Assembly: GCA_022410635.1 (NCBI GenBank)
Contig: JAJVDF010000234.1
Location: 62,001-126,000 of the forward strand
Length of the DNA: 64,000 nt
DNA from: Tretioscincus oriximinensis
Lineage: Eukaryota > Chordata > Lepidosauria > Squamata > Gymnophthalmidae
Direction of reading: 5' to 3'
The notes below the pieces were generated by a model, which worked only from the letters and a program-made list of their open reading frames with translations, ran no database searches and was not told the DNA's origin. Of this stretch, positions 1 to 64,000 are shown in pieces; within the stretch, counting starts at the first letter, position 1; each line of letters starts with the position of its first letter. Made by a program: the position numbers and the translations under genes.

Positions 1-263
1 GTATTAATATTCTGAGGTGAAATTGACCTTGTTTTTATTTTATTTTACTCCTTCAAAGAGTATTGGATTTTTACTTAATTTTGCACAGAACAGAATGTCC
101 TACCGAAAGTTTTAAACTTTATGAATAACTTAGACTATGGAAAGAAAATAAACCTTTTCAGGGTACCTTGGGGGGTGGGTGGGTCTCAAAATGACAAACC
201 ACCCTGAGATAATTTTGCTATTCTCCCTGGCTTCAATTTGATTTTTAAAAAAAGCATATTATT

Positions 264-466
264 GGCACGGTGGTGCAGAGGTTAAGAGCAATGGTCTTTC
301 AACAGAGAGATCGGAGTTCAAGGCCCCATGTGTCTACCATGGAGAGGAGTGAGCTCCGTCTACTGGCCTCAGCTGCAGCCAACCTAGCTACTTGAAAGCA
401 AGTAATTGCAAGTAGATTAATAGGTATCATCACAATGTGATGAGGGAAAATAGACATAAGCCTTCA
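264..466 (+). repeat. tRNA-derived SINE, copy 1
   Basis: The 5' end starts GGCACGGTGGTGCAGAGG, which fits a pol III A box (TGGTGCAGAGG). About 40 bases on, GAGTTCAAGGCCC resembles a B box. The body (GTAATTGCAAGTAGATTAAT, then a poorly conserved stretch ending near AAGCCTTC) matches four other copies in this window, at 3585, 16459, 29048 and 54871. tRNA-like head plus unrelated body is the normal structure of a SINE. It is non-coding. The family name is not assigned. Confidence 0.75.
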
Positions 467-1179
467 AGTGAAAAAGAGGGGAAAGCAGAAGAAGCTCTGT
501 GCTTTATCTCATGCCCAGAGCTTAGCAACAGAAGGTGAGAAGATGTGCAGTATTTCAGGTTACATTGGGGAGAAGGACTCCCAAAGCTCCAACGGATTTT
601 TAAATATTTCCTTTGTTCTTGCTTTCCTTACACTAAGAAGTCATGAGTGCTGCCAAACCATTTTAGTACAAAGAAACTATGAAAAAAACATTGTGGGTCT
701 AGGCCAGTAAAACCTTCTGCAGTCTGCAACAGCATCACCTGAAAACTTCAGTTAGGAACTAAAATTCCAGCTTTCAGAGCCCTTGGGGGAAACCATTTTA
801 GCAATGCATTTTGATGCACGTCAAAAATGGATCCCCCTGTAGTTTGGAAAACTGATTTTCCACATGCCACTGTGACACAGATTGGCATGAACTGGGTTCT
901 GAATGCTTCATCCAATGCAGATGGAGCATAACTGCAGTGGGTTATACATTGTCAATTCTTGGAGTCAAAACATAGGTGAGCAAAGAAAACAGAATAAACA
1001 GTGAACAAAAATAACATCTGCTGNCCACATACAGATTACTTCTCAAAACAGAATTGATAAAAAAGTGCCAAACCCATTCTGAACAATCTAAGGCCCTATG
1101 AACCCCAAGGGAGACAGACCCAGACAATAACAGGTTGTTTCATTAGTCAAAGAGGGTGATTAAGAACATTAATAGGCTA
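467..1179. other. Anonymous intergenic sequence
   Basis: No recognisable repeat, exon or RNA gene. The open frames here are short and lack codon-like structure. One isolated N lies at 1024. Confidence 0.5.
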
Positions 1180-1910
1180 TGAGAGGTAAGACAACCAATG
1201 GGAAGACTTTTGTTGACAAAGTGCGTCCAAGTGGGATGAACACAGACTCAGTGAAGGGTCCAATGCAGCTGCTTTAAAAAATGGAGCCCATTTTAGCAGA
1301 AACTGCAAAAAGTGATTTTTCTGTTAGGCCTAGCATTCTGTCTTTTTGTGTGCAGATAGACTCATTCAATATTAGGGTCCAGATTTTGTAACCCACTACT
1401 CCTTGGACAAGTCTTTGGCCTTCTTCCAATTTTGAGCAATGACGGCCTTGGCCGTGGTGAGGAGGGACTTGGTAACCTCTGAGATGGTCAGAGGAAAGGG
1501 AAGACCAGGCTGGGAGACAGAAGGACCTTTGCTTTAAGGATCCCATCCAGACAGGTGCCCACCATTGCCAGCACTTAGGGCTAGGATTTTTATATATTCT
1601 GTGGAGGGAGACCGGGGTAAGATACCATCTATAAAGTATTTAATATGAGAGCTCCCTGTCTTATTGTGATTGCAGAACCTGAAAAATCTTAGAAGGGATA
1701 CGCTTCCATACAGAATCATCTATAGGGAGGCCACATCCCGTCTCCCAGAATTGTTTCAAAGCCTGTTGATTATTATCCAATAGCAATTGGTATATTCTTG
1801 CAGAGATGCCCTTTTCATTGGGTTGAACAGATTGCAGAAAGCATTCAAAAGGGGTGAGGGCCCTAATGTTTTCACAGCAGAATATCTGAGACTTTAAAAA
1901 TTTGCTGAGG
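1180..1910 (-). mobile_element. L1-clade LINE, ORF2 C-terminal remnant
   Basis: Read on the minus strand, two frames give L1-like ORF2 C-terminal peptides: IYKNPSPKCWQWWAPVW (around 1590-1550) and, downstream, LLTTAKAVIAQNWKKAKD (around 1470-1420). In squamate L1 ORF2 these correspond to the Cys-rich 'CWxC' region and the conserved 'LLTAAKxxIAxxWK' helix. The Cys motif is damaged here (CWQW) and stops and frameshifts separate the pieces, so the copy is dead. The ends of the element are not resolved. Assignment rests on recalled L1 motifs. Confidence 0.6.
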
Positions 1911-2199
1911 GCTAGGGTTTCTAACCAACTGTGGGAAGAAAGACATCTATATTTTGCCTAAATACGGCCCTGGTTCCAGGAATGACCTCGTTACAGACTT
2001 ACGCACACATGAATGTTTTTGTTATTCCACTGGAGTTCTCGGTGGGTGATGTAACTGCACCCTTAGTGGAATATAAAGGAAATATATCAAGATCATATTG
2101 CTGTCGTTAGATACATTTCTGACTTAGAACTTGGTTGTTGATATTCACTCTATGAATTATTCTTAACCAAGATGTAAGACTTTGCTGCTTTCTTGTCCT

Positions 2200-2282
2200 A
2201 GANTAATGCCAGGAATTGAACTTGCAACTCTTGCTTCTTTCAACAATAGTTCCACTACTGAGGTGTGGGCCACAGGCTCCTG
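2200..2282 (-). repeat. tRNA-derived SINE head fragment
   Basis: On the minus strand a B-box-like AGTTCAATTCC follows a tRNA-like 5' segment (TGGCCCACACCTCAGTAGTGG). Only the tRNA-like head is convincing. It differs from the five-copy SINE family elsewhere in the window, so it is probably a second family. One N lies at 2203. Confidence 0.4.
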
Positions 2283-3138
2283 TAATGAGATTCTCATTGA
2301 TGGGCAGGCCTAGGAATGTTTTCTATTTCCAATGGTGAGATAATAACTTCTAACATAATTAATGGTTATGCCCTATCATCTTTTCTTGGAAAGTATAGGC
2401 TCTTTCTTTTAGATTTACTTTTAATAGTGGTTCCTTTTTAAATAGTTTTAGGAGTCTTGTTTTAATATTTTAGCACATACTAAAAAAACTGCATTATACG
2501 GCAATATACACATTGCTGAGGCAAGATGTAATGTAACAATTTCCAGGAAAGGAAGCATTTGATGTGTGCATATTTTGACTTTAACACATTTTGTTTGAAT
2601 TAGGAACACTTGGGCTGCAACCAAACACGGTTTGCATCATGTGTTTATAGTGTAGCTATGAGGGGAATGCCATGCAAATCCGTAGCCTGCCCAGGCCACT
2701 CTATAAAAATCATTTTTGTGTGTGCAGCATTCTATTTCATGGTTGATTTTTCTGAAATAACCTAAGCTAAAATCCGCTTTTTGCCACTGGATGATGTGAC
2801 TTCCTGGACATGTGTGCAGGCAATTCCAAAGTTAAAATAGTCTTATGCATGAGCAGAAGCAGCATACAGTCACTTCTGTGTATTTTCCACTGGCATAACA
2901 CCCGGATTTACACATCAGAGCTGTGAGAAAGCAGGCGTTTTCCTCATGCTACAAGCAATGGAGTCTTCCCAATGAAGTTGTCCTCCAGAATATTGCTAAA
3001 ATGCATGATTTCCTGCAGCCATCTGAAGCATTGCATTAAATCTTTGATAATCTGTCAGCCTTACCAGTTGCTCAGGATCCTTTGTATTTTTAAGAGCTGC
3101 TGTCTCAAATTTTGGTGCGAAATTCCATAATGGCCGAT
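2283..3138. other. Anonymous intergenic sequence
   Basis: No repeat or exon recognised. It is somewhat more complex than its surroundings around 2580-3000 and contains an octamer ATGCAAAT at 2672. It could hold conserved non-coding sequence, but nothing in the bases proves that. Confidence 0.4.
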
Positions 3139-3190
3139 ATATACTGTTCAAAACAATTAAGGGAACACCTAATTGTTTTGAGTAGTGTAT
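3139..3190. mobile_element. Miniature mariner-like inverted repeat (52 bp)
   Basis: Arms 3139-3159 and 3170-3190 are inverted copies (TACTGTTCAAAACAATTA against its complement with about three mismatches), separated by only 10 bases. The motif ACTGTTCAAAA..AATTAAGGGAACAC resembles a terminal inverted repeat of tetrapod Tc1/mariner elements known from memory. The ends sit on TA dinucleotides, as expected for that superfamily. If so, this is a nearly complete internal deletion that leaves just the two ends. Confidence 0.5.
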
Positions 3191-3267
3191 TTGACCAACA
3201 AATGTACTCTGAGCTTTCCTTCCATATACTTGAGCAACCTACTAGCCAGGAGAACTGCCCTAAGGAT

Positions 3268-3400
3268 AATATTTAAAAATTATTTATTTACTTACATTGA
3301 TATTCCTCTCTGTTAACAACGTTCTCAGGGCAAATCAAAGTAAAAGACTGTAAAGCAGATAAAACAGAACAATTAAAAATAGTAAAGACAACCCAAACAA
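3268..3400 (-). repeat. L2-like LINE 3' end fragment
   Basis: TTATTTATTTACTTACATT followed by a degenerate version of the 'tattcctc...ctcagggc' block is the reverse complement of a LINE 3' tail seen many times in this window (e.g. 22710, 30945). Only the tail remains. Confidence 0.5.
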
Positions 3401-3584
3401 ACGAGTGAAAAATTGCCTACGAGTTGCAAAAGTATGGGAACTCTTGCCTGTGATCTCCTTCCGCAGCAGTTTAGAAATGCTTCTAAACATTTCTGGTCAT
3501 TGTTGATTAGTTCTGCACAACTCTTGTTTTGAAGGGTTTCTCCCATGAATTGCTCACTTCAGGTTCTTCCATAACATTTGGTGA

Positions 3585-3737
3585 GGCATGGTGGTACAGT
3601 CTTTCAATCAACTCAGCTGTTTGAAAACAATCAACAGCTAACCCAGCTGTTTGAAAACAAAAGTAATTTTGTGAGTAGATAAATGGGAACTCAACAACAT
3701 GAGGTGGGTGGATAGAATAGATGTCAGAAGCTTTTGG
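3585..3737 (+). repeat. tRNA-derived SINE, copy 2 (rearranged)
   Basis: It begins GGCATGGTGGTACAG like copy 1 but then jumps to the SINE body, so the B-box part is deleted. A roughly 30-bp stretch containing CAGCTGTTTGAAAACAA is tandemly duplicated (about 3614 and 3644). The end (GGTGGGTGGATAGAATAG...AAGCTTTTGG) matches the minus-strand copy at 16459. Confidence 0.6.
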
Positions 3738-4535
3738 GTGAAAATTAGCCTTGTAAACTATTCTAGAAAAGAGCAGGGTACAAAAACACCAGATTCTCCT
3801 CTTTCTTCATTTCTACAGGATCAAGGTGAGGATTTTTACTTAAGTTTAAACTGTATTGCTCTTAAACCAGGTTGTCCACTCACACCTGATTGTCATCCCA
3901 TTGACTGAAAACAACTGGCTCTAATTTCACCTTGTAGTTATGTGCGGAGTCTAAAGCTTTACATACTTTTGCCATTCACAGAGAGATGTGATAGTGAATC
4001 ATTTCCCACAAAGAAATGACCAAGGCTAATATTTTTTACTTATTTGTTTGATTTGGTTCCCTTTATCTACTTTTAATACTTGTGTGGAAACCCTGATGTA
4101 GTTTTAGTCACATTTATGCAGAAAAAGGAAAACTTTTGAAGAATTCACAAACTTTCAGTCATCACTGTACATTTAATTATGCCATCTAATGCACATGTAG
4201 GATAGGTTTATGGTTCATGAGAGCAGCTGCAAGAGGTATGAATGTTTGGTAAACTTGCCTCCACAGCTGCCTTTGCATCTGGCTTCAGATACTCTGCTAG
4301 CAAAGTCTGCTGGTCACATGGCGAATCTTAGGAATGAGCAGAAGGCAGCTGCCTTGCCTGCCTGTGACTGACACAGACATGGGCAAATCTCAATACAGGG
4401 ATACCGCCCTGCATTATTACAGCCTCCATTGTGTCACCCATTGTGATCGATTCCTGTTTGCCTGGAGAGGCGGCTTAAGGCACTTAAAGTTCCTTAAGCT
4501 CCTCTGTGCAAACAGAATTATTACAATGGATTAAA
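3738..4535. other. Anonymous intergenic sequence
   Basis: Nothing recognised. No repeat tail, exon with splice sites or RNA gene. Confidence 0.4.
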
Positions 4536-4563
4536 CTAATCCACTTTTCCTAAAGTGGATTAG
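4536..4563. repeat. Short perfect hairpin, 12-bp arms
   Basis: CTAATCCACTTT and its exact reverse complement AAAGTGGATTAG are separated by 4 bases (TCCT). It lies about 50 bp upstream of a CR1 3' end. Probably a MITE relic or chance palindrome. Confidence 0.5.
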
Positions 4564-4618
4564 CTTCATAAATGCAAGGAGGGCCTTAGTCTTTTACATA
4601 CAGTCACTGAATTTTACT

Positions 4619-4668
4619 GAATGCTGGACTAAATGGGCTGTGGCCCACTTGAGCAGGGCTCCTCTTAC
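4619..4668 (+). mobile_element. CR1 LINE, extreme 3' end
   Basis: GAATGCTGGACTAAATGGGC and the following TGTGGCCCA match the CR1 3' UTR end of the better preserved copy at 33827-33886 (GAATGCTGGCCTTGATGGGC). It is 5'-truncated to about 50 bp, which is normal for CR1. Confidence 0.6.
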
Positions 4669-6775
4669 AAAATGCTGCTGTTCCATCTGGGATTTTTGTA
4701 TTCCTTTTTGATTAGGGGGCTGAAAACATCTTTTCCTTATCTACCATTAGTCTTGTTTGGGTTCTTGTGTATAATCACTGTTTTTTTCCTTACCAGAGTG
4801 TGATTTATTTTTTCCATTTAAATTGGCATACTTAGAATTAGTGGACACTTCCTGTATGCATGTACAGACCATCTCAACACAAAATAAAGTGTTACCCTGA
4901 AGATGGTGAGAAATTCTGCCTCTGTTAGTGATTTTTTTTAACATTCTGAGGATGAATATGTGAATGCATTGGTTAAAGCTGGCTTTTTGCCTGGTCCAAA
5001 GGGAAGCTAGTTTGCACTGTTCAGTTGTTTTTTTGAGTGCATTTATTACTGCACTCCGTATAGTAGAGTTCATATGGTATGATGGATCCATTCTATTTGA
5101 GCTATGCCCTTGATTCGTACAAAAGACTTTATGTGCTGTAGCACACAGGGTTCTTGTTATGGATGGAGGAACCTGTTTTAGATCTCTCTTGAGCCGTGAA
5201 GATTGGTCAATGGCTCTGGGTTAGTAACTGTTTTTCAATCTAACCTCTGTTTCTTTGGTACAAAAGTGTTTAAATTGGGGCAAATTATACTATTTGGAGA
5301 AAAAAATCTTGATCTAGATAAAAACAAAAACAAAAANGACCTCACTGATGTTATCTAAGGATGCAGGACTATTTTGGACAGGTCAACCATGAACAAGTTA
5401 ATTCAACAGACTCTGTAGCAAAGAATCCATGGCAGAACCTAACGTGCACAATTTGTGATAAGTTCCTCATTCAAAAACAATTCAAGAAAACATAATTTGT
5501 ATCAATATCCTTCCCTCTGATCATTGGGTCCTAATTANCAAGCAGCAGCTTTTAGGCATTACTTCGTGTCATAGCATTAATACAGAATAAAAAGCTGAAA
5601 CAAAATTTTCTGTGGTGATGACTCCATTAAGACATTCCTTTTTTTGAACAATGGACTTCATGGTAGTGTTGCTTCTATTTAAAGCAAGGATTTTGATCTT
5701 GGCTTTGATCTAAAGCTTTTGATCTTGAAAGAAGGTTATTGTGGCCAATAAAGAGAGNCAGAGCAGTGTCCTTTAAAAACCCAAAGCAGTAAAGTTAAAG
5801 AGGTGGTCCGGATTTAGTTAAGCAGTCGTTTGACATACGTTTATGCTGTGACATCTGTTTATGAATACAACCAATTGTGTGTTAGGGAAAGTTAACTTTG
5901 ATATATCAACATTTTACTTTGCAGAAGCATAGATTTTTCTTTTGACCTTTCCAAGGAATTTATAAGGCATGCACATACATTTAAATATGTCAGGTATATT
6001 TATTCTGCAGGTACCAGTAATTTAGTTTTTCATGTGAAAACAAATCAGGAACGTTATGCTAACTTTTCAAAATTGTATGTGTCCAGTGATTTCCAATAGC
6101 TTTGAAGTTGTGCTCAATATATTTGTTTAGCATGTTTTCCTACAGCAGTCTGATGTTCATGGTTACTGCCCCCACTCATAGGTTTACTCTGAAGCAAGCA
6201 TACAAAGGCTGGATGCTTTCAGGCCAAGCTCAAAGCTTTGCTGGACTCTGTGATAGAGGAGTCAGCTGTGGAATGCCACATGACTAATAGAAATGGCAGG
6301 ATTCCAGTTGCAAAAAGCAAACTTAAGGCTTGCTTTAAAATCTCCAAGGGATTCATCTGATACTGGCTTGGAGTCCATAAAGGTCATTTGGAGCTATTGA
6401 AAGAAAGAAAGGTTTAAATGCTTGATCACGTAATATATCAGTAGCGATAACTCTGTTAGAAGGGTTACTAAAAATACTTTTAATTGAAACTGAGGTTGGT
6501 TCTAGACAGAAAACAAAGATCCTAATATAAAATGAAACAATATACAAATCATTATTGCGGGTTTCTGCTCTTCCACATTCTTTCTTTTCCAGTATTTTAT
6601 CTTCAGTGTTCACAAAGCTATTTAGATGTACTTTTGATAAAACACTCTTTCACACACACAGACTTTGCAAAGTGTCCAAAGTAAGGAGGTAGAAGATATG
6701 GAACGACTTAAAACTGTTTAATTCGCGCTGTGCACATTTTTCCATGTGCGCATTGCAAAACCTACAACCTGACAT
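4669..6775. other. Upstream intergenic sequence
   Basis: AT-rich sequence between the CR1 fragment and the CpG island. No repeat or exon recognised with confidence. Isolated Ns lie at 5337, 5538 and 5758. Distal regulatory sites of the gene starting near 7.6 kb could lie here, but none can be shown. Confidence 0.4.
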
Positions 6776-7488
6776 GGAGTTCCGGGGGAGGGGAGCCAGT
6801 GACCGCGTTTTTACGCAAAGCGACCCAGCGTCGTTTTCATGCTGAAATGGTGACGTTCGCCGTGACCACGGAGGGCGCAGAAGCTCAAAGCGCCCCCCAT
6901 GCCTTGGGCGATGGGGGAACAAAGCCCCTCCGCCTGGCTGGGGCTGGGTTGTTGTGCCCTTAAGGCAGCAAGCCCCGCCTCCCCGCCTCTGATCCGGGCG
7001 CCTGGGAGGGAAGCTGCGAGGAGGAACACGAGGATGGAAAAGGCGGCGGGGGCGCCGGGGACCCCTTGGCTTTCCTTCGTTTCCTAAGAGGGGCGGCGGC
7101 GTGGCTGCCCAAGGAGGGAGGCTCCCAATCCTCCGGCACGACGGGACTGGCTCCAGCTCGCACGCAGCCCTTTGGATGGAGCGGGGGCGCCAGTCAGTAA
7201 AGCCGAGCAGCCTTCGCCAGGAGCCCTGCCGCCGCCTCTCTCGCTCCCTGCACGCCCTTCTTCAGCTCAGCTGTGGCACCCCAGAGACCGGGGAAGTTAG
7301 TGCGTCCCAGGCAAGGCACCGTCTCTTTCCTTTGCTCCGAATGCGAAGAGGACCAGAGAACCCGGGAAGGGCTAGCAAGGCCGGGGCCCCGGGTTTGGGT
7401 TTTGGTGGCGCAAAGAGTGGAACTTTTGCAGCAGCCGGACGCCTGCGGAGGAAGCCCGCGGAAGATACGCGCGCGCCATGGGGGGGGG

Positions 7489-7523
7489 NNNNNNNNNNNN
7501 NNNNNNNNNNNNNNNNNNNNNNN
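7489..7523. other. Assembly gap (35 N)
   Basis: A run of N follows CGCGCGCCATGGGGGGGG. The break sits in a G-rich part of the CpG island, so the true length is unknown. Any reading frame crossing it, including one opened by the ATG at 7479, is uncertain. Confidence 0.95.
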
Positions 7524-7604
7524 CCGACAGAGCAGCTCATCTTCTCCAAGCAAACCCAAGTAAACTTGCCTTTCTCCCTTCTCCATCTAGCCTTTGTGGG
7601 AAGA

Positions 7605-7653
7605 ATGTCAAGCCTGGCAGACGGGCCGCCTAGCTCAGCAAGTGAAGCAAGAG
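7605..7653 (+). CDS. First coding exon of an unidentified gene
   Basis: The ATG at 7605 has a purine at -3 and encodes MSSLADGPPSSASEAR before a splice donor (GAG|GTAACT, donor at 7654), leaving one base of the next codon. The peptide is Ser/Pro/Ala-rich and probably disordered. The frame joins that of the next exon (8333-8416) without a stop, which supports both. A good polypyrimidine tract and acceptor (TCTCCATCTAG, ending 7590) precede the ATG by 14 bases, so this may be a 63-bp second exon (7591-7653) behind a non-coding first exon in the CpG island. The frame is also open upstream to 7101, but that crosses the N gap and the upstream peptide looks like non-coding GC-rich sequence. I do not recognise the gene. 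The CpG island position is the main evidence for a real 5' end. Confidence 0.55.
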
Positions 7654-8332
7654 GTAACTTTTTCTTCTGCCCGATTCTGCCCCCTCCTCCTGGGACCAGC
7701 CGGAGCGCTCGTCTAGGTACAAGGAGGAGGTGTAGCTTGGCTTTAGGGGTCTGCTGGGCAGTGGGGGGTCTTTGCTGCCGCCTGGCATCGTTCTGCTTTT
7801 CAGGTGATGGAGAAGGCTCTTGGCTGAGCAAGAGCCTTAGTAAGATCTTGTGTGTTCCTATTGCATCCTTTGATTGCTTTGGTTCCAGCAAGGGGAGCCT
7901 GAACTTCGTTAGGAAGCTGAAGATGCAATGAATGGCAGGCTGTAGGGCTGTTTTATAATTGTGATCACGAGGTAACCACAATGCTATAGAGGAAAAGCCC
8001 CCTTAAAGTTAGTAGTTGGAATTGCAGCCCAGTACTTTGGAAATGTTTCAGGATGGGACCCTACAGTCGTTTTGAAGTAGTTTCCTGGAATTTCTTTTAG
8101 ATTGAAGAAAGTGTATTTCTCATGCCTAGTCTGAAGCAGCAATCAAATACACTTTAAAGAGAAAAAAATAACCAGGCAGCTACATCTCAATGTATTCCTC
8201 TTTTTTTCTTCTTTCCAGTGAAGCAATGGAAAAATGTATCTTGGGTCTGTTTATAGTTTCTTACTCATGCTGAGTTATTAGTTGCACTCAGATTGCATCG
8301 TCTCTAAAAGGCTTTTTGATTCTGACCTGCAG
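7654..8332 (+). other. Intron between candidate coding exons 1 and 2
   Basis: It begins GTAACT and ends GACCTGCAG. It is 679 bp long and loses the CpG richness of the island within about 100 bp. No repeats seen. Confidence 0.5.
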
Positions 8333-8416
8333 GTCATAAAATGGATTCCAGTAAACCAGAGAGCCAGAAAGGGCAGCAAAAGAAAAAGACTCCACGAAGA
8401 TGCTACTTTCCAAAAG
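8333..8416 (+). CDS. Second coding exon of the unidentified gene
   Basis: Acceptor CTGACCTGCAG ends at 8332 and donor AAAAG|GTATGC starts at 8417. The 84-bp exon keeps phase 1 on both sides. With the single base left from the first exon it reads on as GHKMDSSKPESQKGQQKKKT and then PRRCYFPK. It is Lys/Arg/Gln-rich, like a disordered nuclear or nucleic-acid-binding tail, but that is only composition. An internal ATG (8341) could be an alternative start. No homologue is recognised. Both exons fit one open frame, which is the best evidence. The next exon must begin in phase 1. Confidence 0.5.
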
Positions 8417-10409
8417 GTATGCGCGTCTATTGGCTATCTATTCTGTAACGCAGTTTACTCATGAGAAGAACTTTTAAATTGTGAAGAATTCGAAACAGAA
8501 GGGCATAAGCTTGCAATTTTTTATGAACTATCATTGGATCAACTAAATGTTATCAAGCAGATTTACTTCATCATATCACTAGGTATACTTATATAATGCA
8601 GATGTGGTACAGCTCCAAGAATACAAATGCTCATTCAGAAGTCCTCCCCCAAATGGAAATTACAGCAAATAAATATTCCACAGGTTGCAGGATGATCAGA
8701 AATATTTAATTTGAGGATGCCTTTACAACTTTTGGTGAATTGTCTAGGATGAAATCAATTTCTGTTTTGGAGTGAATTTCATAAAAAGAATGAATGGACC
8801 AGTATAGATTGGACATTCAACATTTAAAAGTTCATAGTTGTATAGATGTTACTGCTGCCTCATACATATAGGATATGGTGCAAGCTTGCCATGGGGTCAG
8901 TAGTGGATTGTAAGTATGCTTGCATTTGGCTTGGTTTGTAGCAATGTAGAGGCAAATTCCATTCTTCGTTGGTAGAGGAAAGTTCCATTCTTGCATGGGG
9001 TTGGCTCTTGCTAACCCCATATAAGTGTAATGTAATAACTTATCAAGCATGGATGTTCATATAATTAAACTTGCCTCATGGTCCATCTTGCCCTTAACTT
9101 TCTTTGGGTGGTCAGAAGGGATTTTCAGGGATTTTCTCTACCGAGAAAGAAGGAAAGTAATTTTCTGCACATGCTGTTTTGATATCATTATTCTGGATTT
9201 AAGCCAAAAGCTTTGTCTTAACTGCTTTGTGAATGAGCTTTTATTGTTTAAAATATAGATAAGTAGGTAGCCATCTTGGGTACTACAAAACAGATCTGCT
9301 GTACAGAACATACTTGAAGTGTTCCAAGGGTCTAATTTTGGGAACAAGTTAGAGCTATTTTTGGAGATTGGAGGATTTTTCTATTCCTTAAATCTTTCTT
9401 TTGGGACAGAATTAGAAAGGCATCGTCTTGGTGTACAGCTTTTGACAGTGCTTCTAGAACGTCTGATGAATCACTACTTCTTTTGTAGCCAAGTTCCTGC
9501 TGATAGTATAGCTGCCAATTCCTGTGTTGAATTGCCTTAGTATGGGCATTATTGCATTTCACAAATGTCTGCAGATAGTCCAGCTGCATTTAGTGTACTT
9601 GTAGGAGATATGTAATGAAAGAACGGAGAAGTAAGTAATCTTACGGTGATCTTTAATTCTCAATAAATTTGTTAATGTTAAATTGCCTATTCTACCTCAT
9701 TAGCATATTCAAATATATCAATTTCTAGTGTTTCATCAACTGAGGTTCAATGTTGACTTCTAAGTGTGTTATAATAAACCTGTTTCTAGGTTTCATCTGT
9801 ATTTTCGATACTGATTAAATTAATAAAATATAATCTAACCACCCAATAAACAAGCAGTTAATTATGTTTTGGGCTTTAGAATGGTTAAACTTTATGATTA
9901 AGGTTTCCCTTTAAAAAAATCACTTGAAAAGGTGAAAATTCATTTTATATCCAATTTTAAAAAGAACTAAAAAGGATTCTGTGTTCGGGTGGTTGGACTT
10001 GCATATCTTGTTTACAAAAATCAAGACGGAAAAATCACGTTAATGGAGGAAAATACTTTTCTGTTCCTTTTAGGCACTTTGGGTGGTATCTCACGTAATC
10101 ATTTTCTTTAAAGAAATATTGGTTTCTACGTATTCCTCTTTAAATGGGAATTTATAACTGAAAGAAATGAAAAGAAAATGAAAATGATTTCTATTGGTAT
10201 TCAGGATTATTCGGTGAATCAGTTTCTAGTCATTGACAGCCAAGAGGCACAACAAACATTTGTTTAAATAAGAATCTATCTTTGGTTCTTCTGAAATAGA
10301 GATGGTCCCTAAATAGTTTATTGCAATGTTCATACAATGCAAAGGGAATAGTAATCACATAGGATAATGGTTATATATGCAAATACGTGATACAGTATTA
10401 AAATAAAGT
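8417..10409 (+). other. Start of long intron, no features
   Basis: AT-rich intronic sequence after the donor at 8417. No repeat family or exon recognised. Confidence 0.4.
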
Positions 10410-10484
10410 CTAGCAAGGGCACTTGTAGCACTTGGAGACTAACAAGAGAAAGGTAGATGGCATGACATGTCTACTTCAGTACTA
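10410..10484 (-). mobile_element. Fragment of the 'GTGTTAGTCT' element family
   Basis: TCTAGCAAGGGCACTTGTAG and AGACTAACAAGAGAAAGGTAG, then CATGACATGTCTACTTCAG, parallel the element at 27091-27181 (TCTAGCAGAAAGTCCAGCAA ... CTTTGAGACTAACTTGAGAA ... CTACTTCTTCAG). Diverged, single-sided copy. Confidence 0.5.
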
Positions 10485-12705
10485 ACATAATTTGTAAGTA
10501 GAGAACTTACAAAACCCTTTAAAAAAATTGTCAGGAAATAGTGAGAATCTGGAAAAATAACTCATGAATGTTTCCGTACTGAGAAGGGCCTGTTCTTAAT
10601 TCATGTGGCTCTGATAGTGTCCCAAACCAGCGTTTCAGAACATGGAAGAGAAGGCAAGTAAAAATGCAATTAATAAAAACCTAATTTAGAAATTAAAAAT
10701 GCACCATTAGCAGGAAATATATCAGATATATCACTGAGTTGTATTGCATACTGTTGTTGTAACTTTTGGAAGAGTTTTTAAAATGCCACCTGATTTTATT
10801 CCTTGCATCTTGGCCAATTGGCCTGTAATTATGACAACATAATAACTGTTTTTCTGTTGACTGAATGATTTTTGCCATTAGTAAGCTGTACACTTTGATA
10901 TCAAAGCAGCTACTCACATTTAACATAAAGCCTTTTTACCTGTCAGATGGAGCAAAAGGTACTCTGGCTTGAAAAGAGTTTTGTCACTTAAACTATAATT
11001 TTCAGTGTCTTGGGGGGGTGGGGGATATACCTTAAAAATGACAACTAGTTCATTCTTCCCTAAATACAAAGTGGCGGGAAAATTCATCCAAACGTTTGGA
11101 CTAAGTGTGGAAATTATCAGCATAATAACCAAAAATGAAAGGCAACTTTTGGATAAAATGTTAGGTGAGTGTTTAAATCTCAACTGCCTCTTATTTTTAT
11201 TTTTCTTCTTTGCTGATTTTGCCACCTTGATGAAGATTTTACAAGATTTTTCTTCCTTGTGCATCATATATAGTAATCTTTTTTTCTCCTTTTATAATTT
11301 CCCTTCAACTTACTTTCTTCTTCCATTTATTTTTAAATCTAAAAATTCCAATTTTATTTTCAGTACTTCGTTCTTGGTTGTTGTTGTTTTTTGCTAGTTT
11401 GGCTATGGAGGTGACTCCAGTTGCTGATAAAAACCTTACATTTTCTTGGGCATGGGACATACCAGTATATCCGTGGCAATCCCATTATAGTATTGCGATA
11501 GTGAAATGATATCCTGGAATATCAATATTATGAGAAATCCAGCAGTAAAGCCTAACTTAATGAAATGTCAACAACAGCATGGCCATTTACTTCCTTTGCT
11601 GGCTGCTTGCATGACCAGTGCCTTGCAGGACCCCTGGATGTTAACAAAACTGCGAAGACGTAAAGGGAGGTAGGCAAGTATTTCCTCACATATCAATATT
11701 TTGCAAGGGTAGCAATCCCCTGAGCAGCTGGCAGGTGAGCTAAGAGGCCAGCATTGCTTCCTGCCACTTGGCATAAGCAAGATCATGCAGTTTCCTCTTG
11801 CTGTCTGCTTACAATTTTCCCTCCCTTTTTCAGTTTCTCTTACAAGCTGTTTGTGTTTTCTTGCTGTACATAAGCAAAAACGTATCTGTAGTTTTGATGA
11901 TTAAATAAGTACGGCACAGGAAGATAGTTGAAATCAAAGAAATCATTTGCAAATCCAGCATTCAGATGTCATGTTTATGAAAGGAAGTGTTACATACATA
12001 GAGAAAGTATTCTGGAAGTTTGTAATAAAGGCTGAATTATGAGATTAATAACTGTTGGAATAAAAACAGAGCCGTTTGGCACACGAAGGATGTCTTAATT
12101 TGTGCATTTAATTATCATTCATACAAAGATTTTTTTAAAGATCCATATTAGGGAACCACACATAAAGGAAAAAAGAAGGAATGAAGTCTTATCCTCTGGA
12201 TTCTGTATTACATATTAAATTTGCTTTGAATTTTTTTTCATAATTTAATTGTGTAATATTAAATGCAGTTTTTCAAGTTGCCTGCTTATTAAGTGCCTTT
12301 GATATTTGCTGTGTTTCTTAAGAGGTTAGTTTTTTTTACTCGACTTGAAAAGTTATAGTAAATACGCTGTATCTGCTGTTAGCTTTTCCTAAATAAAGTT
12401 TTAACATAACAGAAAATTAAAATCATATACAAAAATTAATACAAAGCACTTTTTCCTCCTATATATTCCTGTCAAATCCAATCTTCCTTCTCATTCTCCT
12501 GAACTCTCCCCTCTCCGTTGTTGCCTATATCAGTAAAATAAGTTGTCTTTGGAGTTATGTTCTCCTATGTCTTTAGTATTCATATATGTTCATTAAGTAG
12601 AATTTACCAGACTTGTTTATGTCTATTGTTTTGTAAATAACTGCATTTGGATATTGAAGGGCAGAAAAGGGTATCTTTTAAATGCATTTTAAGAATATTG
12701 CTGGG
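10485..12705. other. Anonymous intronic sequence
   Basis: No element recognised. It contains a short G-run (GGGGGGGTGGGGG near 11012) and AT-rich low-complexity stretches. No exon with both splice signals and an open phase-1 frame was found by eye. Confidence 0.35.
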
Positions 12706-12760
12706 ATCCACCCTGTTGAAAGACAGAATATAAATTCTTAAATAATTTTTTTAACAATAG
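12706..12760 (+). repeat. LINE 3' tail fragment
   Basis: CCACCCTGTTGAAAGACAGAATATAAATT parallels the 'caccctgg...gggcaggatataaata' LINE end seen at 37225 and 31570 on the same strand. Only the tail is preserved. Confidence 0.45.
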
Positions 12761-13794
12761 TTTTGCAATAGTTATTTAAGAGAAGAAAGAAAACCTGTCT
12801 CCATAGCCAAAATAGTGGTTAAGGATGTTATTTTTCATATGCTTGTTTTCCATAGTCTTGGCAACTTGGCAACACATGGATTTCTTTATACATTGTAAAG
12901 AAATAAAATAATTTGTTTGAGGAAATAAGACTTCTATCTGTCATATTGTACACTGTTAAATAATGCTTTAATGATGTGTTGTGAAGGAAAAGAGATATAC
13001 ATGTTCGTTTTTAAAAAGCATCACCCCAAATTGAAAAGTCATTTGATACTAAAAATGAACTTTCTCATCTTATTTAAGTTTTATGCTATGTCTTAACCTT
13101 TCAAATGTTGTTTGATTATAATTATCTAAATAAAGTTCCACAGAAATCAGGTTTTAAAACCAAATGTTGCACTATGGCATTTCTCACTAAATAGAATTAT
13201 GAATTAATATCTGAAGACTGATTGTATGTGCAGTATAAGTATGACTAGTTACTAATGTATATTTGAGATGGGCACTTTTTAAACTGGGAAAACAACAAGC
13301 AATAGAGCTATGTGTTCAAAGGAGCTTAAATTTACATAGAATGACATCATTTAATTATAGTGGTTCATTGCCAGCAGCCATTTTCCTCCTGCGCAGTGAA
13401 AGCTTAAGACCACCCTAATGTAAAACACAAGTTTGCCAAGCAATGAAGGACAACAGAACTGTTTTTCTTATTTAAATGAAAAAATGGCTATACTGCTATA
13501 TTACAGTATAACTTTGTATAGTACTTCTTTTATTTACAGTTCTAAATGAACAGTTCTTATGAACAATTATGCCACTCTGTGCAAAGTTGTACCTAATTGT
13601 GTATGTACAGCGCTATGTGCTCTACTTTTGAAACTAATTGATCCAAAAATACTTTTGGTTTTAGTCCTTGTAAGTTTAGGATATTATGTTGTTCCTTAAG
13701 CTGGTTCCAAATTTCAAGTAAAGGGAATAAATAAGATGTCAAGTGCAGTCTCTGTTGAGACATTTCATTGGTTGCGTACATTGTAAAATGGAGT
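12761..13794. other. Anonymous intronic sequence
   Basis: AT-rich, no repeat or exon recognised. Confidence 0.35.
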
Positions 13795-13850
13795 TATTTA
13801 TTACCAGCCCTTCACTCAAGGGTCCTAGTGTGGTTTCCAACAATAAAACA
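13795..13850 (-). repeat. LINE 3' tail fragment
   Basis: TTATTTATTACCAGCCCTTC and ACTCAAGGGTCCTAGTGTGG resemble the reverse complement of the L2-like 3' end (see 19250-19320 for the sense version). Confidence 0.4.
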
Positions 13851-15248
13851 CATTCAATTTGTAACAGTTGAAATCTAATTAATATACAGTATAAAATATG
13901 GCCCTCTCTCATGTCAGGACTATTGGGAAGCCAATTATTAAAAACCTGGCTAAAGTTTCAGTGTGAAACTACTTCACATTCATGCCTACCAGCTGAAGGT
14001 AGGCCATTGCAGGAATGTTTTCAGTCTGTACTGAGCCTCTTCCAGAATTTGAGATCAGATAAACTTTTGCCCTTTGTTTACTTAGCAATGCATTGCTCAG
14101 TAGGACAATTTTCTTTCAGGGATCCATGTTACAATTTTTCCTTGTCTACCATTTTGTTTTTGATCCAGCAACCAATTTACCAGCCTTTCATTCTCAACTC
14201 TTTTTGTGTTTACAACACATAAATTGTAACTATGGTATTTTTGTTCAAATATCGTTGAACTTTGTGCTTTCTGTACCTTAAGTCTGTATTACATTGATTG
14301 TACGCTATGTCTTCTAAAGAAATTAATACTGAATAATTCTTAGTGTTTAAATTTCTTTGTATTTAATCATCTAAAGAGCAAGAAAAGGAAAGTAGTGACA
14401 TTTTGAGGTTCTTTGAAATTGCACTTTAAATGTAAGATGCATTGATTTTTTTAAAATGTTGTACTTGTAAGTTGACTTTACAATTACCTAACACAGTTAA
14501 CAAGAGTCAGTAAAAATGAAGGGAAATAAGATTGCACCTGCAATGATCTAAATGAACTATAAATATCATTTGTTTACTTTGCTCTTCTGTGTATTAGGAA
14601 GATTCTTAGAATTGTCTAATTTTTATCCAAGGAACATTTTGTTTTATCATGTATGTTTATATTTCTTACTGGCCTATTGTCTAAGATCTCTGACTGAGAA
14701 CTTAGAAATATGCAATAGTATTTGATTTAATGCACAGTAATAACTTACAATAAAATCTGAAAACCTACCATAGTAGCAATATAATATCTGCTCTCTATTC
14801 CATTAGCAGTGTTTACCTTCCATCAGAAGGATACTTGGCGGGTGTGTATGTAACAATAGAAAAACTCCTATGATTCTTGCTGCGTTAGGCTTTATTTTGG
14901 GATATATTTTGGAATGGGGCCCTGCTAACAGCATGTTAGTATATGGCAGGTGAGATATTCTAGAAAGGCCATATGTGCACACAACAGATTTCTCCAAAAG
15001 CTGGATTGTTTCAGGACCATATGGAAAGTGATACTCTGCAAATATTTATATCCAAAATTGGTTAAGATTTCAGATAGTATTTGTAAATCAGAATGATAAT
15101 ATTAGGTTTGGTTCAGTTTCTTCCACTCCCAATAGCCCTCATACTTTTTCACTAAGACATGGGCTACTGGTATGTGATGGAAAAATGTTAACTTGATTAC
15201 TGTTCTTGGCTTGATAGTTTGGCTAGTTTATCTGCCCATGGAGGACAA
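13851..15248. other. Anonymous intronic sequence
   Basis: Nothing recognised. Confidence 0.35.
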
Positions 15249-15447
15249 TTGCACCAAATTTTGCTTTCAGTCCAGGAGAATGAGCTTATCTATAGTGTTA
15301 TGTAGGCCTAGGTCACATCTTTATGTTTACATTCTTCTGCAGTCCTGAAGAATGAGCTTAATCCGTTTTTGTTTTTTCTGGTTTAGTCTAGGAAAAAAAC
15401 CTGATTGTGCTCATTCTTCAGGATTGAAAGTAAAGCTGCAACCAATG
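15249..15447. mobile_element. MITE with ~37-bp imperfect terminal inverted repeats
   Basis: Left end TTTCAGTCCAGGAGAATGAGC (ending 15284) pairs with the right-end complement TTTCAATCCTGAAGAATGAGC (15409-15429). Weaker pairing continues to the outside (TTGCACC... against ...AACCAATG). A third, direct copy of the motif (AGTCCTGAAGAATGAGCTTA) lies inside at 15341-15360. This is a non-autonomous DNA element structure with no coding capacity. The superfamily is unknown. Confidence 0.5.
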
Positions 15448-15944
15448 TAGCAATATAGAGACAAGCGTTTATCTGTTACGTTGGATGAGTGCAACTTTAT
15501 TTGTGGTAATAGCTGTCTTGTGACTTAGTTCTTATTTTGAGGAATTGCTGTTTTGCAATTCTTGACTGACTTAATTTGGAAGATGAGAAATGGTTCCTTA
15601 TTTATATGACCTACATCTGATTATAAATACGTGTTTTGGTTTTTAATGCAACTGTATACATATTTATTTTTTTAAAAAAATGATTTTGATATTTGGGCAA
15701 TTAGTTTTAAAAAATATTTGGTTTTAGTTTCTTTAAGAATAGAAATTACATATGATTTTCTTTAGCTGTAGTTTTTTTCTTTTACAAATTCCACATTTTT
15801 TATCATTTAAACGAGTTCAAATAGTTTTCATTTAAATACAGTAGATTCACTTCATTTATGTATGACTTGCCATGAAAGAGCCACAACAAAACAGTAAATC
15901 AGCATTATGCATTAACCAGTTATAATCAAAATATAATTTGGAAG
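15448..15944. other. Anonymous intronic sequence
   Basis: AT-rich, with A/T runs near 15660-15720. No repeat family recognised. Confidence 0.35.
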
Positions 15945-16000
15945 AAGAATAGAAGAAGAATCGAGTTTTTATACCCCGCTCCTATTGTGCCTTAATCCAT
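15945..16000 (-). repeat. SINE 3' tail fragment
   Basis: AGAAGAAGAATCGAGTTTTTATACCCCGC is the reverse complement of the LINE-like tail that ends the SINE copy at 29048-29310 (AGAAGAACTGGGTTTTTATACCCC). Only the tail is recognisable. Confidence 0.45.
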
Positions 16001-16458
16001 GTTAAATGCAAAAAGTACATTTCCACAATAGCTGCTGTGCTTTTACATAATAATGCCTAGAATGTAGCAGTTGATCCCTGAGCAGCAGATACTCACTACT
16101 ATAGCAAAATCATCTTCCCTTTTCTGTTTAAATTATCATTTCTGCCAAAATTTGGTTTCTATTAGCGGAAGGAAAAGTCCTTGAAGAAGGAGGCTGGGAT
16201 AGTCACTAGGCTTTTATTGTTGTTGTTTTTTAAATCTGTCTACATACTGTACTAGAAAAGTATCTGTTTTGCCTTGGTGTTAAAAATGGCTCCTTTATGG
16301 ACTTCCTAAGGAAAGTAGGGGAATGAAAGTGTTGCATTTTCAAGTTACAGGTAAGAAGCATTTTGGTAGCTTGGTGATGGTGTATTTCTTATTGTTGCTG
16401 CTGGGGGGGTTGAAGAAGAACTGGGTTCTTACAAATGGCTTACAGGGAAATTTTTCAG
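16001..16458. other. Anonymous intronic sequence
   Basis: No feature recognised. Confidence 0.35.
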
Positions 16459-16629
16459 CCAAAAGCTTATATTCTATCTTCCCCACCAAGCTGTGGTGGT
16501 TCCCATTTATCTAGTTGCAGTCAGTTGAAGGCTAGTAGAAGGTGCTCACCCCTCCCCACGACACAGGGCCTTGAAACCCCATTTTTCAGATAAGAGTCCG
16601 TCTCCTTAGTGACTGCGCCATTCGTGCCT
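16459..16629 (-). repeat. tRNA-derived SINE, copy 3
   Basis: On the minus strand it starts GGCACGAATGGCGCAGTCACTAAGG (A-box-like TGGCGCAGT), has a B-box-like GGTTTCAAGGCCC, and ends in the shared body GGTGGGGAAGATAGAATATAAGC. The GGGAACCACCACAGC segment matches copy 5 at 54871. It is the best preserved head of the family in the window. Confidence 0.75.
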
Positions 16630-17115
16630 GCACCATTGAAGAGTGATTGAGAGTGAAAGTATGTGTTTTTGTAGTGATAAATGTGGCTATTCTTGCTGAT
16701 CTAGAAGCTAGTGTAGTGAATGCAGGTTTTTTGCAGTTCNTTGAATTTATTACCATCCTGGCTTAACTGAAGCATTAAGTTGGGCTGGAGGACCCCCACC
16801 CCATCACTGTTTCTGCTTTGTAGAAAAGGAGGGGAGAAATATTGGCCAAGAATTTGTAGTAATCCTGCTGAATGTCTCTACGGACGTGAGCAGAAATTCT
16901 GACTTTCATATTAAATTAGGCATGGTTGCAAGATGAGAATCCTTAGAAGTTTACTGTAGAACATGTGACTGGGATTCAAAACATTCCCATGTCCTCCCCC
17001 CCCCCCCTCTTATGGATTGGATATTCAAAATGTGGTTAAATTAGAAATGCTCTGAAGGAGAATTGCAAAAGATTAAGGGTTTCCAAATGAACACAATATA
17101 AAATAAAGCATTAAT
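16630..17115. other. Anonymous intronic sequence
   Basis: No feature recognised. It contains one N at 16740 and a C-homopolymer around 16995-17008. Confidence 0.35.
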
Positions 17116-17312
17116 TTCCTAGTACTGAAACACTGAGCTCTTGATACTGCCTCTGGGTTGGAGCAACAGGCAGTATTCCTGAAATATTATTTGCAGGGAG
17201 TCAAAAACAAGTGAAGATTTTGCCTTCTTCTTCTCGAGACTGCCCTAATACAATTATGAGATGGAATACCGGACTAGATGGGCTCCTTTTATGTTCTTCT
17301 GCACTTGTGTTA
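17116..17312 (+). mobile_element. CR1 LINE 3' UTR fragment
   Basis: ACTGCCTCTGGGTTGGAGCAACAGGCAGTATTCCTGAAAT and the end GACTAGATGGGCTCCTTTTATGTTCTTCT follow the same order as the CR1 copy at 33700-33886 (TTGCCTCTGGGATGGAGCAA ... GATGGGCTGTGG ... TTATGTTCTTATG). This is a 3'-end-only copy. Confidence 0.7.
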
Positions 17313-17944
17313 TGTTCAATGGATATGATACTACAGTTTTCAAACTTGAAGCAGCCAAAGGTTGAGGGAAGAAAGGCTTAATTTTCATCTCTTCCTTAGA
17401 TGAAGTATCTCTATCCTCTTTAACTGAGAATATTCCACTGGTGCAGCGGATGCTTTGATTGTTAGAAATCAAGTTATGAGAAGCTGAATCTACTTGCAAT
17501 CTATCGGCTCCAGCATCCTCTGTCACAGTCAGCAATTGCTTCTTGGCATGCTCAAGCAGAAGATGAAGGCAAAACCTTTATTTGCTCTCAGTTCCCTGCA
17601 AATAACTTCTAGGCTGAGGCATCCTGCCTCAATCAGTAACCAGAAGGCAGTGTCTAGGCATCAGCTCTAGAAACCATTTACACCTATGACATATATTTGT
17701 GAAAGGTATGATGGTCAAATTATTATTTGCCTACAGGGCGCAAAGGCTATAGAAATCACACACTGTCTAGATAGGCTGGTAGACAGCATAGAGCATAATT
17801 TTTCAGGAATAGTCAGAAAAATTCAATTGAATCAAAATAATCCTGAAAGAGGGCTAACAAATCACCAGGACATGATGTCATTCTTCCAAAATGTGAGTTC
17901 AGATGTGAAATTGTTGATCTTGTCAAAACACCGTATATAATCTT
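17313..17944. other. Anonymous intronic sequence
   Basis: Short open frames occur here (for example 84 codons at 17686 on the plus strand). They have no recognisable domain and run up to the CR1 RT scrap that follows, so they may be diverged CR1 ORF2. Confidence 0.3.
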
Positions 17945-18150
17945 GTCCTAAGATCAAGTCCTGTGCTTTATGATTGGAGGATTGCAAATGTGATTCCAAT
18001 TTTTCAAAAAGGAGTCAAGGATGAGTTTCAGTATTCTTTTTAGATCAGGGTCAGCATGTGGTAGTTTACTTTAAGGACTTGAAAAGAAATGATCACGTGT
18101 GAGTTGGATCACAGCAAAACTATTCTAATAATTTCACAAGGCAACAAATG
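17945..18150 (+). mobile_element. CR1 reverse-transcriptase remnant
   Basis: The peptide DWRIANVIPIFQKGVKDE (from about 17976) matches the CR1 RT block seen on the other strand at 63665 (EWRRANVVPIFKKGKKVE) and at 52830 (DWKVANVTPIFKKGFQVD). It breaks down after about 40 codons. An old fragment, separate from the CR1 3' end at 17116. Confidence 0.6.
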
Positions 18151-19175
18151 ATAATGCACTTTGATTTGTAACGTGGCTTTAGCATATATCCAACTCTTCT
18201 TTATCAACAGTAAGATTCAAAACAATTTTGCTCTTTCATTTCATGATTTAGTTCAGTGTTGAAGTTTATCACTATTTTTATTTAGTTTGCTGCAATGATA
18301 GAGCATTATTTAAAATGCCTCTAAAAGGCAAAATGTTCAAAATAACCTTATAAGCGCTTGCATTAAAACAGAAGTTCTGAACAGTCTTCATTGACATTTC
18401 AGTTTACAGAACAGTCTGTATTCCTAATCTCTGCCTATTGTATGTCTGCAGATGAGACAGACAGACTGACTCCAAGAAGCTTGGCAGAAATTGAGAAGCC
18501 TGAGCATCGTTTTGTGCTACATTTGATTCACTTTTGTTCCAATTTGCATGTTTTTAGTATATCTGTTGCGGTGCAAAATTTGTGTTAGCAGGTGTCAATG
18601 TGTGTATAGCTTTATTTTATTCATTTTTTGCTTATCTTGACTTCAAAAAGGAAGCAGCAGAACTGATATCTGTTTTCCTAGAGATTATTGTCTATAAATA
18701 CACTCATATCCTAATGATAGTTCGTTAAATGTTGATGAATTTTAGTATATTTTGCCATCATCATTATTATACTGGAGGGGAATAGAAGGGATGGAAGGGG
18801 GAAGGAAGGAAGAAAGGAAAGGAATTTTAAAAAGAGTGAAATCATGATGAGATGGCCTATTTTATTTTTGGCTGTTGGTTTTCACCTTTATGTTATGAGG
18901 GGAGGCTTAAAAATTGGTTTTAAGATTCACTGTGCTGGAACGGAGTCATTGCAGAATAAACACAAATGGCATTTTCATCATTAGTTCAGTTATTTTGAGG
19001 AAATCCCCTCACAGCCATATTGGCACCATATCAGCACACGGCCACTCTGTTTTCCATTTGGAGTAAATAAAAAGAAGTCAGGCCAGCACCGAGTGTCCCC
19101 ATTTTAACTCCTGTTTGTCCCCTAGTGAGAATGGGGCCATAGTTTCTGTGTACACTCAAGGATGTAGTGGGTATA
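18151..19175. other. Anonymous intronic sequence
   Basis: Contains a purine-rich low-complexity patch at 18775-18825 (AGGAAGGAAGAAAGGAAAGG). No exon convincingly supported; see rejected items for 18451. Confidence 0.35.
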
Positions 19176-19322
19176 GACATTTTAAATTCTTGTGTTTCTT
19201 TTATGGTTTTAATGTTGTGAAGGTCATGACGACCTGAATTTTTAACTTTTGTAAGCCGCCCTGGACACCTTCGGGGGGAAGGGCGAGGTAAAAATCTTTA
19301 AATAAATAAATAAAAAATAAAA
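19176..19322 (+). mobile_element. L2-like LINE 3' end
   Basis: TAAGCCGCCCTGGACACCTTC, a GC-rich hairpin-like block, then AAATAAATAAATAAA. The 'gtaagccgccctg...gggcgggataaa(taaa)n' terminus is characteristic of amniote L2/CR1-type LINEs and of SINEs that borrow the same end. No ORF portion is present. Confidence 0.65.
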
Positions 19323-22300
19323 ATTCCTACCCATTACCCACACATCTTGAGTTTTGCCCTGAACAAGGAAGATGCATATTAAAATGCAGATATGAACCCC
19401 CAAACTGAATAATTGATTTAATCACTGGGTTTGTTAGTTTTTTTAAATTTCCTGGAATGCCTGAGTGCTTATAGATCTTTTGTCTACTTTGGTCCTTCTA
19501 AACATTTTCGGATCTAACAGGAGGTGATAGTAATGGGGAATCGGAAGCAACCAAACAATAAAAGATCTGTCTCTCCATAAAAAGAAAATATTTAGGATTG
19601 GAAAAAAATGAGTATACAAGATCTATCATTATTACCTCCTTCCACATTTATATATCATAATCAGTTTATATTGTATATTTGTGGCTTTTCATTCTAATAT
19701 GAAAGAAATATTACTGTGGGATTATAACATATGAGCCACAGAAGAAGACTCAAAAAAAAGTTGAAACTTGTCTGGCCATGTTGTAAACATTATTTTATCA
19801 TCTCATAAGCAGGTTCTTCTTGATCTATCTTGAATTACAACAGACTAATACATATTTTAAATAGAGATTTTTTGACTTGGATTTTTAAATATTAAATTAT
19901 TTTTCATTCTCTATTATTGATACTTGCTCTTCTGAGATCCACTATAATATCCTTAGGTACAGTGTCTGTTTCCTTTGGTACCAAAACCCACTGTTCTGCA
20001 TGTTTCTGCCATAATCTACCAAGATCTGAAACTCATGGACTTCCTGTTTCCAAAAAGACCAAAATTGCTGTTGAAGGAAAAAGTTTGAACTTTTTCATCT
20101 TAAGACTTTGAGCTTTGTTACTCTTGCTAAGGTCTGTGATGGCACAACCTTGGTTCACCAGGTTCTAGCAAGACACAGTTGACTTTTAAGTATTTAATCA
20201 GTTATTCAGGACCCCAGACAACGTCTCAGTTCAAATAAGATCATTCTGAAGATTTCTGAACACTCACCTTGATCAAGAGAAGAACGTGAGAAAATTATAC
20301 TATTTCCTGCCATCTCCGGTAATGTTTTCCTCTCACATTCTTCCTAAAAAAAAAAAGAAAACTGTTAGGAGTTGGCTGTGAAACTGAAAATTGTAGAGGG
20401 AAACTCTGCTAGACAACTTGCAATGCTTTTTCCCAGCTGCAAAATTATGTCCTCCTTTAATCTAAATCTATCCTGTATTCTCCTTTGATACAAGTTAACT
20501 ATTTATTAACATGATGAAGTGCCGTTTTCTTTGAATTGTTGCCACTGCAAGTTAATATTCCCCATTTAGACATTATTTCTCTGTGCCTTGGAAGTTATTC
20601 CATATGTTTCATATTCTTTGATAAATGTAGGTTTCCTATCTTACTCTGTCTCATTGCTTCCTCTCCCTGAATACTCGCTGCCACTTTGTGATCTAGTCTT
20701 TGAAGATGCCAAACTTGAGAATATCAGTAGATATGGACTTCTATACTATCTTAATACTTTTATGAACATTTCTGAGAAACGATAAGTCTTAATTCAGTCC
20801 TTTAAAAATATGTATTCACTTCATAGCTTTGGGTAAATCTGAAGCCTGAAAAGATCAGTAAAAAGAAAAGATTGCCAGTATGGAAGATTTGTATTACAAT
20901 GTCTATGTTTCCTGATCTTCTGCTCTCACATGTGTAGGGCATGGAGTATAATGGTTTCATCTGCTGAGGGTTCTACTGGGGAGAGAAGAACAAGCAATGG
21001 TAACTACTGAGTTATTAGCAAAATAAAAACACAATATAATAGTTAACAGTTTTTTTTTAAAGAATACTGTGAAAATTCCTGGATTGCTGGAAGACTGGTA
21101 TCGGACTAAATACAATTTAACTTTGCCCTATTTGAATTCTAAACCTAAAGAGGACAGTATGTTTACTTTCTGGAAGGTAAGGGCTATTGGACTTCACTTC
21201 TAGTTGTGGTACATCTGGAAGTAGCATTGATGGTGGTGATAATGACAGTTTAGGAATAGCCGTTCTTACAACAGGATAGAAACATGAGACAAAGGCTTAA
21301 ATCTGTATGAAGAGTCTATTACAATTGCTAATTCATTTTCTGTCGCTTTTCTAAAAGAAAATACCGGTACATGTCGTCTTCGAAGTCTTTGTTCACGAAT
21401 ATGTAATGAAAAAGCTATGACAAACTCATGATCAAACATCTGTGTGCCAGATACACATAGTTTTGTGCGCTTCACTGCTCTATTTAAGATGTTACATACT
21501 TTCTTTCAAGCATATCCAAAAGAAAATCTGTTCGAGAGTACAATATATCCATTTAGAGAAAGTATTTTCTTGAAACAGTGTTTCTGTGAATGGTTTTTTT
21601 CAGGTTAGAATTTCCTGCAACTTGTAGTTCTGCATTAATTCATTTTGCAGCAGGGCAGAAATATACATTTAACTAATTTAAAAAAAAACAGATAAATGTC
21701 ATTTTATGTTAAAAGGCAATGTAGTTGAATTGTCTACCTACAAATGAAACACATTTGATTGAGATATTTGAACATTTTTACATTTCTTTAAATATTTTCT
21801 TGTTTCTTAAATTCATGAAGGTGTCTTATGTTAGGTTAGATTGGACTGCTTTATGTTCTGTTAATGTCCACAGGTTGTTTAGGATTACTTTTAGTTTTAC
21901 ATTTTAATTAATTTAGTGGAAGATATTAGAACTAAATTTGAAATTTTATACAGCCATAGCAAGTGTTTGACTGTTTTGTCAAATCTTCAAAAAAGAGTTT
22001 CCCAGATCTTTTCATTGAGGTGATTTGGATTTGCTGGATTCTAAATGCATGTAGGAAGTTTTGGATGAAGGAGAGGGAGGAAAGGAGAAATTGTGTTCCA
22101 CTTTCCTTTATCCATCTCCCTCTTATACTTAGAAGGATTGCCCTCCCCCCTACAATATTTTAAAGCCCCAATTTGGTATAACCACCTTTTCTTCTTCAGT
22201 ATTTTCTCCTATTCCGAAGGGTGGTGACCATGAGAATGTAGTCCGTTATCACATGAATTGAGTAGACTTAGTCTATGAAAATTCAGGTTATCTTTTATCC

Positions 22301-22694
22301 CTCTGTTAGTTTCTAGGGTGCTATTAAATTCCCTTGCTGCTTTATCCAAAAAGTGGTTAGAAACAAACTTGATATTCTCTTCCACATTCTAATCAACGGA
22401 TATTTTCCTTTGGGTGCCATATCCCCATAGGAACATGGGATAAGGGGATCTCCAAATAACATGGTCACATTCATAAGGGAGAATACAAAATCCCTTCTTA
22501 GAGCCCTATAACATTATTGATTCACACGCGCACACACAGTCATGGTTGATGGTTGATGTTTGTAGTTATAAGTTTTTTTTTAACTGAAATGGTTATCTTT
22601 TTCTGGGTATATGGAAGATATCAATCAGGCTTGGAAGTGGGGGATTTGATACCCATTTAATAAACAGCCTATTAAAAAGGCTGTTTTTAATGTG
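19323..22694. other. Anonymous intronic sequence, 3.4 kb
   Basis: AT-rich with no recognised repeat. Features noted: CA-type run CACACGCGCACACACA near 22524 and poly-T/poly-A runs. No exon identified. Confidence 0.35.
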
Positions 22695-22782
22695 TTAAAA
22701 TGATGTTTTTATTAACCGCCCTGAGACCTACGGGTATAGGGTGGTATAAAAATGTAAATAAATAAATAAAATAAAATACATT
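22695..22782 (+). mobile_element. L2-like LINE 3' end
   Basis: ATTAACCGCCCTGAGACCTAC, GGGTATAGGGTGGTATAAAA, then (AAAT)n. Same terminus type as 19250 and 30945, 5'-truncated. Confidence 0.65.
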
Positions 22783-25700
22783 TTGGGCACTTTTAGAGTT
22801 GGCATAAATAATATTACGCTTGGTATTACATTTCTCTATCTTTCAAAGTTCTCATATTTAAAAACTTCTTTTTTACCAACGTGCTGATAATGGTTAGCAA
22901 TGTTTACAGTGGCATTTTCTTCATATTCTTGCACTCATATAGGGTCACCTAATCAGGAAGAAGCTCCTACTTTAGAAAGGAGTTGAAATCTCCTGGTTTT
23001 TCCTTTCAGTCTAACTCAGTCCCTTTTTTAAAAAAAATCCAGAATGTTAAGGAATCCTCCAAAATAGGGTTATTTGGTGCACTGTAGTAAATTGGGAATT
23101 GATAACTGCTCTCCATCTTCTTCAAGAAATAGAGACATGCAAGGACAAGGTTTGTTTTCAAGTGATATTGGCTTAAAGTCTTCATTTTCTCAATTGTATT
23201 GCACAGGAATTAAATATGTTAAAGAACAAACCCTCCCCTGCAGTATATCCTATCTTATTTAAACTTGGGTAACTACTTGCACCTATACTTTGAACTACAC
23301 TAAATTAAATTAAACTCCTGCTGAATGTAAAGGCAGATGTTTTTGAAGCTGGTAATGATTCTTATTAGAATTAAGTCATTCACTGCCTTGGAAGTCTGGA
23401 AGCTTATTTAAGAAATCACCATCTAGGACTATGCAGCTTGGTCAAGGCATTGGAAGAATGTGCCAGAGGTGGGATTAGCCCCCTGATGAGTTCTCCAAAA
23501 GCCACGTGTCTATTTCTCCTTTTATCTGGAATCCTTCCTGGCTGGCTACTCAGGAGACATGCTGGTTCAGATATAGTGAGACCAGTTGGATGTTTGCAAA
23601 AGTTGCAAAAGAGTAATCACAAATTACTCTGTAGTTGTCTGAGTTTCCAACTAAAATGTAGTGCCTGTTATAGATCTGTATGCACGAACACGTGTTTCTC
23701 TAAAAATTAGGTTAGCATAATCTTCAGATTATGTATTATAGATTTTTAAATTCAATGTTTTATTGTTATCAGAAGTTGTTTTCCCCCCCCAAATTAGTAT
23801 TTTTTACTTATCCTGGCCATTGTGTTGGATAAGGGACATATTTTTGGAAAAATGTTGATACATGAAATGTGATATATAATTTATTTCTGTTTTATTTAAG
23901 TTTGTACAACCATTATAAAACAAAGAAGTAATTGCTAAAATATTTTTAATTTAAGATATTAGGTGTAATTGATTGGTGTTCTATACTAGCATACCTAGCT
24001 GTCATTGTTAAATGGAGGCATAATTAATAACTAATTTGTGGGATGCACTTTTACACATTGGAAAAGGTCTTTGTTTTGGATTTCCTTCTCCCATCATAAA
24101 CCAAAATCTGAAGCTACATAATCATTATATTTCATATTTTAGGAAATAAATGCAAGGAACATCTATAATGCATGGTTTATAAAAAAAGAGCATTGATATG
24201 GAAGACTGGGATTGTGGAAAACTAATATGAATGCATTTTAAGGCAAATTACTTCTATGATGCTGCAAATTGATCTGTGAATTAATTAAATTTGTGCTCAC
24301 CTGTCTTAAAGGTGATGCTAAAAATATAAAATGCAATGTATAAACAAATTTTGAAAGAACATTAAATTCAAAGTGACACAAATAGCAAAAAACCTTTAGA
24401 ACCTGAAAGGGTCTACCTCAGCATATTTTTAAGAGGGGGGAATTGAAGGATAGAACAGGAGATGCCACTCTTGTTTTACTTGGCCTAGGAGTGTTTTCCT
24501 ATTGTGTTAAAATCAGATTGGAGTGAGCATATGCTTAGATTTCTAGCTAGCAATACCTTGGTTTAAATTAGTGACCTAGAGAACGAACATAAAGACCCCT
24601 TACTTAATTGCTTACTCTGTGTATCCCTTTCACAGATGCAAGAAACCACTCCCAGGGTAAGAAAGAGTAAAGATTAGATGGGCTGGGACGGCAACAAATC
24701 TCCTAAGCCTATCCCAGCATTCTACCACTGCACCCAATAAGTTCCATGGGAAATTGGGCTGGTGGTATCCAATAAATGGTGGCCTTCCTGGGAGGGCCAT
24801 GACAACAATAGCATTTTCTTTTAAGCATTTCCTTTTAAAAATGTGTGTCATAGATTTTTTCCCCCTGCATTCAGAAATAGGTTGATTATCTAGAAATATA
24901 AATATTCCATAAGACCCAGTGTGATAACAGCCAGAGAAGGATGCTTTCTGGTGATATGAACATCTGGACAGGCTCATATGGGAAAATGAGATATAGTATA
25001 ATGTTTTATCTGTCTTCTTTTGTATGATGTTTTTATTTTTAACAGAGCCATTGTAATAAAGCTGTTCAGGTTTATAACTGCGTATAGACTAGCTGTGTTC
25101 CATTAGTGACAGAAGGGAAGTGGCTTTGATAAACTTACAGCATGTGTTTCTTTTTATTTATTCAACAGAATATGAAGTACATAGAACCTTTTCAGTAAGC
25201 ATGGCAGTTTTGCAATGAAACTGCATGTGTTTCTTGATAGTATCGAAACCCATCAAGTGTTACTAAAAACAGGCAATGTGATATTGGTTACACAAGTGGG
25301 CAGACAATTCTGATACCAACTTTTAGTACAATCTGCCACTGGCAATAAACACTTGCTAACCTTTATTCTTCAGCTCCCCAGTGCTAGTTTAATTTTTGGA
25401 GCGTTTCTGTTACTAAAAGACCTCAGCACACCTTTAGAATTAGGATGGGGACTGAAACCTCAGCATACCCTCTGTTACAAATCTGTGGCACAACAAATCC
25501 TTTTTACAGCTTTTACTGCTTGCTTGTGGTATTCTGCACTTTAGATAATTTATAAATTTATATCCATGTTTGCTTCAGTGTCAAACTGGAGCCTAATCAA
25601 AAGATATGTTTTTGATTATTATAATCTATTTGTAATCCTCTCTGTCCAGACTATCTTTCTTCTTCTGGCTTTTATGTTTCTTTTTCTTTTTTATTAAGAA

Positions 25701-26389
25701 GGCAAGGATGTTGAACCAGATCAAAAGCAATGCAGATAAGCATGTGGTTATAAGCAGCACTATTACAATACTTCTTCAATACTAGATTGAATTAAATAAT
25801 CATTTGATAGTTGTTAGCAGTGTTTGTGTAAGCTCAGTCCTTTTAAACCTTACTTTCATCACCCAGATTTCCTATTTCACGGGTTCATTCCTCCTCTCCC
25901 TCCAGCTTTAGTTATAGTCCTACTCGAGATTCTTCTTCTTTTAAGCAAGGTGGGTTTTCCTTGTGTGAGATTAGAAAGTGCAGATGTTTCTGTACTCTTA
26001 CCACCCTGAAAGTTTGGCGTTCTGTTGACCTCTTATTGTTTATATATTTCTGAATCTCCTACTATAATGTAATAAATACCTCAGTGTGGCCAGATGTATT
26101 CTCTTTAATGTGAGATTGCTCAGTGGTGAGTTTTGTATGTTCTCTAACAGCTGTGGGTTATTAGGACTGTTGGTATTGTTACCCACTGCATTGTGAAAGA
26201 AGGAAGGAAGAAAAGAAAGAGAGAAAGCCTGCATGCTATGAGAACAAGGAAAAGTGGTTAATTAGAAAAAGAACTTGTTAAAAGAATTTTAAACATTTGT
26301 TTAAAATAGACACAGCTCAATACTAAAATTTCAGTACTTGATGCTGTCATATCTCAACTCAGGAGCAATTAGTTTTACTACAGTTACTG
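22783..26389. other. Anonymous intronic sequence, 3.6 kb
   Basis: No recognised element. There is an isolated GAAGGAAGGAAGAAAAGAAAG patch near 26198. The GC content is slightly higher around 24650-24800. Confidence 0.35.
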
Positions 26390-26940
26390 AAGTTTAGCTC
26401 ACCAGGCAGCAGGCAAAACTCAACTTTCAGCAAAATTACTCCAAAATACAATCCAGGATTCAGGGCACCAGAAACTTCACAAGGTCAAGCACATAGCGTT
26501 CCCCCCAGTAACAGGGTCAAACAGTCCAGAGGTCAGAGCATAGGATAACACACACAGATTTGGAGCTGAAGACATAAGTTGCCAGAAGCAAGTAGGCCCT
26601 TGCAACCAACAGCCCTAATATCTCAGCTGCTTTACCTCAGCCAGGTGTTTCAGAATGTGGTTTTTAACTTCTCAGTCAGCATCTTTGAGCGTCTCCTAGA
26701 AGCCTTTTCTTGCCTTTGCTCTAGGGTGGCCTATGCCAATCCCCTTCCCCATCGGCATCACTAATGGAGGGCTGGCTAGTCTCTGGCAGAGCATTGGACC
26801 TGTGCCTCTTCCTTATCAGAAAAAAAAATGTTCGCCTCTGGCCCCATGACAGGCATGACAGATGTTGACAAGGGGTTTTTGTATCAGTACTGGATGTCTC
26901 AGTATCAAGTGTCAACAGATAACCTATCACTATTTAACAC
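26390..26940. other. Unclassified moderately GC-rich segment
   Basis: Less AT-rich and less homopolymeric than its surroundings (CAGGCAGCAGGCAAAACTCA ... AACAGGGTCAAACAGTCCAG ... CTAGGGTGGCCTATGCC). It has the look of an unclassified dispersed repeat, but no termini, tail or coding motif could be found. Confidence 0.3.
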
Positions 26941-26984
26941 AGGTGAAAGAAGACTTATTTCACTGGTGATAAACCTACTCTGGA

Positions 26985-27340
26985 TTATTTACTGATTTAT
27001 TTACATTTTTATACCACCCTATATCCAAAGGTCTCAGGGCGGCTAACAAAAACACAATTTCAGAGAAATAGCCGTGTTAGTCTAGCAGAAAGTCCAGCAA
27101 AGGAGCTAGCAGCACTTTGAGACTAACTTGAGAAAAGTGGTTGGCATAAGCTTTCGTAGACAGGTCTACTTCTTCAGATGCTCCTGATGCTTCAGATGCA
27201 TCTGAAGAAGTAGACCTGTCTACGAAAGCTTATGCCAACCACTTTTCTCAAGTTAATAAAAACACAATTAACATGCTAAAAACAACCACATCTAAAAAAT
27301 AGGGAAGGGACAGCAGTTTCTCAGCCAAAGGCCAGGCCAA
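26985..27340 (-). mobile_element. L2-like LINE 3' end, interrupted by another element
   Basis: TTTATTTACATTTTTATACC, then CACCCTATATCCAAAGGTCT and CAGGGCGGCTAACAAAAACA, is the reverse complement of a LINE 3' end. After the insert at 27060-27257 the tail resumes (AAAAACACAATTAACATGC ... CTTCAAGCGTTTTCTGAATA). The interruption gives the order of events: LINE first, insert second. Confidence 0.65.
27060..27257. mobile_element. Insertion with perfect 58-bp inverted repeat and 12-bp duplication
   Basis: Positions 27124-27181 and 27198-27255 are exact reverse complements over 58 bp, spaced by 16 bp. The element starts with AGCCGTGTTAGTCT, a family seen widely in reptile sequence, and is flanked by AAAAACACAATT at 27048-27059 and 27258-27269, which reads as a target-site duplication. 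The right arm duplicates part of the element in inverted orientation. Other single-sided copies are at 10410 and 36165. No coding capacity. Confidence 0.8.
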
Positions 27341-28528
27341 AGTGGTATCTCTTCAAGCGTTTTCTGAATAAACGCAGTGATGGTGATTATTCAAGCTGGT
27401 AGTGTTGTTGTTGTTGTTGATATTGTTTGTTGCCCTTGTTCTTGTTAAAGTTTGTTTATGTAGTCCTAACCATGTACTTAGAATTGAACAGAGCATATAA
27501 AATACAGGCAAAAACACAGTATTAAAAATAATACACTATAAGGTACAATATTAAAACAGATTAAAAAACCAACAACCAAGTTTAGAACAGAAGTTTAGAA
27601 GTACTAGGATTTGGCCAACCAGGAATAGAAGTTGCCTAGCCAGCATGCCTATCAGATGAGCAGATATCAGTAGCATCTGGCCTGTCAGCCTGGGGTCAGG
27701 CGCGGTTCCTGGGTAATTAAATGTTTTCTGTATGACAATTGAATAGCTTTGTGTTGCTGTGAAATCGTATATTTCTCATGGTCAAAAATTGTAACTGCGC
27801 ATTTCTGGCTGCCAAGAGGAAAAGCATTATGATCTATAGCATTGTGCAATACGTGCAGAAGCGCAGATTGCCACTTTCGAAAATGAAATGAAGGGGCAAG
27901 TGCAGAACCCCAGGCTGCCAGTCGAGGAGAGCCACTACCACAAACCCACCTGGCAGGCAGGCAGGAAGTCGTGTCATTGGTGGTAATTAGAGCTGGGTAT
28001 CGAAAAAATGTCAATCTTCTAATTGGGAATATCAATCGATAGTTATACCCCGTGTTATTGAGAGTATTGAAAGTATTGAGAATCCATTTCTAGTTTAAAA
28101 CTGTACAAAAGTAGTAAAAGCAACATACTTGTAAACTGGTCTGATTATTTTTGAATGGTTAGAGTTAAGTATATTTGCTGTTATTTCCCCCAGCATGTGT
28201 AGTCTATAAGGATGATTTGATTGAACTGAATTCTTGATAGATTTTGAAAGAATAATAATCACATAAAGCACAGGAAAGTTGACAAGAGATTACATATAGT
28301 AAGCAGGATATTTATGCAAATGTTTAAATAGTTTGAAACCATAATGGAGAGCAACTTCAGAGTATACCAGATGAAAATAAACCAATTCACTACATCGTAA
28401 ATGAGAATGATTTTTTTTTATCTACTAGATTTTTTCCCTCTAAGAGAAAAATCATGGGTATATCAATTTGCCTATTGAATAAGGTCTGTGCTATTTGACC
28501 AGTGCAGCTAGGTTTGAACACAGGCAGA
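27341..28528. other. Anonymous intronic sequence
   Basis: Contains (GTT)n near 27404, a (GGCA)n patch near 27953, and AGAGCTGGGTATCGAAAAAATGTC at 27990, which resembles a hAT terminus known from other reptiles, but no matching second end was found. Confidence 0.35.
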
Positions 28529-29017
28529 GGCTGTATCCAAACAGCACTTTCGTATTTTGGTTTTTCCCGATAATCTAGTTGAATGGTTTTCTGGCTTTAA
28601 AGTGCCTTTATAGTTTATTCTGGATTTTGTTTATTCTGAAAATTCTTGGCAAATGAAATTTTCCACGCTCATGACCCTCCATCCTGGCAGCCACTTTGTT
28701 TTCAAGAGGAAGTGCAGTAATCCCTCCTCCCAAATCCTATTGGTTAGTCTGCTGTCAGACTTCACATACATCCCTTTTGTGAGACGGGGAATGTTTATGG
28801 TAATGTAAACATCAACATTCTCATATTTTCTCACTAAAAATTGTCCACACAGCATAGCTTTTTCGATTTAATCCTATATCCCAATTTGACAGCTGAGTTT
28901 CCCAGTTTATCAATAAGCCAAATAATCAGCTTTAAATCACATTCTGCTGGTTTATCTAGGCAAATGCAATAGAAATTTGACTTTAAATCAGGTTATTGAG
29001 TCTGTCTGGATGCAGCC
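28529..29017. mobile_element. Possible MITE, 489 bp
   Basis: Left GGCTGTATCCAAACA and the complement of the right end GGCTGCATCCAGACA match at 13 of 15 positions. Pairing does not continue far and no target duplication is visible, so this is tentative. Confidence 0.35.
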
Positions 29018-29047
29018 TTAGGTTGCACTCAGACATAGTTAAAATGC

Positions 29048-29310
29048 AGCTCAAAAGAAGAACTGGGTTTTTATACCCCACGTTTCTCCCCCAAAGGGAC
29101 TCAAAGCAGGGACTTATATGCTATTTTTTAACTGAAGTGTTATATTTTATCTTCCCCATTACATTGAGATTCGTCTACTTGTGACTGCTCACTTTCAAAT
29201 AGCTAGATTGGCTGAAGCTAAGGCCAATAGAGGATGCTCCCCTCTCCATGGCAGATACGACTGACTTCTCTGTCGAAAGGACTGTTTTTAATCCTTATAC
29301 CACCATGCCA
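29048..29310 (-). repeat. tRNA-derived SINE, copy 4, with LINE-like tail
   Basis: Read on the minus strand: head starting TGGCATGGTGGTATAAGG, body ATCTAGCTATTTGAAAG, the shared GGGGAAGATAAAATATAA, then a tail block CCCTTTGGGGGAGAAACGTG followed by GGGTATAAAAACCCAGTTCTTCT. The tail shows how this family ends: a short LINE-like 3' terminus, which usually lets a LINE reverse transcriptase mobilise a SINE. Confidence 0.65.
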
Positions 29311-30749
29311 TAAACTGAATTCAGATATGCATTCTGCTAAATATACTGGAATATAAAGCACTCCTGGGAGTGTTTCCAGAATATTCATGTTTTATTCTGG
29401 GGTATCCAGGTATAATAGAAAAAGTAAGCAATGTCTGGATTTAGCATTACAGATGCTTACTGAAGAAATATATCAGAAATTCAGTGTGAATAAACACCAA
29501 GTTAAAGTGTTAACTTGCATTTGTTTAGTAGAATGCATACACGTGTAGTAAAAAAGATAGTGTGTGACAGTTGTAGTCTCATCCCAACTCTGGTCCTCCT
29601 TTTCCAGTTTAGAATGTTCCTTAGAGGAGGAAGGGTGGACTGATCTGAACAAACCACATGTGAATAATCTCTAGGACATCTCTTAAACAACACCAACACA
29701 ACACAAATCATATTCTTCTGTAATATTTTAGTCTTCCACTGCCAGCTTCAAGTGGAGGTGCTTCATCATATAGTAGACAGGGAGTCTTTTGAGCAGTTTG
29801 TTACAAGCTACACACCACACTAAATGATTCTATTTTCACCTTGGTCTTTCTGACAAAGATATTTCAGTAGCCTCATGGACATTACTAATGTATGTTAGAT
29901 TTTTGGAGAATGGACTACTGTCCTGTGTCATTGTCAGTTGGATCTACAATTTAGTTTTCTGAGAGTGAGGTTTGGCTTCTTTTATTACAGATTGTCTAGG
30001 TGGGTTTCGAGGAAGTTGGAAGCATTGGGCTGCATTTCTAGCCAGTGCTAGAGGACTTGAAACTCTGAGTAACATTGCTTGATATGCCAAAAGTTTATGA
30101 ATAAGCTAGTCTGTTGGAGGTAGAGAGATGTCTTTTACAGCTTCTCTTAGAGTGAAAGCCAATATGGAAAAGTTATAAAGTATACAGGCTTTCAAGTTAC
30201 ATGAAACTCTTAATGGAAATAAAAATAATTCCCAACTACACTCATATTGAAATAGTTACTGAAACAGACACAATGTATAAAATTTAGATTCAATTTCTAC
30301 GTGTATACACAGAATAACAATTTGTTTGCGTTCTTTCACACCAGTATTTTATAGATTGTAATGAAAGTTACCAAAATAAGTTATTACTATAATAATGAGA
30401 CAATCATTCATATATGCAGGAGTATTTATACTCTTGATTGTTCTAGGAACTGTCATCCAGTTACAGTGCACGCCTCAAACACATAATAGTAATCAGGTGT
30501 GTATTTCTGATGACTGATATTTGCGCATCCACCTAGTTTTGCCAGTCAATATCATGCAGATATCATCCAGTGGAAAAATACAGGGAAGGGCATGATCATA
30601 AATGGTAGGAGAGATCATTTTCTGACTGATCCTGCCCTACCTTTATTTTGTAGGGAGAAATCACCCATGACACACGTGGCACAATCGTTGTGGCAGTGAA
30701 TATTTCTTTGCTAAAGAATGGCATTTTCAAAAGTAAGGCCTCCTTAGTG
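29311..30749. other. Anonymous intronic sequence
   Basis: There is a weak resemblance around 29335-29420 (CATTCTGCTAAATATACTGG ... ATGTTTTATTCTGGGGTATC) to the MITE at 37673. Otherwise nothing recognised. Confidence 0.3.
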
Positions 30750-30985
30750 GTTGCCCCAGTCTTTGGAATAATATCCCCCTCGGGGTACGTCTGTCATCAT
30801 TGTATTCTTTTAGAAGGTCCTTGGAGACACACCTCTTCAACCTGACCTTTGGTTGAAGAAATGCTGTTTTTTCCCTCCACCTTCAGATACTGTTTTAAAA
30901 TGTAAATTTTGTACTTTTTTTATTGCCATCGCCCCGAGACCTTTGGGTATGGGGCAGGGAATAAATATAAATAAATAAATGTGCC
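30750..30985 (+). mobile_element. L2-like LINE: end of ORF and 3' UTR
   Basis: CCCCAGTCTTTGGAATAATATCC and AGACACACCTCTTCAACCTG correspond to the last coding residues of an L2-type ORF (the 'LWNSLP...FKxxLKTHLF' region, here frameshifted). The UTR end follows: CATCGCCCCGAGACCTTTGG and (AAAT)n. It is the longest L2-like piece here. Confidence 0.6.
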
Positions 30986-31569
30986 TGTCTGATAATGAAC
31001 TCTCAAACAGAAAGTTGGGACACCATCTCCATTATTGCAATTGCACCCTTTTTTCCCAAGAAGAAAGTGGATGATTGCCATAATGGGAAGAAGGAGGGCT
31101 GGAAAATGTCATCCACAACTGGCTGGAATTAAATCGGATGTTTCAGACTCCCCTTCCTCTGTCCACAAGTTAATGTTTCNATCCTAGAAAACCATGCCTC
31201 AAGGTGCCTTGCTCTGTGACTGAGAGCAGAACCAAACCAAATAACTTTTTTCTGCTTTTAGTCCTGAGAGGAAAATTCGCTGAGACTTCCAGAGACTAAT
31301 GCAACATGCACAAATACGAAGTGGTTTCTGTTTGTATTAGATCAAAAGATTATGGGTCCAACCAAAATGGAAAACTGTTTTTAGCCTGTTATAAAAGCCT
31401 TGTCAGAGTGAGACTTTATATGAATTGTGGTGCTAAAACATTTGCGTCTTTTGGCTACTTAAAAAGGGAGAACATTCAAAAACATTTTATTAATTTTATT
31501 AAAAAGGTAAAACCTTTAAAACATTTTATTAATGTATATTTGTCTTTTTTTATTTTCTTCATCTTTTGT
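30986..31569. other. Anonymous intronic sequence
   Basis: No feature recognised; N at 31180. Confidence 0.35.
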
Positions 31570-31620
31570 TACCCACTCTGGTGAAAGGCAGGATATAAAT
31601 CATTTTAAATAAATAAATGC
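31570..31620 (+). repeat. LINE 3' tail fragment
   Basis: ACCCACTCTGGTGAAAGGCAGGATATAAATCATTTTAAATAAATAAAT, split here by its shared core GGCAGGATATAAAT, matches 37225-37268. Confidence 0.5.
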
Positions 31621-32417
31621 TTGTCAGCTGTTCTTCATTTGATTTATTTCTTGCTAAGTGATCAAAATTTTCTTCATATATTTTATTGCTAAATACCATA
31701 TGTCTTGCATAGTTCACTTTTCAGCAGCATCAGCATGCTTCTTTCACTCAACATCAAAAGTATTTTGTTCATAGGGCTCCTGTCACTGCGTCAACATCTT
31801 TTTACTCTCATTAACTTCCTTGTTAGGATGCTTCTGTCTCCTATTTCTAAATAAAAAATGGCATTCCCATCTCGGATACCTCACATCTTTTGTCCATACT
31901 AGTGACTGTGCTCCATGTAAATGTGCATAGTAATGCAAAGACATTGAGTGAGAAAAAAGTTTTCCTAAGTAGGGTATTGCTTCCTTGAAAACTAGTTAAG
32001 ATTTATCTCCACCAAGAGCACAGCACTCAATGTTCAGGCATAATCCCTTCATTGATGTGAGGGCTGGGAGTAAAACACACTGAATTAGGGAGTGAGGCTT
32101 TGAAGAACACCCATTGCAAAGTGGTTTTGTGATCTGAATCCATTTCTAAATGATCTTTCTCACAATAAGAAAAATGTGTTTCTGCATGATATCCTCAAAT
32201 TCCATTTACCGCATTCATAGTTCAGACAAAGAAGTTGTGTTTCTGCTGGGAAAAGCATGTCATACTTACTGGAACAACCGTATAATGTCACTCTAGCATG
32301 CAATCTGGGAAAAGAGGGTGGAGGTGAATCACTGAATCGAAGATGGACTTTCCAAAAGATTACAGTGATATGAGAAAAATCAATGGAAGAACATTTTTAA
32401 AGTTTGCAATCGTATCA
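31621..32417. other. Anonymous intronic sequence
   Basis: No feature recognised. Confidence 0.35.
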
Positions 32418-32465
32418 GTTATTTATTTATTTATACTTATACCCCGCCCTATACCCGAAGGCATG
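32418..32465 (-). repeat. L2-like LINE 3' tail fragment
   Basis: (TTAT)n followed by ACCCCGCCCTATACCCGAAG is the reverse complement of the LINE terminus at 22715-22760. Confidence 0.6.
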
Positions 32466-32834
32466 TATACCTTCTACTCTTTAATTTTCACGGCTAGCAA
32501 ATTAAATGTCTATAATTCTTCACCATTTGCAAAATGTTCGTTTTTCTGAATGTTGTAAATAGCAAAGGATTTGGTAAACTGTGTTTTCTAATTCTCCCTT
32601 GTAGAAGGGAAAAAACCCTGAAGAACAATCTTTTTCGTACAGAAAATTTGAAGATACGAGACTGTGGCCACTGCTTTGTCTTCAAGACAGATTCTGTCTT
32701 GCAGATATATTAAGTTGATGGTTAATTAAACTGAATAACCATGAAAAATTGTAGTTTACTAAGGCGTGTTATGGATTGCTTGGAAGGATAAAAATACTTT
32801 AATGTGGAAGGACTAGGTAGGAATAGGATTGGAA
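32466..32834. other. Anonymous intronic sequence
   Basis: No feature recognised. Confidence 0.35.
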
Positions 32835-33886
32835 TAAATTGCCGAGGTGAATAGTGAAGTAGCCAAGTTTGCTGACGACACTAAACTGTTCAGGGTAGTG
32901 AAAACTGAAAATGATTGTAAGGCACTCCAGAGTGATCTATTGAAATTGGGTGAGTGGGCATCTAAGTGGCAAATGCACTTCAATCTAAGCAAGTGCAAGG
33001 TCATGCACATTGGGGCAAAGAACCCCAACTACTCCTACCACCTGATGGAAACCAAGCTTTCTGTGACCAAGCAAGAAAAGGATCTTGGGGTGCTGGTGAA
33101 CAATTCAATGAAAATGTCAACCCAGTGTGCAGCAGCAGCAAAAAAGGCAAATTCCCTGTTGGGTATAATTAGGAAAGGAATCGAAAACAAGTCAGCAAAT
33201 GTTGTTTTGCCTCTTTATAAATCTGTGGTGAGGCCACATTTGGAATACTGTGTTCAATTCTGGTCACCACATCTCAAGAGGGATATTTTGGAACTGGAGA
33301 AGGTGCAGAAAAGGGCAACAAAAATGATCAAGGGTCTGGAGCACCTCCCTTACGAAGTCAGGCTGCAACGTCTGGGCCTCCTCAGCCTCGAAAGGTGACA
33401 TTTGAGAGGTGATCTGATTGAAGTGTACAAAATCATGCATGGGATGGGCAGGGTGAACAGAGAAAAATGTTTTCTCTATCACACAACACAAGGACCAGAG
33501 GGCACTCCTTGAAACTGATGGGAAGAAAAGTGAGAACAGACAAAGGAAAGTATTTTTTCACCCAGAGGGTCATCGGCCTGTGGAATTTACTTCCTGAAGA
33601 GGTAGTGGTAGCTAACAGCTTGGATAGTTTCAAGACAGGACTAGACAGATTTATGGATACCAATGGTATAAATGGATACTAGGATGGATGTCTGGATGTT
33701 GCCTCTGGGATGGAGCAACAGACAAGACTCCTGAGATACCATTTGCAGGAAGTCATGAAAAGGTGCATATTATGCTTCCTCTGTTCGGACTGCCCAGTTG
33801 CATCTGGCGGGCCTCTGTGTGACACAGAATGCTGGCCTTGATGGGCTGTGGCCTGATCCAGTATGGCTCTTATGTTCTTATGTTAG
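32835..33886 (+). mobile_element. CR1 LINE, 5'-truncated, RT C-terminus and 3' UTR
   Basis: An open stretch (32847-33398) encodes the C-terminal part of CR1 reverse transcriptase. It has the catalytic motif FADDTKLF near residue 8, the thumb-like block WASKWQMHFNLSKCKVMHIG (residues 43-62), and the CR1 block [20 protein letters not shown]. An in-frame TGA follows ...LSLER and a frameshift precedes the last segment (NLLPEEVVVANSLDSFK, 33467-33682 frame). The 3' UTR ends GATGGGCTGTGGCCTGATCC and TTATGTTCTTATG, the CR1 terminus. Full-length CR1 is several kb, so most of the 5' part is missing. The stop and frameshift show it is dead. It is a good reference for the other CR1 pieces in this window. 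Confidence 0.9.
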
Positions 33887-36164
33887 TAGTACTAAACTTT
33901 ATTTTATAATATCTTAAGGATTTTGCAGTATGTTAGTAGTTGTGTTGAGAGGGCTTTTCTAGCTTATACTATACTATAAAACGCAAACCAAGCCAGAACT
34001 TGCCATTTTGCATCCTTTTCCTTTATTGGTATGTAATGCCTGGTGCATTTTTTGTGAACTTGATAACTTTAGTTAAGAAACAATTAAACGTGACTTGTTT
34101 ATTTAGAAATCATTTATATATTTTTGTTCTGTTTTTCTGAAGAAAATATTCCTGTAGCACAGTAAAGCAAGTCATGTTTTTGAGTAAAATTCTCAGTATT
34201 ACCCACTTGATTTTCAGAATAGTTGGGGGAAATTGTAAGTTTTATTTGAGCATTTCTGAGCATGGAGTAACTCGTCCAGTGAATAGAAGATGATGCCAAA
34301 TAGTTACACCATGAGAACTGCCTTTTTCATAATTTCCTTCGAGCTTATTGGGTTGTTAAAAATAGTTTTCATTTGACATACTGCAGAAGTTACTCTTACC
34401 AAGGCAAAGTCCATTTATTGTATGTGCAACAGCAAACTTTATTAGTCGAAGCAAGGCTTTAAATTAATCTGATGCAGTTATATAATACGATCAGATTTGT
34501 TGTATCTTCATTTTACTGCTAAGGAGTTTGATAAAAACTAAGGTTACTTCAGAGTTAGGAATCATTGTATAGAATGTTTTAACCACATCAAAGAAACAAA
34601 ATGTTTTATTAAAAAAAGATTCACAAATACCAGGAAGCTTGTCTAAAAAATTGCAGTGTGTCTGAATATGCCTCTTTTTGTGTGTGTGTGTGTGTCAGTC
34701 AGACAGACAATCTTTAGGTAAATGTGTTCCCTGTTCTTTTTTTTAACATTGCACTACTACAGCTTCTCTATACAATGTGATTTTAATTCAGCTAGCAGCA
34801 ATAGTATTTTCCATGAATTAATTTCTGCCTTGAGTTTTCAGACATTAGGTAATCCGTTCTTTTCCTGTTATTTTTAAAGGTGTGATTTATGTACAAATTT
34901 GGATTTTACTATAGTCTTTCCCCCCTAGGATTGCAGCCAGTTTTCATCTCAGTGTTTCCTTCGTTCCATGTCCTATGTTGCTTTAATAGTAAGATGTAAA
35001 ATGTTCTACTTTCATTTTGAGGTTTCAAGCAGATTTGTTAAAATCTTTAAATTACTGCTAACTCAAAGATTTTGGAACAAAAAATGGGAGGGGGATATCC
35101 TAATCACTGTAGTAAAGGATGGAATGAAATTTCCTCATTAGTTTACTCATGGAGTGATCGGAGCGTTTGTGATGCTAAGCTGTAGGCCACCTTTGGTTAT
35201 TGTTGTGGCTGGAATTTATGGCAGGTTTCAGAAAGCAAAAAGTAGGCATTAGGGAACATTTAACAAAGCTACCAAACAAATTTGTGTATCATTAGCAGAG
35301 CGTCTCCCATAGGGCCCAGCAGTTCTGCTGTCATCAGGTGCCACAGAAACAAAACTTCAGCTGTGTGAGTGACAGGTAGTGTTGCAGACAAATAAGGTAA
35401 TTGCATATTTACAGGCATTTGAAATTCAGAACCAGGAGAAACCTATAAACAATATAAACAAACCAGTTTCTGATATAGTACTGTTAAGATCTATCCAATT
35501 TGACTCCTTTTTGCCAAGATCAGTTTCCAAGACACAAAGTAAAGTAAAAGGATGATACTAGAACACACACACACCTTTCAGAAGCAAATGCTGCTGGGAA
35601 AAGGATTTTATATACTAAATTAGTATCTGCCTGTGTGTTTGGGCATGTCTGTAGTGATTTAAAGTGTTTGGTTTTTTTACAGCAACCAAGCTATCCAATT
35701 GAAGTCTGCTTCTCAGAAACCTTTAGCTTTGGGGAACAATTAAACATTCCTATCAGAAAATAAAGACTTTTGTTTTATGGATTATTGCTGATGATCTTTT
35801 CAGACTTGGCATTAATGTGCTGCATTTTTCTCTTCCCTGTACTTCTGATTCTAGGAATATCAAATAATGATACATTAGTGTGCTTTTAAGTTACTACACA
35901 AAAGTGTTTCAAACTGGCTGGTCCTGAAAACTGCATTCTCAGGATTTAGCAAATGAGCAATTGATTCTGCTTTGTTTCTTTTTATTGAAATTACACAAAG
36001 TTATGTGATTGTAGTCCACAGAGTTGGCAAAGTACAAATACCTCCATCTCTAGAATGATTCAAAAAGCAGGATCCTTGTCCTCATTTATAAATTATTTGT
36101 TTCATCAGATGCCTGGGGTGTAGTGCTAAGGAACCTATATGAATTAAGTACTTCACTCTAGGTG
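33887..36164. other. Anonymous intronic sequence
   Basis: Contains a (GT)n run at 34679-34695. No other repeat or exon recognised. Confidence 0.35.
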
Positions 36165-36260
36165 TTTGATGAAGTATGCATAATCTGCAAAAGCTCATAT
36201 TATTGAATTTTTTTCTCTTTGTTACACTCTAAGGTGCTACAGACTTCTGCTGCTTACTGA
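36165..36260 (+). mobile_element. Fragment of the 'GTGTTAGTCT' element family
   Basis: GAAGTATGCATAATCTGCAAAAGCTCATA ... CACTCTAAGGTGCTACAGAC parallels the family whose inverted version lies at 27060 (ACGAAAGCTTATGCC). Old copy, no termini. Confidence 0.45.
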
Positions 36261-37215
36261 TTCAAATTAACTTGGCTCCTCTGAATTCTGATTCTCATCC
36301 AAAAACTATTTAAGTTCTTCATCAGATGTGTGGGCAGAGAGATAAATGGTGAATCTTCTTTGTTAAACCTAAACCATCCTATATTTAATTGTTGCTGGGG
36401 TACGCAAATCATTTCAAAAACATAAAAGTCCTTTGTAGACTGTGTATGTTGCCATTTAGAGAAGGAGTAAATATAAAATAAACTAATTAATAAATGGATG
36501 AACTTTCAAAAAATTAATTTATGCCTTGAATTTAAGTTTGTGAACCATGTGACACTTTTAGCAAAAGTTTCAGATTAAACCCAGATTTCTCAAATGCAAA
36601 AATATTTTTAATTTGATAATTTTAGTTTAGCATGTATTGTTCAATAGTACGGATAATATCACGAAGAAGTAATTTGAGCACAATTTTATTTTAGTCTAAC
36701 CAAATTTTGTAACAAATACAATTGTTGAAGCTAAAATAATAAGTAGCTACATATTTGTGTTTCTGTACATCATTTAGAAATGGCTAAACTAATTTCTGCT
36801 TCCTGAGTGGAAACAAGATCATTCCTAAATCAAATTATAAGAAGACTGCAATGAAATCTCTTTTATGCATGTTCTGGACATCATCTTTTGTCCCTTAAAT
36901 GTATGGTTCACATTATTTACAGTGTTCACAGAATTTCTGTGCAGAAATAACTAGATAACAAGAATGGGTAAGGATGGGTGATGCTTTTCCCACTTTTTAA
37001 TGATATTTTTATCAGTTTTTATAATGAATTTAATATACAAATTTAAACACATTTTATTTTGTATTTATGTTTTCATACATTTTATGTTCCATTTTGACTT
37101 GTATTTGTATTTTAGCAATGATATGGTCTTAAGACTAATCATTAAAGTTACTGTAGATAAAAATATCAAACATGTATTCTGTACTTCCAGGGAGGGTATG
37201 GACATTCTTAAAAGT
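36261..37215. other. Anonymous intronic sequence
   Basis: No feature recognised. Confidence 0.35.
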
Positions 37216-37268
37216 TACTCACCCTGGAACAGATGGTAAAGGGCAGGATATAAATAATTTTAAATAAA
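37216..37268 (+). repeat. LINE 3' tail fragment
   Basis: ACTCACCCTGGAACAGATGG then AAAGGGCAGGATATAAATAA and TTTTAAATAAAT. Same terminus as 31570. Confidence 0.5.
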
Positions 37269-37672
37269 TCAGATTGTAGTCAATTTTAAGGAAAAGGTTA
37301 ACATATAAAAAGTTGCATTTGCTCTAACTTTCTAGTTTTCAAATAAAATTATGTAATTTTGGTGTTAAACTAACACTAATGTGTCTGGAGTAACTTGGCA
37401 ACACTGGGTGTATTGATAGTGCCGATATTTCGGACACCCTATGTGATGAGACTATTGCTATAAAAAACATTGTTTTATACGTCAAGTGCAAAAGAGATGC
37501 CGATTGTAGGGTCTCATAAGGGGATCCAGTTCAGGCATTAAGGACTAAGTGGAGAGTTCAGTGAGGAAATTGTTGGACCACAGGAATTCCTTGGACTTAA
37601 CTTTCCTTAATCATTTGTTGGATATGTCTATCTGAAACTAAAGGTGAAACACTATTAATGTTGTAAGCCTTC

Positions 37673-37779
37673 TCCACACACCACTTATTTATTCCATCGG
37701 AATGCATGGCTATTCTGGAATAAAGCAGTCCACACAATGCTTTATTGTGGAATATTGTGGAATATAAGTGATGTGTGGA
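37673..37779. mobile_element. 107-bp MITE, copy 1
   Basis: TCCACACACCACTTAT (37673-37688) pairs with ATAAGTGATGTGTGGA (37764-37779) at 15 of 16 positions. Inside is a second inverted repeat (ATTCTGGAATAAAGCA and TGCTTTATTGTGGAAT). A minus-strand copy is found at 52885-52965, so this is a dispersed family and not a chance palindrome. Confidence 0.65.
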
Positions 37780-37930
37780 TCAGACTGTCACCAGAGCGGC
37801 AAAATGCCTCTTTAAGGTGCTGGCTCTGAAGAACACCAGAACATCCTCCATGTTGGTCTATTGTGGCAACATTGGAAGAATACTTTCCATGTTTTGGAAT
37901 ATGTTTGCAGCATAGAGGGGTAGTTGTCAG

Positions 37931-38730
37931 CTACCATGGTCTTAACAACGTCATCTGGATAGTCTTAAGTGGTAGCATTCTCTGAGCAGCCAGGAAGTCA
38001 GCGAAAGACATGTTTGATCCGGGTGGAGGAAGGACCCCTGTGTGAGCTGATCTTTGGATGGTGGCAAGTTTATTGGATTGTCTATGGCCAGAGATTGAAT
38101 CTGGGAGAACCAGGGTCTGCGTGGTTAGAATGGTGTAACTACCAAACACCCGGAGCTCGTGACCTTGACTGCAGAGTTGCAGAAAGACGTAGAGGAGTCC
38201 TTCTCCTGTTTGAACCTTGATTGGAATCTGGGCACTTGGGCATTGTCTCTTAAGGTGAACAAGTTCATAACCAGAGTTCCCCGTCTGTAAACCAACCTGT
38301 CGAAACACAATGAGCTGAGGGCCCTTTCTGCTGGTTGCAGGTAATGAGGGCCAAGGGTGTCTGCTGTGATGTTCTGGGTGCTCTGAATATATAAAGCAGA
38401 TAGGGATAGAACATTAGACTCACCCCATAGGAAAATCTGCCTCACTAGACACATGAGGAACCTCGACCTAGTGTTCCCCTGCTGGTTGACATGGGCCTGA
38501 GTAGTGACATCCATCTGGTGTTGCACATGTCTGCCATTTAAGGTGAGTATGACAAGGAATGGTCAGCAACTGTAGCCCATTTATAGAGTGGCCAGCCTCC
38601 TATTATGTCCAAGTACCCTCAGCCATTCTGCCCATACAATGGAGCCCCCATCCCAAGAGAATGACATCAGTGGTGCAGATGAACCTCTGAGAGGACAAAA
38701 GAGGAGAATCCCTGGAAAGGTTCCTGGGAA
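37931..38730 (-). mobile_element. DIRS-like retrotransposon RT/RNase H remnant
   Basis: Minus-strand peptides appear in the order expected for a DIRS-type pol. First comes TDVILLGWGLHCMGRMAEGT (about 38700-38610), like the DIRS RNase H entry 'TDAS..GWGAHxG...GxW'. Next is IQSTQNITADTLGPHYLQ and MNLFTLRDNAQVPRFQSR (38420-38200), like 'I.G..N..AD.LSR' and 'DLFATRxNxxxPRFxSR'. Last is NMSFADFLAAQRMLPLKTIQ (about 37990), like the start of the tyrosine-recombinase core-binding part. The segments sit in different frames with stops between, and the RNase H active-site run is degraded, so the copy is inactive. The termini (inverted or split repeats in DIRS) were not found. Assignment is from recalled motifs. 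Confidence 0.6.
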
Positions 38731-39914
38731 CTGTCCACCCCTGTAAGGAAAGCCTTAAAGGGCATAGAATATGTACGTGGAACTGCTCAGTACTGGTGAT
38801 CTGATAAACAAATGGGAGGAGGGTATTGTACAAAGTATTATACATGAACACCATCTTTCCAAGCAAAGATGTTGGAAATTTAATCAAATAATAAAAGTAA
38901 TAAAAACTTTAATTATGAAATTTGGTATTTTGAATTAGAAATGATAATTCTATTAATTGGAAGTTTAGATTCAGTAGTTTTAAATTTTATGAATCAAAAC
39001 TGTCATAATATAAGTCTTTACAGCAGAAAACCAATTTCTGAATAATTTCAATAAGACACTTATTTTATTTAATTAGGAGATACAGATTTTCTTGCAGTTG
39101 TCTAATTACATACCATAGCATTCTGTCATTGGTTTTTCTATTTTTTCAACCCAATGTAGTTTTTAAAAAGTTACAAAACTGACAAAGGTGTATCTAGATG
39201 GCTCCCTAATGCTAGTTCTTTATACCAATGTTATAAAGGAGTAATGTTGTAATTGCTGGCTGTCCAGAAGCATGAAGAGATGTTTTTCCACCCATTAATT
39301 TTCTTACATTTTGCAGGAAAACATGCCATAGATCCTAGCATGTGATGGACTGATCTGTATCTCTGCAAGTGAATTCAAGGGGGGGACCCCTCGCTTTTAA
39401 ACTCACATGAGCTCTGTGAACCTGCAAGTGGATTTTTCATTTTCCATAGTTGCTTTTTCCAGTGTAAATTTATTTCATCAGGGCTTGTAGACAATATTCA
39501 GATGGTGCTGACAAAGACCAGACATCAAGCTATGGAAGCTGCGTAAAAGCATTAGCATGAAAAAGTGTAATGATAGCTCTTTCTAGTATAACCACTGTTG
39601 GATTCCTACATTCATGTGAGGTAAATCCTCCATAATCATGCTATTACAGTGTAAGGAAAAACCATATGCAGCCAAAGTGTATTCTCTTTAGATTTTCTTA
39701 TATCTTTTGGTGTCCTTTTAACATTATACCACGCATGCTGAGTTGCATAATGATCCATTTAAGGAATTACGTTATAGTAGTTGTTTTCCCGGTTTATTCA
39801 TGTTGGTATTCTTCTTTGTCAAAAACATCATGTTGTCATTTAAATTAAATTAGCAGTGTTGTGTGTGATTGTTTTTCTATAACATTGAGTTGATAAGATA
39901 AAAAAAAAAACAGT
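38731..39914. other. Anonymous intronic sequence
   Basis: The first 150 bp may still belong to the DIRS-like element (an open minus-strand frame continues to 38887). The rest has no recognised feature. Confidence 0.35.
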
Positions 39915-40215
39915 TTTATTGCGGTGTGGTAACCAGAATCGTATACTGTATTCCACATGTGGCCTCACCATAGACTTGCCGATTTGCTAATTCCCTTCCT
40001 AATGACTCCTAACGTTGAATTTGCTTTTTTCACTGCTGCTTAACACTGGGTAGGCAGCTTTATTGAATTCCAAGCACACCAGCATTCCAAGATCCTTTTC
40101 CTGGTCTGCCACAGAAAGCTTGATCTCCACCAGTTGATAGGAGTAATTGTGGTTCTTTGCCCCAATGCATGACTTTGCACTTTTTTAGGTTGAAGTGCAT
40201 TTAACCCTCAATTTT
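39915..40215 (-). mobile_element. CR1 LINE fragment
   Basis: The reverse complement of GTGTGGTAACCAGAATCGTA...CTGTATTCCACATGTGGCCT encodes the CR1 'HLEYCVQFW' block. AAGATCCTTTTCCTGG, then CCAGTTGATAGGAGTAATTG and GCCCCAATGCATGACTTTGC, follow the same order as the plus-strand CR1 at 33000-33260. Truncated at both ends and diverged. Confidence 0.75.
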
Positions 40216-40362
40216 AAGTGATCTCTCTTAAGCTCTGTATAAGATTCTCATAACATGAAACCTGCTTCCTGATCATCATCTATCTTTTGAATCTGGATAT
40301 TATCCCATTTCTTAAATGATGTGTTTTTTATCATTTCACCTAAACCTGGAAGGAATAATACT

Positions 40363-40380
40363 TAAGGCTGGATAATTTTT
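40363..40380. repeat. Left target-site duplication of L1 insertion
   Basis: TAAGGCTGGATAATTTTT is repeated exactly at 41364-41381, on the far side of the L1. The 18-bp length fits L1 target-primed integration. Confidence 0.9.
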
Positions 40381-41363
40381 TTTTAAATTTTTTTTATTTA
40401 GTTTTTTGTTTTTTATAACAGAAAACAAAACATACACATGTATTAACTCAATCCCCACCCTTTCACCCTCTCTCCCTCACCCTCAAGGAGATAGGCATAT
40501 TTATTTTTGTAACATATTCACATCTCTTATGTAGTTTATACATGCATACATCTACATACCTATACTTATCTTTATTTTTTCTTATCTAGTTAAACCATAA
40601 TTTTATCCTTTGTTATGTTTAATATTTTCATTTATTATCACTTCGTTTATCTTCACCTTTCTCCTTCCCTTATCCTCCCCCACCCTTTCCCTTTTTACCC
40701 CTTCCCTCCCTCTTCCCCTTCCCTTCCTCCTTCTTATTGTGTNTTTGTGGTTATAGTGAATATATTAGTTCTATTTTATTTTTTCTTGTTTGTTGAGTCA
40801 TATTACAGATCAAATAGTCTTTGATTCGTCTCCAGTTGTTCTTTGTTTCCGTTATTTTTGAGAAGTTGTGTGCGTATTGTATTTTTATCGAGTTGACATC
40901 TGTCATCATTTTCTCCTCTATATAATCTCTCCATTTGTTTAGTGTTCGTATTGTTGTGTCTTTCCATCCCCTAATTAAAGTAATTTGTGCACATTTAATT
41001 AGGTTTTTTATCATTTTTTGTTTATTATGAGGTTTTATATTATCCATATCTAATAAGCATATTGCCATTTTGTCTGTTATTTTTATATTCTCCTTGTAAA
41101 TTTTATTTATTTCCTTTTGTATCTGTCCCCAAAAGTCTTGTGAGTGCGGGCATGTCCAATATATATGATAGTAATCTGCTATTGTTTGGCATCCTTGCCA
41201 ACATTGGTTACTTGTATTTCCAATAAAGCATGCCAATTGTTGTGGTGTCCGATGCCATTTATGTAATATTTTTAATCTCGTTTCCTTGAATTTATTCATT
41301 TTTTCTTGTTTTATGTTTTTTATTATTATTTTTCTTTCTTTATGGTTTAAGTTTATTGTTGTT
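40381..41363 (-). mobile_element. L1 LINE, 5'-truncated, with exact 18-bp TSD
   Basis: On the minus strand the element runs from ORF2 C-terminus to a poly(A) tail (the T-rich start at 40381). The open frame 41299-40751 (182 codons) contains ILHKWHRTPQQL and the L1 ORF2 Cys motif C33-x3-C37-x7-H45-x4-C50, followed by WGQIQKEINKIY and KNLIKCAQITLIRGWKDTTI. The 3' UTR is a long polypurine tract on the sense strand (40440-40740), as is typical of vertebrate L1. The intact C-terminal frame and perfect 18-bp duplication suggest a relatively recent insertion. The element is cut off at about 980 bp, so it cannot have moved autonomously. Confidence 0.92.
40667..40691 (-). other. G-quadruplex-capable motif in L1 3' UTR
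   Basis: On the L1 sense strand four G-runs follow in order: GGG AAA GGG T GGGGG AGGATAA GGG (loops of 3, 1 and 7). This meets the usual G4 consensus. Confidence 0.6.
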
Positions 41364-41381
41364 TAAGGCTGGATAATTTTT
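41364..41381. repeat. Right target-site duplication of L1 insertion
   Basis: Exact copy of 40363-40380. Confidence 0.9.
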
Positions 41382-43340
41382 GTCCCACTTTATTATTTAA
41401 TGTAAACATTAGAATATTAACTTCTGTTTTAGTTAATAGGCTTCAGCAGATTAGAATAACATTAATTAAAAGGGCTAATTAAAAGGGCATAAATAGGATG
41501 TATTAAAGATGGACGAGGAAGATAATCTCAGATTAACTGTTGATTTATGTTTTACTGGAAGGATTTCAAAGTTAATTGGCAATTTAGGTTTGCAACTTTA
41601 GTTAAATTTTCTTTCAGATTTTTTAAAGCAGTCTCTAGATCCATTTTATTCTACTGTAGTTTTGTAAGTGTTCTGAGTTTATTTTGGAATAATTATTGTA
41701 CTCATAAGAACGTTTTATAGAATGTTAACATTAATCATGGCTGGGTTAGTATGGACAGATGAGGGTTTTTAAACATTAGTATAATAGAATAAAATGTGTT
41801 ATATAAATCAGATACATTTCTCCATAAAATCAGTAACTTGTTTCAGACTCGTTTCAGTATGTTTTCTTAATGTTTATCATTACAATTTATTTAGTTCAGA
41901 AAATGCAATTAAAGGGGAGAAAGGTTTTAATATTTATATCTTTTAGACATTTACATTTGGGGCTTTTCCACACTTACCTGTGAAATAATTCTTCAAGTTG
42001 ACTACTGGTCTCTTATTCTTGTGAACTTGTTTCAAGGAAATCTTGCCCACTACTAGTATGCATTGGATGAAGCATAGGCTGGACTTCAAATGGGTGCCAA
42101 GTCCAGTATCCTAGTGAATCTTTTAAAAAATGGAAGTTTAGGATAAACTTTCCGTTTAGGAAGGATCTTAAATTGTGCTGCTAAAATATATCGCCAGTGA
42201 ACCAAAGGTCTTTAGTTTGAGGCCAAAGAAGAATGCAATTACTGATTCCAAAGATCATTCAGTGTTTGCTACTAGTGGAGTTATCAAGTATGGATAGCTT
42301 TTTTTTAGGACAGGAGTCAAGATTAGGCGGTGAACTGCTCCAGATTGACCTGATTTTGTTTGAGTGATCCAGTAAGGTAAATGTGGAAATGAACTGAAGT
42401 CAGAAATAGTTTTCTGTGGAACCTAAAACTAACTCATCTAGTCTGAACCTAACTAACATCTACAGTGCACAATTTGGAATAAATTGGATTAAAAACAAAA
42501 CAAAAACAATCTGGGCTGATTATAATTACTGACATCTTCATTTGCAGGTTAATTATAGAATATAATATGTAGATTGAATTTTACTTAACATAATTGTTTT
42601 TAATCTACTTCAGAATTGGATGTACGTATATTTTCATACATGCATGATTACATTGTTGACAGGCATAACAGGCTGAGTTTCAAGTTCGGTGTGTACTTGA
42701 ATTTTAATTGTATTTCACCACTCCTTGCTTTTACTTGGACATAATATTTTACTTTAAATCTACCTCTTTCACAATTTTTTCTCAAAGAAAGACAAAAGTT
42801 GTCTGTTTCGTGTTATTGTTTAATTCAGATTTCTGTTGATAATTTTTAAGAGGAAAATCCTTTAATAGGAAAGTTAACAGAGCAAAACACTTTACTATTT
42901 CTACCTAAATATATTTATTCTAATGTAGTTTTAATAAAACTGTTCTTACAATCCATTTATGTGCATAAGAGTATTTTCCAGACATCAGTTTAGTTTATCT
43001 GAAGCTTTCACATATACTGAGTTTGATCTTCTTCGAAATCAAGTCTTAATTTTGCTTCTTTTTGTTTTAGTTTTATTTGGATTTACAGTAAGAATAAGGT
43101 AACAGTTTTCTTGTTAATTTCATATTTTTAATCTTTTCAGTTTTTTCCTCTCTATATCCGGTTTCTTCCAATGTAGATGGAATGACATAGAAAAAATAAC
43201 TACAGAAAAAGTAGATATGAAGAATAACTGTTTTTTTTNAAAAAAAACCCTACTTTTTGATACTGTCCCTTTTCTATTGTGTTTCTCTGAATATAAGATA
43301 TACCTGAAAATATGATGAAGCAGAGGTTTTGCAGAATTGC
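41382..43340. other. Anonymous intronic sequence
   Basis: Contains a short direct duplication (ATTAAAAGGGCTAATTAAAAGGGC near 41464). No element or exon recognised; N at 43239. Confidence 0.35.
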
Positions 43341-44015
43341 TAAATATAAGGCACCCCCAAAAGTAAGGCATAGCAAACTTTTTGTTTGGGAGCATGCCTG
43401 CCACCTGAGCGCTGTTGCTGCTGCTCTGGTCTGAGGGCCAAGGGCCGCTGCTGCCCGCAACCCGGAGCGCCAGCAGCCCGTGCGCCGGCACTGCTTGCCG
43501 CCATGAGCACCACTGCTGTTTGGCACACAGCATCCTGGTGACGAGCAAGGTGTGTGCCCTCCATAGTGATAGCAGTCACTATGGGGGCTGAGAGGAGGCC
43601 GACAGGACAGTAGCAGCAGAAGCAGCAGTGATGACGCTGGTGGCCTTGGACAGGTATGGGACTCTGGTTGGCAGTTACAAACTGATGCAGTCCTAGCAGC
43701 CCTCCCTGGACCCACTTACCTGAGCAGCAGGGCAGAGGTTGCTTCCGACCAGAACACCGACGAGGCTCCCATGTGGTTTTCAGACCAGAAACTGCTGTTG
43801 CCACGCGGCGCACAGCACCTGTGCACAGTCACAGAAAGGCAGCTAATGCTCACTGATGACATCCGGAACTGCTTTTGGTGGTGTGTGTGTGTGTTGTGTC
43901 TGGAAACCTGAAAGGAAAAAGAGAGAGAGAAGGAAAGCAAGAAAGCAGGAAAGAAAAGGGAAAGGGAAAAAGCTTGATAGAAAAATAAGCCTTCCCCCCA
44001 AAATAAGACATAGCG
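43341..44015. repeat. GC-rich block bounded by 36-bp imperfect direct repeats
   Basis: Left TAAGGCACCCCCAAAAGTAAGGCATAGC and right TAAGCCTTCCCCCCAAAATAAGACATAGCG are direct copies (43341-43376 and 43981-44015). Between them lies a GC-rich segment (about 43380-43860) full of CAG/CTG-type trinucleotides and CpGs, then (GT)n at 43878 and a GA-rich tract at 43912-43975. Long open frames on the minus strand overlap in all frames and look compositional (Ala/Gln/Ser-rich). The AATAAG...CCCC...AAAATAAGACATAGCG ends resemble a dispersed vertebrate repeat I cannot name. Confidence 0.55.
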
Positions 44016-47000
44016 CATAGTGTTAGTAAATTATGGTTCGTGTAACATTAAAGAATCATGGATTGTATCCTGTTAATATCTCTGGGTTGTTTGCCTTTAA
44101 TTCAGTGAAGAACCAAATTTTACTAATCTCATCTCCATTGGTTGTTGTGTCTTTTCACTCTTTTCTAAAGAACTGTTAACCTTTTCAAACATAAATAGAA
44201 AACAGCAGGAAACTCCAAAGCTTTCTTCTACTGCTTAAGCCATATATTCAGCCATATGTATATTTCGGATTATCCTTTTGATGATGATTTCAGTGAACAA
44301 TCTTCATTAATACAAAGCAAATACCTGTTAGTGATGACTACGTGGCAATCCTTTAAAAAAGTAGAATGAATTTTCAAGCCTGTTCTTTCTGTATCTCTAT
44401 ATTGATTTATGGAGAAATGAGTGAATCATATAAACATTGAACGTATATTCTTTATACAAAAAACCTAGCTTGTTTAACCAAAGCAATGAAAGTGCTAAGT
44501 CCCTTCAACATATCTGTTCAAATTGTATAAGTAATCTAACAAAAATGCTCACAGGCTGAGATTATCAACTGTTGAGCTCACTTTTTATCACTTATCTCCT
44601 TCTCTGTATAATACATTCTGCAAAATAAAAATGAATTTTATGGGAAAAACAGAAACAAAGTTAAGGAGAAAGATACAGAGTACAATATTGCCAATATAAG
44701 GTATAGGCAAGGTTAATTTTAACACGATTTTCTGCTCTTTTGTCTTGAACCTATAATGGAGAAACCTGACTTTGTCTCATTAAAGAAATGAGGCCAACAC
44801 TGCATCCAAGGAGTTCTTGAATTTGGGAATTATCCAAGGCCTATGTTAGACTGACCTGTAAATTTGCATATGTATATTAGGAGCCCCCTTTGTGCGCGAA
44901 GTATGGAAGGCAGGCACCGCTGACCCAACTTCTCAGATGAACAAGGCTTTTCTCTGCACCAAGGGGAAAAGAGGGCAGGGTGAACGCCACCGTGTCAAAA
45001 GACCGGATGGCAAAGCATGACCATCCTCCCTCCCATCCGTTTTCCTCCTTACCTTACTTCCTTATATGCTGTAGTGCAGCGTGTTTGGATAACACAGCAG
45101 CTCACGCCAACAAACTGTTCTGATTATCACTACTTGTTGGCACGCAGCACAGTCATTACTACATCACACAGGGATATGGAATGGTATTGTTATTTCAGGA
45201 CAATCAATATCACTACTGGATATATTTACGGTTAGAAATCACAGTACAATCAACACAGTAATTTTTCCAGGAAGCATGTCATGAGCATGTTTCCTTGCTG
45301 CTCTTGATTGGACCAGAGGATAAAGGGCATGCCTTCCAGTCAACTCTGGCAGGCAGGACATTGCATATTGTGTTCATACATAAAAATCAATCTTAAATTT
45401 TGGAACAAAGGTTTAAAAGGGGGGAATCTTTTTATTCTAGAATGAATGCTTAAAAAGGGGAGAAAGGATAGTGAAATTCATGTTTTAATCTGCCCCCAGA
45501 AAAATTATAATGAAATGGCTGCACTATATAACCATTAAATGTAAACTAGGCTCCTACTATCAGATTTTTGTCAAAAATTAAAAATATTTTAGTATTCTTA
45601 TATTAAAATTATTTTTTCTTGCCCATACAAAATTATTACAATTTTTACTATTTAAGTTAGAATATTAATAGGTTTTGAAAATATAGATTCCATATTAATA
45701 CATATTAGTAACATTGCTTTACTGCGGTTGCTGTTTTTAAAATCTATTACCCAGCATTCCATTTATAAATTGTCTTCTTTAATATTGCAGAGACTTTGGT
45801 GTTTCTTTCAATAGATACACTGCATAAAATTGTGTAAGAATGATATATTTCCCAAGAAAAAATGAATCAAGCTCTCCGGCCACTGGGTGTTCCTGAGAAT
45901 TACCTTAAGCAATTGCCATATTCTATTTTAAGTTTCCTCTCATCTGACTTCAATCCTATGCATGATTTTTAGTGAGACCTGCTATTTAGTGGGGGCTTTT
46001 AAGACCACAGCTTCTATATTTTTTAACCATGAACATTGAATCTAAGTGAACTCCAAAAATCCCCTCGTTTTTGAATGGAACAAAAGTGTATAGGATTATA
46101 TACATACATTATAGGAAGAAGATGCTCAAGAATTTGAACATTAAACAGAATTAAAGAAAGTTGTCTCTTTTAAACTGTACCCTGAATGAATTTGGTAGTC
46201 AAGGGGTCATACTGAATACTTTAGTTTGATACATTATTCTTTTAATTGGGGCAGCTGCTCTTAAAATGGAAGTTAAATGAGATTAAAACCTGGAAATGAC
46301 TCATTACTTTTTGTCTCCTTTCAAAGAATGAAATAAAATGAGCTCTCTCTCCAATTTTAATGTGTGTATTCTAGAGAATATCATTTATAACTATATTTTA
46401 AACACAGTTTTCATTTTAAACTTAAAAAATATAAAGGTCCACTTCCAAATGTATTATATCTTTTTAATTTTATAGTGTTTAAATAGTACAGTAAACTATT
46501 CTTACAATGTGTTATTGTCTTGTGCAATTAATGTTGATTAAAAGAATGATTAAATTTCAAGAGCATAGTTTTGTAGCAAAGATTTCTTTCAGATCGTAAA
46601 GGTAGCTATGGCAACATGGTTTCTTCCTTTTATTAAATGGTAATAATATTACATAAATTAATTTAAATGTCAGCAGCCCCACCAAAAAACAACTAGTCCT
46701 TGTAACAGAATTCAGTAAACCTTTTGTGTTTCTAGGGAAAAAATCGTGCTTACATAGATAGCTTGTAATATACAAGGCAATCAACATGAAGGCTATAGCT
46801 TCAAAATGAATATTTAAATGTTTAAAAGTTCTATGTAAAATGGAATTATAATGCCCAAGGGTAAATTTCTGTAAAATGTTCCTTTGTGAATGCTGCTATT
46901 ATACTGGGGAAATGCTACTTAACCTGGCTAAAGCTATTTGCAGATTACTTATTTTCCATTTTGCTCAACAGTTACTTAGCTATTATAAGTTTAATAATTT

Positions 47001-48147
47001 ATGACATTTCAGAGTTCTTCTTAAATGAATATTATTTCCATTACATGAATACTTGCAACTGAGATCTTTTTATTTTATTTTTTGATTATTTGGTTAGTGT
47101 AACTAGACTTAGATAGTTTTTGAGTAACCATTAGTTTCATGTTCCATATAAGTATACATATTTTAAAGTGGTTGGATCTTTTTTACAAGGAGCGACATAG
47201 GAAAGCATTTTATGGATTAAAATTCTATCAGAAGCTTGTATTTGTTACAGAACTGCATTTAGTTACAAACTACTATAGTTTGTCTGAGTAGAATTAATAG
47301 TAGTAAGTTGTGTGTGTTTGTTTATGTGTATGTGCAATTGTTCATGGGAGACGAAAGAGAAGAGATTAAAAAAGAATTCAACTTCACCTAAGTATACACG
47401 TATACAAGTATACACCCAACTATACAAAAGAATAAATCATTTGGAAATATTTAATAGAGAAACTTGCAAAAATAACCCCCAAACACCCAAGAATCATAAA
47501 TCCAGATGACATTAAAATTGAATTAGAAAAAAAAGTCATGGATTCCTAGTGGGGATTGCTCTGCACTTTGTCCAGTGTTAGAGCTAATATACACACCATG
47601 ATCATCAACAAAAAATCTATAATGTTCTGTTTGAGCTTGCCTTAGACATTTAGTTGATTAAAGCAGAAATACCATTGATTAGATCAACTATTGTTTTCTG
47701 TATTGGAGATCTATTTTCTCTTTATCTGGGACTGAATTAATTTTATCTTCACTTCCTGTCTACACACTGTAACCACAAATCCTTTACTTTGCTAGCATTA
47801 ATGCAAATGTTTCAACATTAAAATCACTGGTAGCATAAAAAGTATGAATTCAAGCTAAAAATACGGATTCCACCCTAGGAATGACCTGATGCAAATATAT
47901 TCTAGCAATGACCATGACAGGCAGAACGTTTTGTCCCAATTGCATCTCTAAACACAGAATTCAGAATGCAACTTGATTTTTTTAAAAATCAGAAATCAAA
48001 GAACATGTCGGGATTAAGTAAATTCAGGTTACAACTGAATTCAAAAGGAAAAACGCATACTCATGTTGCAAATATATTTTTGCTAGTATTGTTCTGCATG
48101 ATTATATGTGAAATAATAATGTGAACATTTCATTTGCTGAGTCTCTC
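44016..48147. other. Repeat-poor intronic sequence, 4.1 kb
   Basis: No LINE, SINE or MITE recognised. The stretch 44870-45360 is more complex and less AT-rich than the surroundings. It could hold conserved non-coding sequence. Short (GTATACA)n-type repeats occur near 47390-47412. Confidence 0.35.
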
Positions 48148-48178
48148 TGAAATAGATAATTTTATATTATCTATTTCA
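48148..48178. repeat. Perfect 13-bp inverted repeat
   Basis: TGAAATAGATAAT, a 5-bp spacer TTTAT, then ATTATCTATTTCA. AT-rich hairpin with no recognised context. Confidence 0.5.
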
Positions 48179-51062
48179 CAAATAGGATATATTGATCTAA
48201 ATTTCTTTAAGGAAGAATTCCCCCTTTTCTTTCTTTCCCTTATTAGTTTAGTTGTTCTTAAATATATCTGAGATTATAATTCAATGGGAAATATCATAGT
48301 AATATATTTTCAATAAATTAGAAAGGGAGCAAATATGCTGTGCCCACAGAAACCCTCCTCGATATATAACAGATATAAAATGTTATTCAGGGATTGACTT
48401 GTGGACACCCATATATTAAATGAGTCAGCGAATCAGATTTCAACTAGATGGGTTCTATGGTCTCCCTTAAAAATTTACCGTAACAGAAAGTTACTTATCC
48501 AGTTTTTAATTCATGTGCAGATTTAGTTTTCCTAGTATTTGAATTTTAGCTACAGTGTATCCAAATGCTTATTAGCAGCTGGTTTGGGGGGCATTTTTAT
48601 TAGATCCACACGTTGGTTGAAATGGACATACATGTCACTGAAGCAGAGAACGGAAAGGAAGCATTCAGAAATATTTCAAATGTTATTTGCTGTTAAATGA
48701 GAAATGCTGTTTTGATTTTTCAACAATAATTCATTTTTCCTTGATTTTTGACCTTGTAAGGAGCAGAGCTTATTTCAAGAATGTTTTAGCTTAATTGCAG
48801 CCAGCAGAAAACATCCCTAATGGTCTTTCTTTTGTTCTTTTGGAGTTTGGCTTGAAGTCCTTCAGCTTTGAGAGATACCCTGAACCTGCTTTCTAGTTAT
48901 CACCATTTAATGAAGAAGGGAGCCATTCACTATCAAAACAGTGGGGTGCCTTTCGCCTCCATCGTTCCCTTTGAAAAAGTGTAGGGAAGGCATTTCTGTT
49001 TACTGGGCAAATGTGTAGAGGAGTTTTACTGGGGAAGCTTTTTCGTATAAACGTTTCTTCAAGAAGAAGAAAAAACTGATCTTCTAGAGCAGGAAGATTT
49101 CTCTTTATAAAAGGTCAAATTCTTTAATTCTGTTTTTGGGACATGTTTGTGTTGGATCTCAGCCAGCATTCTCCAGTACACAGTAGTGATGGGGAGGGGG
49201 GGAGCTTTTTCCTTCTCCACACCCAATTGCTGTTTGCCGTCAGTATAAACAGTTCCTTGCCGTAATAACAAAGTCAAATATAGCAAAGAACCAATTTCTG
49301 GAGGAATGGATTCCCCAAGCACTTCTTAACCATTTTTGGGAAGAATCGATCCATCTGTACGCACAGGAGAGGGAGGTAGTAGCTGTAAATTAAAGTGACA
49401 TCATATGTATTACCCCCATTGATCTGCTTTTAGACTGCAGCCAAGATAAAAGGAAATGGCATCAGGGAGGAAGTATGCTCATTTAGGCACAGATCCCAGT
49501 GTGATAATGGAGTAATAATAGAAATCACGCCACCGTCAATTGGTCCAGCGCATTAGTCTAGGGCACATTTCTCTTTGAGGAGGCTTTCAATGACTTCATT
49601 CAAGTGCAGGCTGTAGCAAATGGGATATTCAGCATACCAGCTGTACTTCTTTAGTGATTTGTGTCCTGGCTTAGGGGTGCAGTGCAAGTAGTCATGCTGT
49701 TGGATGCTCAAGTACATTTGTCTATGTCACATTTTTATGGCTGTGGAAGGTCAGTAGTCAAATGTTTCAATGACATTTTTTCTAGTATAAATTGTGGTCC
49801 TGGCATTTATTACATTATGCTAATACAGGAGTTGACAAATAGTTTCTCCTAAGGTGGGTGGTCTTCTGGGATAAGAGGCCAGTGACCTTGTTGAAAGTGG
49901 TGAGACTTGCAAGAAATGAGGTTCGTTTTCAACTGTGCTTTAAGTTACTGAGAGAGAAGCAGCCAGGGAGATCGTTAAGAAAATGCATTTGTTTTAAAGA
50001 TCTTTCATTGGGAATCTTTTCCCAAACAGTTGGCACTTGGGGATTCTTAAGATTACTTTGTAAATGATGTGCATCACAAATATATACATCTCATTTTTCA
50101 TCAAATTATTTTGTAAATGTGGAACTCTGAAAAATGCAAGCGGATACTGGCCGTTTGCCAGTATGTTTATTTTGTATATGACAGTGTCTGTTAGTTTTAT
50201 TTTCTGTTTTGTTTTATTACATTATGTCCTACATCATTTTTAACACAGTATTACAACCTCACTTTTGTGGAAGGGAGAGAAAAGGAGCAAAAGAAAAGGC
50301 ACAACTCAGCTTGAGTTGACATAAATTGATTACAATGTAGTAGAAATGATTTAAGATAATAGAAAATAATATACAGAATTATTCAACTTTTGAAAGATCA
50401 AGAAATCTAAGAACAACTACTCTTTCAGGGGAATGGCTTTCTAACTGGCATATGGTAATGTCCTTTAGAACATTCCTAACAGCCTTTACTGTACTCAGTC
50501 AGAACATATTTATTTCCTCTCCTCTCACTCGTACCCTTTCTTGAAAGAACATTTAGCAAAAACAGTCATGGGAAAATAACATTATTTTTGTTAGATAAAG
50601 ATGAGTTGGAATCCTCGCATTATAATACTGTAGGATAAAAATTTATTACATAGATCTTAGAAGAGGATGTGTTAAGAGTCTTGCATGATAGTATTGTGTA
50701 ACACATATGCACACACAGAGAAGGTTTTTTTTAGGGTTGATTCATTAGTGTATCCATATGAATTTTGGGTCAGTTAAATCCAGTCTTTCAATTTGGAGGG
50801 AGAGGTTATTGTTCTGAGTGCTCTTGTCACTTCTGGGACAATTTTGCCTTTATCTATCCATTTATCCATCCATCTATGTAACTTACCACCTGTGAGGATA
50901 TTCTTCTTGGTACACTATACTAAATATGCTGTAAATCTTTTTCTTCTTGATCTCTAAGCTGTTATGAGAAGCATACCTACTTGCTAGAAATTCTGGTTCA
51001 TATATTTTTGGAATTCTACAGTGTTAAATATTTGTGACAGATTTCTAGCTCTAATTCTAGAA
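48179..51062. other. Repeat-poor intronic sequence, 2.9 kb
   Basis: Possible eroded CR1 end near 48440-48480 (AACTAGATGGGTTCTATGGTC). Otherwise no repeat. 48560-48920 and 49360-49640 are the most complex parts and would be the first places to test for conservation. Confidence 0.3.
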
Positions 51063-52030
51063 CGTAAGAACATAAGAGGAGTCCTGCTGAATGGGGCCAG
51101 AACCCATCTAGTCCAGCTTTCAGTCTCACACTGAGACCCACCATTTACATTTGGGCAGTCTGAACAGAAAAAGGCAAAATTGTCATCTTTCTTGACTCCC
51201 TGCAAATAGTACTTCAGGAATCCGGCCTGTTGCTCCATCCCAGAGGCAGCATCAAATGATCCACCCTATTAGCTTTTTATACCCTTGATGTACATAAACC
51301 TGTCTAATCATGTCTTAACACTATTCAGGTACTATCCACTAGCCACTGGAAGTAAATTCCAAAGGCCCATGACCTTCTGGGTAAAAAATACTTTCCTTTG
51401 TTTGTTCTCACTCTTCTACCCATCAGTTTCAAGGAATGCCTCCTGGTGCTAGTGTTGTGTGATAGAGAAAACAGTTTTTCCTCTATTCACCTTATCTCTC
51501 AATGCATAGTTTTATACATTTCAGTCANATCACCTCACCATCTTTCAAGGGTGAAGTGGCCTAGATATTGCAGCCTGACTTTGTAAGGACGATTCTCCAG
51601 TCCCTTGATCATTCATGTTACCCTTTTCTGCACCTTCTCCAGTTCTACAATATCTTTTTTGAGATGATGTGACAGAATTGTACACAGTATTCCAAATGTG
51701 GCCTTACCACATATTTATAAAAAGGCAAAACTTATTTTAGATTCTTTTCCGTATGATCCCCAACATTGAATTCGCTTTTTTTACTGCTGCTGCACACTGG
51801 GTTGACACCTTCACAGAACTATCCACCAACACCCCAAAATCCCTTTCCTGTTCAGTCACAGAAAGCTTGGTATCCATCAGTTAATATGAGTAATTTGGGA
51901 TCTTTGCCTCAATATGCATACTTTGCACTTAAGTTGAAGTGCATTTACCACTTTGTTGCCCACACACATTTCAATAGATCACTCTGGAGCTCCTTACAAT
52001 CACTTTCTGTTGTCACTACCCTGAACAGTT
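51063..52030 (-). mobile_element. CR1 LINE, 3' UTR and C-terminal RT portion
   Basis: It starts with the CR1 3' terminus in reverse (TAAGAACATAAGAGGAGTCC) and contains the reverse of GGAGCAACAGG and of the coding blocks also seen at 33500-33000 (for example AGAAAAGGGTAACATG, GTTGCCACACTGGGTT-like, TTGCACTTAAGTTGAAGTGC). It ends at CCCTGAACAGTTTTGG, just before where FADDTK would be read. Stops and indels are frequent; N at 51528. Confidence 0.85.
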
Positions 52031-52486
52031 TTGGAAGGTTTTTGATAAAGTCCATCATCAAAGTCCGTCATCAAAAAAGATCCAGACTTAGTCCTGGATC
52101 AGAAACTGTCTAAAAGACTCTCCTTATTTTTCATTCCTCCCTCTTACCTTTTTCTTTTTTTTTTTCCTGCCCCTCTCCCTTATGTTTCCTTTCTAGATTC
52201 CACTCTTCGGGGGTGGGGGGGAATGATGTTAGTTCTCTCTGTCCTGTGATTTCACGCTTTTATTTTACTTTCACTTCTAGTTTTTTAATAGCTTTGGCCA
52301 CCAACGGGAACTTGCCAGCGGGAAGGCTAGCTGATGCTATTGGTCTGTATCCCCATGAAGGTGGAACAACTTGCTTGATTATAACCCAGTGTCTCATTTT
52401 GCTTGCTGTTTTAGTTCTTTAGTTATTGCTGAAGTTAATTCCTAACTTCTGGTCTTATTTTTGGATTTATTTATGTTAATAAATAT
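52031..52486. other. Non-CR1 segment between two CR1 pieces
   Basis: It replaces the part of CR1 RT expected between the FADDTK region and the 'DVVYLDFxKAFD' region. It includes a short direct duplication (AAAGTCCATCATCAAAGTCCGTCATC), a pyrimidine-rich tract and a G-run (GGGGGTGGGGGGG at 52209). It is either an insertion or sequence between two independent CR1 copies. No tail or duplication identifies it. Confidence 0.4.
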
Positions 52487-52884
52487 CCATCAACAAGATT
52501 GTCTTCCTTGTCATTTCTGGATTGGAAACTCTATAATCCTAACAGTATCAACTGGATCCCTTGTGTCCACATATTTATTAACACTCTCAAAAATTCTTAA
52601 CAAGCTTGTAAGACATGATTTATCTTTGCAGAAACCATGCTAAATTTCATTTAGCAATGCATGCTTCTCCATGTGTTTAGCAATTTTATCCTTGATTATG
52701 GTACCCAACATTTTAACTGGAACTGATATTAAACTGATTGAACTATAATTTCCAAGATCAACCTGGAATCCTTTTTTGAAGATTGGTGTTACATTTGCTA
52801 CCTTCCAATCTACTGGCATAATGCCTGATCTTAAGGAATTATTAAATATTTTGGCTAGAAGTTCAGCACTTTCACATCTGAGCA
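52487..52884 (-). mobile_element. CR1 LINE, central RT portion
   Basis: The minus-strand frame 52894-52640 encodes ELLAKIFNNSLRSGIMPVDW, KVANVTPIFKKG and NYSSISLISVPVKMLGTIIK, which are the conserved CR1 RT blocks also read at 63740-63560. It continues towards the 'STDKSC..NL' region at 52600. Probably the upstream half of the same CR1 insertion as 51063. Confidence 0.85.
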
Positions 52885-52965
52885 TATTCCACAATAAAGC
52901 ATTTTGTGGATTGGTTTATTCCAGAATATCCATTCTTCGTTGTGGAATGTTGTAGAATATTGTGA
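52885..52965 (-). mobile_element. 107-bp MITE family, copy 2 (partial)
   Basis: TATTCCACAATAAAGCATTT and GGTTTATTCCAGAATATCC are the reverse complement of the centre of the MITE at 37673 (GGCTATTCTGGAATAAAGC ... TGCTTTATTGTGGAATA). Confidence 0.6.
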
Positions 52966-52973
52966 AGCCAGTT

Positions 52974-53064
52974 ACTACTACTGCTGCTGCTACTACTACT
53001 ACTACTACTATTACTACTACTACTACTATGATTATGATGATTAGTGGTGGTGGTAGTGGTAGTA
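52974..53064. repeat. (TAC)n / (TGC)n microsatellite
   Basis: TACTACTACTGCTGCTGCTA then repeated TAC units with TAT/TGA variants, ending in GTGGTGGTGGTAGTGGTAG. Confidence 0.9.
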
Positions 53065-54776
53065 ATAAGCCAATGAATAAATTTGATATTATACATTAGT
53101 TAAAACAGTTATCTGCCTTTGGAGAGAGAGTGTTTTCTCAGGCAAATGTCAGTATAAATTTAGTATCAAGAACAGTTCTGTTGGATTGAATTTGGTAATT
53201 TTGTCCTTCAACTAGCATAATGGGACAGGAACATTCTCATTTTAAATAACCATGTCTCCAGTTATAACATTAAAAATACCTATATTATCATTAAATAGAT
53301 AACCATCATGCATCAGTGGGATTTTCATCATGGGTAATCTTTGCATTGCAAAGAACTAACATACTTTTTCATTAACTTTGGTTTTTAAAGTCACTTAATT
53401 CAGATTTGACTTTTAAAGACTCTAATTAGAGATCTCTCACAAGTCTCTGAGACTTTTTAGTAAGTTTGATGGGGCAAGGTCAGGGCAGTGATGGGGCAAG
53501 GTCAGGGCAGTGATTTTCTTAGAAGAGTCCAAGGAAGAAACAATGTTTTCACAATTATGTGGTAGAACCTTCACCTGTTCTATGCTGCAACAAATGAGTT
53601 TAGCATGGATAGAAAGCTTTTTCACATTGTGATTCCAGATGATTCCACTGCCTTTCAAGAGCTGTAATTGAACCTGTTTATTTGAAGTGAACGACTTGTG
53701 AGAATATTGTGATCTAAATTATTTTTTAAATGTTGGCATTCTGCCTAAAAGCATTTTGAATACTGTTATAAACACACACACGCCCACACGCACAGATATG
53801 CACACACAGTGTTTGTTGAGGAGAAAAACAAAACAAAAAGTAAAATTACAAATAATTTCTGAATATATATGTCTCATCTTCATCCACCCTCATTCCAGCA
53901 ATTGAGTGCAATGTCCTCCATCAGCCAGAGGAGGCTTTGATTACTTCTTTCTGCTTAATCTTGGTTTTAGCTTTTGCTCATGATCCTAATATTGTACAAC
54001 AACAACATTTATTCTTCAAACATGTTCTTTTTTCTGATGACAAGGGTTGAGGTATCTCTGTGTTGTCTTCCTTATAGATTCCATAGGTTTCTTGCTCGCA
54101 CATACCCCTTCATGGATTCTGGGATAAGCTTTTGTCTGTTGAATCATTTTCTCCACATGAAGAAGGGGCAATTTGTTCCGACTGAAATGATCTGAGTTTT
54201 TTAATAGGTCACTTCACTCATTGGTTGCAAGGATGTCTCGACTCCCTAGACTTTACTTTTGATACTTTAGAACTGCCTAAGATTCTTTATTATACTGTGT
54301 TCAGTCTGGTTTATTGCCTTTTGGGCCATTTTTCTATTCCTGTGAAAGGGACTATGAATGAGAGCTAAAAAGCAAAATGCACAGCCTTCATGTTGATGTG
54401 ATTTGTTCTGTTGGGTCAAATTGTTCAGCCAGTTTGGCTATCTAAACCACACCAATGTGTTTTGGTGTAATCTGAACTGCGTCAATTAATTTCAGATAGC
54501 TAAATTGGCTGAAACCAGCCTGGAGAGATTGACCCTTGATTGAAAGCAAAGATTTATTACACCAAGCCTTGTTTTTGCTCTCTAGCTTGGCCTACATCTG
54601 GAAAGCATAATAATGGAAGTTTTAAAGAAAAGGGGTCTTGTCCACTGCTTTTGTCTCCTCTTTGTTCCAACAGTTCTTATACCATTTCTTGTGGTTTCCA
54701 GTCAAGTATCCCATGATGGTAATGTCTAAGGTTGTTATTGTTAATCATCTGTCAAATATATTAATGGAAAAAGAGT
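53065..54776. other. Anonymous sequence with a 22-bp tandem duplication
   Basis: GATGGGGCAAGGTCAGGGCAG(T) occurs twice in tandem at 53468-53511, exact. (CA)n at 53773-53810. The rest has no recognised feature. Confidence 0.4.
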
Positions 54777-54870
54777 AAACAGGTATCCAGCATCAGTCCA
54801 TGAAATGCTGAAAGCTGAATCACTCAGATGCCAACAGACTGCTGGTTGCATGATGGGCTGAAACATGAAA
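54777..54870. repeat. Left member of 7.4-kb inverted repeat pair
   Basis: From TAAACAGGTATCCAGCATCA to GGGCTGAAACATGAAA it matches the reverse complement of 62112-62207 with about three mismatches in 95 bp. The identity stops at a TA on the outer side. Confidence 0.8.
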
Positions 54871-55088
54871 AGGCTTACATTTGATCTTCCCCACTAGGTT
54901 GTGGTGGTTCCCATGTATCTACTTGCATTCAGTTGCAATTTCTTGCAATTCTTGCTTTTGAATAGCTGGGTTGTCTAGAGCTACAGGCTAGTGGAAGGTA
55001 CTCACCCCTCCCCATGTCCAACACAGGGCTTCCAAACCCCATCTCCCAGATGAGAGATGGATTCCTTAGCAACTGAGCTATCCTGGGT
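54871..55088 (-). repeat. tRNA-derived SINE, copy 5
   Basis: On the minus strand: head CCAGGATAGCTCAGTTGCTAAGG, B-box-like GGTTTGGAAGCCC, body TAGCTGACTTG-like and GGGAACCACCACAACCTAGT, end GGGGAAGATCAAATGTAAGC. It starts directly at the inner edge of the inverted repeat. Confidence 0.75.
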
Positions 55089-55269
55089 TTTTTTGTTTTT
55101 GTTTTTTAGTGGGCTGGAGACTTGTAATTAAAAGAAAATGAACTAGTTAGCAGTACCAGGGAATTAAAAATAAATAGAAAAAAGAAAACAGCCCTTCCCA
55201 TTTTTTTTTAAAAAAGCATTAGTTGTTTCAGTGATAAAAATCTTGGCATATGCATTTCTCTCTCTAATT

Positions 55270-55814
55270 CAGCGGTTCTCAACCTGTGGGTTGGAACCCT
55301 GGTGGGGATCGAACGACCAAAACACAGGGGTCACCTAAAGCCATGTTTCCAATGGCTTTAACTGCTAAAGGATGCTCCCGGATGTCAGCGCTGGCCACGG
55401 CGATCTATCACACGTGATCGCGGTCCGCATGCCCACACTCAACATGGTGGCCACGGCCTCAGTGCCGGCGCTGATGGTTTTGGTGGCTCTGGGCGTTGGA
55501 CTGATCCTTGTGCTCCGCAGGCTGATGAGCAGGTGCGTCCGTGCTGTGGGATCGGCGCTGATATGGGGCAAGACGGTGCTGATCACCGGGGCCAACTGCG
55601 GGATCGGCAAGGCCACGGTGGCCGAGCTGCTGAGACTATGTTTAAATTATGTTTGATTTGTAGCAATGAAAATACATAATGCATATCAGGTATTTACATT
55701 CCGAATCATACGTGTAGCAAAATTACAGTTTTGAAAGAGACACCAAAATTGGGTCACCACAACATGAGGAACTATATTGTGGGGTCATGGCATTAGAAAG
55801 GTTGAGAACCACTG
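55270..55814. mobile_element. SPIN-like hAT element carrying a captured gene fragment
   Basis: Ends CAGCGGTTCTCAACCTGTGG and, inverted, CAGTGGTTCTCAACCTTTCT form hAT terminal inverted repeats. The flanks CTCTAATT (55262-55269) and CTTTAATT (55815-55822) form an 8-bp target duplication with one change. Subterminal sequence (GATCGAACGACC, ACAGGGGTCACCTAAAG, GTAGCAAAATTACAGTTTTG, GGGTCACCACAACATGAGGA) matches the SPIN family as recalled, a hAT spread by horizontal transfer among tetrapods including squamates. There is no transposase: the middle (about 55345-55640) is a GC-rich retinol dehydrogenase fragment. It would depend on an autonomous SPIN copy elsewhere. Confidence 0.88.
55444..55638 (+). 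pseudogene. RDH14-like: Captured retinol dehydrogenase 14-like exon fragment
   Basis: The open frame encodes an N-terminal hydrophobic anchor (PALMVLVALGVGLILVL, about residues 7-23) and an SDR cofactor-binding start: GKTVLITGANCGIGKATVAE then LLRL. TGANCGIG is the TGxxxGxG Rossmann motif. The residues around it fit RDH14 better than RDH11-13 by recall. It stops after LLRL, where a host gene would continue with the next Rossmann strand; SPIN sequence follows at about 55640. The Asn/Ser/Tyr/Lys catalytic residues are absent, so it cannot be an enzyme. The frame is open from 55372 to 55656, includes possible upstream 5' UTR, and is much richer in GC and CpG than its surroundings. Origin by capture into the hAT element is inferred from position. 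Confidence 0.8.
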
Positions 55815-55822
55815 CTTTAATT

Positions 55823-56145
55823 GCAGGGTAGCCCGAGCTTTGCTAAAAATATAAGAATCTTTCAAAGAATTTCATTCATAAATGTTATACTAATTCTGTA
55901 TTTATTTTTGAACAATATACTTTGATTACCCTAACAATTTGTTATAGCAAACTTCATGCAGGAGATTCTAAAAGAGTTTCTTTTTAGTTTCTTGTTAAGG
56001 TTCAACAAGGCAGGATTACAGAGTATGCGACCTTATTATTATGTATATCTTCTCTTTGATGTGGCTATAATAGTACAATTTTTTTCCCTTGGTCAGTGTG
56101 TCTTATGTTGGTTGCAAATGAATGAGTCATAATCCATTTAATATA
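55823..56145. other. Anonymous sequence
   Basis: No feature recognised between the hAT element and the next MITE. Confidence 0.35.
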
Positions 56146-56314
56146 GATGAAACCCCATTATAACGAATTCCAAGGAATTGTGTGGATTTGTTATAATGGA
56201 ATAGTTATAGTAACTAACATTTGTCTTATGGGCGTTCTGTCAGGACTTTCAAACTTGTTTTTTATATTGTGAATTTTGTTATATCAGGGTTCTTTATAAC
56301 AAGGTTTTCACCTG
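56146..56314. mobile_element. Tc1/mariner- or pogo-type MITE
   Basis: Left GATGAAACCCCATTATAACG and the complement of the right end CAGGTGAAAACCTTGTTATA pair imperfectly. TA dinucleotides flank both ends (56144-56145 and 56315-56316). The 'gttataacgaa' motif recalls Tigger/pogo-like MITEs. 169 bp, non-coding. Confidence 0.5.
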
Positions 56315-56316
56315 TA

Positions 56317-57145
56317 GTTTAAATTGAGCGCAGTCATTTTCTACACCCTGTACCCTTTGATTCCACAGCTCCCTTCCTGTTGCCTTTAATGGTGTTTTCA
56401 TATAAAAATTCAGTTAGGGTGTTTTATCTATTCTTTAGAAGGACTTGTATCTGAGTAAATAATATTCATAGGATTTCAACGTAAGAAACAAGACAAGACA
56501 TAGGTGCACATGCTGTCTGTGGCTTTTGCTTTTTTAAAGGGAGACGAGTAATTTTGCAGTATAAATAAAATTATAATGTTGTCCACCCCCAGCATGTTTG
56601 TGTTTTAGATTGCAGGATTAGGTTGGGTGGTGGGTATCGTTATCCTGGGATCCAAAAGCTGAAGTAGATATGGGTGGAGAAATGTTAAGTCGGGCAGTGG
56701 GCCTCTCATTAATGATTATTAGAATAATTAGGGTAATAACTGTATACTTCTGGAACTGATTTGTAGCTTAACGGCCCTCTATATCTTTGAATCTTTATGA
56801 TATTCTTTCTTTTTGCTATCTAAGAATCTAGCATTTTTTAAATAAAACATCTAGTCTAATACGCTTTTTAATAAAAGATAATTAAGATGAATATATGATT
56901 ACGATGAAGAAATTGGCAGCTATGACAGACTAGTTGAACTCTGAGCAAATCATTTTTCTGAATTCAAAGAACAGGATTTTACTCATTTTTCACCAGAAGA
57001 ATGCTGTTCTTACATATTTCTGGCTATGATAAATTACTTACTTATCTCAGATATGCCATTGTCAAATCTGTTTCAATTGTATAGCATACTGCACTTGAAT
57101 GGTTTCTATATATTTAAAGCTCAAACTCTATTCATTTTCTTTCAG
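56317..57145. other. Anonymous sequence, likely intron
   Basis: Ends in a good acceptor: CTCTATTCATTTTCTTTCAG. No repeat recognised. Confidence 0.4.
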
Positions 57146-57262
57146 CTTTTCCCTGACCAGCTGGTATTACTTTTGGAGTTGCTTTTGGAAGAAAAGACAT
57201 TATGCTCAAAAGTGTTGACATCCTTACAGAGAACTTACAATCTCCGTGAGATGGATGCAGAG
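57146..57262 (+). CDS. Candidate internal coding exon, unidentified gene
   Basis: A 117-bp open stretch lies between a pyrimidine-rich acceptor (TTCATTTTCTTTCAG) and a donor (GCAGAG|GTACTA). In phase 0 it reads LFPDQLVLLLELLLEEKTLC then SKVLTSLQRTYNLREMDAE, 39 codons exactly. It has a Leu-rich amphipathic character and normal-looking codon use; the other two frames have stops. It may be a later exon of the gene that starts at 7605, since the strand agrees. But exon 2 ends in phase 1 and cannot join here directly (joining gives an early TGA), so an exon of length 3n+2 would be missing. It could also belong to a different gene. No homologue recognised. Confidence 0.5.
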
Positions 57263-57530
57263 GTACTATTGTTTATACCGTAAGCATATGTGCCTAACGT
57301 TTGTCAATAACATGTGCTAGATCTAAATAAATGTGAAGTCAATTAATATTGTTAGAGATTGCTTCAAACTGGTCACTTGTGTTTTGAAGGCGCGTCTCCT
57401 TTGTAATCAAGCATGTTATACATTCATAGTTACATACTTTCATTAATGCTACTACTGTACATTAAAAATGCTCTGCCATATTGAAGCACTGTCTTCTCTA
57501 GACTACCAATCTGGCCTCACAGTTGCCAGC
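57263..57530. other. Anonymous sequence, likely intron
   Basis: Begins with the donor GTACTA. No repeat recognised. Confidence 0.35.
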
Positions 57531-57749
57531 CAGCTGAATATGGAAGCTCACCTCCATATTCATTTCAAAGTTTTGTTACAGAGATTTGTCGTGGAGGGAA
57601 GCGAAGGGAGACCACCCAGTTGTAAATTGAACATGAGTAATTTGTTAACCAGTTAACAATGTTCCAAAAAACCCTGACGCAAACTCATAACATTAACGCA
57701 ACCCGAAATCTAAATAACATTTATCAGTGCTTTTATTACATAACCCAGA

Positions 57750-58600
57750 AGTGGAGAGAATTGGGCCATGGCTTGAGTAGGGGTGTGGCCAGGTGCAACA
57801 GCTTGGCAGTTGCCCCAGGTCAGCCACCCGGCCTGACCTGCAACCCACTGGGCCACGCTCCGTGACGTGGCCCCATCTGGGCACCTGCTTCTCTCAGCAC
57901 GGCCACCCATGCCATACCATCTGCCCAGCTCGGGCCTCGCTAGTAGACCCACTGGTCCACACCGTCGTGATATAGGACCGAGGCTACCTCCACCCGGCAG
58001 GTCAGCCCCTTTTGTCTAGGCACCCGAGCTGTCCAGCAGCACAAAGCGACCCACCCATAATGTGGGTACTCTTCCGAGGATCAAAGAGGTTTGTGAGGGT
58101 CTTCAAGAATCCGTCCTGTGTACTGCCCACCTCAATGACTCCAAACCTGCGTTCAACCTACCGGTCCCCACAGGTAAGCACACAAGTTCGGAACCCTTTT
58201 AGGAAAAGGCCCTCTAGCTATGAGGTAGCCATGGGGACCCCTTTCTTCAGGTTTTCTTGGCTCCTCTCGACTTCGCCAAGCTGTGCCAACGCCACTAGAG
58301 CATCCTTGCTCTCCGCCATACCACCTCCTACTCTATACCAACCATTCCAAAGAACTCTTCCTGAGTTCTCCAGCCATGCCCACGTACCTGCCCCGACACG
58401 TGAACTCCACCAGGCCTGAACCGGGCAGTTGCCTTTGTATTGAAGGCATTGTGCCCTACTGCCATGCCGCCCGCCTTTGTCATCCTCCGTACTACTTTGC
58501 CGTTTACCCTTCTCCTGGGGTGATTCACTTGGTCGGGTTTCAGCAGCACCTCTCCACTTCAATCAACCTAGCAGCTCCAAGAAAAGAGAAAACAAAACAG
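57750..58600. other. C-rich segment, no gene recognised
   Basis: The plus strand is C-rich (e.g. GTCAGCCACCCGGCCTGACC, GCACGGCCACCCATGCCATA). Open frames of 110-135 codons occur in several frames on both strands at once, as expected from base composition. None has a motif I recognise. Confidence 0.4.
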
Positions 58601-59777
58601 AAACAAAACGCAGTAACATAAACAATGGGCAAGGACCTTTTAAAACGTATCTTGCCAAATTAGATATTTGTCAGCAATTTTAACTGCTCCTTGCTCTTTG
58701 GTTGTCCCAATATATTCCGGTCATTCTTAAGAGCCACATCCCTCCCACGGTCCAACTAATATGCACAGGACCAGGGCAGGTCTTTGCAGCATGTGTGTCT
58801 CTCAACTAGCTGACTGAGTGTCAAAAGGCCAACCCGATCCAATGGCCAAGCAGGTGCCAAAGCCCCGGACAGTGGTAACTCTGACCATGTGCTTGTCCCA
58901 TTGTAGTGTTGCCCTCCCAAGTATCCCCGCATGCCCCACCAGATGGCAGAGGTCATTGTGACTGTTTGAATTTCAGCCAGGTCCGACCTCTGCAAATTTT
59001 TATTAACATGGCTGATCTGATTTATTTAAGCATCCGAGGTAATAATGGGCCAAAGCCTTCTGATTCAACAGCCATCTTACTGCACTGGGCCTGTACTGTC
59101 ACCGGCAATATTATTGCAACAAATTTTTAGCTAAAGAATGCCATTCTTGATGCCCTGTCCTTTTGACTCTATGGCAAATGGCAACATTATTGCCCCCTAC
59201 CTGCAGCGCCATAGGTAAATATTTTGCTGCAAGGCGTTCAGGAGGCATTCAAGTAGATATTGCACGACCTGTAAAATTTGCACCCTGCCAAGGTGAGGGT
59301 TTTCCAGTGCATGGTCAATATGAGCCATAAACAGCTGATCTAATGTTGTAAGCTGCAATGCTTTTGCTTTAAAACAGCAAATACTAATAAGCTTGGCTAC
59401 AGATTAAGTTTTCCGGGATTGCAATCCTTGTGCCTGATAGCTGTACGATGTTCTACTACTAGGTAGCAATGTAAAGTAATGTGCTAGCCATGCTTATTCT
59501 TTATGAACTTCTGTGCATAAGATATACTGTACCTCCGCAATGTAAGTTTCCTTATCTCAATGTCCCCTTGTGCAATATTCCTCTATTTCATTGCCATTGC
59601 CACATATATGCCTACCCTATGTGAGCACAGATCTTTTACCAGATCCCAGGTGGCTGTCCAGCCTATCAAAGGTGCTTAGTTGCATCCATATGTGAGCTGG
59701 AATTTCATTGTGCAATAGTAGATTATGCCCCAGCCTTAACGTTTTAGCATATTAATGCTAAAGGGCATGCCTTCGGA

Positions 59778-60205
59778 TCCTCAGTCTTATGGTCCAATGG
59801 CAAGATACCCCTACTGTACAGCCCTTTTAAGTCAAAGGTGCAATGTCATGCTAGGCATTCAAATGCCAAAGAGAATTAAGATCCAGTAGTATAGTGTATA
59901 CCCTATGGATGCTGCTTATAAGTTAAAGGTAAACGCTGTATGGCAAAGCATTGTGATGCCAAAGAAATATCCCCTAACCCAAGCCTTATGATCCCGCGGC
60001 CCCATGCTTTACACAAATTATTGCTTTACTGACCCAGATTTGATCCCAGCAAGATTGTGCCTGCTGCTGCAATTCTAACTTTCCTCCCAAGCCTTATGAT
60101 CCATTGGCCAAATATTGATTCACGCAGAGCATTTTTTTACCACCACATAATAATTCAAAGGTAATGTAAATCTATCACCATTCTTTGATGCCCCTGGTAA
60201 AAACT
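59778..60205. repeat. Degenerate ~105-bp tandem repeat
   Basis: Four units share blocks in order: a start like AAGCCTTATGATCC (59979, 60090; variant CAGTCTTATGGTCC at 59781), then AAGTTAAAGGT / AAGTCAAAGGT / TTCAAAGGT, then GATGCC or AATGCC near the end. Similar 'aatgcc..agg' words recur at 60355, 60468, 60566 and 60697, so the array may extend to about 60.8 kb in decayed form. Confidence 0.5.
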
Positions 60206-60854
60206 TAGAAAGTAAGGCATGTTAATGTTAAATAGCCATTCCTGCCTGCATCATGATGGTGGCGGTAGATTCCATTTTGTATCAAATGAAAAGTCTCTTA
60301 ATCCCTTGAAACATGGTCAAGAATTCCAGCCAAGTATATGTATTGACCAATCCTGTAATGCCACTGGTCAAAATTTTTCTTCCATCAAGACGATGTCTGA
60401 GAGGAACATATCTGTTTACCCCAAGTAAAAAACCCGAGTGGATACATAATTCCTATCGACCAGGCCTACAATGCTCCTGGAACTTAATATCATAGCAAGC
60501 CCTTCTAGAAAGCATTCTCCTTTTGACATGATGAGGGAAAATTATTTTCACTGCTAAGATATTGTAATGCCAAAGGAAATATCTGCAAGATCCTAAACAG
60601 GGTGATCCAGATTATTTGATTGCCTAGGGGAAAATTTCTAAAGGTTCACCCAATCTCGTGATCCGTGAATAAACATCCGCTAAGGAATGGCCTCTTAATG
60701 CCACGGAAATATTCATAAGCAAATAAGTATAAAGGAAAAGTATTTTATTGCCACAGAATCTACCTTTCACTCCCCAGCTTAAAGATCCTTATGTCAATTC
60801 TTCAGCAAATAAAGGCACTATCAGTAAATCCCAACTACCATGACTATCTTGCAG

Positions 60855-61316
60855 TAGCACCCTAGCATGTGCCTGAGGATTTTAGTGTGCTAGTATTATG
60901 GCAGGACCTAGATGACTGTCTCATAATGCACTGGTACCTTATATATGAGTATGAGCTTTTCTTGTTGTTTTCATTATTATTATGGACTTATGGCAGGAAC
61001 ATATGCATCTGCCCTATATTACACCAGAGCCTGTAGCATGTGTATGACAATTTGTATGAGGACTTATGGCAGGCCCTTGAAAATAATATTTGAAATTTTT
61101 TGTGCATGCATTAATGACAGGCACCCAGGTACCTGCCCTACATTGCAACAGCACTATGGCGATATGCAAGAATGTGTATCGGAATTTATGTCAGGCACCA
61201 AGTAGCCCACCAAATGCACCAGCACTTTAGCATGTGTATAAGGATTTGTACAAGGTCTTATGGCAGGCACATAGGAGCCAGCCCTATAAGCACCAGCACT
61301 ATAGCATGTGTATGGC
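60855..61316. repeat. Minisatellite, ~75-85 bp unit
   Basis: TAGCATGTGTAT followed by GGATTTGTA-, CTTATGGCAGGCAC- and CACCAGCACT-type words recurs at about 60863, 61034, 61166, 61229 and 61303. The last full spacing is 74 bp. Units are 70-90% alike by eye. Confidence 0.65.
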
Positions 61317-61380
61317 CAGCTGAATATGGAAGCTCACACTTGTTCAAAACTTGAATTTCAAAGTTTTGTTACAGAGATTT

Positions 61381-62111
61381 ATTGGTTACAGATATGACTA
61401 AGAATATTCACAAACAGCAGAGTGAATGTACTTGAGGAAGCAAATATATAATTTTTTAAAGGGATACATATCCAAGCAACTATATTGTAGAATCATAGTT
61501 GCTAAGCATAGAAATTAGAACAGTCAGCAAGCTAAATAATACATTCCAGAAACATATCAAAGGATACTGGTTCACCATGTTTTCTTGTCACTGTCTTTTA
61601 TTGGAACTATAGTTAGGATAATAGTAATTGCATAGATGTTATTTGGACTGGCAGTTGCAATCATGTTGTATAATGCACCTTATAATGTGACATTTTTTTA
61701 TACAAGCCTATGCACAAATGTGTCAAGATCTTTTTCATAAACGCTTCTGTGATAGTTGAAGGCCCAAGTTATAACAAACAGAACTTTGCATATTGATCTT
61801 TACCTTAATGAGATGTAACCCTGAAAATCTTGTTACTGATTTGATACCTTTTGATTTTATTATGATAATAACATTATAATAATAAGCCACCTTGGAAGTT
61901 CACTTATAAAAGAAAGATGGAATATAGAGACGTTTTGATATCCTATTTCTCATATTTGTTGTATGAGTAGTGGTCGTCTATATATGCCAGAGAGAAGAGT
62001 AGGTAGTCTCTGGAGTAGCAAGCAGAAGAACATACTGATTGTTTTGAACATCTGGAGATATGCCACTGGGTTTATTGCAGGGCATCTAGTTCCAGACAGT
62101 TGAAAACTGTT
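61381..62111. other. Anonymous sequence
   Basis: Contains a short LINE-tail-like piece at 61880-61925 (AAGCCACCTTGGAAGTTCAC, then AAAGATGGAATATAGA). Otherwise nothing recognised. Confidence 0.35.
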
Positions 62112-62207
62112 TCATGTTTCAGCCCATCGTGCAACCAGCAGTCTGTTGGCATCTGAGTGATTCAGCTTTCAGCATTTCATGAATTGATGCTGGATACCTG
62201 TTTATTT
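62112..62207. repeat. Right member of 7.4-kb inverted repeat pair
   Basis: TTTCATGTTTCAGCCCATCG to TGGATACCTGTTTA is the reverse complement of 54777-54870 with about three differences. Confidence 0.8.
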
Positions 62208-62356
62208 CTAACAAAACCTATTTTGAAACATGAGATCTGATCGTAGAAGAAGGTATGATTTTCTTGGACATAGAGGAGAAATAATTCAGTATCTTGGAGG
62301 ACTTGAAGGATAGGAAGTAGGAGCTACTGTGATTTGTAGAAATAAAACCTTTATTC

Positions 62357-64000
62357 AGAATCATAGAGTTGGAAGGGACCTCCAGGGTCATCAGGTCCAA
62401 CCCCCTGCTCGATGCAGGATTCATTAAGCCATCCCAGACAGATGACTGTCCAGTCTCTGTTTGAAGACTTCCAGGGAAGGCGAACTCACCACACCATGTG
62501 GCAAACTGTTCCACTGGTTTATCACCCTGACTGTTAGGAAGTTTTTTTCTGATATCTAATCTGAATCTACTCCCTTGTAGTTTCATTCCATTGTTTCTAG
62601 TCCTTCCATGTGCTAATGAGAACAGTGCTGATCCCTGTGCTCTGTGACAGCCCCTCAGGTATTTGTAGACAGCTATCAGGTCTCCTCTCAGTCTTCTCTT
62701 TTGTAGACTAAACATCCCCAGATCCTTTAACCGTTCCTCATAGGACATAGTTTCCAGACCACTCACCATCCTTGTAACTCTCTTTTGTACTTGCTCTAGT
62801 TTATCAATGTCCTTTTTAAATTGGGGCTCCCAGAACTGAACACAGTATTCCAAGTGTGGTCGTACCAAAGTACAGTAGAGAGGAATAATTACTTCACGTG
62901 AGCGAGATTCTATGCCCCTCTTGAATACATCCCAGGATTGTGTTTGCCTTTTTTGCAGCTGCTTCACACTGTTGATTCATGTTTAGTCTGTGATCTACCA
63001 AAACACCCAGGTCCTTCTCACCTGTGCTGCTGCTCAGACATATTCCTCCCATTCTATATCTTTTTGAATCCTATCTCTATCTTGTTTAGTATTAGCAACA
63101 CCACCTAGTTTTGTGTCATCAGCAAATTTGATAAGTTTTCCTTCAATTCCTTCATCTAGATCATTTATAAATATGTTAAATAGCACTGGGCCTAGGACAG
63201 ACCCTTGTGGTATCCCACTTGAAACATTCTTCCAATTGGATGTGCAACCATTTATTATCACTCTTTGAGTACGATCACTAAGCCAGTTTTCAATCCATCT
63301 AACTGTTGTTTTGTCAATCCCATACTTGACCATTTTTTCAATAAGGATGGAATGAGATACTTTGCCAAACGCTTTACTGAAGTCAAGATATACCACATCT
63401 ACTGTATTTCCCTGATCAACCCATTTGGTAATTCTATCATAGAAGGAAATTAGATTAGTTTGGCATGACTTGTTTGTTACAAATCCATGTTGGCTATGAT
63501 TAATTAATGCATTCCTATCCCAGTGCTGGCATACATGCTGCTTTATAACTTGTTCTAGGAGTTTTCCTGGTATTGAAGTCAGACTCACAGGCCTGTAGTT
63601 TCCCGGTTCCACCTTTTTACCCTTTTTGAAGATAGGGACAACATTTGCCCTTCTCCATTCTACTGGGACTTCTCCTGTTGTCCATGAATTTTCAAAGATC
63701 ACTGCAAGTGGTTCTGCTATTACTTCTGCTAGTTCCTTCAGTACCCTGGGATGTAGTTCATCTGGGCCTGGTGATTTGAATTCATTTAAATTAGCTAAGA
63801 GTTCCCTCACCTTTTCTCTGTCTATTAAGTGTTTTGATTCTTTTGTTCCTTCAATAGCAGAATGAAGGCCAGCTGTTGTTGTATGTCCTTTTTCAGAAAA
63901 AAACAGTTGCAAAATAAGTGTTCAGAAGTTCAGCTTTCTCAGTATCATTTTTGATCATTTCACCATTTTCCCTCTGTAGAACTCCTATAGCATCTTTAGC
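62357..64000 (-). mobile_element. CR1 LINE, RT half and 3' UTR, continues past window
   Basis: The 3' end lies at 62357 (reverse of GGTTGGACCTGATGACCCTGG). The minus-strand frame 63912-63034 (292 codons) covers the RT fingers and palm: NEFKSPGPDELHPRVLKELA, EWRRANVVPIFKKGKKVEPG, NYRPVSLTSIPGKLLEQVI, HGFVTNKSCQTNLISFYD, VDVVYLDFSKAFGKVSH, SGIPQGSVLGPVLFNIFIND and the catalytic FADDTK. A one-base indel in a T run at about 63893-63901 separates it from the upstream frame. The thumb segment with KWQM-F-KCKVMHIG is missing relative to the CR1 at 32835 (sequence jumps from RIQKDIEW to GGICLSSSTGEKDLG). The frame 62967-62218 carries [20 protein letters not shown]. Its 5' half lies beyond the window. 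Confidence 0.9.

Follow-up and report, generated by a model that had tools for sequence, protein, structure and literature searches.

The whole stretch of DNA that was analysed, 64,000 nucleotides of the Tretioscincus oriximinensis genome (the window), contains a hAT element at 55270-55814 with SPIN-like ends and, between them, the 5' portion of a gene resembling RDH14. The locus raises the questions of how a piece of a retinol dehydrogenase gene came to lie inside a DNA transposon, whether the two move as a unit, and from which genome the gene piece was taken. An initial annotation had read the locus as a SPIN-type transposon with a captured dehydrogenase exon, and had proposed that such a composite could spread within the genome or even between species.

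Structure of the element in the window

The features of the element are collected in Table 1. The two TIR arms of 21 nt (55265-55285 and 55799-55819) are 86% complementary, and the end motif CAGNGGTTCTCAACCTGTGG, with up to three mismatches allowed, occurs at two sites in the window, both at the ends of the element (0.00 expected from 100 shuffles). The flanks form an 8-bp target duplication that matches in seven positions, with a central TA on both sides. Comparable TIR pairs with flanks matching in at least 7/8 positions were seen once more in the window and in one of 20 Markov resamples, so the TIR and the duplication are not overwhelming by themselves; the similarity to SPIN and the other copies are. 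The ends resemble a provisional SPIN consensus and are putatively assigned to SPIN. Identity to this consensus is 81% for the left end (score 47, maximum among 500 random stretches 16.5) and 85% for the right end (score 117, maximum among 500 random stretches 18). The SPIN-type hAT ends named in the initial annotation are thus supported by the TIRs, by the likeness to the provisional consensus and by other copies.

Table 1. Features of the SPIN-like composite element and its flanks in the window
Feature	Position	Strand	Remarks
Left target site duplication CTCTAATT	55262..55269	.	7/8 vs 55815-55822, nnnTAnnn
SPIN-like 5' end (TIR and subterminal block)	55270..55344	+	61/75 identical to provisional SPIN consensus
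9-bp perfect hairpin at inner edge of 5' block	55336..55360	+	From folding; also in family majority sequence
Putative captured 5' flank / 5' UTR, CpG-rich	55361..55443	+	In family majority sequence
Start of captured RDH14-like exon 1 (64 codons, including membrane anchor and TGANCGIG)	55444..55634	+	Ends abruptly at about 55634/55635
SPIN-like 3' end, finishing in inverted TIR	55635..55814	+	153/180 identical to provisional SPIN consensus
Right target site duplication CTTTAATT	55815..55822	.	7/8 vs left copy

The SPIN-like 5' block is also present in 30 aligned elements elsewhere in the host genome, and the true boundary between SPIN and captured DNA lies inside the hairpin at its inner edge or just past it. 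The insert has a GC content of 63% and a CpG observed/expected ratio of 0.84 (1.03 for 55345-55443), compared with 0.26 for the whole window.

The frame that opens with the ATG at 55444 comprises 70 codons. When aligned with provisional sequences of the human paralogues, it scores 127 with RDH14, 86 with RDH13, 75 with RDH11 and 73 with RDH12, and shuffles of RDH14 score at most 44. The short window frame gave no protein match at E 10 in a collection that includes vertebrate RDH14, and the Pfam domain adh_short is below cut-off in the window copy (E 0.0035). In the longer copy L018 the same domain is found with E 1.8e-10 and 41 bits (cut-off 26.6). The GC-rich insert with an RDH14-like exon 1, as named in the initial annotation, is upheld by these scores.

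The window also contains other repeats and one possible promoter. Copies of a repeat that resembles a tRNA-derived SINE are located on the minus strand at 54776-55105 (beside the element), 16461-16527 and 62101-62204. Two reverse transcriptase remnants, both presumably CR1-like, are found at 63037-63921 on the minus strand (RVT_1 E 4.4e-29, above cut-off) and at 32838-33395 on the plus strand (RVT_1 E 3.7e-4, below cut-off). A CpG island at 6701-7500 (observed/expected 0.63-0.87), with a run of N from 7489, may mark a host promoter.

Copies in the host genome

The host genome (1.54 Gb in 2455 contigs) was searched with the window element and with the 3'-terminal half of exon 1. Both searches combined show that the composite is multicopy, with at least 64 distinct loci on 61 contigs. 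At 58 of these a SPIN end was seen and six are known as exon matches only; the 58 comprise 48 that were analysed for ends and 10 more, known by alignment alone, in which the SPIN 5' end is present. Whether the SPIN ends and the dehydrogenase segment occur together elsewhere had been proposed as a check, and the answer is positive.

The search with the window element yielded 30 loci from the 40 copies scored out of 1587 candidates (window included). All 40 start within five bases of the SPIN 5' end, and the matches extend at least to query base 316 of the approximately 365 that precede the break in the window copy, so that they cover the RDH segment wholly or for the greater part. The exon-1 search had 49 candidates, of which 40 were scored (41 rows). 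Thirty loci were fetched, 11 further rows lying outside them, and both SPIN ends were found in 29 of the 30 (three with a weak 5' score), while L061 has the SPIN 5' end only.

The target duplications of 48 elements match in 8/8 positions in 21, 7/8 in 13, 6/8 in two and fewer in 12. The 8-bp duplication claimed for the window (7/8) therefore has its counterpart in the family, with 34 of 48 elements at 7/8 or 8/8. Of these 34 good duplications, 33 have a central TA on one side or both, and 32 are distinct. One further copy, L002, has a joint identical to that of the window copy at a different target site.

When as many as two mismatches are allowed, a 19-mer placed over the captured start codon has 823 sites in the genome (435+388), compared with three sites (3+0) for the reversed-pattern control. 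Eight sites, hand-picked from the listed exact matches, all lie between SPIN ends in elements of 257-473 bp, four of them with a target duplication of 7/8 or better. All eight elements are short, with the captured start retained and little else, and we infer that most of the 823 sites are short derivatives too. Scans of viral and genome collections for SPIN motifs gave no matches, and a separate search for related loci found nothing.

The captured segment in longer copies

The composite is 436-1245 bp long in 30 elements, 1382 bp in L047 and 1834 bp in L068. In longer copies the captured DNA runs from the 5' flank through exon 1 and its splice donor into an intron. Their frame has about 118 codons and ends near ...RELDLASLRSVHRFCQQVLQ in single copies (LCSMH in the computed majority), and the family majority frame is open over all 118. 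The frame is followed by GTACACC and then by G-rich repeats, which are read as the splice donor and the start of the intron, and the captured exon 1 finishes at the same point, with the same donor position, as exon 1 of the host RDH14. In the window copy the SPIN 3' block is joined after codon 64 of the exon; this copy is an internally deleted derivative of the longer composite. Origin as a retrocopy was considered and rejected, since the captured piece keeps its 5' end and extends beyond the donor of exon 1 into G-rich DNA that resembles an intron.

In L003, L005, L008, L015 and L029, codon 64 is followed by a different GC-rich piece that contains TGACGTCA or a variant of it. This piece begins CGTGTGTCCGGCGCTTGCTGACGTCATC, also with variants, and part of it is present in L028. 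It may be the 5' end of a second captured gene.

Five of the 30 elements (L013, L017, L021, L026 and L030) run on into a sequence that resembles a hAT transposase towards its C-terminus. L068 has a longer transposase-like stretch at 1651-2708, in pieces, downstream of the captured exon and in the same orientation. The downstream frames are putative transposase, and a Pfam search with the four transposase-like pieces of L068 gave nothing significant. The layout of L068 suggests that the captured promoter region was formerly upstream of a transposase. As a bolder extension, it is possible that the captured CpG-rich promoter and exon formerly drove a downstream transposase, of which L068 would hold the remnant.

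Neutrality and age of the copies

Divergence from the majority sequence outside CpG was measured in 30 copies. It amounts to 2.6% for the SPIN part and 3.2% for the UTR, and at codon positions 1, 2 and 3 to 3.1, 2.3 and 2.7%. The SPIN ends, the UTR and the exon share one history and the copies drift neutrally; the captured frame has no sign of selection across the 30 copies. The first 64 codons are open in 22 of the 30, which fits a young family. The true divergence is higher than measured because these 30 copies are the best-scoring ones, so that the estimate is biased low.

The host RDH14 gene and the captured exon

The host genome has a single RDH14-grade exon 2 (C13:4167605), 87% identical to the provisional human query, and the 13 other hits reach at most 56%. 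Exon 1 of the host RDH14 is located at L043:3011-3427. The host protein is of the squamate type and its nearest listed relative is that of Tiliqua (92%).

The captured exon and the host exon 1 are 73% (105/143) and 75% (47/63) identical in two alignable blocks, and 57 of 77 residues are identical in the SDR part. The differences over 77 codons, counted on the majority of 13 copies, are distributed as 19/9/36 by codon position, and dN is 0.195 and dS 1.02, giving a dN/dS of 0.19. This third-position bias and the low dN/dS imply that the captured and host genes diverged mainly while functional and not by decay in the transposon. Judged by these comparisons, the donor gene is not the host's own RDH14. 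A comparison with the host RDH14 exon 1 had been proposed in the initial annotation; the captured exon is not close to it, with about 73% identity where alignable, and groups with frogs (see below). Neither a parental copy of at least 90% identity nor a SPIN-free better match was found among the 30 loci examined, and the parent RDH14 gene was not found within the 64-kb window.

Probable affinity with frogs

Among the best 120 of 7988 relatives, the captured exon scores best with frogs, 13 named frogs occupying 13 of the top 14 places and an unnamed record the remaining one. The captured exon and the frogs are joined, apart from the squamates, in every tree that was constructed, on alignments of only 111-130 columns and with a comparison set that includes no salamander, caecilian or ray-finned fish. 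Support is 100/99 in a tree of 48 rows, for which 46 of the 120 listed proteins were picked to span the groups. When six individual copies take the place of the consensus, with 29 listed proteins, the support is again 100/99 whether gappy columns are kept or removed, although in one of these trees the bootstrap was unsettled. Without coelacanth, the support is 100/98 for 28 rows (26 proteins, gap-poor columns) and 100/97 for 47 rows (45 proteins including all 13 frogs, with the computed majority).

AU tests on the 48 rows did not reject the captured exon with squamates (p 0.0905), with lepidosaurs (p 0.0626) or with amniotes (p 0.0517). Placement with squamates was rejected in the sets of 28 rows (p 0.0175) and 47 rows (p 0.0188); these sets are post hoc, as the long coelacanth row and the gappy columns were dropped after the first AU results, and they contain no outgroup. 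The 48-row and 28-row analyses, the scoring and the column analysis used a hand-assembled captured protein, in which residues 82, 107 and 109 are not those of the computed majority. The frog grouping and the rejection of squamates persist with the computed majority, and the six-copy trees are independent of the hand-assembled protein.

Identity of the captured protein is 0.67-0.74 to frogs, 0.69 to Sphenodon and 0.58-0.67 to squamates. Diagnostic columns are frog-like, squamate-like or neither in 10/3/6 cases at the 70% level, 6/2/2 at 80% and 3/2/1 at 90%. The captured exon has the short linker of the frog type, GGGLILV..RRLMS, ALMRGKT and GI in the glycine motif, and its end, RFCQQVLQ, is squamate-like. 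On this evidence the donor would be an amphibian or an unsampled non-squamate with a likelihood of about two in three. The idea of spread between species, put forward speculatively in the initial annotation, has gained real support from the frog grouping.

Origin of the composite

The best explanation, to which we assign a probability of roughly 0.7, is a high-copy non-autonomous SPIN-like (Buster-type hAT) family which has as its cargo the RDH14 5' end of an amphibian-like donor, entered this lineage horizontally and was then amplified. Capture and amplification are nearly certain, and an amphibian-like donor is likely but not proven. Horizontal entry is suggested by the phylogeny and by the search for a parent exon free of SPIN, which found none in the loci examined. 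It is also probable, and held a little less firmly, that a DNA transposon took part of a functional vertebrate gene, namely its promoter region, exon 1 and splice donor, from an amphibian to a squamate, where hundreds of copies followed.

The position of the captured exon in the trees is at odds with another explanation, unlikely on the whole, in which the multicopy composite is real and its exon derives from a squamate (host-lineage) RDH14 paralogue that was lost or is unassembled, with no horizontal passage. A paralogue would agree with the 48-row AU test, which does not reject squamates, with the squamate-like residues at the end of the exon and with the identity to Sphenodon, which overlaps the frog range. 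However, the host genome has one RDH14-grade exon 2, and all 30 fetched loci have SPIN ends (L061 the 5' end only). In addition, each squamate species appears once among the 120 listed relatives (90% clusters), and no second, frog-type RDH14 gene was found among them.

It is very improbable that the RDH14 of the host was captured long ago and drifted in the transposon lineage until it looked foreign, because neutral drift predicts stop codons and equal rates at the codon positions. The SPIN ends differ from the provisional SPIN consensus by 15-19%, so the lineage may be old, but the differences from the host gene fall mainly in third positions (19/9/36, dN/dS 0.19), the majority frame is open through 118 codons and the measured copies are only about 2.8% from the majority outside CpG.

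Two further explanations are refuted and can practically be dismissed. A single gap-filling event, in which a resident SPIN copy at the window locus was patched with RDH14 DNA, is the usual case among animal Pack-TIRs (PMC8277862), but it was dropped once the same composite was found at many loci with distinct target duplications. Contamination of the assembly with amphibian DNA, in favour of which nothing was found, disagrees with the spread of the loci over 61 contigs and with the flanking repeats. These are shared with the window in 20 of 29 other copies, and for the 30-kb surroundings of the squamate-type RDH14 gene the number is 18 of 29.

Under the favoured explanation of horizontal entry from an amphibian-like donor, a SPIN element in the donor genome would have exchanged some of its internal sequence for RDH14 DNA that reaches from the 5' flank across exon 1 and its splice donor into intron 1. 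The copying may have occurred by gap repair or template switching, as Tan et al. (PMC8277862) suggest for similar elements. The composite with both SPIN ends then transposed as a unit, probably mobilised in trans by SPIN transposase, and left the 8-bp duplications that are observed. Amplification led to many copies, hundreds by the 19-mer count, and repeated internal deletions trimmed the RDH14 part to the varied lengths of the analysed copies, of which the window copy is one. The exon is a neutral passenger, in line with the similar divergence of the codon positions in 30 copies. With a donor RDH14 that appears functional, is not the host's own and groups with frogs, the composite most likely arose in an amphibian, or else in a relative that was not sampled.

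Comparison with known systems

The TIR and subterminal sequences of the window family resemble the provisional SPIN consensus. SPIN is reported to have entered squamates horizontally (Pace et al. 2008; Gilbert et al. 2012), and the family described here would belong to the same element family. The difference is that the present family has the 5' end of a vertebrate gene as a standard component. To our knowledge no passenger gene is known on SPIN, and the open-licence literature, which does not include the main SPIN papers, gave no description of RDH14 as the cargo of a SPIN family. Gilbert et al. 2012 is cited in PMC11008031. The 8-bp duplications with a central TA are as in TcBuster, a hAT relative (PMC3499496). 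Internal-deletion derivatives are described in PMC3621081 for OC1, another horizontally moved element.

The composite is similar to Pack-TIRs, or more precisely Pack-hATs, in that a single TIR element encloses gene sequence, with an internal sequence within 100-5000 bp. In Tan et al. 2021 (PMC8277862), 370 Pack-TIRs are reported from 100 animal genomes and 208 of these are hAT, so that the initial view of gene capture by hAT elements as rarely reported in vertebrates cannot be kept in that form. Nearly all of those Pack-TIRs are, however, single-copy and only four cases are multicopy, among them frog CAPSL, a multicopy Pack-hAT with 5' UTR on three chromosomes. In contrast, at least 64 loci and 823 pattern sites were found here. 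For the pipeline of that study (PMC8277862), a unique parental copy with 90% identity or more had to be present in the genome concerned, whereas the host gene here is about 73% identical and none closer was found among the loci examined.

Frogs and squamates are also the pair of groups that exchanged mobile DNA in the case of the BovB retrotransposon, for which transfer from snakes to frogs is reported (PMC9007160). Here, on the other hand, the element is a DNA transposon with a gene fragment and the direction is apparently the opposite.

Conclusions

A vertebrate DNA transposon can bear the CpG-rich 5' end of a gene at high copy number, beyond the few-copy cases in animals (Tan et al.). The family is a concrete candidate for a piece of a vertebrate gene that moves between classes on a known horizontal traveller. 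It makes it possible to test transposon cargo as a route for the movement of genes between vertebrates, and also the effect of many imported promoter fragments on a recipient genome. If the favoured explanation is true, the 5' end of a vertebrate gene would have spread horizontally as the cargo of a transposon.
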